Positions 1 to 64,000 of a DNA stretch of 64,000 bases are shown one piece after another. Made by a program: the position numbers and the translations under genes. How positions within the stretch are numbered: the first letter of the stretch is position 1; each line of letters opens with the position of its first letter. Where the stretch lies: assembly GCF_002252635.1 (NCBI RefSeq), contig NZ_NQKX01000010.1, positions 62,001 to 126,000 on the forward strand, written 5' to 3'. The notes below the pieces were generated by a model. That model was not told where the DNA came from, did no database searches, and worked only from the letters and a program-made list of their open reading frames with translations. This stretch comes from Synechococcus sp. MW101C3 (GTDB lineage Bacteria > Cyanobacteriota > Cyanobacteriia > PCC-6307 > Cyanobiaceae).

Positions 1-185
1 AGGATCCCGCAACTTCAGCACGAACATGCCTGGGCCATGTGTACGCGCATCTCTGGCTTGTGCATGCCTGGCTTGCGCACTCAGACTTCACCCAATTTGC
101 TCCATCCTGTTTTATTGATTTTCGCTCAGACGCCTGAACGCACCGACTCCCGCACAAGCAACAGCAAAAGCAAACGCACGTTCGC

Positions 186-1007
186 TCATTCCTTTCGGCT
201 TCTGTCGACATCGAGCGGCAGCGGCAGGCGCCCCTCCTCGATTTCCTCTTCGATCAGATCCACCTCCCGGTTGGCGATGAAGCGGCCGAGCAACAGGCCC
301 ATCAACAGAGACACATACAACGTGCTGCTGAGGCTCAGCAGAATGGCCAGCCGTTCGCCGAGGGGGTTGCTGGGCAACACATCGCCATAGCCCAGGCCGC
401 CGAGGGTCACAAAGCTGAAATAGGTGAGTCGGTCGAGCAGGAAGTCGTTGTGGGCTTCTACGCCCAGGTTGAAGCTGCCCGGGTGAATCACCTGAATGGC
501 CGTGGCCAGGATTCCACCGGTGAGGCCAAGATGCACATAGCCCGCCGCCGCGCCGGCCAGCACCTTCAGGTTCACACGCGGCACCCGGGCCAGCACCAGG
601 ACGAACCGCACCGTTGTGGTGAGGAAGAACACCGTGAGCATCAGCAGCGCCACCACCCTCAGCTGCTGGTTTGGCCAGCCCCCAACCAGCAACGGCACCC
701 AGGTGCCGAGCGCCGCCAACAGTCCGAGCAGCCGGTAGAGCTGAACGCGCAGCAGCTCCGACGAGGACGGCCGGATCGCCGGCAGAAGCCGGATCGACTG
801 GAGCACCAGCAGCGACACCATCACCGGCAGCAGGAAGCGGGCGAAGCCCACCCCGCGGATCGTGGCCACCGGCATGAGAAACACCGGCAGCAGGGTCAGC
901 AGGAGGAAGGGAACGAACTGCTGTTCAAGGAGCAGCAGACGCCGTTCCTCCTGTCGCCGGCCGTCACGCTCGTGCTCCGTCAGTGCCGCCCTTGCCACTG
1001 GGGGCAT
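186..1007 (-). CDS. Potassium-channel-like membrane protein with pore loop
   Basis: This 273-residue membrane protein looks like a voltage-gated-type ion channel subunit. Hydrophobic stretches lie near residues 31-50, 57-76, 91-110, 116-141, 149-173 and 220-243. Before the last one sits a pore loop with the filter-like string TLGGLGYGD at about 201-209. Family knowledge: GYGD after a membrane helix marks K+ selectivity filters, and related bacterial channels usually read TTLGYGD or TVGYGD. Here the filter Thr is replaced by Gly, so ion selectivity is uncertain. A short acidic tail (EEEIEEG) follows the last helix. There is no RCK/TrkA domain. The ATG lies 7 bp after the stop of the MoeB-like gene, so it is probably the last gene of a three-gene minus-strand operon. 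Confidence 0.75.
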   Translation of the reverse strand: MPPVARAALTEHERDGRRQEERRLLLLEQQFVPFLLLTLLPVFLMPVATIRGVGFARFLLPVMVSLLVLQSIRLLPAIRPSSSELLRVQLYRLLGLLAALGTWVPLLVGGWPNQQLRVVALLMLTVFFLTTTVRFVLVLARVPRVNLKVLAGAAAGYVHLGLTGGILATAIQVIHPGSFNLGVEAHNDFLLDRLTYFSFVTLGGLGYGDVLPSNPLGERLAILLSLSSTLYVSLLMGLLLGRFIANREVDLIEEEIEEGRLPLPLDVDRSRKE

Positions 1008-1014
1008 GCGGGGG

Positions 1015-2184
1015 TCAGTAGAGCGGAACGGAAGGATCGACCTCCTCGCTCCAGGCCTTGATGCCTCCCGTCACGTTGACCCCCTCGATGCCATGCCGTT
1101 TGAGCGCGATCAGGGCCTTGGCCGAGCGGCCGCCGAGCTTGCAGTGCACATAAAGGCGCTTGCCTGCGGCCAACTCGCGCACCTGCTCGATCGCCTGCCC
1201 GCTTTCGATCTGATCGAGGGGAACGAGCACGCCACCAGGCATCACCGCGATCTCCGCCTCCGGCGGGTTGCGCACATCGAGCAGCACCACATCGGTGGGC
1301 TGGCTGTCGAGCAGGGCTTTGAGCTCCTGCACGCTCACGGAGGGCACACTGCCCGCTTCCTCCTGGCCGGGTGCCGAGCCACCGACACCACAGAACTCCT
1401 GATAATCGATCAGTTTGTCGATCACCGGACGCTCAGGGCTGGGGCGCAGCTTCAGTTCGCGGAAGGTCATCTTCAGGGCATCGAACAGCATCAGGCGACC
1501 GCTGAGCGTGGTGCCGATGCCCACGATGATCTTCACCGCTTCGGTGGCCTGGATCATGCCGATGATGCCGGGAAGCACGCCCACCACCCCGCCTTCGGCG
1601 CAGGACGGCACCATGCCCGGCGGCGGCGGTTCGGGGAACAGATCTCGGTAGTTGGGCCCGCCCTGATAGTTGAACACCGTGGCCTGGCCCTCGAAGCGGA
1701 AGATCGAGCCGTAGACATTGGGCTTGTCGAGCAGCACGCAGGCGTCGTTCACCAGATAACGGGTGGGGAAGTTATCGGTGCCATCGCAGATCACGTCGTA
1801 GGGGGCGATGATCTCGAGCGCGTTTTCGCTGGTGAGCGCCGTTTCGTAGAGATCAACCTGGCAGTGGGGATTGATCTCGTGGATGCGATGCCGCGCCGAT
1901 TCGATCTTCGGCTTGCCCACCCAGCTGGTGCCGTGAATCACCTGGCGCTGCAGGTTGCTGCTATCCACCACGTCGAAATCGACGATGCCGAGGCGACCGA
2001 CGCCGGCGGCGGCCAGATAGAGCAGAAGGGGAGAACCAAGGCCACCCGTGCCTACGCAGAGCACCGAGGAGGCCTTCAGGCGCTTCTGTCCCTCCATGCC
2101 CACCTCGGGCAGGATCAGGTGGCGTGAGAAGCGGGCCACCTCATCAGGTGTGAGCTGGACGCCGCTGGTGTCGGGAGGAAGCAT
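1015..2184 (-). CDS. moeB: MoeB/ThiF-type adenylyltransferase with C-terminal rhodanese domain
   Basis: A 389-residue E1-like enzyme expected to adenylate the C-terminal glycine of a ubiquitin-like sulfur carrier (MoaD or ThiS type). The rhodanese domain would pass on sulfur, as in MOCS3/Uba4. The nucleotide-binding GTGGLG is at about 45-50, followed by the acidic end of a beta strand (VDFD) and a SxxNLQRQ motif. A conserved Cys sits in PSCAEGG. The rhodanese domain fills the last ~100 residues with active-site loop HCKLGGRSA. The frame is open further upstream, but that would overlap the preceding gene. The ATG at 2184 puts LTPDEVARFSRH near the N terminus, as usual for the family. It lies between a JAMM peptidase gene and a channel gene on the same strand. 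Confidence 0.9.
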   Translation of the reverse strand: MLPPDTSGVQLTPDEVARFSRHLILPEVGMEGQKRLKASSVLCVGTGGLGSPLLLYLAAAGVGRLGIVDFDVVDSSNLQRQVIHGTSWVGKPKIESARHRIHEINPHCQVDLYETALTSENALEIIAPYDVICDGTDNFPTRYLVNDACVLLDKPNVYGSIFRFEGQATVFNYQGGPNYRDLFPEPPPPGMVPSCAEGGVVGVLPGIIGMIQATEAVKIIVGIGTTLSGRLMLFDALKMTFRELKLRPSPERPVIDKLIDYQEFCGVGGSAPGQEEAGSVPSVSVQELKALLDSQPTDVVLLDVRNPPEAEIAVMPGGVLVPLDQIESGQAIEQVRELAAGKRLYVHCKLGGRSAKALIALKRHGIEGVNVTGGIKAWSEEVDPSVPLY

Positions 2185-2230
2185 GGGCAGAAGGCCGGTG
2201 GCCAGAACAGCCGCTTGGGCGGCACATGCC

Positions 2231-2716
2231 TCAGTCTCCCAAACCCCCGGGCCTTGCCTCATCCTCCGAAGCCAGCGGCAGCGGCTCGGCCGCCCTGCCA
2301 TCGCCGGTCTCCGTCAGCCACCAGCCCCGCAACTCCTGGTGCAGGCCTGAGGCGATCAGCAGCACGGTGGGGGGCATCGCCAGCTCCAGATCCAGCGCCG
2401 AAGGCACCGCCGCGCTGGTGGGATGGCTGTGCGCGGCGCCGATCACCGAGAGGCCACGGCTGCGCGCCCACTTCTGTGCCTGCAGCTGCTCGCGCGGATC
2501 GAGGGCGAAACGCCGATGACGCTCCGGTTCCGGTTCCCACACATTCAGGCACGGCCACGCCGTGGTGATCCGCCAGCGGTGGTCTGCGTGGCCTGTCGGA
2601 ATCGGGCCGATCAACAGAGCGCAGCCCTCCTGAGGGTGGGCCGCCCGCACGATCGCCTCCAGCACCGTCAGGGCGCGCCGATCGATCACCAGCTGTTCTG
2701 GCCAAGAGCCACCCAT
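2231..2716 (-). CDS. JAMM/MPN-family (M67) metallopeptidase
   Basis: A 161-residue Mov34/MPN/PAD-1 protein with a complete JAMM zinc site: Glu30 (PQEG), His96 and His98 in HSHP, then Ser106 and Asp109 in PSALD. Family knowledge: short bacterial JAMM proteins remove residues after the Gly-Gly of ThiS/MoaD-like sulfur carriers or act as desampylases. It is first in a minus-strand run, 46 bp ahead of the MoeB-rhodanese gene. Carrier maturation by this peptidase and activation by MoeB is therefore the simplest reading. No small carrier gene is visible nearby, so the substrate is unknown. The start (ATG, 2716) is 40 bp from the divergent CAAD gene. Confidence 0.85.
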   Translation of the reverse strand: MGGSWPEQLVIDRRALTVLEAIVRAAHPQEGCALLIGPIPTGHADHRWRITTAWPCLNVWEPEPERHRRFALDPREQLQAQKWARSRGLSVIGAAHSHPTSAAVPSALDLELAMPPTVLLIASGLHQELRGWWLTETGDGRAAEPLPLASEDEARPGGLGD

Positions 2717-2756
2717 GCCGATACGTTATGGGCCGTCACCGCACCCCGCTCATTCA

Positions 2757-3137
2757 ATGAACGAAACAATCACCGAGCAGGACGTGCAACCGACCAGCCA
2801 TGTGCCCGCTTCTGAGAGCTCCGACGCTGGAGCGAGCTTCAACGCCCGTTACGGCGAGATCCTCACCAAGGTGAACCAGACCCTCGAGCAGGTGGACTGG
2901 AATCAGGCCGGCAAGGCGGGCAAGGCGCTCGGCATCCTGCTGGCCGTGATCGTGGCCCAGATCCTGATCAAGGGAGTCCTCGACACGATCAACCTGCTGC
3001 CTGTGGTTCCCGGCCTGCTCGAACTGCTCGGTTTGGTGGTGGTGGGCAGCTGGAGCTGGAAGAACCTCACCACCAGCGAAAAGCGCTCCGCCGTGGTGGA
3101 GCGCCTGCGCAGCCTGCGCCAGGAGTATCTGGGCTGA
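2757..3137 (+). CDS. CAAD-domain thylakoid membrane protein (stand-alone)
   Basis: A 126-residue protein with a hydrophilic N terminus (about 1-55), a predicted amphipathic or membrane segment near 56-74, a second near 80-100, and a basic C-terminal helix. The C-terminal half resembles the CAAD domain, which anchors some cyanobacterial aminoacyl-tRNA synthetases to thylakoids and is related to the curvature protein CURT1. Here the domain stands alone, so a CURT1-like membrane role is more likely than tRNA charging; this is inference. An in-frame ATG at 2715 would overlap the divergent JAMM start, so ATG 2757 (MNETITEQD) is preferred. Confidence 0.75.
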   Translation: MNETITEQDVQPTSHVPASESSDAGASFNARYGEILTKVNQTLEQVDWNQAGKAGKALGILLAVIVAQILIKGVLDTINLLPVVPGLLELLGLVVVGSWSWKNLTTSEKRSAVVERLRSLRQEYLG

Positions 3138-3140
3138 GGC

Positions 3141-4022
3141 CTAGAGCAACCGGTCAATCAACGCCTGCGCCTGTCGCCAGTAACCGCCACCGAACAGGTT
3201 GGCGTGATTGAGCAGGTGGTACAGGTCGTAGACAAGCCGCCGGCGCGCTTCGCCCGGCGGCAACGGCCATTCACGCCCATAGCCCAGGAAGAAGTCCGCC
3301 GGAAAGCCTCCGAACAACCGCGCCATGGCCAGGTCCACTTCCCTGTCGCCGCGGTAGACGGCCGGATCAAACAGAGCCGGCAGCGACGAATCTTGCAGCA
3401 GCGCCGCATTTCCGCTCCACAGATCCCCGTGCACGAGGCAGGGATCAGGGCCGTGGTCGTCGAGCCAGCCGGGCAGGTCTGCCAGCAGTTGCTGGCTGCC
3501 CGGTAGCTGTTTTCCCTTCGCCGCCGCCAGCTCCAGCTGCACGCCCAGACGCCGCTCTGCGAAGAAGCGACCCCAGTGATCCCCCCAACCGTTGCGCTGG
3601 GGGTTCGAGCCGATGAAGTTGTCGTGCGGCCAGCCGAAACGCAACGACGGGCCAGCGGCGCTGCGCCGGTGCAGGCAGGCGAGGGCAGCACCGAAATCAC
3701 TCCAGGCCTGGGAGCTGCCGCCATGGGCCAGCGTCAGCCACGGCAGCAACAGCACCGCTTCCCCCTCCACCACGGCGCAGTGCAGCGGTTGCGGCACCAC
3801 CAGGTCGGCGCCGGCGGCGGCCGCAAGGGCCTTGAGACCGTCCGCTTCGGCCTGAAGCAGGGGCAACGCTGTCGCGCCGTTGGTTTTGGCGAAGAAGCGG
3901 CGGCCATCGGCAAGCTGCAGCTGCCAGGCCCGGTGGATGCAGCCACCGCCCACCGGCTGGCGGGAGAGCAGTGGCGCCTGCAGGTGCTGCCGCACCCAGG
4001 CCGCCAGCGAATCGTCCGTCAC
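3141..4022 (-). CDS. Fructosamine/ketosamine-3-kinase family protein
   Basis: A protein-kinase-fold small-molecule kinase of 293 residues, close to the usual ~290 for fructosamine-3-kinases. Visible motifs are a glycine-rich ATP loop (VGGGCIHRAW, about 24-33), the ATP lysine in FFAKTN, the catalytic loop HGDLWSGN (about 198-205) and the metal-binding DPAVYRGDRE (about 219-228). The family repairs glycated proteins by phosphorylating ketosamines; the physiological substrate in cyanobacteria is not established. An ATG at 4151 would add about 43 low-complexity residues overlapping the divergent gene. The GTG at 4022 starts just before LAAWVRQHL, as in homologues. The stop lies 3 bp from the CAAD stop (convergent). 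Confidence 0.85.
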   Translation of the reverse strand: MTDDSLAAWVRQHLQAPLLSRQPVGGGCIHRAWQLQLADGRRFFAKTNGATALPLLQAEADGLKALAAAAGADLVVPQPLHCAVVEGEAVLLLPWLTLAHGGSSQAWSDFGAALACLHRRSAAGPSLRFGWPHDNFIGSNPQRNGWGDHWGRFFAERRLGVQLELAAAKGKQLPGSQQLLADLPGWLDDHGPDPCLVHGDLWSGNAALLQDSSLPALFDPAVYRGDREVDLAMARLFGGFPADFFLGYGREWPLPPGEARRRLVYDLYHLLNHANLFGGGYWRQAQALIDRLL

Positions 4023-4077
4023 GGCCGCCCCGTCAGCATTGCCAGCATGCCTGCAATTCTGTGGCGGGGCAGCGAAG

Positions 4078-5592
4078 GTGGGCGCGCAAGCCGATGCGGC
4101 CAAAGGCCAGTGCGACGTGGCCGTGCTCGGCGCCGGAATCGCCGGCCTCACGGCAGCGGCCCTGCTGGCGCGCCAGGGCCTGGACGTGCAGCTGCTGGAA
4201 GCCCATCACCAGAGCGGCGGCTGCGCCGGCACCTTCCGCCGCCGGGGCTATGTGTTCGATGTGGGGGCCACCCAGGTGGCCGGCCTGGAGCCGGGCGGCA
4301 TTCACGCGCGGATCTTCGAGCAGCTGGGCGTGGAGGCGCCGGCAGCCACCCCTTTGGACCCCGGTTGCGTCGTGGATCTGGCCGATGGCCAGCCGGCGGT
4401 GCGGCTCTGGCGTGATCCCGAGCGCTGGCGGCAGGAACGGCAGCGGCATTTCCCGGGCTCGGAGCGCTTCTGGAGCCTGTGCGCAGCCATCCACCAGGCC
4501 AACTGGGGCTTCGCTGGACGGGAACCGGTACTGCCCCCCCGCAGCCTCTGGGACCTGGGCCAGCTGCTGGGGGCCCTGCGCCCCGCCAACCTGGCCAGCG
4601 GTGTGCTGGTGGGAAGCACGATCGCCGATCTGCTGAGGCTCACGGGCTGCGCCAACGACGCGCGGCTGCGGCGCTTTCTCGATCTGCAGCTGCGTCTCTA
4701 TTCCCAGGAGCCGGCCCACCGCACTGCCGCGCTCTACGGCGCCAGCGTGCTGGCGATGGCACAGGAGCCTCTGGGCCTGTTCCACCTGGCGCCCTCGATG
4801 CAGGCCTTGAGCGATGCGCTGGAGCTGGGGCTGGCCCGCGCCGGCGGCAGCCTGCGCTTGCGGCACCGGGCGAGCGAGCTGCGGCAGCACGGCAGCGGCT
4901 GGAGGGTGCATGGCACAGGGCCAGGCGGGAGCAGCTGGCAGCTGCTCGCCCGTGAACTGGTCTGCAGCCTTCCCCCCCAGTCGTTGCCGGATCTGTTGCC
5001 AGGGGATGCCCTGCCGGCCGGTTACGGAGCGCGGCTGCGGCACCTGGAGGATCCCAGCGGTGCGCTGGTGCTGTACGCGGCCGTGGAGCGCAGCGCCCTG
5101 CCCGCCGACTGCCCCGCTCATCTGCAGCTCGACTGGGCCGACCCTGGCTCCCTGTTCGTGTCGGTGAGCCGGGAGGGGGATGGCCGGGCGCCGGCGGGGG
5201 AGGCCACCGTGATCGCCAGCGTGTTCACTCCGGCCCGGCCCTGGTTCGAGGGCGACGAAGCCGCCTACCACTCCCGCAAACAGACGGCGATGGCGGGCCT
5301 CCAGGCAGGGCTGAATCGGTTGCTCGGTCTCACGCCGGCGCACTACCGCCACGCGGAACTGTCCACACCACGCAGCTTCGCCCGCTGGACCGGGCGGCCC
5401 TTCGGCTTCGTGGGCGGCCTGGGCCAGCATCCCTCCCGTTTCGGCCCCTTCGGGCTGGCCAGCCGCACACCCCTGCCTGGCTTCTGGCTCTGCGGCGATG
5501 CCATCTACCCCGGCGAAGGCACCGCGGGCGTGAGCCTGTCGGCGCAGATGGTGAGCCGGCAACTGCTGGCTCGGCGGGGGATCGCTGCCTAG
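4078..5592 (+). CDS. crtD: CrtD-type carotenoid C-3',4' desaturase / phytoene desaturase family
   Basis: An FAD-dependent amine-oxidase-fold enzyme of about 504 residues. The dinucleotide motif GAGIAGLTAA begins about 18 residues from the start, followed by a Glu ending the second beta strand (LLEA) and SGGCAGTFRR. The C-terminal FAD motif GDAIYPGEGTAGV is also present. Overall form matches the cyanobacterial CrtD group, which acts on myxol-type carotenoids; CrtH-type carotene isomerases are the main alternative. No ATG lies just before the Rossmann fold. The GTG at 4078, 55 bp from the divergent kinase start, gives the expected N terminus. Convergent with tyrA, overlapping by 4 bp at the stops. 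Confidence 0.8.
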   Translation: MGAQADAAKGQCDVAVLGAGIAGLTAAALLARQGLDVQLLEAHHQSGGCAGTFRRRGYVFDVGATQVAGLEPGGIHARIFEQLGVEAPAATPLDPGCVVDLADGQPAVRLWRDPERWRQERQRHFPGSERFWSLCAAIHQANWGFAGREPVLPPRSLWDLGQLLGALRPANLASGVLVGSTIADLLRLTGCANDARLRRFLDLQLRLYSQEPAHRTAALYGASVLAMAQEPLGLFHLAPSMQALSDALELGLARAGGSLRLRHRASELRQHGSGWRVHGTGPGGSSWQLLARELVCSLPPQSLPDLLPGDALPAGYGARLRHLEDPSGALVLYAAVERSALPADCPAHLQLDWADPGSLFVSVSREGDGRAPAGEATVIASVFTPARPWFEGDEAAYHSRKQTAMAGLQAGLNRLLGLTPAHYRHAELSTPRSFARWTGRPFGFVGGLGQHPSRFGPFGLASRTPLPGFWLCGDAIYPGEGTAGVSLSAQMVSRQLLARRGIAA

Positions 5593-6509
5593 AGGAACTC
5601 CGGCCGCAGGCGCTGGCCGGCCGCCAGTGCCTCGCGCAGATCGGCCCAGCGCTCCTGCTGCAGCAACCCCTCCAACTGATCGAGTGATCGCCGGTAGGAG
5701 GCCAGGGCCGCCAGGAGCTGCTCCCGGTTGCAACGGGCCATCAGGGCACCCAGTTCCGGGTTGCCGCCCCCCACACGTGTGGTGTCGGCAAAGCCACTGG
5801 AGGCCAGCGCACGCACCAGCGCCCTGGCCTCAGTGTCCACCTGCTCGTAGCCGGCTTGCCCATCGCCAGGGGCCGGTGCCGCCACGGCGCCCCGATCCGC
5901 CGCCTGCAGCAGGGCGGCACCCACCAGCACCGGCAGGTGGGAAATCAGCGCCACGGCGCGGTCGTGGGCCTGGGGGTCGCACAGCAGCCATCGGGCCTCC
6001 ACGGCTTCCGAGAGGGTGCGCACGAGCTCCAGAGCTGCCGGGTCGGTGTCTGGCGTGGGCGTCACCACCCAGGGGCGACCGCGGAACAGGTGGCGCACCC
6101 CCGCTTCCACCCCGGCCTCCGCGGTGCCGGCCATCGGGTGGCTGGCAACGAAACGGGGCACGATCCCCTGCCAGGTGCGCAGCACGGGTGCCTTGACCGA
6201 GCCCACATCGGTGATCACCGCGTCCGGCGGCAGGGCAGCCAGCAACGCCGGGTCCGGCGCCAGCAGCTGATCGAGCGGCAGCGCCAGCACCACGAGCCGG
6301 CAGCCCGCCAGCACGGAGGGATCGGTGCTGACCCGGCCAGCCAGTCCACGCTGGCGAGCCCGCTCCGCCGTGCTCTCCCGCCGTACAAGCCCGCGCACAT
6401 CCCAGCCGCGGGCACGCAGATCGAGGCCGAGGGAGCCGCCGATCAGGCCCAGCCCCACCAGCCCCACCACTCCGGCCGTGCCGTCGGGGTGCATCGTCTG
6501 GGCTGTCAT
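5589..6509 (-). CDS. tyrA: Prephenate/arogenate dehydrogenase
   Basis: A 306-residue tyrosine-pathway dehydrogenase. The N-terminal Rossmann motif GLGLIGGSLG is at about 19-28. DVGSVKAPV and the catalytic-region SHPMAGTAEAG follow, and then the helical domain with HDRAVALISHLP. These are hallmarks of the TyrA family, which oxidatively decarboxylates prephenate or arogenate. Cyanobacterial members usually prefer arogenate and NADP, but the sequence alone does not settle this. The frame is open far upstream, antisense to the helicase gene; ATG 6509 gives the usual length. A second ATG at 6494 is possible. The helicase gene starts divergently 42 bp away. Confidence 0.92.
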   Translation of the reverse strand: MTAQTMHPDGTAGVVGLVGLGLIGGSLGLDLRARGWDVRGLVRRESTAERARQRGLAGRVSTDPSVLAGCRLVVLALPLDQLLAPDPALLAALPPDAVITDVGSVKAPVLRTWQGIVPRFVASHPMAGTAEAGVEAGVRHLFRGRPWVVTPTPDTDPAALELVRTLSEAVEARWLLCDPQAHDRAVALISHLPVLVGAALLQAADRGAVAAPAPGDGQAGYEQVDTEARALVRALASSGFADTTRVGGGNPELGALMARCNREQLLAALASYRRSLDQLEGLLQQERWADLREALAAGQRLRPEFL

Positions 6510-6551
6510 GGCTGCCACGGTCCACTCGGAGCAGCTTCCTACGATTCGCGG

Positions 6552-7985
6552 ATGTTGGAAGCCCGCGCCCACCAGCAACTCAAGCAACTCCTGCGGCAGG
6601 AGGGTGGCGTGGGCTGGCCGCATCACCTCACGCTCAGCCGGGTGGTGGGGCGCAGCCTGCGGCGCGGCGATCACTGCTGCCTGCAGCTTGCGCCTGGCAG
6701 CGATCCGGGCTGGCTGGTAGCCCTGCTCGTGCCGATGGCCCTGGCAACGGCACCGCTGGTGCTGGTGGTGAGCGAGCCGATGCGCCGGCGCTTGCTGCAG
6801 GTCGAGCTGCCCCGGCTGCGGGCCGCCGGGCTCACGCTGCCGTGCTGGGAAGGGGAGACACCGCCCCGCGACAGCACCCTCTGGCTGATGAACCATCAGC
6901 AGTTGGTGAAGGCCTGGCAGAGCGGCACCCTTGGAGATCGCCACCTGGTGATTCCCGAGGAGGAGATCCTCGAAGCACGGCTGCGCACGGCGCTGGATCA
7001 GCAGCTCGCTCCTCAGCATTGGGACCAGATCCGCCTCAGCCTGCCGGCGGCGGACGCGAGCCTGCTGGAGCTGCACCAGCGGCTCGGCCGCCGGATCCTC
7101 AGCCACCCGGGCACCCCCTCGGCCCAAGTGCCCCTGCCGCCCGAAGACGAAGCGCCCCTGCGGCAGTTGCTGTCGCTGCTGGGGCCGCTGCCGCGTCCAT
7201 GGCCCGAGTGGATGGCGGCCAGCGGCCCGGGCTGGACGAGCTGGGCCACCGTGGACCGCCAGCTGCTGCAGTGGGACCTCCACCGGGTGCCGCTCGAACC
7301 GCTGGAGGTGATGCAGGGACTGCTGGATGGCCGGGCCCTGGTGCTGGTGGGCCAGCGCGGAGCGCCTGTGCAGCTGGCGGGGTTCACCCCCCAGGTGCGG
7401 GTGGATCTGGCCGATCCGCTCCTTTCCGACCCTTTGCCGCTCTACGCGCCCCTGCGCCAGCCCCTGCCCAACAGCCCCCAGTACGGCGAGCATCTGCTCG
7501 ATCACTGCCGCCGTCTGGTGCTGGGCCAGGCTGGTCTGACGATCGTGCTCGTCGATGAGGCTGGCCTGCGCCTGCCGCTGGCGGCGGCGCTGGCGGCCGA
7601 GTTCGGCACGCGGGTGTGCCATCAGGACACAGCCCCGGAGAGCAATGGTGTGATCTGCTGCGGCTGGAGCTGGTGGCTGGAGCATCAGGAGCGATTGCCG
7701 GTGCCCTGCCAGGTGGTGGTCGGTCCACTGCCGATCGCCAGCCTGGAAGACCCGCTCACCGCCGCCCGGGTGATGCGGCTGCGCCAGCAGGGACGCGACT
7801 GGTTCCGCGAACTGCTGCTGCCCGAAGCGCTTGATCGACTGCAGCGCGGCCTGGCCAGCCTCAGGCGCGGAGGGGCGGGGCGACTGGCTGTGCTGGATGG
7901 CCGGGTCCGCAGCCGCAGCTGGGGGCGGCAGGTGTTGCGCGCCCTGGAACCCTGGGTGGCCCTGAATCGCCTGCTCCCGGGCTGA
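6552..7985 (+). CDS. Degenerate DinG/Rad3-like helicase-related protein
   Basis: A 477-residue protein resembling the short DinG-like helicase-related proteins of picocyanobacteria. The N-terminal half is arranged like a helicase 1A domain (LVALLVPMALATAPLVLVVSEPMRRRL, with a later LVIPEEEILEARL in the place of a DEAH-like box). The C-terminal half includes a motif-VI-like RVMRLRQQGRDWFREL. I cannot find a Walker A (GxGKT/S) sequence, so ATP hydrolysis is doubtful. The start ATG 6552 follows a short divergent spacer from tyrA. The call rests on general resemblance and is only moderately secure. Confidence 0.5.
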   Translation: MLEARAHQQLKQLLRQEGGVGWPHHLTLSRVVGRSLRRGDHCCLQLAPGSDPGWLVALLVPMALATAPLVLVVSEPMRRRLLQVELPRLRAAGLTLPCWEGETPPRDSTLWLMNHQQLVKAWQSGTLGDRHLVIPEEEILEARLRTALDQQLAPQHWDQIRLSLPAADASLLELHQRLGRRILSHPGTPSAQVPLPPEDEAPLRQLLSLLGPLPRPWPEWMAASGPGWTSWATVDRQLLQWDLHRVPLEPLEVMQGLLDGRALVLVGQRGAPVQLAGFTPQVRVDLADPLLSDPLPLYAPLRQPLPNSPQYGEHLLDHCRRLVLGQAGLTIVLVDEAGLRLPLAAALAAEFGTRVCHQDTAPESNGVICCGWSWWLEHQERLPVPCQVVVGPLPIASLEDPLTAARVMRLRQQGRDWFRELLLPEALDRLQRGLASLRRGGAGRLAVLDGRVRSRSWGRQVLRALEPWVALNRLLPG

Positions 7986-8050
7986 GCCGCCAGCTGCAGA
8001 TACGCCCGGTGGCCACCTCTACGCTGCACCGCAGTGGGAGCAGAACGGTC

Positions 8051-8299
8051 ATGGGTGAAGCAAGGCGGAGGGCGCAACAGGGTCTGCCACCACGCCAGAA
8101 GGCCAAGCCATCCGCAGCCAAGGACGCTTCACCACGCCTGGTGGAATGGTTTCCGCTCACGCGCGACCAGGCCGATCGCTTCGTGAAGCTCACCACCCGC
8201 GGCGCCTGGGTCGGCATTGGCTCACTGGTCCTCTTCTGGGTGGTCGTGCGCTTCATCGGCCCGGCCGCCGGCTGGTGGCAACTGTCCGACACCCCCTGA
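8051..8299 (+). CDS. DUF2839 small membrane protein
   Basis: An 82-residue protein beginning MGEARRRAQQGLPPR, the basic N terminus seen in the DUF2839 family of cyanobacteria. A hydrophilic middle (residues 15-45) is followed by one strong transmembrane helix near 54-73 (WVGIGSLVLFWVVVRFIG). Function is unknown for the family. An in-frame ATG at 8009 would add 14 residues, but the family N terminus supports 8051. It lies 65 bp after the helicase-like gene on the same strand, so the two may be co-transcribed. Confidence 0.75.
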   Translation: MGEARRRAQQGLPPRQKAKPSAAKDASPRLVEWFPLTRDQADRFVKLTTRGAWVGIGSLVLFWVVVRFIGPAAGWWQLSDTP

Positions 8300-8414
8300 G
8301 ACATCGCCCTGACATCCACCCCCTGGCCGCCGCAGGCGCTCCTGCTGAGCGCCACAGACGTCACCGCCTGCTGACGCGCCACTATGAACGGTCGCAACAA
8401 TCGGAAGAAAACCT

Positions 8415-8420
8415 TATGAT
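8415..8420 (+). promoter_or_regulatory. Candidate -10 box of the DUF1815 gene
   Basis: TATGAT matches the sigma70 -10 consensus in five of six positions and lies 24 bp before the proposed ATG at 8445. No good -35 box is visible 16-18 bp upstream. Assigned from sequence only. Confidence 0.35.
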
Positions 8421-8444
8421 CGGGCGGACCAACGGTTCCGCGTG

Positions 8445-8843
8445 ATGTTTACCCGTCTGGCTGAGCAATACCGCTCGCTGGCTCAGGATCTCGTCATGAG
8501 CCTTCAGGCTCTTGCCAGCAGCCTGCAGCGCAAAGGGCTGGTGGCTACCTGCTACGTCTGCGGAGACGGCCAGGAGCGGCAAGGCGCTTCCTTCGTCGCA
8601 GACCTGGGGGATACCCACACCATCCGCTTTCTGGTGTCTGACTGCGGCATCAGCTGGGTGGAATCGCGCAATGGTCACGAGCTGGTACGGCTGGACGGGG
8701 CCGATGCGATCCAGGAACTGCAACGGGTGACCGCGTTCCTGCAACAGGTTCCCGCCGACGGCAACGCCATAAAGACTGCGGACCAACGGCAGGCTGTGCT
8801 GATCAGCGCAACGTCCCAACCCCTCGAGGAATTGGTGGGGTGA
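8445..8843 (+). CDS. DUF1815 family protein
   Basis: A soluble protein of about 132 residues matching the cyanobacterial DUF1815 family. It opens with MFTRLAEQYRSLAQDLVMSLQALA and continues with a CYVCGDG pair of cysteines and a conserved core (HTIRFLVSDCGISWVE). The family has no assigned biochemical role. A GTG directly precedes the ATG at 8442; the ATG is preferred because family members begin MFxRLAEQYRSL. A TATGAT box lies shortly upstream, which suggests its own promoter. Two long inverted repeats lie downstream, between this gene and convergent recA. Confidence 0.8.
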   Translation: MFTRLAEQYRSLAQDLVMSLQALASSLQRKGLVATCYVCGDGQERQGASFVADLGDTHTIRFLVSDCGISWVESRNGHELVRLDGADAIQELQRVTAFLQQVPADGNAIKTADQRQAVLISATSQPLEELVG

Positions 8844-8982
8844 CCAGCTCGGCTGAGCGGGTGAGTCCCTGGCGTTCTGGGGACAGTCGACCCACGGGTG
8901 TACGCCTCTGCTCAACTTCTGAGCTGCTGAGCTGCTCGTGTACTGACCGGAAGGCTGGTTCTTCGGAAGGCTGAATTGAGCC

Positions 8983-9013
8983 CAGTGCTGAGGCGCAGGA
9001 CGCCTCAGCACTG
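8983..9013. terminator. Perfect 13-bp inverted repeat, candidate bidirectional terminator
   Basis: CAGTGCTGAGGCG and CGCCTCAGCACTG pair perfectly around a 5-nt loop (CAGGA). No U-tract follows on either strand, so intrinsic termination would be weak. It is placed where the DUF1815 and recA transcripts converge. Confidence 0.5.
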
Positions 9014-9056
9014 GACCGGTGAGCTGGACAGCTGGCTGGGAATCGGAGGGAGCGTT

Positions 9057-9099
9057 CCAGCTGCGGCCAGCTTTCAGGCCGATGGCTGGCCGCAGCTGG
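9057..9099. repeat. Perfect 15-bp inverted repeat with 13-nt loop
   Basis: CCAGCTGCGGCCAGC is repeated as its exact reverse complement GCTGGCCGCAGCTGG after 13 nt. It sits about 140 bp downstream of the recA stop. A U-tract is absent, so it may stabilise the recA mRNA 3' end or be a repeat family rather than a classic terminator. Confidence 0.55.
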
Positions 9100-9241
9100 C
9101 TCTCGTTGCCGTCGAGACTTCACCTGGATTTCCGCACCACGCTGGGGCGATCCGGGCTCTCTGTCGATGCCCGAATCACCCTTTCAATCCCCCGCCCCGC
9201 TGATACGGCTGGAATGGTGGGGCTGGGCCTGCGGCCTGCCC

Positions 9242-10444
9242 TCAGCGCGCAGCCAGACCAGCCACCTCCACGGCGTCATCCGCGTCGGAGCCGTCGTCGG
9301 CCTCAGCCTCAGCCGCAGCCAGCTTTGCCGCCGCCGCCGCCAGGGGCTTGACGGAATTGGCCGTCACATCGGCGCCTTCGGTGAGCTTGCGGCGCACGAT
9401 CGCTTCGATCGCCTCCTTCTGGGTGGGGTTCTGCTCCAACCAGGTGATGGTGTTGTCGCGCCCCTGGCCGATGTTGTCGCCCTCGTAGCTGTACCAGGCA
9501 CCCTTGCGGACCACCACGGCCGTTTCCTCGGCCAGATCCAGCAGACAGCCCAGGGTGCTGATGCCGCGGCCAAAGAGAATGTCGAACTCAGCGATGCGGA
9601 AGGGGGGCGCCACTTTGTTCTTCGCCACCTTCACCTTGGCCCGGATGCCGTACTCCTCGGTGCCACGCTTGAGGGTCTGAATGCGGCGGATGTCGAGGCG
9701 AACCGAGGCATAGAACTTGAGCGCGTTGCCTCCCGTGGTGGTTTCCGGGTTGCCGTAGGTCACCCCGATCTTTTGCCGCAACTGGTTCAGGAAAATCACC
9801 GTGCAGCCGGATTTGCCGATGTTGCCGGTGATCTTGCGCATGGCCTGACTCATCAGACGGGCCTGACTGCCCACCGCCAGGTCGCCCATCTCCCCTTCGA
9901 TCTCCGCCCGTGGGGTGAGCGCCGCCACCGAGTCGACCACAACGATGTCGACGGCCGCAGAACGCACCAGCTGATCCACGATCTCGAGCGCCATTTCGCC
10001 GGTGTCCGGCTGGGAGACCAGCAGGTTCTCCACATCGACCCCGAGGGCCGCCGCATAGACCGGATCCAGGGCATGCTCGGCGTCGACGAAGGCCGCCACG
10101 CCACCACGGCGCTGGGCTTCGGCGATCGCATGCAGCGTGAGCGTGGTTTTCCCCGAACTCTCGGGACCGTAGATCTCCACCACCCGGCCCTTGGGATAGC
10201 CGCCACCGAGGGCAAGATCAAGAGTGAGCGCGCCGGTGGAAACGGTTTCGACCCGCATGCGGGAAGCATCCCCGAGGCGCATGATCGAACCCTTGCCGAA
10301 GTTGCGCTCGATCTGACCGAGTACGAGGTCAAGGGCCTTGTCGCGGGCGGCGGCGGCGGAACCGAGGGCAGCGGCCGACGATCCGGCGGCGGCGGAGCGG
10401 GGATGAGCGGCCCTGAGGTCGGTGCTCTTGGGGTCGGCAGGCAT
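9242..10444 (-). CDS. recA: Recombinase RecA
   Basis: A 400-residue RecA, somewhat longer than the ~355 typical of many bacteria because of an Ala/Ser-rich N-terminal extension (about 1-33) and an acidic Ala-rich C-terminal tail. Walker [10 protein letters not shown] lies at about 93-101. Walker B ([12 protein letters not shown]), the L1/L2 loop regions (EMGD...[30 protein letters not shown]) and [11 protein letters not shown] are all intact. It forms filaments on ssDNA, drives strand exchange and triggers LexA autocleavage. ATG 10444 is preferred over a TTG two codons earlier. A candidate SOS box lies about 130 bp upstream. The next gene upstream on the same strand is a HAD phosphatase. Confidence 0.97.
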
Positions 10445-10549
10445 GGTCAACGGTGGGTGAGAGAACAGGCCGCTGATCGAGACGTCCGAAGCGGGACATC
10501 CTGCGGCCTCAAAGGCACAGGTGCCACCGAATCGGGTGGACGTATCAGG

Positions 10550-10561
10550 CCGGCGCGCCGG
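10550..10561. repeat. 12-bp GC-rich palindrome in the recA leader
   Basis: CCGGCGCGCCGG is its own reverse complement and lies about 105 bp upstream of the recA ATG, just downstream of the predicted promoter. It could form a short leader hairpin. The role is unknown. Confidence 0.35.
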
Positions 10562-10568
10562 ACAGGAA

Positions 10569-10584
10569 TTAGTACAGGCGTACG
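10569..10584 (-). promoter_or_regulatory. Candidate recA promoter -10 overlapping a LexA (SOS) box
   Basis: On the minus strand the sequence reads CGTACGCCTGTACTAA. The two GTAC half-sites with 4-nt spacing match the cyanobacterial LexA box (RGTACNNNDGTWCB) at all but one position. TACTAA overlaps it as a plausible -10 element. This is the architecture expected for LexA repression of recA. Spacing to the ATG is about 125 bp. Confidence 0.55.
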
Positions 10585-10592
10585 CTAGCGGA

Positions 10593-11354
10593 TCAGGGCC
10601 AGGTCGCCAAGGGGGCCGCGAACCGCTCCGGGCGGAGCAGGGCGATGCCCGGCGGCAGGCCGGTCAGATCAGCCGCGCGCACGTACCCCCACGACACCAG
10701 AAAGCAGCGCACGGAGGTCAATCCTGGCGTGGCCCGCACCTGCTCCAGGGTGGGGCGCCTGTCTTCGATGAACCAGATCGGCCTGTTCAGCGACCGCAAC
10801 TGGAGCAGAACCTCCGGCTTCGGCCCCTGCTCATGACCGAACAGCTGCCAGGGCTCAAGGCCCTCGGCAGAAAGCAGCTCAGCGGCGAAGGCCGCCCCCT
10901 TGGTGGTCAGCACCGCCCAATCGGCCGCCTCGCCGCGCAGGGCCCGCAGCCGCTCCGGCACGCCGAGGTAGGGGCGGTGCAGTGCAAGCCAGGCGCTGCG
11001 GTCGGTGGCGATGGCCTCGCGGCGCACGAGCTCCAGCACCTCCTGCAGCTGGGAGGGATGCCACTCCCAGCGCTCCAGAGCACGGTCCAGAGCACCGCCG
11101 TAGTCAGCCAGGGTGTCGCTGAGCCGATGGTCGTCGCGGCCCAGCTCAGCGGCCAGCAGCACCATCTCCCAGCCCTTGTGGATCAGGGGCCGCAGCTGGG
11201 CAAAGCCGGGCGGCGCCGACACGGGCAGGTGAAGGTCGGGGCGCAGCCGCAGAGCAGCCCGGCGGGCGCTCCACCAGTACTCGGCCATGCCGTCGACCAG
11301 CACCCCGTCAAAATCGAACACCAGCAGGGGGCTGGAGGACACAGGGGAGCTCAA
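10593..11354 (-). CDS. HAD-superfamily hydrolase (phosphatase-like)
   Basis: A 253-residue HAD hydrolase. Motif I is DFDGVLVDG (Asp14 nucleophile, Asp16 acid/base). A C1-type helical cap occupies the middle, and motif II is VLTTKGAAF (Thr). Motif III Lys is probably in GPKPEVLL, and motif IV is IEDRRPTL. This resembles the phosphoglycolate-phosphatase-like branch, but the cap gives no clear substrate, so the product should stay generic. It lies upstream of recA on the same strand with about 150 bp between, including the recA promoter, and just downstream of tRNA-Gln. Confidence 0.8.
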
Positions 11355-11367
11355 AGGAGTGTCAGAA

Positions 11368-11439
11368 CTGGGCCGCTAGGATTCGAACCTAGGAATGGCG
11401 GGACCAAAACCCGCTGCCTTACCACTTGGCGACGGCCCA
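11368..11439 (-). tRNA. trnQ: tRNA-Gln(UUG)
   Basis: A 72-nt cloverleaf on the minus strand. The acceptor arms TGGGCCG/CGGCCCA pair with discriminator G, the anticodon loop is TTTTGGT with anticodon TTG, and the T-loop is GGTTCGAATCC. CCA is not encoded. It decodes CAA/CAG glutamine codons. It lies in the same orientation as its neighbours, directly upstream of the HAD gene. Confidence 0.95.
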
Positions 11440-11594
11440 ACGCGCAGTTGTGGGGTGGTCCGGGGAAGAGGGCCCGCAGGCCGCCAACGCAGTGGAACAC
11501 CCGACGCCCGGGATCCAGATAGTTACCCACAGCGAGCCGTCCTTCGTCAATCTCCCGCTGTGCTGACAGGGATCACGGCAGCTGATGGCAGCGC

Positions 11595-13301
11595 TCAGCG
11601 CGGGAACACACGCAACCGCAGCTCCCCGCCGCTGCCGAACTCGGCACAGCGCAATCCATAGCGGCGCACCTGCTCCGCCTGAATCTGGCGGACGCGGGCG
11701 CTGCGGGGCAGCAACTCCACCGGGCAGCCGCGGGGCACCACCACCTGTTCCACAGCCAGACGGCATTCCTCCATGGCGCCGTAGGCGTCGTCCGGCAGTA
11801 CCTGCAGCGGCGCCACCCCATCCGGCTGGCGCCGCCGCAGCAGCCGCTCGAGACCTCGCTGGATCTGATGCAGGCTGTCGGACTTGATCACCAGGATCGG
11901 CACGCCGTGGAGCTGGGCCTGCCGCCGCACCTCCGGGTCCTGGCCCAGCTGGTTGCGCACGGTGAGCACCGCATCCGCCTGCTCCAGATCAACAACCTGC
12001 TCAACGGCATAGCGGCGGCTGCGCACCGCCTGATCCAGCAGCGCAGCGCTGATGCCGCAGCTGAACAGGCGCAGGGTCGTCGCTGCCGGCTCCACCGCTG
12101 GGCGCCGGTGCGGCGCGGGCATGGATGGGTCGGGCAGAGGCACCGGCGCCAGGGGCGGGGCCGGATCCGGCCGCCGTAGCTCGCGGCGTGGCGCTGGTGG
12201 CTCTGCGCGCGTCAAGCGGGGTGGGGCCGGAGGAGTGGCCGCGTCTTCGAGCCGCACGCGGCCGGAAGCATCGCATTCGCGCACCTGGGGGCGGGCAGGC
12301 TGCCCCCGAAGCTGGAAATCCACCGTGCGGGCCACGTCACGGTGCACCAGCCAACGGCTGCGGCTGTGCATCTCCACCGCCAGCGGGAAGGTGGGGTCGG
12401 CACAGCGCTCCAGCACGGTCTTCTGGGAGCCGCGCCGCCGCGCTTCCTCATCACCGAGCGTGACCGACTGAATGCCGCCGATCAGGTCGCAGAGGGTGGG
12501 GTTCTTGATCAGGTTGGCCAACTCATTGCCGTGGGCCGTGGCCACCAGCTGCACCCCCCGTTCGGCGATCGTGCGGGCCGCCTGAGCCTCCAGCAACGTG
12601 CCGATCTCATCGATCACGATGACTTCCGGCATGTGGTTCTCCACCGCCTCGATCATCACCTGATGCTGCAGCTCGGGGCGCGCCACCTGCATGCGGCGGG
12701 CCCGGCCGATGGCGGGGTGGGGAATGTCACCGTCGCCGGCGATCTCGTTGCTCGTGTCGATCACCACCACGCGGCGTTCCAGGTCGTCCGCCAGCACACG
12801 GGCAATCTCCCGCAGGGCCGTGGTCTTGCCGACACCGGGACGCCCCATCAGCAGCAGCGACTGACCGGAATCCAGCAGATCCCGCACCATCGCCACCGTG
12901 CCGTACACAGCGCGGCCCACCCGGCAGGTGAGACCCACCACATCGCCGGTGCGGTTGCGGATGGCGCTGATGCGGTGCAGGGTGCGCTCGATGCCCGCCC
13001 GGTTGTCGCCGCCGAAATGGCCGAGCCGTTCCACCACGGCCGCCAGGTCCGAGCGGTCGATCGGCTGATCGGTGAGGGCAATGGCGCGCCCGGGGTAGCG
13101 GGCCTCAGGACAACGACCAAGATCCAGCACCACCTCGAGCAGCTGGTCGCGGCTCTCCGCGGCGGCGAAGGCCTCGCGCACCCGCTCCGGCAGCACCGCC
13201 AGCAGCGCTTCGAGATCGTCGGTCACCCGTTGCGGCGAAAGGGCGACCTCAGGGGCGCCGGCGTGAGCCAGGGCGAGGGGGGCAGCGTCGGGAGCTTGCA
13301 T
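11595..13301 (-). CDS. ycf45: AAA ATPase with C-terminal R3H domain (Ycf45/SpoIIIAA-like)
   Basis: A 568-residue protein of the plastid Ycf45 type. An N-terminal domain of about 140 residues (with [14 protein letters not shown]) precedes a RecA/SpoIIIAA-like ATPase with Walker [10 protein letters not shown] (153-161) and Walker [12 protein letters not shown] (225-235). A Pro/Arg-rich linker of roughly 60 residues follows. The C-terminal part ends in an R3H-like domain ([22 protein letters not shown]), predicted to bind single-stranded nucleic acid. The biological role is unknown in cyanobacteria. The start ATG 13301 lies 32 bp after the ldpA stop, so it is probably co-transcribed with ndhN-ldpA. 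Confidence 0.85.
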
Positions 13302-13333
13302 GACCCATCACTCCAGGACTGCCGTTCTAGCCA

Positions 13334-14470
13334 TCAGGAAGCCAGCCACGGGCCGACCAGCGCCCGGGCCCTTGCCAGCGCCTCGGTCCAGAGGTCCGCA
13401 TCGTCAAGCAGCCGTGTGCCCCGTCGCTCGGCCTCCACCAGCAGCGGCTGCAGCTGACGGCGGGCCATTCCACCGAAGGCCACACCGGCGCTGAGGCGCC
13501 GCGCCTCCGCCGCCGAGCCCGCCAGACGACGCAGCAGCTCCAGGGTGTGGCCGTTGGTGCCACCCGCCAGTTGCAGGGGCCCCGGTGGTGCCCAGGGCCG
13601 CAGCGCCGCCAGCAGCCGCACCGCGGCATGGGCCGTGCCGTCCCCCACATCGCCGCTCATCGGCCGGCCATCGAGCTGCCAGAGGGGCCGCAACCCCGCC
13701 GCTCTAAGGCGCGCGAACCGCTGCCAGAGCTCCGCCGCCAGACCCTCCACCCCTGGACGTTCCATGCCTGCAGATTCCGCACCTGAACCGTCCACGCCGT
13801 CAGCCACCGCCTGCCTGCGGCCGTTGGAGGGCGCTTCCCAGCCGCAACTCACCGACAGGCGCTGCAGGGGCAGTCGCGCAGCCACCACCTGGTCGAGACG
13901 CTGAGCGAAAGCGGCGCCTCGGCCCGGCTGGGTGTGAATCTCCACCGCATCCGGCCGCAGCGCTTCCAGCAGAGGGGTCACAGCCTCCGCCGGCAGCGCA
14001 TGCTCCCTGGCCGCGATCAGGCCGAGGGGGCAGGCCGGCAGGCAGCGGCCGCAGCCATAGCAGCGCTCGTCGATCACACCGCCGCTCTCGCCGATGGCCA
14101 GGGCCGGGCACACCCGCGCGCAGGGTCGGGGGCAGGACGGCGGACAACGCTCCGGATCGAAGTGGGCCTTGCGGAAATGGGGGTCGGCGCCATCGCTGAG
14201 GCTCAGCATCAGCCAGGGGGGACAGCCGCCAGCGGAGCGCTCCAGACCCCAGGCGATGCCGCGCCGCGCTGCCACCACCACAGCGGGATCGGCAGCCACA
14301 TCGATCGCCTGAACACCCGCCAGGGTGTAGATGCCGCAGAGATCGACGATCGCAGCCAGATCCTGGTTGCTGGCGCCGCAGATCAACTTGACCCAGCGGC
14401 CGGAGCGCAGCGCCTGCTCAGGCGGCAACGCACTGATCGAGCGGATGCCAGCGCAGCGACCTCGAGCCAC
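13334..14470 (-). CDS. ldpA: Circadian input Fe-S protein LdpA
   Basis: A 378-residue protein resembling LdpA, which senses redox state and links light input to circadian period. The N-terminal domain has [16 protein letters not shown] and [10 protein letters not shown] ferredoxin-like region follows with two cysteine clusters, [18 protein letters not shown] and [12 protein letters not shown], which suit 4Fe-4S clusters. The C-terminal domain is long and Arg/Ala-rich (LdpA C-terminal family). The proposed ATG overlaps the 3' end of ndhN by 53 bp; a shorter start nearer WVKLICG is possible. The ndhN-ldpA pairing fits redox coupling to the plastoquinone pool. Confidence 0.85.
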
Positions 14471-14879
14471 CCATTTCCGCCACGATGCGCAGGCGCGGCT
14501 CCCTCTGGGTGAGCCCGCACAGGGCCGAGAGCTCTGCGGCGGAGAGCACCTGGGCTTCCAGCAGCCAGAGCAGGATCGGTTTGGTGCCTTCCAGCAGGGG
14601 GCCGAGCTGGGGCATCACCTGTTGGACGTCACCGACGGCAGCGGCATTGCCAACGCTGTGGTGGCCAAGGTGGGGCGGACGGATGCCATGCGACTGGAGC
14701 AGGAACACTTCGGGATCACCGAGGCCGCGGGCTGAAGTCATTTGTGCGCGGTAGCCGGCGGCGCGCAGACGCCGCATCAGCCGTGTCTCCGCACCACCTT
14801 CCAGGGGGGCATAGAGGGCCAGGGCACCAGCCTTCTCCAGATCCTCCCGAAAGCGACGGCCGGTAAGAAGGAGCGGCAT
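14418..14879 (-). CDS. ndhN: NAD(P)H-quinone oxidoreductase subunit N
   Basis: A 153-residue NDH-1 subunit specific to oxygenic phototrophs. It begins [20 protein letters not shown], then [38 protein letters not shown] and the terminal [16 protein letters not shown], all landmarks of NdhN. It joins the hydrophilic arm of the thylakoid NDH-1 complex for cyclic electron flow and respiration. An in-frame ATG three codons earlier (14888) exists, but MPLLLTG is the conserved start. It is the first gene of the ndhN-ldpA-ycf45 run. Confidence 0.93.
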
Positions 14880-15304
14880 GGAGGGCAATGCCAGGAACGG
14901 CGGCAGTCTGGCAGGACGCTTTCAGGAATAGGGGGTCGGACCATGCGGTACTGTGGATTCTTGTGCATGTGTTCTGTGCCCGTCCGCTAGCCGGGCCTCC
15001 GGAACCTTGCGCGGGTCCACCGCTGTCGGTGGATCCTCCCGGCCAGTTCGGCAACGAGCAGCTCTGCTGCCTCACCGCCGACGGGAAACTCGCCGTCCTC
15101 CGGCTACGGCCCGACGGAAAAGTCCCAGCCTGCTGTTTCGCCCACCGCTAGCCCCCGGCCCTGCCTGCCCGTCAGGCCATGGCCGGATGCTCCGTTTCCA
15201 CGGGATCCAGTCAAGCGGATCCAGCGCGTTCATCGATTCAGCCTCCAGGCGGCCCGTCATCTCCGGATGGTCTCGGCCGTGGTCCTGCTGGCGTTCTTCC
15301 CCCC
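14880..15304. other. Divergent control region between ndhN and rplC
   Basis: About 425 bp separating the minus-strand ndhN operon from the plus-strand ribosomal super-cluster. It must hold both promoters, but no convincing -35/-10 pair stands out; TACTGT at 14949 is a weak plus-strand -10 candidate. A compact hairpin lies at 15016-15033. No reliable small gene is visible. Confidence 0.5.
15016..15033 (+). promoter_or_regulatory. Hairpin in the rplC leader
   Basis: TCCACCG-CTGT-CGGTGGA forms a perfect 7-bp stem with a tetraloop about 270 bp before rplC. In other bacteria the S10 operon leader is the target of L4 autoregulation, so a leader structure here is plausible. The link is inference. 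Confidence 0.3.
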
Positions 15305-15952
15305 ATGTCCATCGGCATCCTCGGCAAGAAATTGGGCATGTCCCAGTTCTTCGCCCCCGACGGCAAGTCCATCCCGGTCACCGTGATCGAGGCGGGCCCC
15401 TGCCGCATCACCCAACTCAAAACCCCTGCCACCGACGGCTACACCGCCGCTCAGATCGGCTTTGGCGACATTCGCGAGAAGCTCGTCAACCGCCCGGCTG
15501 CGGGTCACCTGGCCAAATCCGGCAGTGAGCCCCTGCGGCACCTCACCGAGTACCGGCTCGATTCTGTCGAAGGCCTCGAACTCGGTGGCACGATCACGGT
15601 CGAAGGCTTCGAGCCCGGCCAGAAAGTCGATGTCAGCGGTGACACGATCGGCCGCGGTTTCAGTGGTTATCAGAAGCGCCACGGCTTCAGCCGCGGTCCG
15701 ATGACGCACGGTTCCAAGAACCACCGCGAACCCGGATCCACCGGCGCCGGCACCACCCCCGGTCGGGTCTACCCCGGCAAACGGATGGCAGGCCGCTACG
15801 GCGGCAAGCAGATCACCACCAAGGGTCTCGTCATTCTCAAGGTGGATGTCGAGCGCAACCTGCTGGTGGTGAAGGGTTCGGTGCCCGGCAAGCCCGGCGC
15901 CCTGCTCAACATCCGACCCGCTCGGCGGGTCGGTGACAAGGTCGCGAACTGA
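15305..15952 (+). CDS. rplC: 50S ribosomal protein L3
   Basis: A 215-residue L3 beginning [16 protein letters not shown], with the peptidyl-transferase-proximal loop [13 protein letters not shown] and [11 protein letters not shown]. It nucleates 50S assembly near the 3' end of 23S rRNA. It is the first gene of the S10-spc-alpha cluster; rpsJ, first in E. coli, is at the end of the str cluster here. The frame is open upstream to 15179, but the conserved N terminus fixes the start at ATG 15305. rplD follows after 11 bp. Confidence 0.97.
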
Positions 15953-15963
15953 GGATGTCAGCC

Positions 15964-16599
15964 ATGGTCAACTGTGTCGTTCGTGATTGGCAGGGCAAGG
16001 AAGCCGGCAAGGCCAGCCTTGATCTGAGGGTCGCCAAGGAAGCCTCGGCCGGCGGCCTGCTGCAGCGCGCGGTCGTGCGCCAGCTCGCCCACGCCCGCCA
16101 GGGCACGGCCAGCAGCCTCACCCGCGCCGAAGTGCGTGGTGGCGGCCGCAAGCCCTACAAACAGAAAGGAACGGGTCGTGCGCGCCAGGGCTCGATCCGC
16201 ACCCCGCTCCGCCCCGGTGGCGGCGTGGTGTTCGGGCCCAAGCCCCGCACCTACAGCCTGGCGATGAACCGCAAGGAGCGTCGCCTGGCGCTGCGCACCG
16301 CCCTGATCAGCCGGGCCGCCGACATGGTGGTGGTGCAAGGCTTCGGCGCGGCGCTGGAGCAGCCGAAAACCCGCGAAATCGTCGCTGCTCTGCAGCGCTG
16401 GGACATCCCCGCCGGCGCCAAGGTGCTGCTGGTGCTGGATGCCCCCACCGATGTGGTCCGCCTGTCGGTCCGCAACCTCGAAAACGTGAAACTGATCGCC
16501 GCCGATCAGCTGAATGTCTTCGACTTGCTCAACGCCAGGAAGCTGGTGCTCAGCGAGGAAGCTCTCGCCAAGATCCAGGAGGTCTACGGAGATGACTGA
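15964..16599 (+). CDS. rplD: 50S ribosomal protein L4
   Basis: A 211-residue L4 with the exit-tunnel loop ([19 protein letters not shown]) and C-terminal [14 protein letters not shown]4 is an early assembly protein and in many bacteria represses its own operon. An ATG three codons upstream (15955) is in frame, but a GAGG sequence at 15951-15954 is well spaced for ATG 15964. [11 protein letters not shown] also matches the usual N terminus. The stop overlaps the rplW start (8 nt shared), indicating translational coupling. Confidence 0.95.
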
Positions 16600-16894
16600 A
16601 CGTTTCGCCAACCGGCTGGCGGATGTGATCCGGCGCCCGCTGATCACCGAGAAAGCCACCCGCGCGCTCGAACTCAACCAGTACACCTTTGAGGTGGACC
16701 CCAGGGCTGCCAAGCCCGACATCAAGGCCGCCGTCGAGCACCTCTTCGATGTGCGCGTCATCGGCGTGAGCACCATGAATCCTCCTCGCCGTGCCCGGCG
16801 GGTCGGACGCTTCGCCGGCAAGCGCGCCCAGGTGAAAAAGGCGGTGGTGCGGCTCGCCGCAGGCAATGCCATCCAGCTGTTCCCCGAGGCCTGA
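16592..16894 (+). CDS. rplW: 50S ribosomal protein L23
   Basis: A 100-residue L23, which lines the exit of the peptide tunnel and docks trigger factor and SRP. Landmarks are [17 protein letters not shown] near the N terminus, [24 protein letters not shown], and [17 protein letters not shown]. The start codon lies inside the end of rplD, overlapping by 8 nt. rplB follows after 15 bp. Confidence 0.96.
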
Positions 16895-16909
16895 GGGTTC
16901 TGAATCGTT

Positions 16910-17773
16910 ATGGCAATCCGCAACTACCGTCCCTACACCCCCGGCACCCGCACCCGGGTCGCCAGCGACTTCAGCGAAGTCACTGAGCGCAAGCCCGAAC
17001 GCAGCCTGGTGGTGGCCAAGCACCGCCGCAAAGGCCGCAACAACCGGGGCGTGATCACCTGCCGCCACCGTGGCGGTGGCCACAAGCGCCTTTATCGCCT
17101 GGTGGATTTCCGCCGCGACAAGCACGGCGTGGAGGCCCGCGTGGCCGCCATCCACTACGACCCGCACCGCAACGCGCGTCTGGCTCTGCTCTTCTACACC
17201 GATGGTGAGAAGCGCTACATCCTTGCTCCTGCAGGCATTGAAGTCGGTCAAACGGTGGTGTCCGGCCCCGGATCCCCGATTGAAACCGGCAATGCCCTGC
17301 CGCTCTCCTCAATTCCTCTGGGCTCCGCTGTCCACAACGTCGAGCTCTACGCCGGACGTGGTGGCCAGATGGTGCGCACCGCCGGCGCCAGCGCCCAGGT
17401 GATGGCCAAGGAAGGTGATTACGTCGCCCTCAAGCTGCCGTCCACCGAGGTTCGTCTCGTGCGCCGGGAGTGTTACGCCACCCTCGGTGAAGTGGGCAAC
17501 GCTGAAGTTCGCAACACGAGCCTCGGCAAAGCCGGTCGCAAGCGCTGGCTGGGGCGTCGCCCCGAAGTGCGCGGCAGTGTGATGAACCCCTGCGACCACC
17601 CCCACGGTGGTGGTGAGGGCCGCGCACCGATCGGCCGCTCCGGCCCGGTCACCCCCTGGGGCAAACCGGCCCTGGGCCTCAAAACCCGGAAGCGGAACAA
17701 ACCCAGCAATCGGTTTGTCCTGCGGAAACGTCGCCGCACCTCCAAACGGAGCCGTGGCGGACGGGATTCCTGA
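16910..17773 (+). CDS. rplB: 50S ribosomal protein L2
   Basis: A 287-residue L2, one of the most conserved 50S proteins and important for subunit joining and peptidyl transfer. It starts [14 protein letters not shown]. It contains the RNA-binding [19 protein letters not shown] and the C-terminal [20 protein letters not shown] with the conserved His. Length is slightly above the usual 275, as in other cyanobacteria. Confidence 0.98.
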
Positions 17774-17808
17774 TGGTCAACACTGTTTTGCTGTCTGCTT
17801 AAACCGCC

Positions 17809-18084
17809 ATGGGACGTTCACTCAAAAAAGGACCATTCGTCGCCGACCACCTGCTGCGCAAGGTCGAAGCGCAGAACAGCGCTGGCGACAAAACCGTGAT
17901 CAAAACCTGGTCGCGGGCTTCCACCATCCTGCCGATGATGATCGGCCACACGATTGCCGTTCACAACGGCAAGAGCCACGTGCCGGTGTATGTCACCGAG
18001 CAGATGGTGGGCCACAAGCTGGGGGAATTCGCCCCCACCCGCACCTTCCGGGGTCACATCAAAGACAAAAAAGGTGCCCGTTAA
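17809..18084 (+). CDS. rpsS: 30S ribosomal protein S19
   Basis: A 91-residue S19 starting [19 protein letters not shown], with the conserved [23 protein letters not shown] and the C-terminal [12 protein letters not shown]. It binds in the 30S head with S13 and contacts the A-site finger. A 35-bp spacer separates it from rplB; rplV follows after 13 bp. Confidence 0.98.
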
Positions 18085-18097
18085 GGAGCGACACACC

Positions 18098-18457
18098 ATG
18101 GCCAACCCTTCCCCCAGCTCAGAAGCCCGCGCCCACGGCCGCTACATCCGCGGATCCGTTTCCAAGGTGCGCCGGGTGCTCGACCAGATCCGCGGCCGCT
18201 CCTATCGCGAGGCGCTGATCCTGCTCGAGTTCATGCCTTACCGCTCCACCGGACCGATCACCAAGGTGCTCCGTTCGGCGGTCGCCAATGCGGAACACAA
18301 CCTTGGTCTTGATCCCGCTTCCCTGGTGATCAGCACCGCGATCGCCGACATGGGTCCTTCCCTGAAGCGATTCCGTCCCCGCGCCCAGGGGCGGGCTTAC
18401 GCGATCAAGAAACAAACCTGCCACATCAGCATTGCTGTGGCGTCCACTTCCGCCTGA
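18098..18457 (+). CDS. rplV: 50S ribosomal protein L22
   Basis: A 119-residue L22 whose beta-hairpin lines the exit tunnel. The core [25 protein letters not shown] and the C-terminal [25 protein letters not shown] are clear. ATG 18098 is preceded by AAGGAG (18084-18089) at good spacing. The frame is open upstream inside rpsS but has no better start. Confidence 0.97.
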
Positions 18458-18476
18458 CCCCCGAGGACACCGCCCG

Positions 18477-19205
<729 letters not shown>

Positions 19206-19221
19206 TCAGGAGGCCTGAACC

Positions 19222-19683
19222 ATGCTGAGTCCCAAACGCGTCAAATTCCGCAAACAACAGCGAGGTCGCATGCGCGGCGTCGCCACCCGGGGCAACACGA
19301 TTGCCTTCGGTGAGTTTGCCCTCCAGGCCCAGGAATGTGGCTGGATCACTTCTCGCCAGATCGAAGCCAGTCGTCGGGCGATGACCCGCTATGTCAAGCG
19401 GGGAGGAAAGATCTGGATCCGGATCTTCCCCGACAAGCCGGTCACCATGCGCCCCGCCGAAACCCGTATGGGTTCCGGTAAAGGCAACCCTGAATTCTGG
19501 GTGGCGGTGATCAAGCCCGGCCGGATTCTCTTTGAGATGGGCGGGCCTGAAATCACCCCGGCCATCGCCAAGGAGGCCATGCGCCTGGCGCAGTACAAGC
19601 TGCCGGTCAAGACGAAGTTCCTCGCCTTGGCCGACCAGGAGCCGGAAGCTTCCCCCGAACCCTCTCTCGCCCTGGAGTCCTGA
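19222..19683 (+). CDS. rplP: 50S ribosomal protein L16
   Basis: A 153-residue L16 starting [19 protein letters not shown], with the tRNA-accommodation loop region ([19 protein letters not shown]). The C-terminal tail is longer and more acidic than the usual ~137-residue form. The stop lies 2 bp before the rpmC start, suggesting coupling. Confidence 0.97.
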
Positions 19684-19685
19684 AC

Positions 19686-19901
19686 ATGGCACGTCCTGCC
19701 ATCGCCGAGGTGCGAACCCTCACCGATGCCGAATTGGTCGAACAGATCGGCGGTTGCCGCCGTGAACTGTTCAACCTTCGCTTCCAGCGGGCCACCCGCC
19801 GGCTGGAGCAACCGCACCTGTTCAAGCAGAGCCGCACCAAGCTGGCTCAGCTGTTGACGGTGCAGCAGGAGCGGCAACGCTCCGCTCCCTCCGCCTCCTG
19901 A
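19686..19901 (+). CDS. rpmC: 50S ribosomal protein L29
   Basis: A 71-residue two-helix protein with [30 protein letters not shown], typical of L29. L29 sits at the tunnel exit next to L23 and helps bind SRP. It is tightly packed between rplP (2 bp) and rpsQ (14 bp). Confidence 0.95.
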
Positions 19902-19915
19902 TCCCCCACCACCCC

Positions 19916-20167
19916 ATGGCACTCAAGGAAAGGGTCGGCACCGTCGTCAGCGACAAGATGGAAAAAACGGTGGTGGTCGCGGTGGAGAACCGCTTCCCCC
20001 ATCCCATCTATCAAAAGACTGTCAGCCGCACCACCCGCTACAAGGCCCACGACGAAGACAACCGTTGTCGGGTCGGTGATCGCGTCCGCATCACCGAAAC
20101 CCGTCCCCTCAGCCGCACCAAGCGCTGGGCGGTGGCGGAAGTTCTCACCCCATCCGGCGCGAGCTGA
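19916..20167 (+). CDS. rpsQ: 30S ribosomal protein S17
   Basis: An 83-residue S17 with the OB-fold core [27 protein letters not shown] and the loop [27 protein letters not shown]. It is a primary 16S rRNA binder in the 5' domain. It overlaps nothing; rplN follows after 12 bp. Confidence 0.97.
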
Positions 20168-20179
20168 GGAGGTCACACC

Positions 20180-20545
20180 ATGATTCAGCAGGAAACCTTC
20201 CTCAATGTCGCTGACAACAGCGGCGCCAAGCGCATCCAGTGCATCCGTGTGCTGGGCACCAACCGCCGGTATGCCCACGTCGGCGATGTGATCGTCGCTG
20301 CCGTCAAAGACGCCATGCCCAACATGGGGGTTAAGAAGTCGGACGTCGTCAAGGCTGTGGTGGTGCGCACCCGCGCCACGCTGCGCCGCGACACGGGCAA
20401 CTCGATCCGCTTCGACGACAACGCCGCCGTGATCCTCGGCAACGACAACAACCCGAAGGGCACGCGTGTGTTCGGTCCGGTCGCCCGTGAACTGCGCGAG
20501 CGCAACTTCACCAAGATCGTGTCACTCGCCCCGGAGGTGATCTGA
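20180..20545 (+). CDS. rplN: 50S ribosomal protein L14
   Basis: A 121-residue L14 beginning [19 protein letters not shown], with [11 protein letters not shown] and [15 protein letters not shown]14 forms intersubunit bridge B8 and binds the silencing factor RsfS. The start ATG 20180 has AGGAGG (20166-20171) as a strong Shine-Dalgarno match. Confidence 0.98.
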
Positions 20546-20546
20546 A

Positions 20547-20903
20547 ATGGCCGCCGCAACACCCCAGCCACGGCCCGCCAAGCGGGTCAAGATGCGCATC
20601 CGCAAAGGTGACACCGTCAAGGTGATCGCTGGCAAGGACAAGGGAAAAACCGGTGAAGTCCTGCGCACCCTTCCTTACGAGAATCGCGTGGTGGTGCAGG
20701 GGATCAACCTGCGCACCCGTCACGTGAAGCCCACACAGGAAGGAGAAACCGGCCGGATCGTCACGGAAGAAGCCTCTGTGCATGCTTCGAATGTGATGGT
20801 GTTCTCCACCAGCCAGAACGTTCCCAGCCGTGTCGCCATTGCCATCCAGGCCGACGGCACCAAGAAGCGCCGCCTCACCAAGACCGGCGAACTGCTCGAT
20901 TGA
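20547..20903 (+). CDS. rplX: 50S ribosomal protein L24
   Basis: A 118-residue L24 with the KOW motif [19 protein letters not shown], then [22 protein letters not shown]. It is an assembly initiator for 50S. The N-terminal 15 residues are a low-complexity extension before KMRIRKGD. The stop-start gap to rplN is 1 bp. A 116-bp spacer without recognisable structure separates it from rplE, the longest gap within this stretch of the cluster. Confidence 0.96.
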
Positions 20904-21019
20904 GCACATCCTCGATTCGGTGGCCTCGGCCATGGAGTCACCTCCCCCGCCCGTCCCTGCACTCCCCGTTCCTGTCCGCCTTCTGACAACGCCCAGAAGC
21001 GAATTTCCCCCACCCCGCC

Positions 21020-21559
21020 ATGTCACTCAAACAGCGCTACCGGGAGACGATCCAGCCCAAGCTGCTGAAGGATCTCAGCCTCTCCAACATTCATGAGGTT
21101 CCCAAGGTGATGAAAGTCACCGTGAACCGAGGTCTCGGCGAGGCCGCCCAGAACGCCAAGGCCCTTGAGGCTTCGATCGCTGAACTGGCCACGATCACCG
21201 GTCAGAAGGTGGTGGTGACCCGTGCCAAGAAGGCCATCGCCAGCTTCAAGATCCGCCAGGGCATGCCGATCGGCGTCGCCGTCACCCTTCGTGGTGACCG
21301 GATGTATGCCTTCCTCGAGCGCCTGATCCATCTGGCCTTGCCCCGCATCCGCGATTTCCGCGGTGTGAGCCCCAAGAGTTTCGATGGACGGGGGAATTAC
21401 ACCCTTGGAGTCCGGGAACAGATCATCTTTCCGGAAATCTCCTACGACAAGATCGATGCCATCCGGGGCATGGACATCACCATCGTGACCAGTGCCCGTA
21501 ACGACGAAGAGGGCCGGGCCCTCCTCCGCGAGATGGGAATGCCGTTCCGCAGCAACTGA
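21020..21559 (+). CDS. rplE: 50S ribosomal protein L5
   Basis: A 179-residue L5 that binds 5S rRNA and touches P-site tRNA. Landmarks are [46 protein letters not shown] and the C-terminal [23 protein letters not shown]. rpsN, which follows rplE in many bacteria, is absent; rpsH comes next after 20 bp. Confidence 0.98.
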
Positions 21560-21579
21560 GCCCTCTTCGGACCCCCAAC

Positions 21580-21981
21580 ATGGCCAACCACGACCCGATT
21601 TCAGACATGCTCACCCGCATTCGTAATGCGAGTGAGAAAAAGCATCAGACCACCAAGGTGCCTGCTTCCCGCCTGTCGCACAGCATCGCCAAAGTGCTGC
21701 AGCAGGAAGGGTTCATTGCCCAGATCAGCGAAGAAGGTGAAGGGGTGCAAAGGCATCTCGTTCTTGAGCTGAAATACAGCGGCAAGCATCGTCAGCCCAC
21801 GATCCGCTCCGTCAAGCGCGTCAGCAAGCCGGGTCTGCGGATCTACAAGAACACACGTCAACTCCCCAAGGTGCTGGGTGGTCTCGGCGTCGCGATCATT
21901 TCCACCTCCAAGGGTGTGATGAGCGACCGTGACGCCCGTAAGCAGGGTGTCGGCGGTGAAGTCCTCTGCTACATCTACTGA
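21580..21981 (+). CDS. rpsH: 30S ribosomal protein S8
   Basis: A 133-residue S8 starting [17 protein letters not shown], with the C-terminal RNA-binding [32 protein letters not shown]8 binds helix 21 of 16S rRNA and, in E. coli, represses the spc operon. Whether that control exists here cannot be told from sequence. Confidence 0.98.
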
Positions 21982-21996
21982 AAAGGGAGTTGATTC

Positions 21997-22536
21997 ATGT
22001 CACGTATTGGTAAAGCACCGATCCCGATCCCCGACAAGGTGACCGTGAGCCTCAACGGCCTCTCGGTCCATGTCAAGGGGCCCAAAGGCGAACTGAACCG
22101 CACCCTCCCTGAAGGTGTCCAGATTCGCCAGGAAGACAACACGCTCGTTGTTGCCCCTTCCACAGCCACCCGCCGCTCACGGGAGCGCCACGGACTCTGC
22201 CGTACGCTGGTGGCCAACATGGTCGAAGGGGTGAGCAAAGGCTTCACCCGCAAGCTCGAAATCGTGGGCGTGGGCTACCGGGCCCAAGTTCAGGGTACGA
22301 AGCTCGTGGTGAGCGCCGGCTACAGCCACCCGGTCGAAGTGGTGCCCCCCGAAGGCATCGTCTTCACCGTGGAGGGCAACACCCAGGTGCTGGTCTCCGG
22401 TTTCGACAAGGAACTGGTCGGCAACGAAGCGGCCAAGGTCCGCGCCATTCGTCCTCCTGAGCCCTACAAGGGCAAGGGCATCAAGTACGAGGGCGAGCGC
22501 ATTCTGCGCAAGGCCGGCAAAACCGGTAAGAAATGA
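21997..22536 (+). CDS. rplF: 50S ribosomal protein L6
   Basis: A 179-residue L6 starting [17 protein letters not shown]. Its two similar domains include [14 protein letters not shown] and the C-terminal [29 protein letters not shown]. It lies near the factor-binding centre. An AAAGGGAG sequence precedes the ATG. rplR follows after 32 bp. Confidence 0.98.
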
Positions 22537-22568
22537 GGCCTGCCTGAGCGTCCCACCCCTCCACTCCC

Positions 22569-22934
22569 ATGTCCACCGTTTCCCGCAAAGCCCAGACCCA
22601 GAAGCGTCACCGCCGTCTGCGTCGCCATCTCACCGGATCCGCCGCCCGTCCGCGGCTGGCTGTGTTCCGCTCCAACAATCACATCTACGCCCAGGTCATC
22701 GACGACGACGCACAGAGCACGCTCTGTGCCGCTTCGACGCTCGACAAAGATCTGCGCACCAGCCTGACCGCCAGCTCCACCTGCGATGCCTCCGTGGCCG
22801 TGGGTCAACTGGTGGCCCAACGTGCCCTCGCCAAAGGCATTCAACAGGTGGTGTTCGATCGTGGCGGCAACCTCTATCACGGCCGTGTCAAGGCCCTTGC
22901 CGACGCTGCCCGTGAAGCGGGCCTTCAGTTCTGA
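22569..22934 (+). CDS. rplR: 50S ribosomal protein L18
   Basis: A 121-residue L18, partner of 5S rRNA. It has the basic N terminus [34 protein letters not shown] and the C-terminal [28 protein letters not shown]. Spacing and order with rplF and rpsE are standard for the spc region. Confidence 0.97.
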
Positions 22935-22947
22935 ACCGGATCCAACC

Positions 22948-23586
22948 ATGACCGAAATCAACGAAACGATCCAGTCCAGCGACGTGCCAGCGGCGGCTGA
23001 AGGCCAGCCCGAACAGCGGCGCGGTGGCGGCAAAGGCGGCGATCGTCGCGGCGGCAGCGGCGGTGGTCGCCGTGGTGAAGGGCGGCGCGGCGGTCAGGAG
23101 CGCGACTCCGAATGGCAGGAGCGTGTGGTCCAGATCCGCCGGGTCTCCAAAACCGTCAAAGGCGGTAAGAAGATGAGCTTCCGCGCCATCATCGTGGTCG
23201 GCAACGAACGCGGTCAGGTGGGTGTGGGCGTCGGTAAGGCCGGCGATGTCATCGGTGCCGTCCGCAAGGGCGTGGCCGACGGCAAGAAGCACCTCGTCAA
23301 GGTTCCGCTCACCCGCACCAGCTCGATTCCCACCGAGAGCCGTGGGGTCGATGGCGCTGCCAGCGTGCTCATGCGCCCGGCCGCCCCGGGCACCGGCGTG
23401 ATCGCAGGCGGCTCCATCCGCACCGTGCTTGAGCTCGCGGGCATCAAGAACGTGCTGGCGAAGCGCCTGGGCAGCAAGACGCCCCTCAACAATGCCCGCG
23501 CCGCCATCGAGGCGCTGCAGGCGCTCCGCACCCACAAGGAAACCGCCAAGGAACGGGGCATCTCCCTCGAGCAGATTTACTCCTGA
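22948..23586 (+). CDS. rpsE: 30S ribosomal protein S5 with RGG-like N-terminal extension
   Basis: A 212-residue S5. The core has [40 protein letters not shown] and the C-terminal [22 protein letters not shown]5 guards decoding fidelity and the mRNA entry site. Residues roughly 27-55 are rich in Gly and Arg (repeated GGR/RGG), an extension absent from E. coli S5. ATG 22948 is chosen because it opens the acidic leader [12 protein letters not shown] before this extension. Confidence 0.96.
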
Positions 23587-23591
23587 GCCCC

Positions 23592-24041
23592 ATGACCCAC
23601 ACTCTCCAGTCCCTCAAGCCCCAGGCCGGTGCCCGGCGCCGTAAGCTCCGCAAAGGCCGCGGCATCGCCGCCGGTCAGGGTGCCAGCTGCGGCTTCGGCA
23701 TGCGCGGACAGAAGTCCCGCTCCGGCAGCCCCACCCGCCCCGGCTTTGAAGGCGGCCAGATGCCGCTCTACCGGCGGGTCCCCAAGCTCAAGCACTTCCC
23801 ACTGGTGAACCCCAAGTCGTTCACCGTGCTGAACGTGGCCAAGCTGTCGGGCCTCAAGGCCGGCAGCACCGTCAACCTGGATGTTCTGGTGAAAGAAGGG
23901 CTGGTCACCAGCCCCAAGCACCCTCTGAAGATCCTCGGCGACGGCGATCTCAGTGTGAAACTGACCGTTCAGGCTGCTGCTTTCACTGCGTCTGCCCGTG
24001 AAAAGATCGAAGCCGCTGGTGGAACCTGCGAGCTCACCTGA
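23592..24041 (+). CDS. rplO: 50S ribosomal protein L15
   Basis: A 149-residue L15 with [23 protein letters not shown], the conserved [17 protein letters not shown] and a C-terminal [17 protein letters not shown]. The gene usually next to it, rpmD (L30), is absent, as expected in cyanobacteria. A 142-bp spacer with two hairpins follows before secY. Confidence 0.97.
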
Positions 24042-24053
24042 CCCCATCTCCAC

Positions 24054-24080
24054 ACCCCGCCAGCCATGCTGGTGGGGTTT
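24054..24080 (+). terminator. Terminator-like hairpin between rplO and secY
   Basis: ACCCCGCCAGC pairs with GCTGGTGGGGT (11 bp, one G-U) around a 3-nt loop and runs into a short TTT. It may attenuate transcription into secY. Confidence 0.5.
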
Positions 24081-24092
24081 CCTGGTCTCAGA

Positions 24093-24130
24093 GCCGTCTG
24101 CCACCGTCCTGCGGAACGGCAGGCGGCTTT
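24093..24130 (+). terminator. Second hairpin between rplO and secY
   Basis: GCCGTCTGCC and GGCAGGCGGC pair over 10 bp with one G-U, loop of 15 nt, followed by TTT. It lies 12 nt after the first hairpin and about 50 bp before the secY ATG. Confidence 0.4.
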
Positions 24131-24183
24131 CGTGTCACTCCGCAGCGTCTCCTTTCTGCCTCCCCACCGCCTGAGAACACACC

Positions 24184-25503
24184 ATGCTCCTTAGCCGGGG
24201 GCGCAATCCCAGCGCCGGCGAAATCCTCACCCAGCTGATCCAGTCCAAGGGTCTCCGTGACCGGGTGCTCACCACGCTTGGCTTGCTGCTGTTGGTGCGC
24301 CTGGGGATTTACATCCCCGTTCCCGGCATCGACCGGGTGGCCTTCCAGCAGTTCATCCAGCAGGGCGGCCAGCTGATCGGCTTCCTCGACATCTTCACGG
24401 GTGGGGGCATCTCCACCCTTGGTGTGTTCGCGCTTGGCATCCTGCCGTTCATCAACGCCTCGATCATTCTTCAGCTCCTCACGGCGGCGGTGCCCCAGCT
24501 GGAGGACCTCCAGAAGAACGAAGGGGAAGCCGGCCGGCGCAAGATCGCTCAGATCACACGCTATGTGGCACTGGGTTGGGGGATCCTGCAGAGCACGGTC
24601 TTCGCCCTGATCCTGCGGCAATACGCCATCCCGGGAGTGTCCGCTCCTGTGTTCGTTATCCAGACCTCCCTCGCACTTGTGGCGGGATCGATGGTGGTGA
24701 TGTGGATCAGCGAAGTGATCACCGAGCGGGGGATCGGCCAGGGAGCGTCGCTGGTGATCTTTGTGAACATTGTGGCCACGCTGCCGCGTGCCCTTGGCTC
24801 CACCGTGGAGCTGGCCCAGAGCGGCGACCGGGCCACCGTGGGCGGAATCGTGGTGCTGGTGCTGATTTTCCTGGTCACGATCGTTGGCATCATTTTCGTG
24901 CAGGAAGGCAGCCGTCGCATCCCGATCGTGAGCGCCAAGCGTCAGGTCGGACAAAACACCCCCCTTTCCGCGCGTCAGAGCTACCTGCCCTTGAAGCTCA
25001 ATGCCGGTGGGGTGATGCCGATCATCTTTGCGTCAGCCGTGGTGTTCCTGCCCCTCACCATCGCCAACCTCACCCGCGCCCCCTGGCTGATCCAGCTGGC
25101 CGGCTACCTCAGCCCCAACAGCAGCACGCCATGGCTTTATGCCCTGCTGTTCTTCGCGTTGATCATCGGCTTTTCGCTGTTCTACGCCACCCTCACGATC
25201 AATCCGGTCGACATCGCCACCAACCTCAAGCGCAGCGGTGTAGCCGTTCCGGGTGTGCGTCCCGGCTCTGCCACTGCCATTTATCTCAGTGGCGTGCAGA
25301 ACCGGCTCACCATCCTCGGGGGTCTCTTTCTCGGTGCGGTGGCAATCATTCCCTCGGCTGTGGAGGGCGCCACGCAGGTGCGCACCTTCCAGGGTCTGGG
25401 GGCCACCTCCCTGCTGATCCTGGTGGGCGTTGCGATCGACACCGCCAAGCAGGTCCAGACCTACGTGATCTCGCAGCGCTACGAGGGGATGGTGCGCCAG
25501 TGA
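24184..25503 (+). CDS. secY: Preprotein translocase subunit SecY
   Basis: A 439-residue channel-forming translocon subunit with about ten transmembrane helices. Landmarks are the plug-region FLDIFTGGGISTLGVFALGILPFINASIILQLL and the cytosolic loops with EAGRRKIAQITRYVALGWGI and GVRPGSATAIYL. It works with SecE, SecG and SecA for export and insertion, also at thylakoids in cyanobacteria. It is separated from rplO by two hairpins, so its level may be set separately. The C terminus EGMVRQ is typical. Confidence 0.98.
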   Translation: MLLSRGRNPSAGEILTQLIQSKGLRDRVLTTLGLLLLVRLGIYIPVPGIDRVAFQQFIQQGGQLIGFLDIFTGGGISTLGVFALGILPFINASIILQLLTAAVPQLEDLQKNEGEAGRRKIAQITRYVALGWGILQSTVFALILRQYAIPGVSAPVFVIQTSLALVAGSMVVMWISEVITERGIGQGASLVIFVNIVATLPRALGSTVELAQSGDRATVGGIVVLVLIFLVTIVGIIFVQEGSRRIPIVSAKRQVGQNTPLSARQSYLPLKLNAGGVMPIIFASAVVFLPLTIANLTRAPWLIQLAGYLSPNSSTPWLYALLFFALIIGFSLFYATLTINPVDIATNLKRSGVAVPGVRPGSATAIYLSGVQNRLTILGGLFLGAVAIIPSAVEGATQVRTFQGLGATSLLILVGVAIDTAKQVQTYVISQRYEGMVRQ

Positions 25504-25585
25504 CGCGTCCCACCCCTTCCAGGGCTCCCCAGGTCATCGCCACTCCCCCGCCCCTTCTCTGGTTTCCGCTCATCCGCCCCCTTCC

Positions 25586-26134
25586 ATGAAGCAGCGCATT
25601 CTTTTTCTCGGCCCCCCAGGAGCCGGCAAGGGCACCCAGGCCGAGCGTCTCGCGGCCAGCCACAACCTCCTGCACCTCTCCACCGGCGAGTTGTTGCGCG
25701 CCGAAGTGGCTGCGGGCAGTGCGCTCGGCCAGGAAGCGGAGGCCGTGATGGCCCGTGGCGAACTGGTCAGCGACACCTTGGTGCTGGCGATCGTTCGTGC
25801 CCGTCTGACCTGCTGCAACGGCGGCTGGCTGCTCGATGGTTTCCCACGCAACCTGGCCCAGGCCGAAGCCCTCCAGCAACTGCTGGAGGAGATCGGCCAA
25901 CCGATCGAATTGGTGGTGCTCCTGGCCCTCGATGACGAAACCCTCGTGGAGCGCCTGCTGGCACGCGGCCGCGCCGACGACAACGAAGCTGTGATCCGCA
26001 ACCGTCTTGTCGTCTACAGCGATCAGACGGAGCCTTTGATCGCGTACTACCGCGCCAAGGGGCTGCTCAGTTCCGTCGAGGCCAGTGGCACGGTCGAGGC
26101 GATTGCCGAGCGAATCTCCGCTGTTGTGGGTTGA
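25586..26134 (+). CDS. adk: Adenylate kinase (short-lid type)
   Basis: A 182-residue kinase that interconverts AMP plus ATP and two ADP. It has P-loop [10 protein letters not shown] (about 9-18), the AMP-binding [12 protein letters not shown] and [13 protein letters not shown]. The LID is short ([20 protein letters not shown]) with no zinc cysteines, consistent with the short form. It sits between secY and rpmJ in the standard order. The spacer from secY is 82 bp. Confidence 0.96.
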
Positions 26135-26180
26135 GCGCTGTGGTACGTTGTCTGTTTGGAAATTTGGAGCACCGCTGCTC

Positions 26181-26294
26181 ATGAAGGTGCGTGCCTCGGT
26201 CAAGAAAATGTGTGACAAGTGCCGGGTGATCCGCCGCCATGGCCGGGTCATGGTGATCTGCACCAACCCCAAACACAAACAGCGCCAGGGCTGA
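26181..26294 (+). CDS. rpmJ: 50S ribosomal protein L36
   Basis: A 37-residue L36, [14 protein letters not shown] at its start, with the zinc ligands Cys11, Cys14, Cys27 and His32 (C+ form). The frame is open upstream into the end of adk, but the conserved N terminus fixes ATG 26181. It is followed by two tandem hairpins before rpsM. Confidence 0.97.
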
Positions 26295-26320
26295 CCTGCG
26301 CTGTTCCCGCCTCATTCATC

Positions 26321-26338
26321 TGCGCCCTCTTGGGCGCA
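26321..26338 (+). repeat. Hairpin 1 between rpmJ and rpsM
   Basis: TGCGCCC-TCTT-GGGCGCA is a perfect 7-bp stem with a tetraloop. No U-tract follows, so processing, mRNA stability or protein binding is likelier than termination. Confidence 0.45.
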
Positions 26339-26341
26339 CCA

Positions 26342-26361
26342 CCCAGCCCACCGTGGCTGGG
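26342..26361 (+). repeat. Hairpin 2 between rpmJ and rpsM
   Basis: CCCAGCC-CACCGT-GGCTGGG is a perfect 7-bp stem with a 6-nt loop, only 3 nt after hairpin 1 and 30 nt before the rpsM start. Confidence 0.45.
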
Positions 26362-26391
26362 CTCCCCTCTGCCCAACTGAATCGTTTCTTC

Positions 26392-26757
26392 GTGGCTCGG
26401 ATTGCCGGTGTCGATATCCCTCGTGACAAGAGGGTTGAGATTTCTCTCACTTACGTCTATGGCATCGGCTTGACCCGTGCCCAGAAGATCCTGGCCAAGG
26501 CCGGTGTCAGCCCGGACATCCGGGTGAAAGACCTTGACGACGCTGACGTGCAGAAACTGCGCGCCGCAGCGGAATCCTTCACCCTCGAAGGCGACCTGCG
26601 CCGTCAGGAGGGCATGGCGCTCAAGCGTCTGCAGGACATCGGCTGCGTTCGTGGCCGCCGCCATCGCATGGGCCTGCCGGTCCGTGGGCAGCGCACCCGC
26701 ACCAACGCACGCACCCGCCGCGGCGCGCGCAAAACCGTGGCCGGCAAGAAGAAGTAA
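26392..26757 (+). CDS. rpsM: 30S ribosomal protein S13
   Basis: A 121-residue S13 whose conserved N terminus is (M)[25 protein letters not shown]. It ends in [24 protein letters not shown], the tail that reaches the P-site tRNA. The residue before ARIAGV is encoded by GTG at 26392. Another GTG at 26353 would add 13 residues and cover hairpin 2, so 26392 is preferred. S13 forms bridges B1a/B1b with the 50S. Confidence 0.95.
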
Positions 26758-26820
26758 TCCTCTCGCCCAGCGCCTCACCGGCGTCAGTCCTTCCCAGTCC
26801 CCTACCCCAGGCCCCTGTCC

Positions 26821-27213
26821 ATGGCGAAGCCAGCCAAAAAAACCGGCGCAAAGAAAACCAAGCGGAATGTGCCCAACGGCGTGGCACACATCCAGAGCAC
26901 CTTCAACAACACCATCGTGTCGATCACCGACACCGCTGGCGAGGTGATTTCCTGGTCGTCTGCCGGGGCCAGTGGCTTCAAGGGAGCCCGCAAGGGCACC
27001 CCGTTCGCCGCCCAGACGGCCGCCGAAGCTGCCGGCCGCCGCGCCCTCGAGCAGGGCATGCGGCAGATCGAAGTGCTGGTGCGCGGGCCTGGATCTGGCC
27101 GTGAAACCGCCATTCGTGCTCTGCAGGTGGCAGGTCTTGAGATCACCCTGATCCGTGATGTCACCCCGCTGCCTCACAACGGTTGCCGGCGCTCCAAGCG
27201 CCGCCGGGTCTGA
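26821..27213 (+). CDS. rpsK: 30S ribosomal protein S11
   Basis: A 130-residue S11 with a Lys-rich N terminus ([15 protein letters not shown]). The core has [27 protein letters not shown], and the C terminus is [20 protein letters not shown]. It lines the mRNA exit region of the platform. rpoA follows after 50 bp. Confidence 0.98.
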
Positions 27214-27263
27214 GTCGCTTCACTTCCAAGCCCTCGGGCATTCCTCTTCACCACCTTCAGGCC

Positions 27264-28202
27264 GTGCATCAGTATCAGATCGATCGCGTCGAGCATCAGA
27301 TCGGCGAAGACCGCTCCCAGACGGGCGTCTTTGTGATCGGGCCTCTCGATCGCGGCCAGGCCATCACCCTGGGCAACGCCCTGCGTCGGGTGCTCATGGG
27401 TGGGATGGAAGGCAGTGCGATCACGGCCGTGCGCATCGCCGGCGTGAACCATGAATACGCCACGGTGCCGGGTGTCCGCGAAGACGTTCTCGACATTCTG
27501 CTGAACTGCAAGGAAGTGGTCGTCAGCAGCCGCAGCCGCGATCTTGAGATCGGCCGGCTTGTGGCCACCGGCCCCGCCACCGTTACCGCCGGTGACCTGC
27601 AATTCTCCTCGCAGGTTCAGGTGATCGACCTTGAACGGCCGATCGCCACCGTCGCGGAAGGCCACAGCCTCGAGCTTGAAGTGCACGTGGAGCGGGGTGT
27701 GGGCTATCGCCCCGTCGACCGTCACAACGAAGACACCAGCGCCATCGACCTGCTCCAGATCGATGCCGTGTTCATGCCGGTGCGGCGGGTGAACTACACC
27801 GTCGACGAAACCGCTGTCGGCGAAGGCGGCTCGGCGCGGGAGCGGCTGCGGCTCGAGATCCACACCAGCGGCGCGATCACCCCCGACGACGCCATGGCCC
27901 AGGCCGCCAATCAGTTGATTGCCCTGTTCCAGCCGCTGGCCAGCCTCACCATCGACGACGAGCCGGGCGTGGAGCCGGAGCCCTCTGCGGAAAGCCAGAT
28001 CCCTCTGGAAGAACTCAACCTGTCCGTGAGGGCTTACAACTGCCTGAAGCGTGCCCAGGTGAACTCGGTTTCCGATCTCATGGGCTTCAGCTACGAAGAC
28101 CTCCTCGAGATCAAGAACTTCGGTTCCAAATCGGCCGACGAGGTGATCGAAGCCCTTGAGCGCATCGGCATTTCTCTGCCCCAGAGCCGCACCACGGCCT
28201 AG
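27264..28202 (+). CDS. rpoA: DNA-directed RNA polymerase subunit alpha
   Basis: A 312-residue alpha subunit. The N-terminal domain has [20 protein letters not shown] and [12 protein letters not shown] for dimerisation and beta/beta' assembly. The C-terminal domain, after an acidic linker, has [21 protein letters not shown] and [17 protein letters not shown] for UP-element and activator contact. No ATG lies just before [14 protein letters not shown] 27264 is the likely start. The upstream open frame lacks conservation. Confidence 0.96.
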
Positions 28203-28254
28203 ACCCCGCTTCCCTGCGCGATCTCTCCCCTTCGACGTACACCACCCCGGAACC

Positions 28255-28605
28255 ATGCGCCACCAATGCCGAGTCCCCCTTCTTGGTCGCCCAGCTGACC
28301 AACGCAAGGCACTGCTGCGCGGACTCACCACCCAGTTGATTCGCGAAGGCCGCGTCACCACCACCAAGGCCCGGGCCAAGGCCCTGCGTGACGAGACCGA
28401 GCGCATGATCACCCTGGCCAAGGAGGGCACCCTGGCGGCCCGCCGCCGGGCCATGGGCTACATCTTCGACAAGCAACTGGTCCACTCGCTCTTCGACAAG
28501 GCCCAGGAGCGTTACGGCGACCGCCAAGGTGGCTACACCCGCATCATCCGCACGGTGCCCCGGCGCGGCGACAACGCCGAGATGGCCATCATCGAGCTGG
28601 TCTGA
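28255..28605 (+). CDS. rplQ: 50S ribosomal protein L17
   Basis: A 116-residue L17 beginning [34 protein letters not shown], with [17 protein letters not shown]. It lies at the tunnel exit side of 50S. ATG 28255 is fixed by the conserved MRHxCRVP start. Its stop overlaps a CTG codon that may start truA. Confidence 0.97.
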
Positions 28606-29453
28606 CAACGCCGCGCCGCATCGCCCTCTGTCTTCAGTACGAGGGCTCCTGCTATCACGGCTGGCAACGGCAGCCTCATCAGTCCAGTGTTCAGAGCACC
28701 CTGGACCAGGCCATTGCTGTGCTTGAGCCCCCACCTTCACCCTCCACAGTTGCGGCAGGCCGCACCGATGCAGGTGTTCATGCCGCAGGTCAGGTGGTGC
28801 ATTTCGATGCCACAGGCCCGATTCCTGCCGAGCGCTGGCCCGCAGCCCTGAACGGACGCTTACCTGCGAGCATCCGCGTGCTTGCTGCCTCTGAGCAGCC
28901 TCAGAGCTGGCACGCCTGCTTCTCCGCCACCTACCGGCGCTACCGCTACACCCTCTACAACGGGCGCACTCCCAACCTCTTCCTGGCGCCATTCACCTGG
29001 CATCGCTACCGCCACCGGCTCGATGAGAACCGGATGCGTGCCGCGCTGGAAGGAATGCTCGGCACCCACAACTTCGCCGCTTTCCAGCGGGCCGGGAGCA
29101 GCCGCCCCCATGCCCGCACCACCGTTCAGGATGTGAGCCTGGAACGCGACGGCGACCTGATCACCGTGGAGATCCAGGCCAGTGGCTTCCTCTACGGCAT
29201 GGTACGCCTGGTGCTGGGCCAGCTTGTGGCTCTCGGCGAGGGCCGGCTCAGCCTCGAGCAGTTCGAGCACCGTTGGCGCACCGGTGCGCGCGCTGAGGTG
29301 AAGGAAGCGGCTCCGCCCCAGGGCCTTTGCCTGCTGCGGGTTGGGTACCCACAGCCAATCTTCCCCATGAGCGCATGGTATGATTGCCAACCGCGATTCA
29401 GGTTGAGAAGCCAGGATCCGCCGGAGTTTTCGCCTCTTTCGCCCAGCTCCTGA
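28602..29453 (+). CDS. truA: tRNA pseudouridine(38-40) synthase TruA, non-canonical start
   Basis: TruA makes pseudouridine at positions 38-40 of tRNA anticodon arms. The conserved N-terminal sequence [20 protein letters not shown] begins around 28614, and the catalytic motif [10 protein letters not shown] (Asp) lies near 28756. Further landmarks are [13 protein letters not shown] and [17 protein letters not shown]. The only standard start in frame, GTG 28719, would remove the conserved N-terminal strand. Upstream there is no ATG, GTG or TTG before the frame runs deep into rplQ. The CTG at 28602 overlaps the rplQ TGA (CTGA), so initiation there by coupling is proposed. The product would be about 283 residues. 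Confidence 0.8.
29375..29384 (+). promoter_or_regulatory. Candidate extended -10 promoter for rplM-rpsI-rpmE
   Basis: The sequence ATGGTATGAT holds the extended -10 form TGnTATGAT (TG at 29376-29377, TATGAT at 29379-29384). It lies within the 3' end of truA, about 265 bp before rplM. No good -35 is visible, as is common with extended -10 promoters. Confidence 0.45.
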
Positions 29454-29647
29454 AACCAAGTCCAGCGGGCCTTTCGCGGCCGCCTCCAAGGGATTTACCC
29501 AGGAGCTGGAGAAGGCGACGGTCTAGGCTCCGGATCAGCGATGGGCTCAACGTTCTCTCCATGCGGAGACAACAGGGCCACCTCCCTCCTGTCCAGCCCC
29601 CCCATTCAGCGGGATGGCGCAATCCCTCCGTCCGGCCTGCCGGTGCA

Positions 29648-30100
29648 ATGAACAAGACCTCCGTCCCCTCTCCTGATTCCCTTGATCGCCAGTGGTACCT
29701 GGTTGATGCAGAGAATCAAACGCTCGGCCGTCTGGCCAGCGAGGTGGCCAGCGTGCTGCGCGGCAAGAACAGCCCTTCCTTCACCCCTCACCTTGATACC
29801 GGCGATTTCGTCGTGGTCGTCAACGCCGACAAGGTGCGTGTGAGCGGCAACAAGCCCGAGCAGAAGATCTACCGGCGCCATTCCGGCCGCCCCGGCGGCA
29901 TGAAAACCGAAACCTTCGCCGCCCTGCAGGCTCGCCTCCCTGAGCGCATCGTTGAGAAGGCGATCAAGGGGATGCTGCCCCACAACGCCCTCGGGCGGCA
30001 GATGTTCCGCAAGCTGAAGGTCTACAAGGGTGCCGAGCATCCGCACGCCGCTCAGCAGCCCCAGCCCCTGGCCCTCGATCCTTCCGCTTCCGCACGATGA
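29648..30100 (+). CDS. rplM: 50S ribosomal protein L13
   Basis: A 150-residue L13 with [62 protein letters not shown] and [18 protein letters not shown]. It is essential early in 50S assembly. A 194-bp leader separates it from truA, and a CCGGC/GCCGG inverted repeat (29632-29643) lies just before the ATG. rpsI overlaps its stop by 4 nt (ATGA), the usual rplM-rpsI coupling. Confidence 0.97.
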
Positions 30101-30504
30101 GCACCTCCACCAATCGCGTCGTCTACTGGGGAACCGGCCGCCGCAAGACAGCCGTCGCCCGTGTGCGCGTGGTGCCCGGCACCGGCGCCATCACGATCAA
30201 TGGCCGCCCCGGCGACAACTACCTGAACTACAACCCCAGCTACCTCGCTGCGGTCAAAGCACCCCTCGACACCCTGGGGCTGTCCACCGACTACGACCTG
30301 TTGGTCAACGTCAAAGGCGGCGGCCTCACTGGGCAAGCCGATGCGATCAAGCAGGGGGCTGCCCGTGCGCTTTGTGATCTCTCCCCAGACAACCGCAAAC
30401 CGCTGAAGACCGAAGGCCACCTGAGCCGCGACCCCCGGGCCAAGGAGCGTCGCAAATACGGCCTCAAGAAAGCCCGCAAGGCTCCCCAGTTCTCCAAGCG
30501 CTGA
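30097..30504 (+). CDS. rpsI: 30S ribosomal protein S9
   Basis: A 135-residue S9 with the conserved [28 protein letters not shown] and the C-terminal tail [24 protein letters not shown], whose last residues touch P-site tRNA. It starts within the rplM stop (ATGA overlap). Confidence 0.98.
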
Positions 30505-30512
30505 TCCACGTC

Positions 30513-30791
30513 ATGCCCAAGAGCGACATCCATCCCACCTGGTACCCCGATGCCAAGGTGATCTGCAACGGAGAGGTGGTGATGACCACCGGCTCCACTC
30601 ATCCCGAGCTCAACGTCGACGTGTGGAGCGGCAATCACCCCTTCTACACAGGCACCCAGAAGATCCTCGACACCGAAGGTCGCGTCGACCGCTTCATGCG
30701 CAAGTACGGCATGGCCAGCACCGACAGCGCCAAGAAAGCCACAGCACCGGCGGCCGAAGCAGTCAGCGAAACCCCTGCAGCCGACGCTTGA
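30513..30791 (+). CDS. rpmE: 50S ribosomal protein L31 (C- type)
   Basis: A 92-residue L31 starting MPKSDIHPTWYPDAKVICNGE, with SGNHPFYTGTQKILDTEGRVDRFMRKYGM. Only one cysteine remains of the zinc set, so it is the zinc-independent C- form. The Ala-rich acidic tail (about 70-92) extends beyond the usual length. L31 bridges the subunits. A strong terminator follows 52 bp downstream. Confidence 0.95.
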   Translation: MPKSDIHPTWYPDAKVICNGEVVMTTGSTHPELNVDVWSGNHPFYTGTQKILDTEGRVDRFMRKYGMASTDSAKKATAPAAEAVSETPAADA

Positions 30792-30843
30792 GACCCTGCC
30801 GGTCTGGCCTCCCACCCGGCACCGTGCTGATTTCACACCCACG

Positions 30844-30872
30844 GCCGGATGCTCCAGGGCATCCGGCTTTTT
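30844..30872 (+). terminator. Intrinsic terminator after rpmE
   Basis: GCCGGATGC-TCCAGG-GCATCCGGC is a perfect 9-bp stem with a 6-nt loop, followed by TTTTT. It should end the ribosomal super-cluster transcript, leaving prfA partly to read-through or its own promoter. Confidence 0.85.
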
Positions 30873-30893
30873 GCTGAGCGCGCCACCGCTGCC

Positions 30894-31991
30894 ATGGACC
30901 CTGCCTTCCTCGCCGAACGTCTGGAAGCCGTCCGTCTGACCTTCACCACCCTGGAGCGGCAACTCGCCGATCCGGCGGTGGCCGCCGATCCGGCCCAGCT
31001 GCAGCACCTGGCCCGCGAACGGTCACGGCTCGAACCGCTGGTGCTCGATTACGCCTGCTGGAACGAGCTGCGGCGAGAGTGGACCCAGACCCGACAACTG
31101 CTGAAGGAGAGCCGCGGCGACGCTGAACTGGAGCTGATGGCCCAGGAAGAGCTGGCGAGCCTGACGGCCCGGATCGGTGCCACTGAGGAACGCCTCACCC
31201 TCGCCTTGCTGCCAAGCGATCCCCGCGATGAGCGCAGCGTGATGCTGGAGATCCGCGCCGGCGCCGGCGGCGACGAAGCCTCGCTCTGGGCCGGGGACCT
31301 GGCCCGGATGTACGAACGCCATGCCCAGACGCTCGGCTGGCAGGTGCAGCCCGTCAGCGCGTCTGAAGCCGATCTCGGTGGCTACAAGGAGGTGATCCTC
31401 TCGATCCGTGGGGATGGGGTGTACAGCCAGCTGAAGTACGAAGCCGGCGTGCACCGGGTGCAGCGGGTTCCCGCCACCGAGTCGCAGGGGCGGGTGCACA
31501 CTTCCACCGCCACCGTGGCCGTCATGCCCGAAGCGGATCCAGTGGAAGTGCAGCTTGACCCCAGCGACCTGGAGATCAGCACGGCTCGCTCAGGGGGCGC
31601 CGGCGGACAGAACGTCAACAAGGTGGAGACCGCCGTCGATCTCCTCCACAAACCCACCGGCATTCGCGTCTTCTGTACCCAGGAGCGCTCCCAGCTTCAG
31701 AACCGGGAGCGGGCTCTGGCGATCCTGCGGGCGAAGCTGCTGGAGCGTGAACTGGCGGCCGCGGCCGCAGCCGAAAGTTCGCAGCGACGGGCCCAGGTCG
31801 GCAGCGGCGACCGCAGCGAAAAGATCCGCACCTACAACGTGAAAGACAACCGGGTGACCGATCACCGGCTCGGCCGAAACTTCGCGCTCGAGGCGGTGCT
31901 GCAGGGCCAGTTGGGCGAAGTGATCGCAGCCTGCATCGCCGCCGATCAACGCCGGCAACTGGAGCAGCTGGCGGCTGACGCAGCGGCGTGA
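30894..31991 (+). CDS. prfA: Peptide chain release factor 1
   Basis: A 365-residue RF1 that reads UAA and UAG. The codon-recognition PAT (PxT) is in [18 protein letters not shown] and the catalytic GGQ is in [14 protein letters not shown]. Domain 1 is helical (about 1-110). ATG 30894 gives the usual length; the frame opens earlier at 30849 inside the preceding terminator. It lies directly behind the terminator of the rpmE operon. Confidence 0.96.
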
Positions 31992-32045
31992 ACACTGATG
32001 GGCTGCTTGGCCCATCAGCGGGAGGTCCGTTGTCTGGCGCCGGCT

Positions 32046-32543
32046 TCAGGCCCCGATCACATACTTGGCCCACTCGCGACGGCCGGAGCGGATCTGGCGT
32101 GTGGCCTCGAAGTAGAGGGTGCTCACGGGCCGCCGCGGCACCCTCGCCAGTGGCATGGAGGCCTCGCGCGGGGTGCGGTTGCCCTTGCGAACGTTGCAGC
32201 GCAGACAGGCGGTGGTCACGTTTTCCCAGCTGTCGCCCCCTCCTCTGCTGCGGGGGATCACGTGATCGATCGACAGCTGATCGCCCTGATAGCCGCAGTA
32301 TTGGCAGGAATGGCCGTCGCGCTGAAAGACATTGCGGCGGGTCAGGGGCAGCTCCTTGAAGGGCACGCGCACGAACTGGCGCAGCCGGATCACCGATGGC
32401 AGCAGCAGATCGTCCCGCAGGATGCGGCTGCTGTCGTGTTCGAGGCCTTCCGCCTTCCCCTTCAGCACCATCACCGTGGCACGACGCCAGGTCGTGATGT
32501 TCAACGGCTCATAGGAGGCGTTCAGTACGAGAACCTGGCTCAC
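32046..32543 (-). CDS. HNH endonuclease family protein
   Basis: A 165-residue protein with an HNH/beta-beta-alpha-metal domain. CQYCGYQGDQLSIDHVIPRSRGGGDSWENV carries a CxxC pair, the catalytic His in DHVIP and the Asn, and ACLRCNVRKGNRT provides the second CxxC. The N-terminal VLNASYEPLNITTWRRA is typical of a small HNH family widespread in cyanobacteria, whose cellular role is unknown. It is convergent with prfA (54 bp) and divergent from alr. It does not look like a homing endonuclease, as no intron or intein is adjacent. Confidence 0.85.
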   Translation of the reverse strand: MSQVLVLNASYEPLNITTWRRATVMVLKGKAEGLEHDSSRILRDDLLLPSVIRLRQFVRVPFKELPLTRRNVFQRDGHSCQYCGYQGDQLSIDHVIPRSRGGGDSWENVTTACLRCNVRKGNRTPREASMPLARVPRRPVSTLYFEATRQIRSGRREWAKYVIGA

Positions 32544-32668
32544 GACGCTCTGTCGAGGGGAGGCATGCCAGACCTCCTGCGTGGCGGCATGCTAATGGGA
32601 GTTTCTGGTCCTGCTTCAGATCCGCTCCAGGTTCGCTCTACGCGGCTCCCTGCCACGCCCTCGCCCGG

Positions 32669-33895
32669 ATGATTCCCGCTTCCGACGCTCCTTCCTTCCC
32701 CTCCGCCACTCCCTCCACCACCGACGCCCCGCTCGCTTGCGGTCTGCATCCCACCCAGCGAGCATGGGTGGAGGTGGATGCTGCGGCAATCCAGCGCAAC
32801 GCCAGCCGGTTGCAGCGCTTTCTCAGCCCCGGCTGCGCGTTGATGGCCGTTGTCAAGGCCGATGGCTATGGCCATGGCGCCCTGCCCGTGGCGCAGGCGG
32901 CGCTGGCCGGCGGTGCCAGCTCACTCGGGGTGGCCACCCTGCAGGAAGGTGTGGATCTGCGGCAGCGGGGAGTTAAGGCACCGATCCTGGTGATGGGCAA
33001 TCTGGTGGGCGCCGAAGAGCTTCATAGCTGCCTGCACTGGCAGCTGATGCCCACGATCAGCACGCTGGAGGAGGCCAGCTTGAGCCACCGCCTGGCGGCA
33101 GGCACCGGTCGCCGTATGGCGGTGCATCTCAAGCTCGACACCGGCATGGCCCGGCTGGGGGTCGACTGGCGCGTGGGTGCCCAGCTGCTGGAGTCGCTGC
33201 ATGACCTCGACCACCTGGAGGTGGCCGGGCTGTATTCCCATCTCGCTGATGCCGATGCCCCTGACGCCGGCGGCTCCGATCTGACCCGCCAGCAGCAGGA
33301 GCGGTTCGAATGCGTGCTGTGCCAGGCCGCGAACCGCGGGCTGGCCACCGGCCTGCGTCATCTCGCCAACTCCGCCGGCAGCCTGCGCGGGCCTTCCCTC
33401 CACTACGACCTGGTGCGGGTCGGCCTGGCCCTCTACGGCCATGCGCCTGCCCCCCATCTGGCCACGCAGGTGCAGCTGGAGCCGGCCATGGGGGTTCGTG
33501 CCCGGGTCACCCTGCTGCGCGATGTCCCAGCCGGCGTGGGGGTGAGCTACGGCCACCAATGGCGCGCGCCGCGGCCCAGCCGCCTGGCGGTGGTGGCGAT
33601 CGGTTACGCCGATGGCGTGCCGCGCTCCCTATCCAGCCGCATGGAGGTGCTGTTCGCGGGCCACCGGCTGCGCCAGGTGGGTGCGATCACCATGGATCAG
33701 CTGTTGATCGATGCCACCGACGAACCCGAGCTGCGCGTGGGATCGGTGGTGACGTTGCTGGGCTGCGACGGGGACATTCGCATCGGTCCGGAGCACTGGG
33801 CCGCCACCTGCGGCACCATCCCCTGGGAGATCCTCTGCGGCTTCAAGCATCGGTTACCGCGGCTCCGTCCCGACGAGGCCTGTCACAGGCGCTGA
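32669..33895 (+). CDS. alr: Alanine racemase
   Basis: A 408-residue PLP enzyme making D-alanine for peptidoglycan. The PLP lysine is Lys63 in AVVKADGYGHG. The substrate and PLP-phosphate regions follow (KLDTGMARLG; LANSAGSL; HYDLVRVGLALYG), and the second-subunit catalytic Tyr is in GVGVSYGHQW. The first ~30 residues are a Ser/Pro/Ala-rich extension, so a later start is possible, though no Met lies before WVEVDAAAI. tRNA-Ser follows 18 bp downstream. Confidence 0.93.
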   Translation: MIPASDAPSFPSATPSTTDAPLACGLHPTQRAWVEVDAAAIQRNASRLQRFLSPGCALMAVVKADGYGHGALPVAQAALAGGASSLGVATLQEGVDLRQRGVKAPILVMGNLVGAEELHSCLHWQLMPTISTLEEASLSHRLAAGTGRRMAVHLKLDTGMARLGVDWRVGAQLLESLHDLDHLEVAGLYSHLADADAPDAGGSDLTRQQQERFECVLCQAANRGLATGLRHLANSAGSLRGPSLHYDLVRVGLALYGHAPAPHLATQVQLEPAMGVRARVTLLRDVPAGVGVSYGHQWRAPRPSRLAVVAIGYADGVPRSLSSRMEVLFAGHRLRQVGAITMDQLLIDATDEPELRVGSVVTLLGCDGDIRIGPEHWAATCGTIPWEILCGFKHRLPRLRPDEACHRR

Positions 33896-33913
33896 TAAGC
33901 TTTGCCAGCCCCT

Positions 33914-34002
33914 GGAGAGGTGGCTGAGTGGTTGAAAGCGGCTCCCTGCTAAGGAGTTACAGGAGGCAACTTCTGTCGAGGGTTCGAATCCCTCCCTCTC
34001 CG
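33914..34002 (+). tRNA. trnS: tRNA-Ser(GCU)
   Basis: An 89-nt class II tRNA. The acceptor GGAGAGG/CCTCTCC pairs with discriminator G, the anticodon loop CTGCTAA gives anticodon GCT, the variable arm is long, and the T-loop GGTTCGAATCC is standard. CCA is not encoded. It reads AGC/AGU serine codons. Confidence 0.95.
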
Positions 34003-34037
34003 TTCCCTGGTTCTGCAGCTCCCGCGCTGCTCCTGGC

Positions 34038-35039
34038 TCACTGAAGCGTGGGCCTGCCTTGGCGCTGCTGGTCAGTGGCGGCCTTTGCATCGGCAGGCCG
34101 CACCTCTGGATCCACGGCGCTGGCTTTCAGCAGGCCGGCAGCCAGCTGGGGCAACAGGCGTGCATCCTGCGCCCGTTCGGACCCCTCGCTGAACACCACC
34201 AGCAGAAAGGGACGATGGCCCTCCATCTCCACATAGGCAGCATCGTGGCGGGCCTGGCTCATCCAGCCCGCCTTGCTCCAGAGCCGGGCGGACAGCGGCA
34301 GCCCTTCACCGAGGAAGCCGTCCACCTGATTCTCTGGATCCGCCGCCCGCAGCGCTGGATCGAGAGGACGCCGCAGCAACTCGCGCATACGGGCACTCGC
34401 CAGTGGCGATACGAAGGCGCCCGCCATGGCGGCATGCAGCAGGCGGGCAGTGGCATCGCTGCTCAGCCGGTTGCGGTTGGCGCGATCGGGTCCGTAGAAC
34501 TGGCGCTCCCGCCCGTAAGGGCCATCGCCCCAGGTCTTCTGACAGAGGTTGCAGGCCTCCATCTCGGGCCAGCCCAGGCGGGCGAACCAGCGGTTCACCA
34601 GCTGACGTTGCGCCATCCAGGCGTCCAGAGCGGCCGGAGGCAGGTCCGGACCGCTGGTGGTGCCGGTCAGCATGTCCACCACATAGCCGGTGGCGTCGTT
34701 GTTCGAGTCACGGATCATGTCCGCGAGGGAGCGCCGCAGCTCCGGCGACTCCTCCAGCAACTGGCGCTGCAGCCAGGCTTCCGCCGCCGCCAGATAGAAG
34801 AGCTTCACCACGCTGGCGGGGTAGACGGAGCGGCCACCCGCCCAACTCGCTCCGGCCGGCGGCAGGGCCCAGAACGTCGCCGGATCAAGCCCATCGGCCT
34901 GGCCGATCAAGGAGGTCTCGTACCGCAGCCAGGTGACGGCAAGCTGATCGGCAAGACCGGGCCGGGCCTGCCCTTCCAGTTCGCGGAGCCGCTCCTGCAG
35001 GATCGTGCCCATGGCCCCATCCGGGCGGTAGAACGCCAT
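34038..35039 (-). CDS. Class A beta-lactamase-like serine hydrolase
   Basis: A 333-residue protein of the beta-lactamase/transpeptidase-like fold. SVVK at about 76-79 is the SxxK active site and SNN at about 112-114 replaces SDN. SKAGW stands where KTG is usual. No obvious signal peptide follows ATG 35039; the longer open frame upstream is low-complexity and overlaps the divergent gene. With altered motifs it is more likely a peptidoglycan-related hydrolase or an esterase than a resistance enzyme. It is paired head to head with an NlpC/P60 gene. Confidence 0.75.
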   Translation of the reverse strand: MAFYRPDGAMGTILQERLRELEGQARPGLADQLAVTWLRYETSLIGQADGLDPATFWALPPAGASWAGGRSVYPASVVKLFYLAAAEAWLQRQLLEESPELRRSLADMIRDSNNDATGYVVDMLTGTTSGPDLPPAALDAWMAQRQLVNRWFARLGWPEMEACNLCQKTWGDGPYGRERQFYGPDRANRNRLSSDATARLLHAAMAGAFVSPLASARMRELLRRPLDPALRAADPENQVDGFLGEGLPLSARLWSKAGWMSQARHDAAYVEMEGHRPFLLVVFSEGSERAQDARLLPQLAAGLLKASAVDPEVRPADAKAATDQQRQGRPTLQ

Positions 35040-35041
35040 CG

Positions 35042-35794
35042 ATGTCGGCCACGGGAATGGTGAGATTAGGCACTCCCGCAGCGGCGGAACTGCTGGTGAC
35101 AGGCAGCCTCTGGCGCCTGCTGGCCCCGCTGGACGGGTACAGCCGCCCCAGCGGGGCGGGGCTCGCCACCCAGGCCGCGGCAGGGCGCTGCCTGGAGGTG
35201 CTCCAGGCAGCAACGCCGCCGGAGGGAAGGCTGCGGGTGCGGCTGCTCGAAGACGGCTACGGCTGCTGGCTGGATGCGGGTGAACTGGCCGGCATGGCGG
35301 AAGCGGCAGCCCGTCCGTTGCCGCGGCTGCTGACGGCGGCAGCGATCCAGGCCCGGCTGCCTGAGGTGCTGGAATTTGCGGCCGGCGCTGCCGCCCACCC
35401 CAACCACTACCTCTGGGGAGGCACCACCGGCCCCCACTACGACTGCTCCGGGTTCATCCAGAGCGCGTTTGCCCAGGCGGGGATCTGGATTCCCCGTGAC
35501 GCCTATCAACAGGAACGGTTCTGCCAGCCGGTGGCGGTGAGCCCCTCCACCCTGACGCTGCTACGACCGGGGGACCTGATCTTCTTCGGCCGTCCGCAAC
35601 GCTGCACCCATGTGGGACTGCACCTGGGCTCCGGGCGCTATCTGCACAGCTCCGGACGCGACCACGGCCGCAACGGTCTGGGCATCGACCATCTGCCCCC
35701 CTGGGACACGCATCCGGTGGCCAGCCACTACCGCCGGGAACTGCGGGGCGCCGGCAGGGTGGTCCACTGCCATGACGGCAGCCCACTCCCGTAA
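35042..35794 (+). CDS. NlpC/P60 family cell-wall hydrolase
   Basis: A 250-residue protein with an N-terminal SH3-like region (about 10-85) and a C-terminal NlpC/P60 papain-like domain. The catalytic Cys135 is in HYDCSGFIQ, His190 in CTHVGLHLG, and the third polar residue is probably His202 in YLHSSG. It is predicted to cut the peptide stem of peptidoglycan (gamma-D-Glu bond). No clear signal peptide is visible. ATG 35042 is 2 bp from the divergent start; ATG 35057 would give more room for a ribosome site and is a fair alternative. Confidence 0.85.
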   Translation: MSATGMVRLGTPAAAELLVTGSLWRLLAPLDGYSRPSGAGLATQAAAGRCLEVLQAATPPEGRLRVRLLEDGYGCWLDAGELAGMAEAAARPLPRLLTAAAIQARLPEVLEFAAGAAAHPNHYLWGGTTGPHYDCSGFIQSAFAQAGIWIPRDAYQQERFCQPVAVSPSTLTLLRPGDLIFFGRPQRCTHVGLHLGSGRYLHSSGRDHGRNGLGIDHLPPWDTHPVASHYRRELRGAGRVVHCHDGSPLP

Positions 35795-35824
35795 GTTGCA
35801 GGCTCACCTCTTTCCGCCAGCCCC

Positions 35825-36823
35825 ATGAGCGCGCCCCTCCGGCTGGAGCTCTCGGTGGTGATCCCCCTCTACAACGAGGAAGAAAGCCTGCCACCGCTGG
35901 TGGAGCAGGTGCTGAGCGCCGTGCGTCCCCTGGGGCGGCCCTTCGAACTGGTGCTCGTCGACGACGGCTCCACCGACCGCACCGCCCAGGTGCTGACCGG
36001 TCTGGCCGCGCGCGTGCCGGAGCTGGTGGCCGTGCTGCTGCGGCGGAACTACGGCCAGACCGCTGCGATGGCGGCGGGTTTCGATGCCAGCACCGGCGTC
36101 ATGATCGTGACCCTCGACGGAGACCTGCAGAACGATCCGGCCGATATCCCACTGCTGCTGGAGCGGCTGGAGGACGGCTACGACCTGGTGAGCGGCTGGC
36201 GGCACCTGCGCAAGGACGCTGCCGTGCAACGGCTGCTGCCGTCGTTGATCGCCAACCGGCTGATCGCGCGGGTGACCGGGGTGCGCCTGCACGATTACGG
36301 CTGCTCGCTCAAGGCTTACCGCCGTGAAGTGGTGGCCGACATGAACCTCTACGGCGAGCTGCATCGCTTCCTTCCGGCGCTCGCGTTCATCGAGGGCGCC
36401 CGGATCGCCGAGGTGAAGGTGAACCACCATCCACGGCGCTTCGGCAGCAGCAAATACGGCATCGATCGCACCTTCCGGGTGCTGATGGATCTGCTCACGG
36501 TCTGGTTCATGAAGCGGTTCCTCACCCGTCCCATGCACGTGTTCGGGTTCGGGGGGCTGGCCTCCCTGGCAGTGGGCCTGCTGATCAGCCTCTACCTGCT
36601 GGGCGAGAAGGTTTTCCTCGATGCCGATATCGGCAATCGTCCCCTGCTGCTGGTGGCGGTGCTGGCGATCGTGGCCGGCATCCAGTTGTTCTGCTTCGGG
36701 CTGCTGGCGGAGCTGCAGATGCGTACCTATCACGAAAGCCAGGGGCGGCCCATCTACCGGGTGCGGCAGACCCTCAAGGGGCCCCGTGGCGCTGAGCTGG
36801 CCGCAGCGGTGGGCCCGGCCTGA
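35825..36823 (+). CDS. GT2 family glycosyltransferase (DPM1/GtrB-like)
   Basis: A 332-residue membrane glycosyltransferase. The N-terminal GT-A domain has [21 protein letters not shown] and LDGDLQNDP (DxD metal site). Two transmembrane helices follow near 238-262 and 275-302. This arrangement matches polyprenyl-phosphate glycosyltransferases of the GtrB type, which flip sugars for cell-envelope glycans. The acceptor is not known. It lies 30 bp after the NlpC gene and upstream of psaI. Confidence 0.87.
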
Positions 36824-36934
36824 GCGATGGGTTTGTCCCTGCCGGATTGAACTTTTATGTCGCCCTGTGCAGGCTTCTGAGCCTGGCCGAAAGCGATCCT
36901 TACAGTACCGGCGGTTGCTGTATTGGCCCAAGCC

Positions 36935-37051
36935 ATGACTGGAGAATTCGTAGCTGCCTGGCTGCCGTCGGTGTTCGTGCCTCTGGTGGGAATCCTCGGT
37001 CCTGCTGTCGCCATGGCCCTGCTGTTCAACGTGATCGAAGCCCGCGACTGA
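36935..37051 (+). CDS. psaI: Photosystem I reaction centre subunit VIII
   Basis: A 38-residue single-helix PSI subunit starting [19 protein letters not shown] and ending NVIEARD, which matches PsaI. It is too short for most gene callers. PsaI sits beside PsaL and helps stabilise PSI trimers. psaL begins 71 bp downstream, so the two are likely one transcript. Confidence 0.93.
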
Positions 37052-37122
37052 ACCGGTGCACGGGTCAACGCCCGCCGGTCTTTCGCTCCGCCCGTTCGCC
37101 TCCCCTTCGCTCGCTTCACCTC

Positions 37123-37614
37123 ATGACCGTCCACCCCGTCGCCGACCCCACCGTCGGCAACCTGGCCACCCCGATCAACAGCAGCTACTTCACCAAGGCG
37201 TTCCTGAACGCGTTGCCCGCCTACCGTCCGGCGTTGTCCCCCAACCGGCGTGGCCTGGAAGTGGGCATGGCCCACGGTTTCTTCCTCTATGGGCCTTTCG
37301 CCCTCACCGGGCCGCTGCGTCTCACCGAGTACGCCAGCACCGCCGGCCTTCTGGCCACGATCGGTCTGGTTTCGATTCTCACGGTCTGCCTGTCGATCTA
37401 CGGCACCGCCGGCACCGGTCCCAACGTGCAGCCCCCCGACGCCACGATCGACAATCCCCCCGCAGACCTCTTCACCAAGGCCGGTTGGGCTGAGTTCGCC
37501 AGCGGCTTCTGGCTCGGTGGCTGCGGCGGCGCCGCCTTCGCCTGGTTCCTGGCCGGTACCGCTCTGGTGGCTCCGCTCACCAACCTCGCCGGTGGCGTCT
37601 GGAGTGTGAACTGA
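37123..37614 (+). CDS. psaL: Photosystem I reaction centre subunit XI
   Basis: A 163-residue PsaL with [31 protein letters not shown], the chlorophyll-ligand region [17 protein letters not shown], and further hydrophobic helices up to the C terminus. PsaL mediates trimer formation in cyanobacterial PSI. ATG 37123 is fixed by the conserved [14 protein letters not shown] start. A strong terminator lies 29 bp after the stop. Confidence 0.96.
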
Positions 37615-37642
37615 TGCGCTGAGTCGTCAGCGTTCACCTTGA

Positions 37643-37666
37643 AGCCCCGCCCAGGCGGGGCTTTTT
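37643..37666 (+). terminator. Intrinsic terminator of psaI-psaL
   Basis: AGCCCCGC-CCAG-GCGGGGCT forms a perfect 8-bp stem with a tetraloop and runs into TTTTT. It isolates psaIL from the downstream RND gene. Confidence 0.88.
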
Positions 37667-37818
37667 CATGGCCGGTACCCAGGTTGGCATCAGGCCGGCA
37701 CTGGCCCTGGGGCAGAAGCTGCGGCCCAGCAGCCGGCGCGGTGCCAAAACGGCTCAGGAGCGGGGGCAGTTTCTGTAAGGATTGGTGAACGACAGGCTTG
37801 AGTTGCGGGATCGGATCC

Positions 37819-40800
37819 ATGTCGGTGTCTGATCCGTTTCTGCGCCGGCCGGTGCTCACCCTGGTGGTGACCCTGCTGATCCTGCTGGCCGGGCTGATCA
37901 GCCTGCCGGCATTGCAAGTGGAGAACCTGCCGCCGATCGCGCCAATCCGCGTGATCGTCCGCGCCAGTTATCCCGGCGGTGGAGCAACGGTGGTTGAACA
38001 GGGTGTCACCACTCCTCTGGAGCAGCAGCTCAATGGCCTAGAGCGACTGGAGAGCATCCGCTCCACCAGCTCTGCGAATGGCAGCGCAATCACCCTCACC
38101 TTCGATGGCGGTAACGCGGAGCTCAACCAGATCAATGCCCAGAACGAAGCAGCTCTGGTTAACAGGCAGCTGCCGCCCCAGGTGGCCCGTCTGGGGGTTC
38201 AGGTACGGCGCAGCTCTGACGATCTGCTGATGGTGCTGAGTTTCAGCGCACAGCGAGGCCTTTATGCACCATCCTTCCTCAGCGGCTGGATCGACCAACA
38301 GCTCAAGGACCGGCTGCAGCGTGTGCCGGGTGTCGGCAATGTCACCATCTCCGGTGGAGGGCAGCTCGCCTTCCGCCTCTGGCTCGATCCAGCGGCACTG
38401 GAGCAGCGCCAGCTGACGATCAGCGATGTTGAACGGGCAGTGGTCGGCCAGAATGTTCTGGCAGCCCTCGGCCAGGTGGGCGACGCCCCCAGTCCAGCCG
38501 GCCAGCTGACGACCCTACCCCTGGAGATGGAGGGCCGCCTGCGCAGCGTGCAGGAGCTGGAGTCGCTGGTGGTCAGCCGGTCGGCCAACGGCGGGGTGGT
38601 GCTGCTGAGCGACGTGGGGCGCGCCAGCCTTGAGCCCGAGAGTTTCGACAACTCCGCCCGGAATCTGGAAGGAAACACCACGGTGGTGGTTCAGATCTTC
38701 CAGAGGGACGGCAGCAATGCGCTGCAAGTGAGCAAAGCCGTGAATGCGGCACTGGCGGAACTGGCGCCCAGCTTTCCGCCTGGCATCGCCTTGCAGCAGA
38801 TCGTGGATGTGGCCGACAGCGTTCGAGAAAGCATCGATCTCACCTGGGCGAGTCTGCGGGAGGCGGTGCTGCTCGTCCTTATCGTCCTGCTGCTCTCGCT
38901 CGGCAACACCCGGCTGGCCATCGTCACCGCCGTGGCAGTGCCGGTGTCCTTGATCGGAAGCCTCACGATCCTGAGGCTTGCCGGCAGCTCGATCAATACC
39001 CTCACGCTGTTCGGCATGGTGCTGGCCACAGGGATCCTTGTGGACGACGCCATCGTTGTGAGCGAGGACATCGGTCGCCGGCTGGAGCTGGGGGAAACAC
39101 CGCTGCAGGCTGCGCGGAACGCCATGAACGAACTGGCCGGGGCGGTGATCGCCACGTCGCTGGTGCTCGTTGTGGTGTTTCTGCCGGTGTTGGCGCTGCC
39201 CGGCAGTGTTGGCCGGCTCTACCAGCCCATCGCCATCACGATCAGCGCCACGATTCTCCTCTCCACGGTCAACGCGCTTACGTTCACGCCTGTAGCAGCG
39301 AGCTGGCTCCTCGTTCACGGCTGGAAGGAACCCCACTGGCTGCTGAAGATCCTTGATCGTCCCCAGCGATGGCTCGACAGGCTGCGGCGTCTCTATGGCG
39401 AAGCACTGCAGCATTGCTTCCGCTGGCGCCGGCTGATCCTGGTTGGGCTGGCGGCAGGCCTGGTCCTGGCAGTGTGGGGCCTGGGTCAGTTGCCCACCGC
39501 CTTCATTCCCCAGGAGGACGACGGTCAGGTACGCGGCGTGGTGGTGTTGCCCGGCGGCTCCTCCCTGGAAAGCACCGAGACGGTGCTGGAAAAAGTGAGG
39601 CAAATCGTCGTGCAACAAGAGCCTGCCGTCCGCGTGGGGACGTTCAATGCAGGCCGCTCCTTCGGCGACAGTGCCGCGAACCGGGGCACCTTCTTCCTGC
39701 GGCTCAAGCCCCTGGCAGAGAGAGGATCAGGCCGGGAGATGAGCAATGAAGCCGTCGCTCGACGGCTCGGAAGGATTCTGAGAGAACGCCTGCCGGAAGC
39801 ATCTGTGCAAGTAAGCGTTCCACCTTCCGTGCGGGGCTTCAGCGGCGAAGGAGGCCTGGAGATGGAGCTCCTTGACATCAGCGGCGGCCGTATGAGCCTG
39901 GCAGATTTCGAGCGCGAGGTACGTGATTTCATCGCCGCTGCCAACACCACCGACGCCTTTGAGCGGGTAAGCACCCGCTTCAGCGCCGATTCCCCCCTGC
40001 TGCGACTGCGGCCGGATCGACTGCGAATGGCATCGCTCGGGGTTGATCTGGAAACGGTGGTGTCCACCCTGGGAGCCAGCTTCGGCAGCAGCTACGTCAA
40101 CGACAGCTTTGAGGGCGACCGGGTGCGGCGTGTGGTCGTGCAGCTGGATGGCGCAGACCGAAGCACGGCGGAGAACGTGTTGGCCCTGAAAATCCGCAGT
40201 GCCGGCGGGGCACTGATACCGCTGCGGGAAATCGTGCAGCTGGAGCAAGCAAGTGGCCCGGTGGCGATCAACCACAGCCGCCTGAGACGGGCGATCACCG
40301 TTCAGGCTGTGCCCAGGGCAGGAGTCAGCACCGGCCAAGCCATCGCCATGCTGGAGCAGGTGCATCAGGCGCGTCCCAACCTCACCACTGACCTCGAGTG
40401 GGTGGGACTGGCCCGCGAGGAACGCCAGTCAGGCGGAAGGGCCTGGCTGGTGTTTGCATTCGGTGTGGCCGTCATGGCGTTGGTGTTGGCCGCCCTCTAC
40501 GAGAACTTCATCGATCCTCTGATCATTCTGATCACTGTTCCCCTTGCCTTGGTCGGAGCGGTGGTTGGTCTGGCAAGCAGGGGCAACTTTCTTGATATCT
40601 ACGCTCAGATGGGGATGTTGGTATTGGTGAGCCTTGCCGCCAAGAACGGCATTCTGATTGTCGAGTTCGCCAACCAAAGGATGGCGGAAGGGAATGGACT
40701 GCGGGAGTCGGTGGAGGAAGCCGCCCTGAGCCGCCTGCGGCCGATCCTGCTCACTGCTCTGGCATCACTGGCCAGCATCCTGCCGCTCTTGCTGGCAGGG

Positions 40801-40941
40801 GGCAGCGGGGCCGCAGGACGGGCCAGCATGACCAGCATCAGCACAGTTCTCTTCTACGGCCAGTTGGTAGCCACAGTTCTCACGTTGTTTGTCGTGCCGG
40901 TGGTGTACGTCGAAGTGAAGATGCTCGAAGGTCGGCACTGA
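37819..40941 (+). CDS. RND efflux permease (HAE1/AcrB-like)
   Basis: A full-length 1040-residue inner-membrane RND pump. The first helix begins RRPVLTLVVTLLILLAGLISL. The proton-relay aspartates are present in TM4 (GILVDDAIVVSEDI), and the lysine in TM10 (LAAKNGILIVEFANQ). Two periplasmic domains and the C-terminal helix set are complete. ATG 37819 fits better than a TTG at 37798. No membrane-fusion or outer-membrane partner lies beside it, so it may borrow a distant one. It sits between psaL and psaB, which belong together functionally, suggesting insertion here. Confidence 0.93.
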   Translation: MSVSDPFLRRPVLTLVVTLLILLAGLISLPALQVENLPPIAPIRVIVRASYPGGGATVVEQGVTTPLEQQLNGLERLESIRSTSSANGSAITLTFDGGNAELNQINAQNEAALVNRQLPPQVARLGVQVRRSSDDLLMVLSFSAQRGLYAPSFLSGWIDQQLKDRLQRVPGVGNVTISGGGQLAFRLWLDPAALEQRQLTISDVERAVVGQNVLAALGQVGDAPSPAGQLTTLPLEMEGRLRSVQELESLVVSRSANGGVVLLSDVGRASLEPESFDNSARNLEGNTTVVVQIFQRDGSNALQVSKAVNAALAELAPSFPPGIALQQIVDVADSVRESIDLTWASLREAVLLVLIVLLLSLGNTRLAIVTAVAVPVSLIGSLTILRLAGSSINTLTLFGMVLATGILVDDAIVVSEDIGRRLELGETPLQAARNAMNELAGAVIATSLVLVVVFLPVLALPGSVGRLYQPIAITISATILLSTVNALTFTPVAASWLLVHGWKEPHWLLKILDRPQRWLDRLRRLYGEALQHCFRWRRLILVGLAAGLVLAVWGLGQLPTAFIPQEDDGQVRGVVVLPGGSSLESTETVLEKVRQIVVQQEPAVRVGTFNAGRSFGDSAANRGTFFLRLKPLAERGSGREMSNEAVARRLGRILRERLPEASVQVSVPPSVRGFSGEGGLEMELLDISGGRMSLADFEREVRDFIAAANTTDAFERVSTRFSADSPLLRLRPDRLRMASLGVDLETVVSTLGASFGSSYVNDSFEGDRVRRVVVQLDGADRSTAENVLALKIRSAGGALIPLREIVQLEQASGPVAINHSRLRRAITVQAVPRAGVSTGQAIAMLEQVHQARPNLTTDLEWVGLAREERQSGGRAWLVFAFGVAVMALVLAALYENFIDPLIILITVPLALVGAVVGLASRGNFLDIYAQMGMLVLVSLAAKNGILIVEFANQRMAEGNGLRESVEEAALSRLRPILLTALASLASILPLLLAGGSGAAGRASMTSISTVLFYGQLVATVLTLFVVPVVYVEVKMLEGRH

Positions 40942-41120
40942 AGACATAACCTTCCGCAGCAGGTTACACCAGTGAGACAGTGAAACCGGGCCACACTTTC
41001 CATCCCTTGGCACCACTTCCGCACGGCAGGATCAGGTGCCAAACCCCCATGAGTTCAGCGTGTCGCAAGCTTTACGGAATTGCGATGTCATCGTTGTGTC
41101 AGCACCTGCTTCTGCGCAAG

Positions 41121-41147
41121 AAAAAACCCCCGGGTATACCCGGGGGT
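41121..41147 (-). terminator. Intrinsic terminator of psaA-psaB
   Basis: On the minus strand ACCCCCGGG-TATA-CCCGGGGGT gives a perfect 9-bp stem with a tetraloop, followed by TTTTTT. It lies 40 bp beyond the psaB stop and also separates the convergent RND gene. Confidence 0.9.
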
Positions 41148-41187
41148 GAAGGAGGATCGTCCCTCGAAGATCAGGCTGGCCGCAGGG

Positions 41188-43401
41188 TCAGCCGAATTTG
41201 CCGGAGGTGGATGCGATCAAGAAGGCTGCGTATGTGAGCACGTAGCCAACGGAGAAGTGCGCCAGACCGACCACACGGGCCTGAACGATCGAGAGAGCGA
41301 CGGGCTTGTCACGCCAGCCCACCAGGTTGGCGAGCGGGGTGCGCTGGTGTGCCCAGACGATGGTTTCGATCAGCTCCTGCCAGTAACCGCGCCAGGAGAT
41401 CAGGAACATGAAACCGGTGGCCCACACCAGGTGACCGAAGAGGAACATCCAGGACCAGACGGCCAGGTTGTTCGATCCGAACGGGTTGTACCCGTTGATC
41501 AGCTGGGAGCTGTTGAGCCAGAGGTAGTCGCGGAACCAGCCCATCAGATAGGTGCTGGATTCGTTGAACTGAGCCACGTTGCCCTGCCAGATGGCCAGGT
41601 GCTTCCAGTGCCAGTAGAAGGTGACCCAACCCACCGTGTTCAGAGCCCAGAACACCGACAGGTAGAAGGCGTCCCAAGCAGAGATGTCACAGGTGCCGCC
41701 ACGGCCGGGGCCGTCGCAGGGGAAGGAGTAGCCGAAGTCCTTTTTATCGGGCATCAGCTTGGAACCACGGGCGTCCAGAGCACCTTTGACCAGGATCAAG
41801 GTGGTGGTGTGCAGGCCAAGCGCGATGGCGTGGTGCACAAGGAAGTCGCCAGGGCCGATGGGCAGGAACACATCGGTGTTGCCGTTGATGGCATCGAGCC
41901 AGAAGTGATCACCAGGGATGTTGGCCGAAGCCAGGCTGGCGGCACTGCTGGGGTTCGAGAGCAGCACATCCATTCCGTACATGGCTTTGCCGGAGGCAGC
42001 CTGCACGAACTGAGCAAACACGGGCTCCACCAGGATCTGCTTCTCGGGGGTTCCGAACGCCACGACCACGTCGTTGTGGACGTAGAGGCCGAGGGTGTGG
42101 AAACCGAGGAACAGGGAGACCCAGCTGAGGTGGCTGATCAGAGCTTCCTTGTGATCAAGCATCCGAGCCAGAACATTGTTCTTGTTGGCTTCGGGGTCGT
42201 AATCACGAATGAAGAAGATCGCACCGTGAGCGAAGGCACCGACCATCAGGAAGATGGCGATGTACTGGTGGTGGGTATAGAGAGCAGCCTGAGTCGTGTA
42301 GTCCTTGGCGATGAACGCATAGGACGGCATGGCATACATGTGCTGCGCCACCAGGCTCGTGACCACACCCAGCGAAGCCAGGGCCAGGCCGAGCTGGAAG
42401 TGGAGCGAGTTGTTGACGGTGTCGTAGAGGCCCTTGTGCCCAGCACCGAGGTCACCAGGGGTGCCCTTGGGGGGGTTGTGAGCATCAAGGATCTCGCGGA
42501 TCGAGTGACCGATTCCGAAGTTGGTCCGGTACATGTGACCGGCGATCACGAAGATGCAGCCGATCGCCAGATGGTGATGGGCAATGTCCGTGAGCCAGAG
42601 CGCCTCAGTCTGGGGGTGGAAGCCACCCAGGAAGGTGAGGATCGCGGTGCCGGATCCCTCAGCAGTACCGAACACCTGGTTGACGGTGTCGGGGTTCTCG
42701 GCATACACACCCCAGTTGCCGGTGAAGAACGGAGCAAGACCGGCGGGGTGGGGCAGCACGTTGAGGAAGTTGTCCCAGCCGACGTGCTGACCGCGGGCTT
42801 CGGGAATCGCCACGTGGACCAGGTGACCGGTCCAGGCGATGGAGCTGAAGCCGAACAGAACAGCCAGGTGGTGGTTCAGACGGGATTCAGCGTTCTTGAA
42901 CCAGGCCAGGGAAGGCCGGAACTTGGGCTGAAGGTGAAGCCAGCCAGCGAACAGGGCCCAGGCCGACAGGATCATCATGAAGATGGAACCCTGATAAAGC
43001 TCGGCGTTGGTCTTCATTCCGATCGTGTACCACCAGTGGTACAGGCCGGAATAAGCGATGTTCACCGGAGAGGTGGCACCCGCCTGAGTGAAGGCGGTGA
43101 TGGCCCCTTGGCCGAAGTGAGGATCCCAGATCGCGTGAGCGATGGGACGGACATGCAGCGGATCGGCGACCCACTGCTCGAAGTTGCCCTGCCAGGCGAT
43201 ATGGAACAGGTTGCCGGAAACCCAGAGGCCAATGATGGCCAGATGACCGAAGTGGGTGGAGAAGAGCTTCTGGTAAAGCTTCTCCTCGGTCATCCCGTCA
43301 TGGCTCTCGAAGTCGTGAGCCGTGGCGATGCCGTACCAGATACGGCGGGTCGTCGGGTCCTGTGCCAGACCCTGGCTGAACGAAGGAAATTTCGTTGCCA
43401 T
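41188..43401 (-). CDS. psaB: Photosystem I P700 apoprotein A2
   Basis: A 737-residue core subunit with eleven transmembrane helices, binding half of the P700 special pair, A0, A1 and, with PsaA, the Fx 4Fe-4S cluster. It starts [20 protein letters not shown]. The Fx cysteine loop [18 protein letters not shown] is intact. It is transcribed from psaA with a 21-bp spacer. The coding strand is strongly biased in codon use, as expected for one of the most expressed proteins of the cell. Confidence 0.99.
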
Positions 43402-43422
43402 TGGGAAAGGTCAGGTGTGAGG

Positions 43423-45726
43423 TCAGCCGACCGCGATGAGTCGGGACAGGAAGAAGGCCCAGGTGGTAGCGATACCGCCCAGAAGGTAGTGAGCAACGCC
43501 CACGGCACGACCCTGAGTGATGCTCAGAGCACGTGGCTGGATGGCCGGAGCCACTTTCAGCTTGTTGTGAGCCCAGACGATGGACTCAATCAGCTCTTGC
43601 CAGTAGCCGCGGCCGCTGAACAGGAACATCAGGCTGAAAGCCCAGACGAAGTGAGCACCCAGGAACATCAGGCCATAAGCACTGGAAGAGGTGCCGTAGC
43701 TGTTGATGACCTGAGCGGCCTGCGCCCAGAGGAAATCGCGCAACCAGCCATTGATGGTGATGGCGCTCTGAGCGAAGTTGCCATTGGTGATGTGCTGAAC
43801 GCTGCCGTCCGCATTCACCGTGCCCCACACATCGCTCTGCATCTTCCAGCTGAAGTGGAAGATCACGATCGAGATGGAGTTGTACATCCAGAAGAGGCCG
43901 AGGAACACATGGTCCCAAGCCGAAACCTGGCAGGTACCGCCACGGCCGGGGCCGTCGCAGGGGAAGCGGAAGCCCAGGTTCGCCTTATCGGGGATGAGCC
44001 TGGAGCTGCGGCTGTAAAGCACACCCTTCAGCAGGATCAGCACGGTGACGTGGATCGTGAAGGCGTGGATGTGGTGGACCATGAAGTCGGCCGTTCCCAG
44101 GGGGATCGGGCCGGCAGCCACCTTGCCACCCACAGCAACAACAGCGCCATTGAACACTTCGCTCACACCGGCCAGCGCGTTGGGCGCAGTGGTACCGGCT
44201 GCAGCGGCGTGCAGGCCCTGAATCCATTGAGCGAAGATGGGCTTCAGCTGAATGGCGGTGTCACTGAACATGTCCTGGGGACGGCCCAGGGCACGCATGG
44301 TGTCGTTGTGGATATAGAGGCCGAAGCTGTGGAAGCCAAGCCAGATGCACACCCAGTTGAGGTGGCTGATCAGGGCATCACGAGCTTTCAGAACCCGGTC
44401 GAGCACGTTATCGATGTGCTGGGCAGGGTCGTAGTCACGGATCAGGGCAATGGCCGCGTGAGCGCCAGCACCCACCACCAGGAATCCGCCGATCCACATG
44501 TGATGCGTGAACAGCGAGAGCTGGGTGGCGTAGTCGATGCCGATGTAGGGATAGGGGGGCATCGAATACATGTGGTGCGCCACGATGATCGTGAGCGAAC
44601 CGAACAGCGCGAGGTTGACCGCCAACTGGGCATGCCAGGAGGTGGTCATGAACTCGAACAGGCCGTCGTGACCCTTGGGTGCGGGGAACAGCAGGGGATC
44701 GCCCTTCTGACCCTCAAGGATCTCCTTGATGCTGTGGCCGATGCCCCAGTTGGTGCGGTACTGGTGGCCGGCAACGATGAACAGGACAGCGATCGCCAGG
44801 TGGTGATGCGCGATGTCGGTCATCCAGAGGCTGCCCGTGACGGGATTCAACCCACCTTTGAAGGTGAGGAAATCGCTGTAGGCGGCCCAGTTGCCCGTGA
44901 AGAAGGCGGAAAGGCCCGCTCCGAAACCGGGGAACAGCTGAGCGATCAGGTCCTGGTTGAGGAATTCGTGGGGGAGGGGAATGTCCGCCACCGAGGCGAT
45001 GGTCTTGCCATTGAGCACCAGCGGCTTGCCGGCATCCATGGCATCCATCAGGGCCGTGGTCGGCAGGGACACGTGCAGGAGGTGACCCGTCCAGGACAGG
45101 GACCCCAGCCCGAGCAGACCGGCCAGATGGTGGTTGAGCATCGACTCAACGTTCTGGAACCACTCCAGCTTGGGGGCTGCCTTGTGGTAGTGGAAGACAC
45201 CGGCGTTGAGCATCAGACCGGCCATCACCAGGGCGCCGATTGCCGTGCAGAGCAACTGGAACTCACTGGTGAAACCCCAGGCTCTCCACACGTGGAAAAG
45301 ACCTGAGGTGATCTGGATGCCGTGGAAGCCGGCGCCCACATCGGCGTTGAGAATTTCCTGGCCGAAAATGGGCCAGACCACCTGAGCACTCGGTTTGACG
45401 TGCAGGGGGTCGGCCAGCCAGCCGGTGTAGTTGGAGAAGCGGGCACCGTGATAGAAGGCGCCGCTCAGCCAGATGAAGATGACGGCCAGATGGCCGAAGT
45501 GAGCGCTGAAGATCTTCCGGGAGACCTCTTCAAGGTCGCTCGTGTGGCTGTCGAAATCGTGAGCGTTGGCGTGGAGGTTCCAAACCCAGGTGGTGGTTTT
45601 GGGACCTTTGGCGAGGGTGCGATCGAAGTGCCCGGGCTTACCGAGAACATCGAAGTCGACGGGAACGGGGTTCCGGTCAACCATGGCCTTCGCCGTTTTC
45701 CCACGCTCTGGTGGGCTGATGGTCAT
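43423..45726 (-). CDS. psaA: Photosystem I P700 apoprotein A1
   Basis: A 767-residue PSI core protein. It starts [25 protein letters not shown], and the Fx loop [23 protein letters not shown] provides two cluster cysteines. Abundant His residues in the helices are chlorophyll ligands (for example [17 protein letters not shown]). It heads the psaA-psaB operon on the minus strand. An open frame extends upstream of ATG 45726, but conservation starts here. The 5' leader is long, and a candidate -10 is about 205 bp upstream. Confidence 0.99.
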
Positions 45727-45929
45727 CGAGACGTTCCTCGAGGGACGGGGTCGAGGTGGAGGTGGAGGTCCACCGCTCCGGCCGGGTGCAGGCACCTGGC
45801 CGGCGGGCCGAACAGCACCGCGGACCGGAATCCGCCATGCCGTTGACTCCAGAGGGCAGGGGCGTGGCGAAAGCCAAAACCCGTTGCCACGACTGGGGCA
45901 AGGGCCCCGATGAGGGGACCGCTGGCGAG

Positions 45930-45935
45930 AGTATA
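45930..45935 (-). promoter_or_regulatory. Candidate psaA -10 box
   Basis: TATACT on the minus strand matches five of six -10 consensus bases and gives a leader of roughly 195-200 nt. No proper -35 is seen 17 bp upstream (GCAAAC). Confidence 0.4.
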
Positions 45936-46060
45936 GGGGCGAGCTTCTGGCCGTTTGCCGAGGAAGTAACAAAGGTTCAATCCCCTGGCTCTCCTGTCTG
46001 GGACTGGGCTCTCCCGCCCGATTCTTGTCATTGAAATGCCGGGGATAAGCCCCCATTTGT

Positions 46061-46079
46061 TATCCGGCAATTCCGGATA
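46061..46079. promoter_or_regulatory. Interrupted palindrome, candidate operator
   Basis: TATCCGG-CAATT-CCGGATA has perfect 7-bp arms with a 5-bp spacer, a size typical of a dimeric regulator site. It lies between divergent psaA and the gene at 46177. No regulator can be named. Confidence 0.4.
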
Positions 46080-46176
46080 TTGGAGCGTTGATTCAAGTCC
46101 TCAGGGCGGCATCGATTCTGCGCTCACCAATGGGCCAGCAGAATGTCCAGGCCGTCGTCAGGGCAGGAGCAACGAG

Positions 46177-47703
46177 ATGGTCATGGCGAGCCTGCCTGCC
46201 CGGAAGCTGCCGCACTTGCGGGGTTCACGCGCCTTGGGGCGGACCATCAGCGCCGGCCTGCTGTGCCTCACCGTGTTGCTCAGCGGAGGCTGGGGCTGGA
46301 GAAACGCCAGCTCACCTCCGCCTACCGCTGCACCGGCTCCGCTTGCCAGCGGCACCGTGCGCGAAGTCGCGCCGCCCCGCCCGACTGAGCAACTCAAGGA
46401 GGTGCTCAGCGCCCATCGCCCGCAGCTGACGATCGTTGCGCCGGCGCCGGACACCGTTCTTCCCGCCGACCCCTGGACCCTGGAGCTGCGTGTGGCTGAC
46501 TGGCCGCTGGCGGGGACCAACCCAGGCGCTCCCGGCCCCCATCTGGTGGTGCAGCGCGACCAGGAGACACCGATCCGGGTCGGTGCGACGCCTGCCAGCC
46601 GCAGCAATGAGGACTCCGCCGATCCGCGCACAGTGAAGGTGCCGATGGAGCCGCTCACCCCGGGCAGCCATCGGATCAGCGTCTACGCCGCCTACCCCTG
46701 GGGTGAAGCGGTGAAAGCGCCCGGCGCCAGCACCCAGATCCGGTTGCACCGCGCCGCCGCCAACCCCCTGGGGGTGCCACAACCCGCCAGCCCCCAGCTG
46801 ATTCCGGCCATTCCTTTCGACCTGATCCAGGCAGAACCGGTGCTGATCGACTGGCTGCTGTTCGATGCCCCCCTGCAACACCTGCGCGACGGCGACGACA
46901 GCTGGCGGTTGCGGATCACCCTCAACGGCGACAGCTTCCTGGTGGACCGTCAGACCCCGATCTGGCTGAAGGGACTGACCAGCGGGGAAAACGCCATCCA
47001 GCTGGAACTGCTTGATGGGAGGGGCGACCCGCTCAATGCACCCTTCAACTCCCTGGTGACGGCGGTGACACTCACGGCTGGGGCTCCATCGCGCTGGCCC
47101 TCCACTCCCCTCAATGACGCTGAGCTGAAGCGGGCCCTGCTGGGCGGAGCGGTCGGAACCTCCCCAGCAGAGCCGGCGCCGCCCAATCCGCCGGCGCCAC
47201 CAGGGAAGCCATTTCCACTGGGGCAGTCATCTGCTTCTGGGCAACCATCGGCTCCTGGGCCGCAGGATCCGGGCGACAGCTCGGGCGCCAGCGCCAGAAA
47301 TGTGGAGGAGGAAGCAGAGGCGGAGGCGGAGGAGCCGGAACCTGCCACCCTCTCCGCTCCGTCTGCCACTGCTGCGCTCTCCGCTGCCGGCCTGGCAGAC
47401 GGGGAGCAGGTGGGGGCAGCATCCATCGCCGAGAAGGACGCCCCCCCACCTGAACCTGAGCTCGAGAGCCAACCTGAACGTCAGGCCAAAGCCGAAATCG
47501 AAACTCAGCTCAAAACGGGTAACGAACCTGGGCCCGAAATCGAACCAGAACACGAGCCGGAAGACCCGCCAGCTCCTAGCGATGGGATTGTCTCCATCCC
47601 TGGTGCTCCTAGCGAAAGAGATGCCGACGACGGACCGACAGCCGGCCCGTCCGCCGATGCGGGCGAATCGCCGGCGATCGGGCGTGCCAGGTTCGGCGCA
47701 TGA
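46177..47703 (+). CDS. Secreted protein with Pro- and Glu-rich C-terminal half, function unknown
   Basis: A 508-residue protein I do not recognise. ATG 46177 is supported by an AGGAG 7 bp upstream. A basic N terminus and a hydrophobic segment near residues 23-41 suggest a signal peptide or anchor. Residues about 60-320 look globular and beta-rich, with phrases such as PQLTIVAPAPDTVLPADPWTLELRVADWPLAG and PLTPGSHRISVYAAYPWGE that recall Ig-like carbohydrate- or surface-exposed domains. The last ~190 residues are low complexity, rich in Pro, Glu, Ala and Ser. Its stop overlaps the start of the cobJ fusion gene (ATGA), so translation is coupled, although no functional link is obvious. Confidence 0.7.
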   Translation: MVMASLPARKLPHLRGSRALGRTISAGLLCLTVLLSGGWGWRNASSPPPTAAPAPLASGTVREVAPPRPTEQLKEVLSAHRPQLTIVAPAPDTVLPADPWTLELRVADWPLAGTNPGAPGPHLVVQRDQETPIRVGATPASRSNEDSADPRTVKVPMEPLTPGSHRISVYAAYPWGEAVKAPGASTQIRLHRAAANPLGVPQPASPQLIPAIPFDLIQAEPVLIDWLLFDAPLQHLRDGDDSWRLRITLNGDSFLVDRQTPIWLKGLTSGENAIQLELLDGRGDPLNAPFNSLVTAVTLTAGAPSRWPSTPLNDAELKRALLGGAVGTSPAEPAPPNPPAPPGKPFPLGQSSASGQPSAPGPQDPGDSSGASARNVEEEAEAEAEEPEPATLSAPSATAALSAAGLADGEQVGAASIAEKDAPPPEPELESQPERQAKAEIETQLKTGNEPGPEIEPEHEPEDPPAPSDGIVSIPGAPSERDADDGPTAGPSADAGESPAIGRARFGA

Positions 47704-49490
47704 ACGACCCTACGCCTGACGCCTTGCCCTTGCCCTGCCGGGGACTCAGCCTCAGTCCTGCCGGCCAGCCCCTGCTTCAGCGGCTGCACCAGGCCGGGCT
47801 GGTGCAGGACATCGCCAGCCCCGAGGAAGCCGGCGGCACCTATCTGTCGCGGGAGTGGGGCAACAGCCGGTCCTTCGTGGCTGTGGGTGCCTGCGGAGCC
47901 ATCACCCGGCTGATCGCACCACTGCTGCAGGGCAAAAGCCAGGATCCGGCGGTGGTGGTGGTGGATCCGGCCGGACGCTTCGCCATCCCGCTGCTGGGCG
48001 GCCATGGCGCCGGGGCAGAGCGTCTGAGCCAGCAGGTGGCGGCCCTGCTGGGCGGCCAGGCCGTGCTGACAGGCGCCAGCAGCGGCAGCGGCCGCCTTGC
48101 CCTCGATGGCTTCGGCACCGCGTGGGGATGGCGGCGCGGCAGCGGTGACTGGGACGGCCTGATGCAGGCAGCGGCCAGGGGGGAGCAGCCATTGGTGCAG
48201 CAGACCAGTGGCTCCCCCCTCTGGCGCGAGCTTGAAGCGACCCAGCCGCTGAGCGGCGTGCCCGACCCGGCAGCTCCTGTGCTGGTGATCAGCGATCAAC
48301 TGGGCATGGGCTGTCGCTGGCACCCTCCCAGCCTTTGGTTGGGGGTGGGCTGCGAGCGCGGCACCAGCTTCACCCTGCTGGAGCGGGCGGTGCTGGCAGC
48401 GCTGCAGGAGGCTGGGTTGGCGCCGGAGGCCGTCGCCGGCCTGTGCAGCGCCGACCGCAAAGGGGATGAGCCGGCACTGCTGGCGCTGGCCGCTGAGCGC
48501 CAGTGGCCGCTGCGGCTGTTCAGTGCCGCCGAGCTCGCCGTTGTGCCGGTGCCGACCCCTTCGGCGGCCGTGGCGCGGGAGATGGGCACGGCCAGCGTGG
48601 CGGAGGCGGCAGCGCTGCTGGCCGCCGGACCCGGGGGCTGCCTGCGCCAGGCCAAACGCATCGAACGCTGCCGCAGCGACGAACGCGGAGCCGCCACGGT
48701 GGCGGTCGCGGCCGCCGCGGAGCAGTGGGCGCCGCAACGGGGCCGGCTGCATCTGATCGGCAGCGGGCCTGGCGAGCTGGCCCTGCTCACTCCCGATGCC
48801 CGTGCCGCACTGGCGGCGAGCACGGTCTGGGTGGGCTACGGCCTGTACCTCGACCTGCTGGAACCACTGCGTCGGCCTGATCAGCTGCGCTGCGACGGCC
48901 AGCTCACCCTGGAGCGGGAACGGTGCCGCCAGGCGCTGGAGCTAGCGGCGCAAGGCCTGACGGTGGCACTGGTGTCATCGGGCGACAGTGGCATCTATGG
49001 CATGGCCGGGCTGGCGCTGGAGCTGTGGCTGGCCCTGCCGGCCGAGGCCCGCCCCGGCTTCACGGTGCATCCGGGCATTTCCGCGCTGCAGCTGGCGGCC
49101 GCCCGCGCCGGAGCCCCCTTGATGCACGATTTCTGCACCATCAGCCTGAGCGATCGGCTCACCCCATGGGAAACGATCGAAACCCGCCTGCGCGGGGCAG
49201 CTGCGGGGGATTTCGTGGTGGCCCTCTACAACCCGCGTTCGCGCGGACGCGACTGGCAACTGGCCCGGGCCTGCGCCCTGCTGCTCGAACAGCGGGGCGG
49301 CGACACGCCGGTGGCCCTGGCCCGGCAGCTGGGGCGGCAGGACGAGCACGTGAGCCTGCACCGGCTGGCGGACCTGCCGGTGGCGGAGGTGGACATGCTC
49401 ACGCTGGTGCTGATCGGCAACAGCACCACACGGATTCAGGACGGCCGCATGGTGACCCCCCGCGGTTACCCCGGGGCTGATCTGGCCTGA
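47700..49490 (+). CDS. cobJ: CbiG-CobJ fusion: cobalt-precorrin-5A hydrolase-like + precorrin-3B C17-methyltransferase
   Basis: A 596-residue cobalamin-pathway fusion. The N-terminal ~330 residues match CbiG: VGACGAITRLIAPLL, GGHGAGAERLSQQVAALLG, LWLGVGCERGTS and EMGTASVAEAAALLAAG. The C-terminal ~250 residues are a tetrapyrrole methylase of the CobJ/CbiH type: LIGSGPGELALLTPDARAAL, VGYGLYLDLL, SSGDSGIYGMAGLALE, HPGISALQLAAARAGAPLMHDF and VALYNPRSRGRDWQL. CobJ adds the C-17 methyl with ring contraction; CbiG opens the resulting lactone in the anaerobic route. It starts inside the stop of the preceding gene. Such fusions are known in cyanobacteria. Confidence 0.93.
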   Translation: MNDPTPDALPLPCRGLSLSPAGQPLLQRLHQAGLVQDIASPEEAGGTYLSREWGNSRSFVAVGACGAITRLIAPLLQGKSQDPAVVVVDPAGRFAIPLLGGHGAGAERLSQQVAALLGGQAVLTGASSGSGRLALDGFGTAWGWRRGSGDWDGLMQAAARGEQPLVQQTSGSPLWRELEATQPLSGVPDPAAPVLVISDQLGMGCRWHPPSLWLGVGCERGTSFTLLERAVLAALQEAGLAPEAVAGLCSADRKGDEPALLALAAERQWPLRLFSAAELAVVPVPTPSAAVAREMGTASVAEAAALLAAGPGGCLRQAKRIERCRSDERGAATVAVAAAAEQWAPQRGRLHLIGSGPGELALLTPDARAALAASTVWVGYGLYLDLLEPLRRPDQLRCDGQLTLERERCRQALELAAQGLTVALVSSGDSGIYGMAGLALELWLALPAEARPGFTVHPGISALQLAAARAGAPLMHDFCTISLSDRLTPWETIETRLRGAAAGDFVVALYNPRSRGRDWQLARACALLLEQRGGDTPVALARQLGRQDEHVSLHRLADLPVAEVDMLTLVLIGNSTTRIQDGRMVTPRGYPGADLA

Positions 49491-49557
49491 GCCACGGTTG
49501 ATCTTGCCCTTGACCGTGCCAACGCGGCGAAATCCGCGGACGCTGTGAAGTTGAAAG

Positions 49558-49631
49558 TCGGGATGACAGGATTCGAACCTGCGGCCCCTTCGTCCCGAAC
49601 GAAGTGCGCTACCAAGCTGCGCTACATCCCG
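49558..49631 (-). tRNA. trnP: tRNA-Pro(CGG)
   Basis: A 74-nt cloverleaf on the minus strand. The acceptor CGGGATG/CATCCCG pairs with discriminator A, the anticodon loop TTCGGGA contains CGG, and the T-loop is GGTTCGAATCC. CCA is not encoded. It lies between cobJ and lipA, both on the opposite strand. Confidence 0.95.
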
Positions 49632-49698
49632 ATGGGGAGAGGATAGGCGATCGCCGCTCCGGGGCCCCTAAATTCATGGGCTGTTCAGGCGTGGGTCC

Positions 49699-50643
49699 GT
49701 GTCGCAGCTCAAACCCGACTGGCTGCGCGTCAAAGCCCCGCAACGGGAGCGCATCGGCGCGGTTGCCGACCTGTTGGTCGACCTGAAGCTGAACACGGTC
49801 TGCCAGGAAGCCAGTTGCCCCAACATCGGCGAGTGCTTCGCCGGTGGCACGGCCACGTTCTTGATCATGGGGCCGGGCTGCACCCGCGCCTGCCCTTACT
49901 GCGACATCGATTTCGACCGCAGCGTGCGGGCGCTGGATCCCACCGAACCGGAACGGCTGGGCGAGGCCGTGGCCCGGCTGGGTCTGCAGCATGTGGTGAT
50001 CACATCGGTGAACCGCGACGACCTCGACGACGGGGGCGCCAGCCAGTTTGTGGCCTGCATCGCCGCCGTGCGTCAGCGCTCCCCCGGCACCACCATCGAG
50101 CTGCTGATCCCTGACCTCTGCGGCAACTGGGAGGCCCTGGCCGCTGTCATGGCAGGTAAGCCCGAGGTGCTGAACCACAACATTGAAACGGTGCCGCGTC
50201 TGTACCGGCAGGTGCGTCCTCAGGGGGTGTACAGCCGCTCGCTGGAACTCCTGGCGCGGGTTCACGACCAATGGCCAGCCACGTACACCAAATCGGGCCT
50301 GATGGTGGGCCTGGGCGAAACCGACGCCGAAGTGCTCGACGTGCTCGCCGACCTGCGCCAGCACCACGTCGACATCGTGACGATCGGCCAGTACCTCTCT
50401 CCAGGGCCGAAACACCTGGCCGTTCAGCGTTTCGTGGAGCCTGCCACCTTTGCATCCTTCCGCCAGCAGGGTGAAGGGGAGCTGGGATTCCTGCAGGTGG
50501 TGAGCTCACCGCTCACCCGCAGCAGCTACCACGCCGGGGAGGTGCGGCGGCTGATGCGGGAATATCCACGCGGCGACGGCAACCTCGGCAAGGAAACCGG
50601 GGCTGGCGGCACAGCACAGCCCCTCGCGGCAACGCGGAGCTAG
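49699..50643 (+). CDS. lipA: Lipoyl synthase
   Basis: A 314-residue radical SAM enzyme that inserts two sulfurs into octanoyl groups of 2-oxoacid dehydrogenases and glycine cleavage H protein. The auxiliary-cluster cysteines are Cys35, Cys40 and Cys46 ([12 protein letters not shown]). The radical-SAM cluster is CTRACPYC (Cys61, Cys65, Cys68). The C-terminal RSSYHAGEV supplies the conserved RSSY serine. The start is GTG 49699, directly before [11 protein letters not shown]. It ends 7 bp from the convergent gltB stop. Cyanobacteria often carry a second lipA copy; which one this is cannot be told. Confidence 0.93.
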
Positions 50644-50650
50644 TGGAGCC

Positions 50651-53600
50651 CTAGGCGGGCACCGTGACGCGGCCCTCAGCCAGACCGACGGTGGCCAGCT
50701 CACTGGGGGGAACGAGCACCTTGAAGCGGGGACGCCACTGAGGCCAGTTGGCAAGCACCTCGGCGGCCCGGCGGCTGCCGGTGAGCTCGAGATGGGTCTC
50801 CAGCAATGGCTTGAGCAGTTGCTCCTGCTCGGGGGTGTCCAGCGGAACCATCGAGACGATCTCCGGGTTGAGCCGGGCGGCGAGTCCGTCGTGCTCGTCG
50901 AGCAGGAACGCCACGCCACCGGTCATCCCGGCGGCCACGTTGCGGCCGGTGCTGCCGAGAATCACCACCACGCCTCCGGTCATGTATTCGCAGGCGTGAT
51001 CGCCGCTGCCTTCGACCACAGCGACCGCGCCGCTGTTGCGTACGGCGAAGCGCTCACCCGCCCGGCCCAGCGCAAACAACTCGCCGCCGGTGGCGCCGTA
51101 GAGGCAGGTGTTGCCCAGGATCACCTGGGCGCCGGGATCGGCCGCGCCGGCAGGGGGCACCACCACGAGCCGCCCGCCGTTGATGCCCTTGCCGACGTAA
51201 TCGTTGGCCTCGCCCACGAGGGTGAGCTGCATGCCGCGCAACAGGAAGGCACCAAAGCTTTGGCCGGCCCCGCCCTCAAAGCGGAGATCGAGCAGACCGT
51301 TGAACCCCTTGTTGCCGTGAAGCGCGGCGATTTCGCCTGCAATCCGCGCTCCCACACTGCGGTCGGTGGTGAGGATCCGCAGCTGGCGCTGGATCTTGCC
51401 ATGGCCTTCGATCGCCGCCAGCACTTCAGCGTCCTCCAAGAGGCTGTCTTCGAGGATGGGGCCATTGCCGTGGGCGGACGCCTCGTGCTGCAGCCAGGAA
51501 CGGTCGCCGGCGTGGGGAACCGTATCCAGCAGGCAGGAGAGATCCACCGAGCTGGTCTTGACCAGCTGCACCTCCCGGCGCTGGAGCAGGTCGTTGCGGC
51601 CGATCAGGTCCTCCAGCCGCGCCACGCCCAGCACGCTGAGCAACTGGCGAACTTCCTCGGCCACGAAGGCGAAGAAGTTCACCACGTGTTCGGGGATGCC
51701 GGTGAAGCGCTTGCGCAGCGCCTCCTTCTGGCTGGCCACACCCACGGGGCAATTGTTGGTGTGGCAGACGCGGGCCATGATGCAGCCCTCGGCAATCATG
51801 GCCACCGAGCCGAAGCCGAATTCCTCGGCACCGAGCAGGGCGGCCATCACCACGTCCCAACCGGTCTTGAGGCCGCCGTCTGCACGCAGCAGCACCCGGT
51901 CGCGCAGGCCGTTGGCCAGCAGGCTGCGGTGCACTTCCGACAGACCCAGCTCCCAGGGGCTGCCGGCGTGCTTGATCGAACTGAGCGGCGAGGCACCTGT
52001 GCCTCCGTCGTGGCCGGAGATCTGGATCACATCGGCATTGGCCTTGGCCACACCGGCGGCGATCGTGCCGATGCCGATCTCAGACACGAGCTTCACAGAC
52101 ACCTTCGCGGCCGGATGGACCTGGTGAAGGTCGTGGATCAGCTGGGCCAGATCCTCGATGGAATAGATGTCGTGGTGCGGCGGCGGTGAGATCAGGGCGA
52201 CGCCGGGTTTGCTGTTACGCAGCCAGGCGATGTAAGCATCCACCTTGGGGCCGGGCAGTTGGCCGCCTTCGCCGGGCTTGGCTCCCTGGGCCACCTTGAT
52301 CTCCAGCTGGGTGCCGCTGCGCAGATACTCCGGCGTGACGCCGAAGCGGCCGGAAGCGATCTGCTTGATGGCGGAGCAGGCTGTGTCGCCGTTGCGCAGG
52401 CCACCGATGGTGGGGAGTGTGGGGGAATGGCCGCCGGCGTCGACGTCGTGGAGCGGGTGATAGCGGGCGGGATCCTCGCCCCCTTCGCCGCTGTTGCTCT
52501 TGCCGCCGATGCGGTTCATCGCCACCGCCAGCACTTCGTGGGCCTCACGCGAGAGGGCCCCGAGGCTCATGCCACCGGTGCAGAAACGGGAGCAGATGCT
52601 TTCGGCGCTCTCCACCTGATCAAGGGGCAGCGGCTGGGGGGCGGGGGTGAGCTCAAGCAGGTCGCGCAGGGAGGTGACCGGACGGTTCTCCAGCAGGGTG
52701 CGGTAGGTGGAGAAGTGGTCGTAGCCGGGGCCCGCTGCCACGGCTGCATGGAGGGCCTTGGCCATCTCCGGGCTGTTGAGATGGAATTCGCCGCCTGTGC
52801 GGTATTGAACGAAGCCCATGAACTCCAGCTTGGTGCGATGGAGTTCGGGGAAGGCCTTGGCGTGGAAGGTGAGGGTTTCGCTGGCGAGATCCGCCAGGGT
52901 GAGGCCCGCCACCCGGCTGGTGGTGCCTCGGAATGCCAGCTCGATCAGGTCGGCGCCGATGCCGATCGCCTCAAAGATCTGAGCCCCGTGATAGCTGGCC
53001 AGCATCGAGATGCCGATCTTGGAGAGGATCTTGCGAAGGCCGGCTTCCAGGGCCTGGCGCACATTCGCCTGGGCCGCAGCGGCATCAATGGCGGGCAGCC
53101 GACCCCGCTCGATCAGAGAGATGGTCTTGGGCAGCTGCAGCCAGTGGCGCGTGGTTTCCCAGGTGAGCCAGGGGCACACAGCACTGGCACCGAAGCCGAT
53201 CAGGCAGGCCAGGTGATGGGTACTCCAGCACTGAGCGGTGTCCACCACCAGAGAGCAATGCAGCCGCAGGCCCAGACCCAGCAGGTGGTGGTGCACCGCA
53301 CCCACGGCCAGCAGAGGCGGGATATAGGAGGTGGTGGGCGAAAGACCAGATCCGCAGCGGTCGGAGAGCACCAGGATTTCGGCCTGGTTTCGCACGGCCT
53401 GCTCCGCCTCCTGGCAGAGCCTCTGCACCGCGTCGCCGAGGCCGGCCGGCCCCGCTTCCACCGGCAACAGGGTGGAGAGGGTGATGGTGGCCAGGCCCTG
53501 CTCCGGCAGTGCCTTGAGCTCCGCCTCATTGAGCAGCGGCGACTGCAGATGCAGCACCGAGGCAGAACCGGGCTCAGGCCGCAGCGGTGAGCCCCGGCGG

Positions 53601-55246
53601 CCGAGGTGCATCTCCAGGCTCATCACCAACTCTTCCCGCAGGGGATCGATCGGCGGGTTGGTGACCTGGGCGAAGCGTTGCTTGAAATAGTCGTAAAGGA
53701 GGTGGGGCTTGGAGGACAGCACCGCCAGGGGGATGTCGTCGCCCATGCAATACGTGGGTTCCTTGCCCTGGCCAGCCATGTCCTCGATCACCAGATCGAA
53801 GTCTTCGGCGGTGAAGCCGAAAGCGGTCTGGTGCTGCAGCAGGTCGAGGGCCCCCAGGCTCGTCTCGGTGATCCAGGGCCGGCTGTCGAGCGCGCGGCGG
53901 TGCTCTAGCAGCCAGGCGCCGTAGGGATGGCGGGCCGCCACTTCCTCCTTCACCTGCCAGTTGCGCAACAGGCGGCCTTGCTCGAGATCGACGGCGAGCA
54001 TCTGACCGGGGCCGAGACGGCCCTTTTCGATGATGCGGCTTTCGTCGATCTCCAGGACGCCGGTTTCCGATCCCATCGCCACCAGGCCGTCGCTGGTGAT
54101 GCAGTAGCGGGCGGGGCGCAGACCGTTGCGATCGAGCGTGGCACCCACGCTGCGGCCATCGCTGAACACCAGCAGGGCCGGGCCATCCCAGGGTTCCTGC
54201 ACACAGGCGGAATAGTCGTAGAAGGCCTGGATCGCTGGCCGTGATTCCAGCTCCGGTTGCTGCCGGAACGCCTCGGGCACGAGCGTGAGCAGGCTGTCGG
54301 TGATCGGCCGACCGCTGCGCACCATGAGCTCGAGCATGGCGTCGAGGTTGGCGGAATCGCTGAAGGCGGCGTTGACCACCGGCTTGAGGTCGTTGGCGGC
54401 GTCGCCCCAGATCGCATCGAGGTGCGACTGGGCAGCGTGAGCCCAGTTGATGTTGCCCAGCAGGGTGTTGATCTCACCGTTGTGACCCAGCAGGCGCATC
54501 GGCTGCGCCAGGGGCCAGCGCGGCAACGTGTTGGTGCTGAAGCGGCGGTGGTACACGGCGAAGCTCACCGCGAAGCGGGGGTCGCGCAGGTCGGCGTAGA
54601 ACGCCGGCAGCACCTCGGAGCGCACCATGCCCTTGTAGACGACCGTGCGGCTGCTGAAGGAGGCGAAGTAGAGATCGCTGGGGCCGGGGCCCCAGGCTTC
54701 CCTCACCAGATCCCCGACGCGGCGGCGGCAACGGAAGAGCAGGGCTTCGAGCGCATCGCCAGCCACCTCGCCTTCCACGAGCCACTGCTCGATTGCGGGG
54801 GCGGTCTGGCGGGCCAGTGGGCCGAGCACCTCAGGCGCTACAGGCACCTCACGCCAGCCGATGCTGCGCAGGCCCAGGCCGGCGGCCGCCTGCTCACAGA
54901 AGGCGCGTGCCACAGCTCGGCGCTCCGCCTCGGCGGGCAGGAACAGCATCGCCAGACCGCGGGGCCGACCCTGTTCGCTGCGGGCGGCGGGCCAGACCGC
55001 TTCCAGGTAGGGCCAGGGGATGCCACAGAGGATGCCGGCGCCATCCCCGGAATCGCCGTCGCCACCGCAGCCACCGCGGTGCTCCATGCAGTGGAGACCA
55101 TGCAGGGCCTGGGCGAGCAGAGCATGGCTCGCCTCGCCGCTGAGCTGGGCCAGAAAGCCAACGCCGCAGGCATCGCGCTCGCCCGCCACGGCCTCAGGCG
55201 CCGGACTGTCGCAATGGGGCCAGACGGGACGGGAGAAGTGAGGCAT
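50651..55246 (-). CDS. gltB: Glutamate synthase large subunit, probably ferredoxin-dependent
   Basis: A 1531-residue glutamate synthase making two glutamates from glutamine and 2-oxoglutarate. After a propeptide of about 26 residues, Cys27 (ACGVGF) would be the N-terminal glutaminase nucleophile. Conserved EHRGGCGGDGDSGDGAG and the FMN/central domains follow, with CTGGMSLGALSREAHEVLA and GGKSNSGEGGEDPARY. The 3Fe-4S cysteines are in VCHTNNCPVGVAS, and a GXXGXXXG-rich C-terminal domain ends the protein. No gltD lies beside it, and cyanobacterial homologues of this form use ferredoxin, so gltS/glsF is an equally good name. ATG 55246 (MPHFSRPVWP) matches the family start. Confidence 0.96.
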   Translation of the reverse strand: MPHFSRPVWPHCDSPAPEAVAGERDACGVGFLAQLSGEASHALLAQALHGLHCMEHRGGCGGDGDSGDGAGILCGIPWPYLEAVWPAARSEQGRPRGLAMLFLPAEAERRAVARAFCEQAAAGLGLRSIGWREVPVAPEVLGPLARQTAPAIEQWLVEGEVAGDALEALLFRCRRRVGDLVREAWGPGPSDLYFASFSSRTVVYKGMVRSEVLPAFYADLRDPRFAVSFAVYHRRFSTNTLPRWPLAQPMRLLGHNGEINTLLGNINWAHAAQSHLDAIWGDAANDLKPVVNAAFSDSANLDAMLELMVRSGRPITDSLLTLVPEAFRQQPELESRPAIQAFYDYSACVQEPWDGPALLVFSDGRSVGATLDRNGLRPARYCITSDGLVAMGSETGVLEIDESRIIEKGRLGPGQMLAVDLEQGRLLRNWQVKEEVAARHPYGAWLLEHRRALDSRPWITETSLGALDLLQHQTAFGFTAEDFDLVIEDMAGQGKEPTYCMGDDIPLAVLSSKPHLLYDYFKQRFAQVTNPPIDPLREELVMSLEMHLGRRGSPLRPEPGSASVLHLQSPLLNEAELKALPEQGLATITLSTLLPVEAGPAGLGDAVQRLCQEAEQAVRNQAEILVLSDRCGSGLSPTTSYIPPLLAVGAVHHHLLGLGLRLHCSLVVDTAQCWSTHHLACLIGFGASAVCPWLTWETTRHWLQLPKTISLIERGRLPAIDAAAAQANVRQALEAGLRKILSKIGISMLASYHGAQIFEAIGIGADLIELAFRGTTSRVAGLTLADLASETLTFHAKAFPELHRTKLEFMGFVQYRTGGEFHLNSPEMAKALHAAVAAGPGYDHFSTYRTLLENRPVTSLRDLLELTPAPQPLPLDQVESAESICSRFCTGGMSLGALSREAHEVLAVAMNRIGGKSNSGEGGEDPARYHPLHDVDAGGHSPTLPTIGGLRNGDTACSAIKQIASGRFGVTPEYLRSGTQLEIKVAQGAKPGEGGQLPGPKVDAYIAWLRNSKPGVALISPPPHHDIYSIEDLAQLIHDLHQVHPAAKVSVKLVSEIGIGTIAAGVAKANADVIQISGHDGGTGASPLSSIKHAGSPWELGLSEVHRSLLANGLRDRVLLRADGGLKTGWDVVMAALLGAEEFGFGSVAMIAEGCIMARVCHTNNCPVGVASQKEALRKRFTGIPEHVVNFFAFVAEEVRQLLSVLGVARLEDLIGRNDLLQRREVQLVKTSSVDLSCLLDTVPHAGDRSWLQHEASAHGNGPILEDSLLEDAEVLAAIEGHGKIQRQLRILTTDRSVGARIAGEIAALHGNKGFNGLLDLRFEGGAGQSFGAFLLRGMQLTLVGEANDYVGKGINGGRLVVVPPAGAADPGAQVILGNTCLYGATGGELFALGRAGERFAVRNSGAVAVVEGSGDHACEYMTGGVVVILGSTGRNVAAGMTGGVAFLLDEHDGLAARLNPEIVSMVPLDTPEQEQLLKPLLETHLELTGSRRAAEVLANWPQWRPRFKVLVPPSELATVGLAEGRVTVPA

Positions 55247-55372
55247 AACCCAGGAGAGACCTGCGGTGACCGGCGGCAAACCCGAACTGCGGGATTGACC
55301 GCTCCTTGAGGAAGGGGAACTCTAGAGACAGGCCCACGGGGTTAGCGTTCACCACCAACGGAAGCTGGCCTG

Positions 55373-57331
55373 ATGCCGAGGCCTTCGCCATTGCCGCTGT
55401 TCCGCCGTCGTGCCAGGCGGGAAGCCGTTGCTGGTTCTGGCGCCATCCAGGTGAGCGGCGGCCTGAGGCGTGTGCTGCTGCTGGGCAGCGCGTTCGTCAG
55501 CGGCAGCCTTTGCGCCGCACCGCTGCTCATCGCTCCGGGAGCGGGGGCGCAGAACCGGTGGCCGCCGCCCGTTCCGCCGCCCCCGGCCCTCGAACCTCAG
55601 CGCCTGCCGCAACGGTTCGGCACAGCATCCACCGTTGAGACCGGCCAGCGCCTGGAGATCAACGGCCGCCGGCAGACGGCTCGCTGGGAGCAGCGGGGCT
55701 CCGCCAGCCGGGGGGATCTGGAGCTGTGGCTGCCCCTGGAAGTGCTGGAGGGCCAGCTGGGCTTCACCAGCCGCTCGTCCACACAGGGAGGTCTGGAACT
55801 CGAGTGGTTCGGCCGCACGCTGCTGGTGCCTGCCGGGGCTCAGCGCAGCCTCGACGACGAGGTGGCCGTGGATGTGAGCCGCCTGCTGCTGGATGCCGGC
55901 GTGAGCTGGCAGCGGCAGGAGCGAGGCACTCTGCGGCTGGAACTGCCGGCGGCCACGCTGGAGCAGATCCGGGTGTCCTCGCCGGGGGCGATCGCCAGCT
56001 CGGGCGTACGGCGTGTGGTGCTCGATCTCAGCGGCCCGGCATTCGTGCGGCGAGAGGCTGGCGAACTGCAGATGGCGCTGCGCAGCACCCCGGCCCAGCT
56101 GGCCCAGCTGCAATCCCTCGGCCTGCAGGCGCGCCCCGGCAGCGACGGCCTGACGATCGCCTTGCCGGCCAGCGGACCCGGGGCCGTGCTCACCCTGGGC
56201 GGGCCGGCCCGCGTGGTGCTTGATCTGACCGGTGCTGCTCCAGGTCCGGTGCGCGCCACAGCGCCAAGCACCGCCCAGCTGCAGGCCCTGCTCAACAAGG
56301 GCATCACCGTGGAGCGACAGGTGCGCGCCCTCGGCAACCGACGCATGCTGGTGAACAGCGTGCGGCTCGATCCCCGCCGCAGCCCCGTGGAGCTGCGCTT
56401 GCTCACCAGCGCCGAGGGGATGGAAGGCCTCACCTCCCTTCCTCAGCTGGCAGGGCAGGAACAGGCCCTGGTGGCCATCAACGGCGGGTTCTTCAACCGG
56501 GTGCGGCGTCTGCCCCTGGGAGCCCTCAAAGACGACGGGCGCTGGCTTTCAGGACCGATCCTCAACCGGGGGGCCGTGGGCTGGCAGGACGGCGCCGTAC
56601 CGCAGTTCGGCTGGCTGAGCCTCACGGAATGGGTGAGTGACGGCAGCGGCCAGCGCCTGCCGGTGATGGCCCTCAACAGTGGCTATGTGCAGCGAGGCCT
56701 GGCGCGCTACACCGCTGAATGGGGGCGAAGCTATCGGGCGATCAGCGGCGGGGAAACGGCCCTGCTGGTCAACGGCAGCTTCGTGCGGCAGCAGTTCAAC
56801 AGTGCCCAGCTGGAACAGGGCATCGCTCTTGGCCCCGAGGACGTGCTGCTGGTGGGGCGGGGCGGGGTTGTGCCGCCGTGGGACGTGGGCAGCCGGTTGA
56901 GCCTGAGCAGCCAGCCGACCCATCCGCTCGGCCAGAGCCGCTCGGTGCTCGGGGGTGGTCCGCTGCTGCTGCTGAACGGGCGCACCGTGCTCAATGGCAG
57001 CGCCGAAGGCTTCAGCGCCGCTTTCCTGCAGCAGGGGGCGCCCCGCACGGTGATCGCCAGCGATGGCTCTCAGATCTGGCTCCTCACCCTCCAGGGGGTC
57101 GAGCATGCGGGGCCCACCCTGCGGGAAACGGCCCAGCTCCTGCAGCAGCTGGGCCTGCGCGATGCGCTCAACCTCGATGGCGGCAGCTCCACCGGCCTGA
57201 TGCTCTCCGGCACCCTGTCGGTGCAGGGCCGAGGGGTGGCCGCCCGCATCCACAACGGCCTGGGTCTGGTGCCTCGTGACCCCTCTCGCGCGGCCGACGC
57301 CTCAGAGGGCTCCACAGCCAGCTCCCCCTGA
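55373..57331 (+). CDS. Exported phosphodiester glycosidase (NAGPA/DUF2233) family protein
   Basis: A 652-residue protein with a signal-like N terminus (residues 30-60, LLLGSAFVSGSLCAAPLLIAPGAGAQ) and an AMIN-like beta-rich central region (VRRVVLDLSGPAFV; ARVVLDLTGA). The C-terminal domain has VAINGGFFNRVRRLPLGAL and LNLDGGSSTGLMLSG, hallmarks of the NAGPA family, named for the enzyme that uncovers mannose-6-phosphate. Bacterial members are exported and act on phosphodiester-linked glycans or cell-wall polymers. The substrate here is unknown. It is divergent from gltB with a 126-bp spacer. Confidence 0.85.
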   Translation: MPRPSPLPLFRRRARREAVAGSGAIQVSGGLRRVLLLGSAFVSGSLCAAPLLIAPGAGAQNRWPPPVPPPPALEPQRLPQRFGTASTVETGQRLEINGRRQTARWEQRGSASRGDLELWLPLEVLEGQLGFTSRSSTQGGLELEWFGRTLLVPAGAQRSLDDEVAVDVSRLLLDAGVSWQRQERGTLRLELPAATLEQIRVSSPGAIASSGVRRVVLDLSGPAFVRREAGELQMALRSTPAQLAQLQSLGLQARPGSDGLTIALPASGPGAVLTLGGPARVVLDLTGAAPGPVRATAPSTAQLQALLNKGITVERQVRALGNRRMLVNSVRLDPRRSPVELRLLTSAEGMEGLTSLPQLAGQEQALVAINGGFFNRVRRLPLGALKDDGRWLSGPILNRGAVGWQDGAVPQFGWLSLTEWVSDGSGQRLPVMALNSGYVQRGLARYTAEWGRSYRAISGGETALLVNGSFVRQQFNSAQLEQGIALGPEDVLLVGRGGVVPPWDVGSRLSLSSQPTHPLGQSRSVLGGGPLLLLNGRTVLNGSAEGFSAAFLQQGAPRTVIASDGSQIWLLTLQGVEHAGPTLRETAQLLQQLGLRDALNLDGGSSTGLMLSGTLSVQGRGVAARIHNGLGLVPRDPSRAADASEGSTASSP

Positions 57332-57518
57332 GACCGCTGCCTGACGGCGAGCTGTTACGTAACGGTGGGCTGCTGCTGAACGCGGGCTTACCGCATACCC
57401 GCGGGCTCCGGACTGGAACCTGCATGCGGCGCGGAAGCCTCCCATGGCCGGACAGCTCGGCAGGGTCGGGGCGCTGCCAGAGTGAAGGCCACCACGCCAT
57501 CCTTGCTGAGTTCTCCCA

Positions 57519-57875
57519 ATGCCCCGAGGCCTCACCGTGCAGCTGACGCCGGCAGCCGCCGCCGAACTCGGTCGGCAGGCCGCTGTGGCCGGCACGCCGG
57601 GGCTGATGCACCTCGATCTGGTGGAGGGCACCTGCGAGCAGTGGGTGATCCGCCTGCGTCCGGGGCATCTGGCCGGCACCCCTGTGGCCCGTGCCGATGG
57701 CCTCACCCTGCATGCACCCGCCGACCAGATCGGCCAGCTGGCCGGCCTGAGCCTTGATTACCGCGGCGATCTCAGCGGTGGCGGGTTTCTGATCCGGCCG
57801 GGCGAGGGGGTGGCGTGCTGCCCGTGCGGAGCCGCCTTCAGCCGGCAAGGGCGTCGGGGTGCCACGACAAAGTAA
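57519..57875 (+). CDS. HesB/IscA-like A-type iron-sulfur carrier protein
   Basis: A 118-residue protein resembling A-type carriers of the HesB/IscA family: [14 protein letters not shown] at the start, a first cysteine in [28 protein letters not shown] and a C-terminal CCPCGAAF pair. Canonical members have C...CGC; here the last motif is CPCG, slightly different. It may hold a transient cluster or act in a regulatory complex, as some cyanobacterial IscA homologues do. It lies just upstream of the str cluster, 53 bp before rpsL. Confidence 0.8.
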
Positions 57876-57895
57876 GGTGGCGGATTGTGGAAAAC

Positions 57896-57911
57896 GGTCG
57901 GACGTCCGACC
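57896..57911. promoter_or_regulatory. 16-bp perfect palindrome before rpsL
   Basis: GGTCGGACGTCCGACC is self-complementary. As RNA it can form a 6-bp stem with an ACGT loop, ending 17 nt before the rpsL ATG, close to the ribosome site. A DNA operator is equally possible. Confidence 0.45.
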
Positions 57912-57928
57912 CATCTCTCCGGCCCTCA

Positions 57929-58303
57929 ATGCCCACGATCCAGCAGCTGATCCGCTCCGAGCGGCAACGCCTCACCCGCAAGACCAAATCCCCAGCGCTG
58001 CGGGCCTGCCCCGAGCGCCGTGGTGTGTGCACCCGCGTGTACACCTCCACGCCGAAGAAGCCCAACTCGGCGCTTCGCAAGGTGGCCCGCGTGCGGCTCA
58101 CCTCCGGCTTTGAGGTCACCGCCTACATCCCCGGCATCGGCCACAACCTGCAGGAGCACTCCGTCGTGCTGATCCGCGGCGGTCGTGTCAAGGATCTGCC
58201 CGGGGTCCGCTACCACATCATCCGCGGCACCCTCGACACCTCCGGTGTGAAGGACCGCCGCCAGAGCCGCTCCAAGTACGGCGCCAAGGCTCCCAAGGCC
58301 TGA
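57929..58303 (+). CDS. rpsL: 30S ribosomal protein S12
   Basis: A 124-residue S12 with [24 protein letters not shown], the decoding loop [20 protein letters not shown] (the Lys of PKKPNS is the classic streptomycin-resistance site, wild type here) and [23 protein letters not shown]. It is the first gene of the str cluster. A perfect palindrome lies just upstream. Confidence 0.98.
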
Positions 58304-58349
58304 GTCCTGCCTCTTCGTTTCCCTTTCCCGCTTCCCTCTCCTCAGGTTT

Positions 58350-58820
58350 ATGTCACGCCGCAACGCTGCCGAGAAGCGCCCGGTTCTCCCCGACCCCCAG
58401 TTCAACAGCAGGCTGGCAACCATGGTTGTGGCCCGGCTGATGAAGCACGGCAAAAAGTCCACCGCACAGCGGATTCTTTCTGATGCCTTCGGGCTGATCA
58501 GCGAGCGCACCGGCGCCGACGCGCTGGAAGTGTTCGAAACCGCCGTGCGCAATGCCACCCCCCTGGTTGAAGTGCGCGCCCGCCGCGTTGGTGGCGCCAC
58601 CTACCAGGTGCCGATGGAAGTGCGGCAGGAGCGGGGCACCGCCATGGCTCTCCGCTGGCTGGTCAACTTCTCGCGCGCCCGCAACGGCCGCAGCATGGCC
58701 CAGAAGCTGGCAGGTGAACTCATGGACGCGGCCAACGAAGCCGGCAGCGCGGTGCGCAAGCGCGAGGAAACCCACAAGATGGCAGAAGCGAACAAAGCCT
58801 TCGCCCACTACCGCTACTGA
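58350..58820 (+). CDS. rpsG: 30S ribosomal protein S7
   Basis: A 156-residue S7 starting [23 protein letters not shown], with [26 protein letters not shown] and the C-terminal [18 protein letters not shown]-like end. S7 organises the 30S head and E site, and in E. coli represses this operon. Confidence 0.98.
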
Positions 58821-58920
58821 GTTCACCGGCTCTGCCTGGATCGCGGAATCCCGGCACACCAGAGCTAACCCTTACACTTACTCCGCATTTTTGTCGATCA
58901 CCCTTCGGAGACCTCAGCTC

Positions 58921-60996
58921 GTGGCCCGCGCCTACCCCCTGGAACGCGTCAGAAATATCGGGATTGCCGCCCACATCGACGCGGGCAAAACCACCACCAC
59001 CGAGCGGATTCTCTTCTACTCAGGTGTCGTCCACAAGATGGGCGAGGTGCACGATGGCGCCGCCGTCACCGACTGGATGGAGCAGGAGCGGGAGCGCGGC
59101 ATCACCATCACTGCGGCGGCCATTTCCACCAGCTGGAAGGACAACCGCATCAATATCATCGATACCCCCGGCCACGTCGACTTCACGATTGAAGTGGAGC
59201 GGTCGATGCGGGTTCTCGACGGGGTGGTGGCTGTGTTCTGCGCCGTGGGTGGCGTCCAGCCCCAGTCCGAAACCGTGTGGCGGCAGGCCGATCGCTACAA
59301 CGTGCCCCGCATCGTGTTCGTCAACAAGATGGACCGCACGGGTGCCAACTTCCTGAAGGTCTACGACCAGATCAAGGACCGCCTGAAGGCCAACGCGGCA
59401 CCGATCCAGCTGCCGATCGGAGCAGAAGGAGAACTCAAGGGCATCATCGACCTGGTGCGCCAGAAGGCGATCATCTACACGAACGATCTCGGCACCGACA
59501 TCCTCGAGGGAGACATCCCCGACGACATGAAGGAAGAAGCCGCACTCTGGCGCGGCAAGCTCATGGAATCGGTGGCCGAAACCGATGAGGAGCTCCTCGA
59601 CAGTTACCTTGAAAACGGCGAACTCACCGACGAGCAGCTGGTCAAGGGCATTCGCGTCGGCGTGGTGAAGCACGGCCTGGTGCCGATGCTCTGCGGATCC
59701 GCCTTCAAGAACAAAGGGGTGCAACTGGTACTCGACGCAGTCGTCGACTACCTACCCGCACCGGTGGACGTTCCGCCGATCACCGGCCTGCTGCCCGATG
59801 GCACCGAGTCCAACCGTCCCTGCGACGACAATGCTCCCTTCAGTGCACTGGCCTTCAAGGTGATGGCCGACCCCTACGGCAAACTCACCTTCGTGAGGAT
59901 GTACTCGGGGGTGCTGCAGAAGGGCAGCTATGTGATGAACAGCACCAAAGACAAGAAGGAGCGGATCTCCCGCCTGATCCTGCTCAAAGCAGACGATCGC
60001 GAAGAAGTTGACGAACTGCGCGCTGGTGATCTCGGGGCCGTTCTCGGCCTCAAGGACACCACCACCGGCGACACGCTCTGCGTGGAGAGTGCGCCCATCA
60101 TTCTGGAATCCCTGTTCATCCCAGAACCGGTGATCTCGGTGGCGGTGGAGCCGAAGACCAAGGGCGACATGGAGAAACTCTCCAAAGCACTGCAATCCCT
60201 CTCTGAGGAAGATCCCACCTTCCGCGTTTCCACCGACCCCGAAACGGGCCAGACCGTGATCGCCGGCATGGGCGAGCTTCACCTGGAAATCCTGGTGGAT
60301 CGCATGCTGCGGGAGTTCAAGGTGGAAGCCAACATCGGCGCTCCGCAGGTGTCTTACCGCGAAACGATCCGCGGCAAGGCCAAAGGTGAAGGCAAGTTCG
60401 CCCGCCAGACCGGCGGTAAAGGCCAGTACGGCCATGTGGTGATCGAAATGGAGCCGGGTGAGCCCGGTTCCGGCTTTGAGTTCGTCAACAAGATCGTCGG
60501 CGGCATCGTGCCGAAGGAATACATCGGTCCTGCCGAAAACGGCATGAAGGAAACCTGCCAGTCCGGCGTGATTGCCGGTTTCCCGATGATCGATGTGAAG
60601 GTCACCATGGTGGACGGGTCCTACCACGATGTCGACTCTTCGGAGATGGCTTTCAAGATCGCTGGTTCGATGGCCTTCAAGGACGGCGTCAAGAAGTGCA
60701 ATCCTGTACTCCTTGAGCCGATGATGAAGGTGGAAGTCGAAATCCCCGAGGACTACCTCGGTTCGGTGATCGGTGACCTCTCCTCACGTCGCGGGCAGGT
60801 CGAAGGCCAGTCCATCGACAACGGACAATCCAAAGTCCAAACCAAGGTGCCCCTGGCCGAGATGTTCGGCTACGCCACCCAGCTCCGATCCATGACCCAG
60901 GGTCGGGGTATTTTCTCGATGGAGTTCAGCCATTACGAGGAAGTTCCTCGCAATGTGGCTGAGGCCATCATCTCCAAGAATCAGGGCAATTCCTGA
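58921..60996 (+). CDS. fusA: Elongation factor G
   Basis: A 691-residue translocase. G-domain motifs are [13 protein letters not shown] (G1), RGITITAAA (G2), DTPGHVDF (G3), NKMDRTGA (G4) and [11 protein letters not shown] (G5). Domains III-V follow with [25 protein letters not shown] and a complete C terminus. The start is GTG 58921, at [21 protein letters not shown] 100-bp spacer follows rpsG. It moves tRNA-mRNA on the ribosome after each peptide bond. Confidence 0.98.
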
Positions 60997-61035
60997 TCTC
61001 TCACCCCCAACCAACACCCCCGATTCTTTCCTTCA

Positions 61036-62265
61036 ATGGCTCGCGAGAAGTTTCAGAGGAACAAACCTCACGTCAACATCGGCACCATCGGCCACGTTGA
61101 CCACGGCAAAACCACCCTCACCGCCGCCATCACCAACGTGCTGGCATCCCTTGGCCAAGCGAAAGCTCAGGCCTATGACGACATCGACGGTGCTCCTGAG
61201 GAGAAGGAACGGGGCATCACCATCAATACCGCCCACGTCGAGTACGAGACAGAAGGCCGTCACTACGCCCACGTCGACTGCCCGGGTCACGCGGACTACG
61301 TCAAGAACATGATCACGGGTGCCGCCCAGATGGACGGCGCCATCCTGGTGGTGGCCGCCACCGATGGCCCCATGGCCCAGACCAAGGAGCACATCCTGCT
61401 GGCCAAGCAGGTGGGCGTGCCCGCCCTGGTGGTGTTCCTGAACAAGAAGGACATGGTCGACGACGAGGAAATCCTCGAGCTCGTCGAACTGGAAATGCGT
61501 GAGCTGCTCAGCAGCTACGACTTCCCGGGTGACGACATCCCCATCGTGGCCGGCTCCGCTCTGAAGGCTCTCGAGTTCATCCAAGGGGGCGGCAAAGGCA
61601 ACCGGGGTGACAACGAATGGGTCGACAAGATCCTTGACCTCATGGACGCGGTGGATGAATCCATCCCCGAACCCGAGCGCGAAATCGACAAGCCCTTCCT
61701 GATGGCTGTCGAAGACGTGTTCTCGATCACCGGTCGTGGCACCGTGGCCACTGGCCGGATCGAGCGCGGCAAGGTGAAAGTGGGCGAAACCGTTCAGATC
61801 GTCGGCATCAAGGACACCCGCGAAACCACCGTCACCGGGGTCGAGATGTTCCGCAAGCTGCTCGACGAAGGCATGGCGGGCGACAACGTCGGTCTGCTGC
61901 TGCGCGGCATTCAGAAGGAAGACATCGAACGCGGGATGGTGCTGGTCAAGCCCAACTCGATCAAGCCCCACACCAAGTTCGAAGGTGAGGTCTACGTCCT
62001 GAAGAAGGAAGAAGGCGGCCGTCACACCCCCTTCTTCGCCGGCTATCGCCCGCAGTTCTACATCCGCACCACCGACGTGACCGGCCAGATCACGGCCTTC
62101 ACCGCCGACGACGGCACCAACGTGGAGATGGTGATGCCCGGTGACCGCATCAAGATGTCCGCCGAGCTGATCTGCCCAGTGGCGATTGAGCAGGGCATGC
62201 GCTTCGCCATCCGCGAAGGCGGCCGCACCATTGGTGCGGGCGTGGTGTCCAAGATCGTGGAATGA
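61036..62265 (+). CDS. tuf: Elongation factor Tu
   Basis: A 409-residue EF-Tu that brings aminoacyl-tRNA to the ribosome. Motifs are [15 protein letters not shown] (G1), [13 protein letters not shown] (G2), [21 protein letters not shown] (G3) and NKKDMVDD (G4). The C-terminal domains carry the kirromycin/GDP-release regions. The insert [13 protein letters not shown] is the typical switch I. A hairpin-rich spacer separates it from rpsJ. Confidence 0.99.
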
Positions 62266-62288
62266 TCCTGATCTAGGGTCTTGGCCTT

Positions 62289-62321
62289 GGGGGGCGTGCC
62301 TGCGCGCAGGCTTCTCCCCCC
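62289..62321 (+). repeat. GC-rich hairpin between tuf and rpsJ
   Basis: A 14-bp palindrome GCCTGCGCGCAGGC (62298-62311) sits inside a GGGGGG/CCCCCC pair, making an extended stem with an internal loop. No U-tract follows. It may trim or stabilise tuf mRNA ends. Confidence 0.45.
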
Positions 62322-62442
62322 TCGGCTTGCCCCTTCCGGCTTTCAGGCCACTCGCACCTCGGCAATTCAGGCTTCAAGCCTGATTCATCGTTTTCTGCAC
62401 CGGCAGCGTTCTTGCTGGCGGATGCCTCACCCGCATTTCCCC

Positions 62443-62763
62443 ATGTCCACCGCCATCGCTCAGCAGAAGATCCGCATCCGTCTCAAGGCGTTCGATCGCC
62501 GCATGCTGGATCTTTCCTGCGAAAAAATCATCGAAACCGCCGATCACACCGCCGCCACGGCTATCGGCCCCATCCCCCTGCCCACCAAGCGCAAGATCTA
62601 CTGCGTGCTGCGCTCACCCCACGTGGACAAAGACTCCCGTGAGCACTTCGAAACCCGCACCCACCGCCGCATCATCGACATCTACAGCCCTTCCTCGAAA
62701 ACGATCGACGCGTTGATGAAGCTTGATCTCCCGAGTGGCGTCGATATCGAAGTCAAGCTCTGA
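62443..62763 (+). CDS. rpsJ: 30S ribosomal protein S10
   Basis: A 106-residue S10 with [64 protein letters not shown] and [10 protein letters not shown]. It acts in the 30S head and as NusE in antitermination. Its place after tuf rather than at the head of the S10 operon is normal in cyanobacteria. ATG 62443 is fixed by [15 protein letters not shown]. Confidence 0.97.
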
Positions 62764-62873
62764 GCCGCATCGGCCCCGCCCCTGCACACGCCTGGCTGTT
62801 CGTGAATGGGTTGGCCCAGGCTGCCCCAGAATTCGCTTCCCCTTGCTGCTGCCTGCGCCCCATTGACGCCCCC

Positions 62874-62902
62874 GCCCGCTTCCCCGGCGGGCTTTGTTTT
62901 TT
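62874..62902 (+). terminator. Intrinsic terminator of the str cluster
   Basis: GCCCGC-TTCCCCG-GCGGGC forms a 6-bp GC stem with a 7-nt loop, followed by TTTGTTTTTT. It lies about 110 bp after the rpsJ stop. Confidence 0.85.
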
Positions 62903-62903
62903 C

Positions 62904-62909
62904 TAGAAT
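62904..62909 (+). promoter_or_regulatory. Possible -10 box directly after the terminator
   Basis: TAGAAT matches five of six -10 bases and abuts the terminator U-tract. The -35 position is not convincing. It could drive the Lon-N-domain gene with a ~200-nt leader. Confidence 0.25.
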
Positions 62910-63110
62910 CGATCCTTCAGGCTGCCCGGCGCTTCAGGAGCTGCCAGGGCCGGCGCAGCCAGCGCCAGCCCTTGCCGTGTTGTTTTCTTCGAACATCGAG
63001 GCAAAACACTCCTCGCTGCTTCTTTCTGGCAAAGCACCCGGGCACCGGCCCTTTCAGGCCTTCTGCTCCCTTCCATCCGTTTTTCCAGCCCTTTCTCCAC
63101 CCACCCATCC

Positions 63111-63782
63111 GTGACTGATCTGGCCGTGAGGGAACTCCCCCTATTCCCCCTGCCGGATGTGGTGCTGTTTCCGCAGGAAGTGCTGCCGCTGCATATCTTC
63201 GAGCCCCGCTACCGCATGCTCCTGCAAACGGTCCTGCAGACAGATCGCCGCTTCGGGGTGATCCGCTGGGACCCACAGGAAAAGAAAATGGCTTCTGTGG
63301 GCTGCTGCGCGGAAATCCTCCAGTGCCAGACCCAGGAAGACGATCGCAGCAACATCGTGACCATGGGGCAGCAGCGTTTCCGTGTGCTCGAAGTGGTGCG
63401 GGAGGCCCCGTTCCGGGTGGGCATGGTGAGCTGGATCGAAGACGCAACCGATGAGAGCCCGGAAACTCTCAACGCCTTGGCCGGCAACGTGACCCAGGCC
63501 CTGCGGGATGTGGTCGACCTCACGGGCAAGCTTGTGGGGCGGCCGAGCAGCCTGCCCAACGATCTGCCTGACCTGCCACGGGAGCTCTCGTTCTGGATCG
63601 GTTCCCATCTGGGCGGCCCCGTGGCCGATCACCAGCAGAGCCTGCTGGAGCTCACCGACACCGGCGAGCGGCTGCGTCAGGAATTCGCCCTGCTCGACCA
63701 GACCCGCCGCCAGCTTGCGGCCCGCACGGTCCTCAAGGACACCTTCAAGGATCTGGGTGAGCCCCCCAGGGATCCCTCCTGA
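63111..63782 (+). CDS. Lon N-terminal (substrate-binding) domain protein
   Basis: A 223-residue protein consisting of the LON substrate-binding (PUA-like) domain without ATPase or protease parts. Landmarks are LPLFPLPDVVLFPQEVLPLHIFEPRYRML, RFGVIRW and GQQRFRVLEVVREAPFRVGMV, and a helical C-terminal half. Stand-alone versions are common in bacteria and may bind proteins for degradation; the role is unproven. The start is GTG 63111. Its stop overlaps the start of the next gene by one base (TGATG). Confidence 0.88.
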   Translation: MTDLAVRELPLFPLPDVVLFPQEVLPLHIFEPRYRMLLQTVLQTDRRFGVIRWDPQEKKMASVGCCAEILQCQTQEDDRSNIVTMGQQRFRVLEVVREAPFRVGMVSWIEDATDESPETLNALAGNVTQALRDVVDLTGKLVGRPSSLPNDLPDLPRELSFWIGSHLGGPVADHQQSLLELTDTGERLRQEFALLDQTRRQLAARTVLKDTFKDLGEPPRDPS

Positions 63783-64000
63783 TGGCCGGCCTTCCCCTCC
63801 CCGCGCTGGCGGCTGTGGCTTCTGTGGCCGTGCTGGCGGGCGCCTTCGTGGTGTGGCAGCGGCGCAACCGCAGCTTCGAGAGCACTGCCACCGTGGCGGA
63901 GGCCTACGACCGCTGGACGGAAGACCGGCTGCTGGAGCGGCTGTGGGGCGATCATGTGCACCTCGGTCACTACGGCACCCCACCGCATCGGGCCGACTTC
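63782..64000 (+). CDS. MPBQ/MSBQ-methyltransferase-like SAM methyltransferase (partial, cut by window end)
   Basis: The first 73 residues of a gene that continues past the window. A hydrophobic N-terminal segment (about 3-24, LPALAAVASVAVLAGAFVVW) is followed by TVAEAYDRWTEDRLLERLWGDHVHLGHYG. This closely resembles the start of the cyanobacterial methyltransferase for 2-methyl-6-phytylbenzoquinol (tocopherol and plastoquinone synthesis). The SAM-binding GxGxG lies beyond the window, so the call is not proven. A gamma-tocopherol methyltransferase relative is the main alternative. Confidence 0.7.
   Translation, partial: MAGLPLPALAAVASVAVLAGAFVVWQRRNRSFESTATVAEAYDRWTEDRLLERLWGDHVHLGHYGTPPHRADF

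Follow-up and report, generated by a model that had tools for sequence, protein, structure and literature searches.

We propose that the protein described here, X, works like photosystem I assembly factors such as Ycf3, Ycf4, RubA and Vipp1, which are likewise conserved, lie outside the solved photosystem I complex and are tied to PsaA/PsaB, although the tie of X is one of gene order alone. To our knowledge none of these four is an exported tandem-Ig protein, and we know of no precedent for a tandem-Ig protein serving a photosystem. Among named domain families, Big_7 (PF17957), of the Ig/FN3-like superfold, has the arrangement shared by both predicted domains of X and gave sub-threshold matches in 11 of 30 homologous cores; it differs in that X of our window is unmatched and in that the scores shown for two relatives (22.2 and 20.6 bits) lie under its cut-off of 24.1. 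DUF6130 (PF19625; weak matches in 9/30 cores, shown scores 21.6 and 19.6, cut-off 23.7) and DUF4399 (PF14347; 7/30 cores, shown score 15.8, cut-off 28) also have no match in the window protein, and a DUF4399 search of the window's genome, which returned nothing, was uninformative because its controls returned nothing either. The passages of PMC3893515 that treat the psaA promoter of Synechocystis name no divergent gene.

The window, by which we mean the whole 64,000 nt stretch analysed from Synechococcus sp. MW101C3, carries the coding sequence of X at 46177..47703 on the forward strand; its translation gives the 508 residues plus stop already reported in the first-pass annotation, with no internal stop codons. 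A longer in-frame start at 46036 would yield 555 aa, and 46177 is preferred because a GGAG-type site precedes it and because the sister genome retains a start at that place. X is no chance reading frame, since it has relatives in 42 of 60 genomes searched and since its core shows a dN/dS of 0.28 against the sister genome: the gene is genuine and conserved, and its core is under purifying selection.

Residues 1-45 (46177..46311, +) form the signal-like N terminus that the first-pass annotation had noticed; residues 19-35 are the strongest hydrophobic stretch among the first 80-odd residues, and inspection of the N terminus found no lipobox. The N termini of 30 homologues also look signal-like, with a strict lipobox in 9; X is probably exported, to the thylakoid lumen or the periplasm. 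At the other end of the protein, residues 324-508 (47146..47700, +) make up the low-complexity Pro/Ala/Glu-rich tail that had been reported, 185 residues of which 18% are Pro, 18% Ala and 13.5% Glu, with a net charge of -26. This tail is weakly constrained (dN/dS 0.79 in the comparison that gave 0.28 for the core), and in 30 homologues the stretch that comes after the core may be missing altogether (0 residues) or be as long as 306 residues, a pattern that suggests a flexible spacer whose exact sequence would be of little importance. The low-complexity part seems to have switched sides in one homologue (L028, genome G043), which has ~330 residues ahead of the core and hardly any tail.

Between these ends lies a conserved core, residues 60-323 (46354..47145, +), delimited by alignment, structural models and fold comparisons and containing 17 invariant positions in an alignment of 30 sequences. 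The structure prediction and fold search that the first-pass annotation had proposed for residues 60-320 were run on this slightly longer segment, and its beta-rich body is predicted with high confidence (AlphaFold2, mean pLDDT 90.8, pTM 0.89) to form two Ig/FN3-like domains at approximately residues 80-197 and 196-301. When the whole core was compared with VIA-align, the best match fell on domain 1 (Z 8.5, 87 residues, 2.4 A). Domain 2 modelled separately (pLDDT 85.7) matches FN3 domains, the best with Z 8.9 over 87 residues at 2.4 A, and a Foldseek search with it gave nothing at E 0.001 or better. Z-scores of 8.5 and 8.9 against Ig/FN3-type chains are consistent with an Ig/FN3 fold, a beta-sandwich of the seven-stranded type, and can reflect a common arrangement rather than a common function.

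Sequence searches placed this core in no named family of Pfam or NCBIfam, and the first-pass annotation could assign none either; a strong match to a known family, one of the two outcomes that it would have taken as refuting, did not turn up. Neither collection gave a match to the window protein at an E value of 1 or below, and Pfam matches of single cores from 30 relatives, among them BiPBP_C beside Big_7, are all weak, the scores shown being under the cut-offs; the family is nameless in both collections. A profile of the 30 cores met nothing better than E 0.6 among PDB chains. It is therefore improbable that X is one of the known photosystem subunits, and by this search it is not a photosystem I subunit in the sense of a chain present in the solved structures. 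A literature search found no publication on X, a weak negative because several of the locus tags queried were guesses.

The first-pass annotation had named absence from all relatives as the other outcome that would count against it; this is not what was found, as 42 of 60 relatives carry X, always as a single copy, and among the 23 genomes that belong to other families of the class 21 have it. Of 386 genomes sampled from the phylum, a draw that takes in other classes and of which 204 misses are not itemised, the profile of 30 cores recovered X in 162; it also recovered X in all 33 genomes of one order. The contigs of named genomes yielded 394 relatives, and the best 80 of these were retained. 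Viral contigs, searched with the window protein alone, contained no relative, and plasmids, searched by tblastn with the relative from genome G078, gave one partial match, to a Haloferax gene annotated as a PQQ-dependent sugar dehydrogenase. X is thus the picocyanobacterial member of an unnamed, deep-rooted family found in most cyanobacterial families sampled.

X lies between two sets of genes in the window. Facing it on the reverse strand is psaA (43423..45726; Pfam PsaA_PsaB, start set by the peptide MTISPPE), encoding a photosystem I core protein, with psaB downstream of it (41188..43401, -; an open reading frame matched as PsaB in relatives). The start of psaA at 45726 leaves a divergent region of 450 bp (45727..46176) before that of X, so that X does face psaA as first described. 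On the other side, the end of X, with its TGA at 47701-47703, shares 4 nt with the reading frame of a CbiG-CobJ fusion of cobalamin biosynthesis (47700..49490, +; CbiG_N, CbiG_C and TP_methylase domains, above the NCBIfam CobJ cut-off), whose ATG at 47700 forms with it the sequence ATGA (47700..47703), again as first described. ARAGORN also reports a tRNA-Ala (ggc) within psaB (41554-41643, -), probably a false positive, and very long open reading frames at 41080-45306 (+), opposite psaA/psaB, and at 50651-55279 (-), opposite several forward-strand frames, are probably by-products of high G+C.

The junction with CbiG-CobJ invites a reading in which X is a cobalamin-linked exported protein, binding for example a corrinoid or cobalt. 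In the window's own family, a CobJ start that is in frame and shares 4 nt with the end of X can be placed at 69 of 81 measurable loci (of 95; the 14 dropped had X running off the contig end in 7 cases, no start found in 6 and CobJ missing in a short flank in 1), a count that means such a start exists, since our script chose the start nearest that position. X stands directly before CbiG-CobJ in this family, so translation of the latter is probably coupled to it. Outside the family, CobJ occurs in the flank of only 1 of 61 X loci, 7.4 kb away, and at eight X-less sites fetched from within the family CobJ stays in place. The coupling is thus a secondary arrangement that characterises the family to which the window belongs, and we reject cobalamin as the general partner of X. 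A Bacteroides B12-binding lipoprotein (7biz) does appear among the Foldseek matches, but as just one of many Ig-like ones and with a TM-score of 0.23 to the model, and we set it aside as an identity for X; a general cobalamin role is disfavoured and, in our judgement, improbable.

For the 61 X loci that lie outside the window's family, we clustered the surrounding ORFs of at least 100 aa. The first-pass annotation had suggested that constant company with cobalamin or photosystem I genes would be informative if conserved; the neighbourhood analysis it called for bears out the second half and not the first. psaA/psaB are the dominant neighbour, near X in 46/61 of these loci, from 26 families and always on the opposite strand, while the second-commonest neighbour cluster reaches 13/61 loci in 6 families and all others 10 loci or fewer. 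Two loci (L126, L146) have too short a flank on the psaA side, which leaves 46 of 59 testable loci paired and 13 unpaired; reading 12 of the unpaired loci revealed no shared partner of X. At one locus away from psaA (L156), a single gene separates X from frames resembling psbC and psbD. Within the window's family psaA is divergent upstream of X at 90 of 95 loci (including L094, where the PsaA match starts at residue 30), the remaining five having under 750 bp of flank; these loci come partly from the same genomes and are not all independent. The same arrangement holds in all 21 family members among the 60-genome search, and in L202, the one genome of its order that carries X. The constant company of X is photosystem I, not cobalamin, and it is this persistent pairing that is unusual, the Ig-like fold itself being ordinary.

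The history of the pairing was followed on a tree of 65 cores, on which the paired/unpaired label needs 8 changes; shuffled labels need 11.3 on average and get down to this number in 2 of 500 shuffles. Well-supported branches force 3 or more of the changes. Breaks or gains of the pairing thus appear to have been repeated, with the label partly clustered, and the tree gives no order of states. Pairwise distances of X and PsaA correlate at 0.80 over 60 loci and at 0.44 once these are limited to the 45 from other families, which we take as shared descent rather than co-evolution. Candidate HLR1-like motifs between psaA and X have on average 3.4 mismatches at best, against 4.0 in shuffled sequence, and 2 or fewer mismatches at 19 loci, 12 of them from one family.

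Photosystem I can occur in genomes that lack X. Rechecking 20 X-less genomes with the profile, E values as high as 1 being admitted, gave nothing in 18 and chance-level matches in two, and PsaA is present at 1e-100 in 15 of the 20, so X is not required for photosystem I. In several small-genome picocyanobacteria without X, psaA faces CobJ directly. (A fragment match to X at L198, E 0.009, falls inside psaB and is a matter of chance.) In the order of G048, which is Gloeobacter-like, X is missing from 9/9 genomes and PsaA present in 9/9; an empty search result means little by itself, but the same profile matches 33/33 genomes elsewhere. In the order of G051, 7 of 8 genomes are without X, PsaA being present in G051, the one tested. 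The PsaB of G048 carries a C-terminal OmpA domain above the Pfam cut-off (L191, 7464-9998), which we take to be a Gloeobacter feature and hence to suggest Gloeobacter, although the long psaB frame is missing in some members of the order. Gloeobacter has no thylakoids.

A role tied to phycobilisomes, with X lost along with them, might be read into these absences, as the PBS_linker_poly matches number no more than one in several of the picocyanobacteria without X. G003, G009, G016, G022 and G023, however, keep X with one such match each, and G010, G048 and G051 are without X despite 10, 15 and 7. The presence of X does not track these counts, and we regard the phycobilisome link as hardly credible.

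The domain pair is also not confined to photosystem I organisms: G078, which lies outside the cyanobacterial class, has a lipoprotein-like relative of 242 aa that is tail-less, the only one among 18 genomes of its class, and no PsaA match at 1e-100. This gene lies at L201 7686-8414, next to a DoxX-like reading frame. The G078 relative, together with the strict lipobox in 9/30 members and the sub-threshold matches to Big_7 and BiPBP_C, would suit a lipoprotein or other envelope protein of general function that takes no direct part in photosystem I, and whose pairing with psaA persists because a long psaA control region is costly to break or because both genes answer to common light regulation. 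The divergent spacing is indeed long, the distance from the psaA start to the start of the X core having a median of 590 bp over 89 family loci and 700 bp over 45 others. Yet at the eight X-less family sites psaA works with 293-870 bp separating it from CobJ, so the region needs no X; X is still conserved where it has left psaA; and no other neighbour of X is kept to a comparable degree. We consider this explanation nearly as likely as the one we prefer.

Our preferred reading, to which we assign a probability of roughly 0.4 and which is drawn from gene order alone, is that X may be an exported, non-essential accessory factor of photosystem I. X and psaAB would be expressed jointly from their shared upstream region, and X would be exported to the lumen or periplasm side, there to support photosystem I, for example as a tandem-Ig adaptor holding or protecting the lumen-facing side of PsaA/PsaB during photosystem I assembly, repair or membrane sorting, with its Pro/Ala/Glu tail as the flexible spacer. 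Beside the pairing with psaA, we count in its favour the purifying selection on the core, the signal-like N termini, the lack of a matching solved chain and the absence of X from the Gloeobacter-like order. The 13 loci with X away from psaA, the 15 X-less genomes with PsaA, the tail-less relative in G078 and the distance correlation of just 0.44 outside the family all count against a photosystem I role. A more elaborate version, which we think unlikely, would have X act in photosystem I biogenesis on the lumen side. X would then have arrived with thylakoids, which would explain why the lineage without thylakoids lacks it; most later lineages would have kept it fixed beside psaA, and only a few, streamlined or early, would have lost it again.

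That a gene of uncharacterised role should stand beside a photosystem core gene in 26 sampled families while its other neighbours turn over is unusual. Lineages that possess PsaA without X, including close relatives in which the site is cleanly empty, provide natural controls, and if the link is functional, X would be a candidate, open to testing, for a part in photosystem I assembly or upkeep that has so far gone unstudied.
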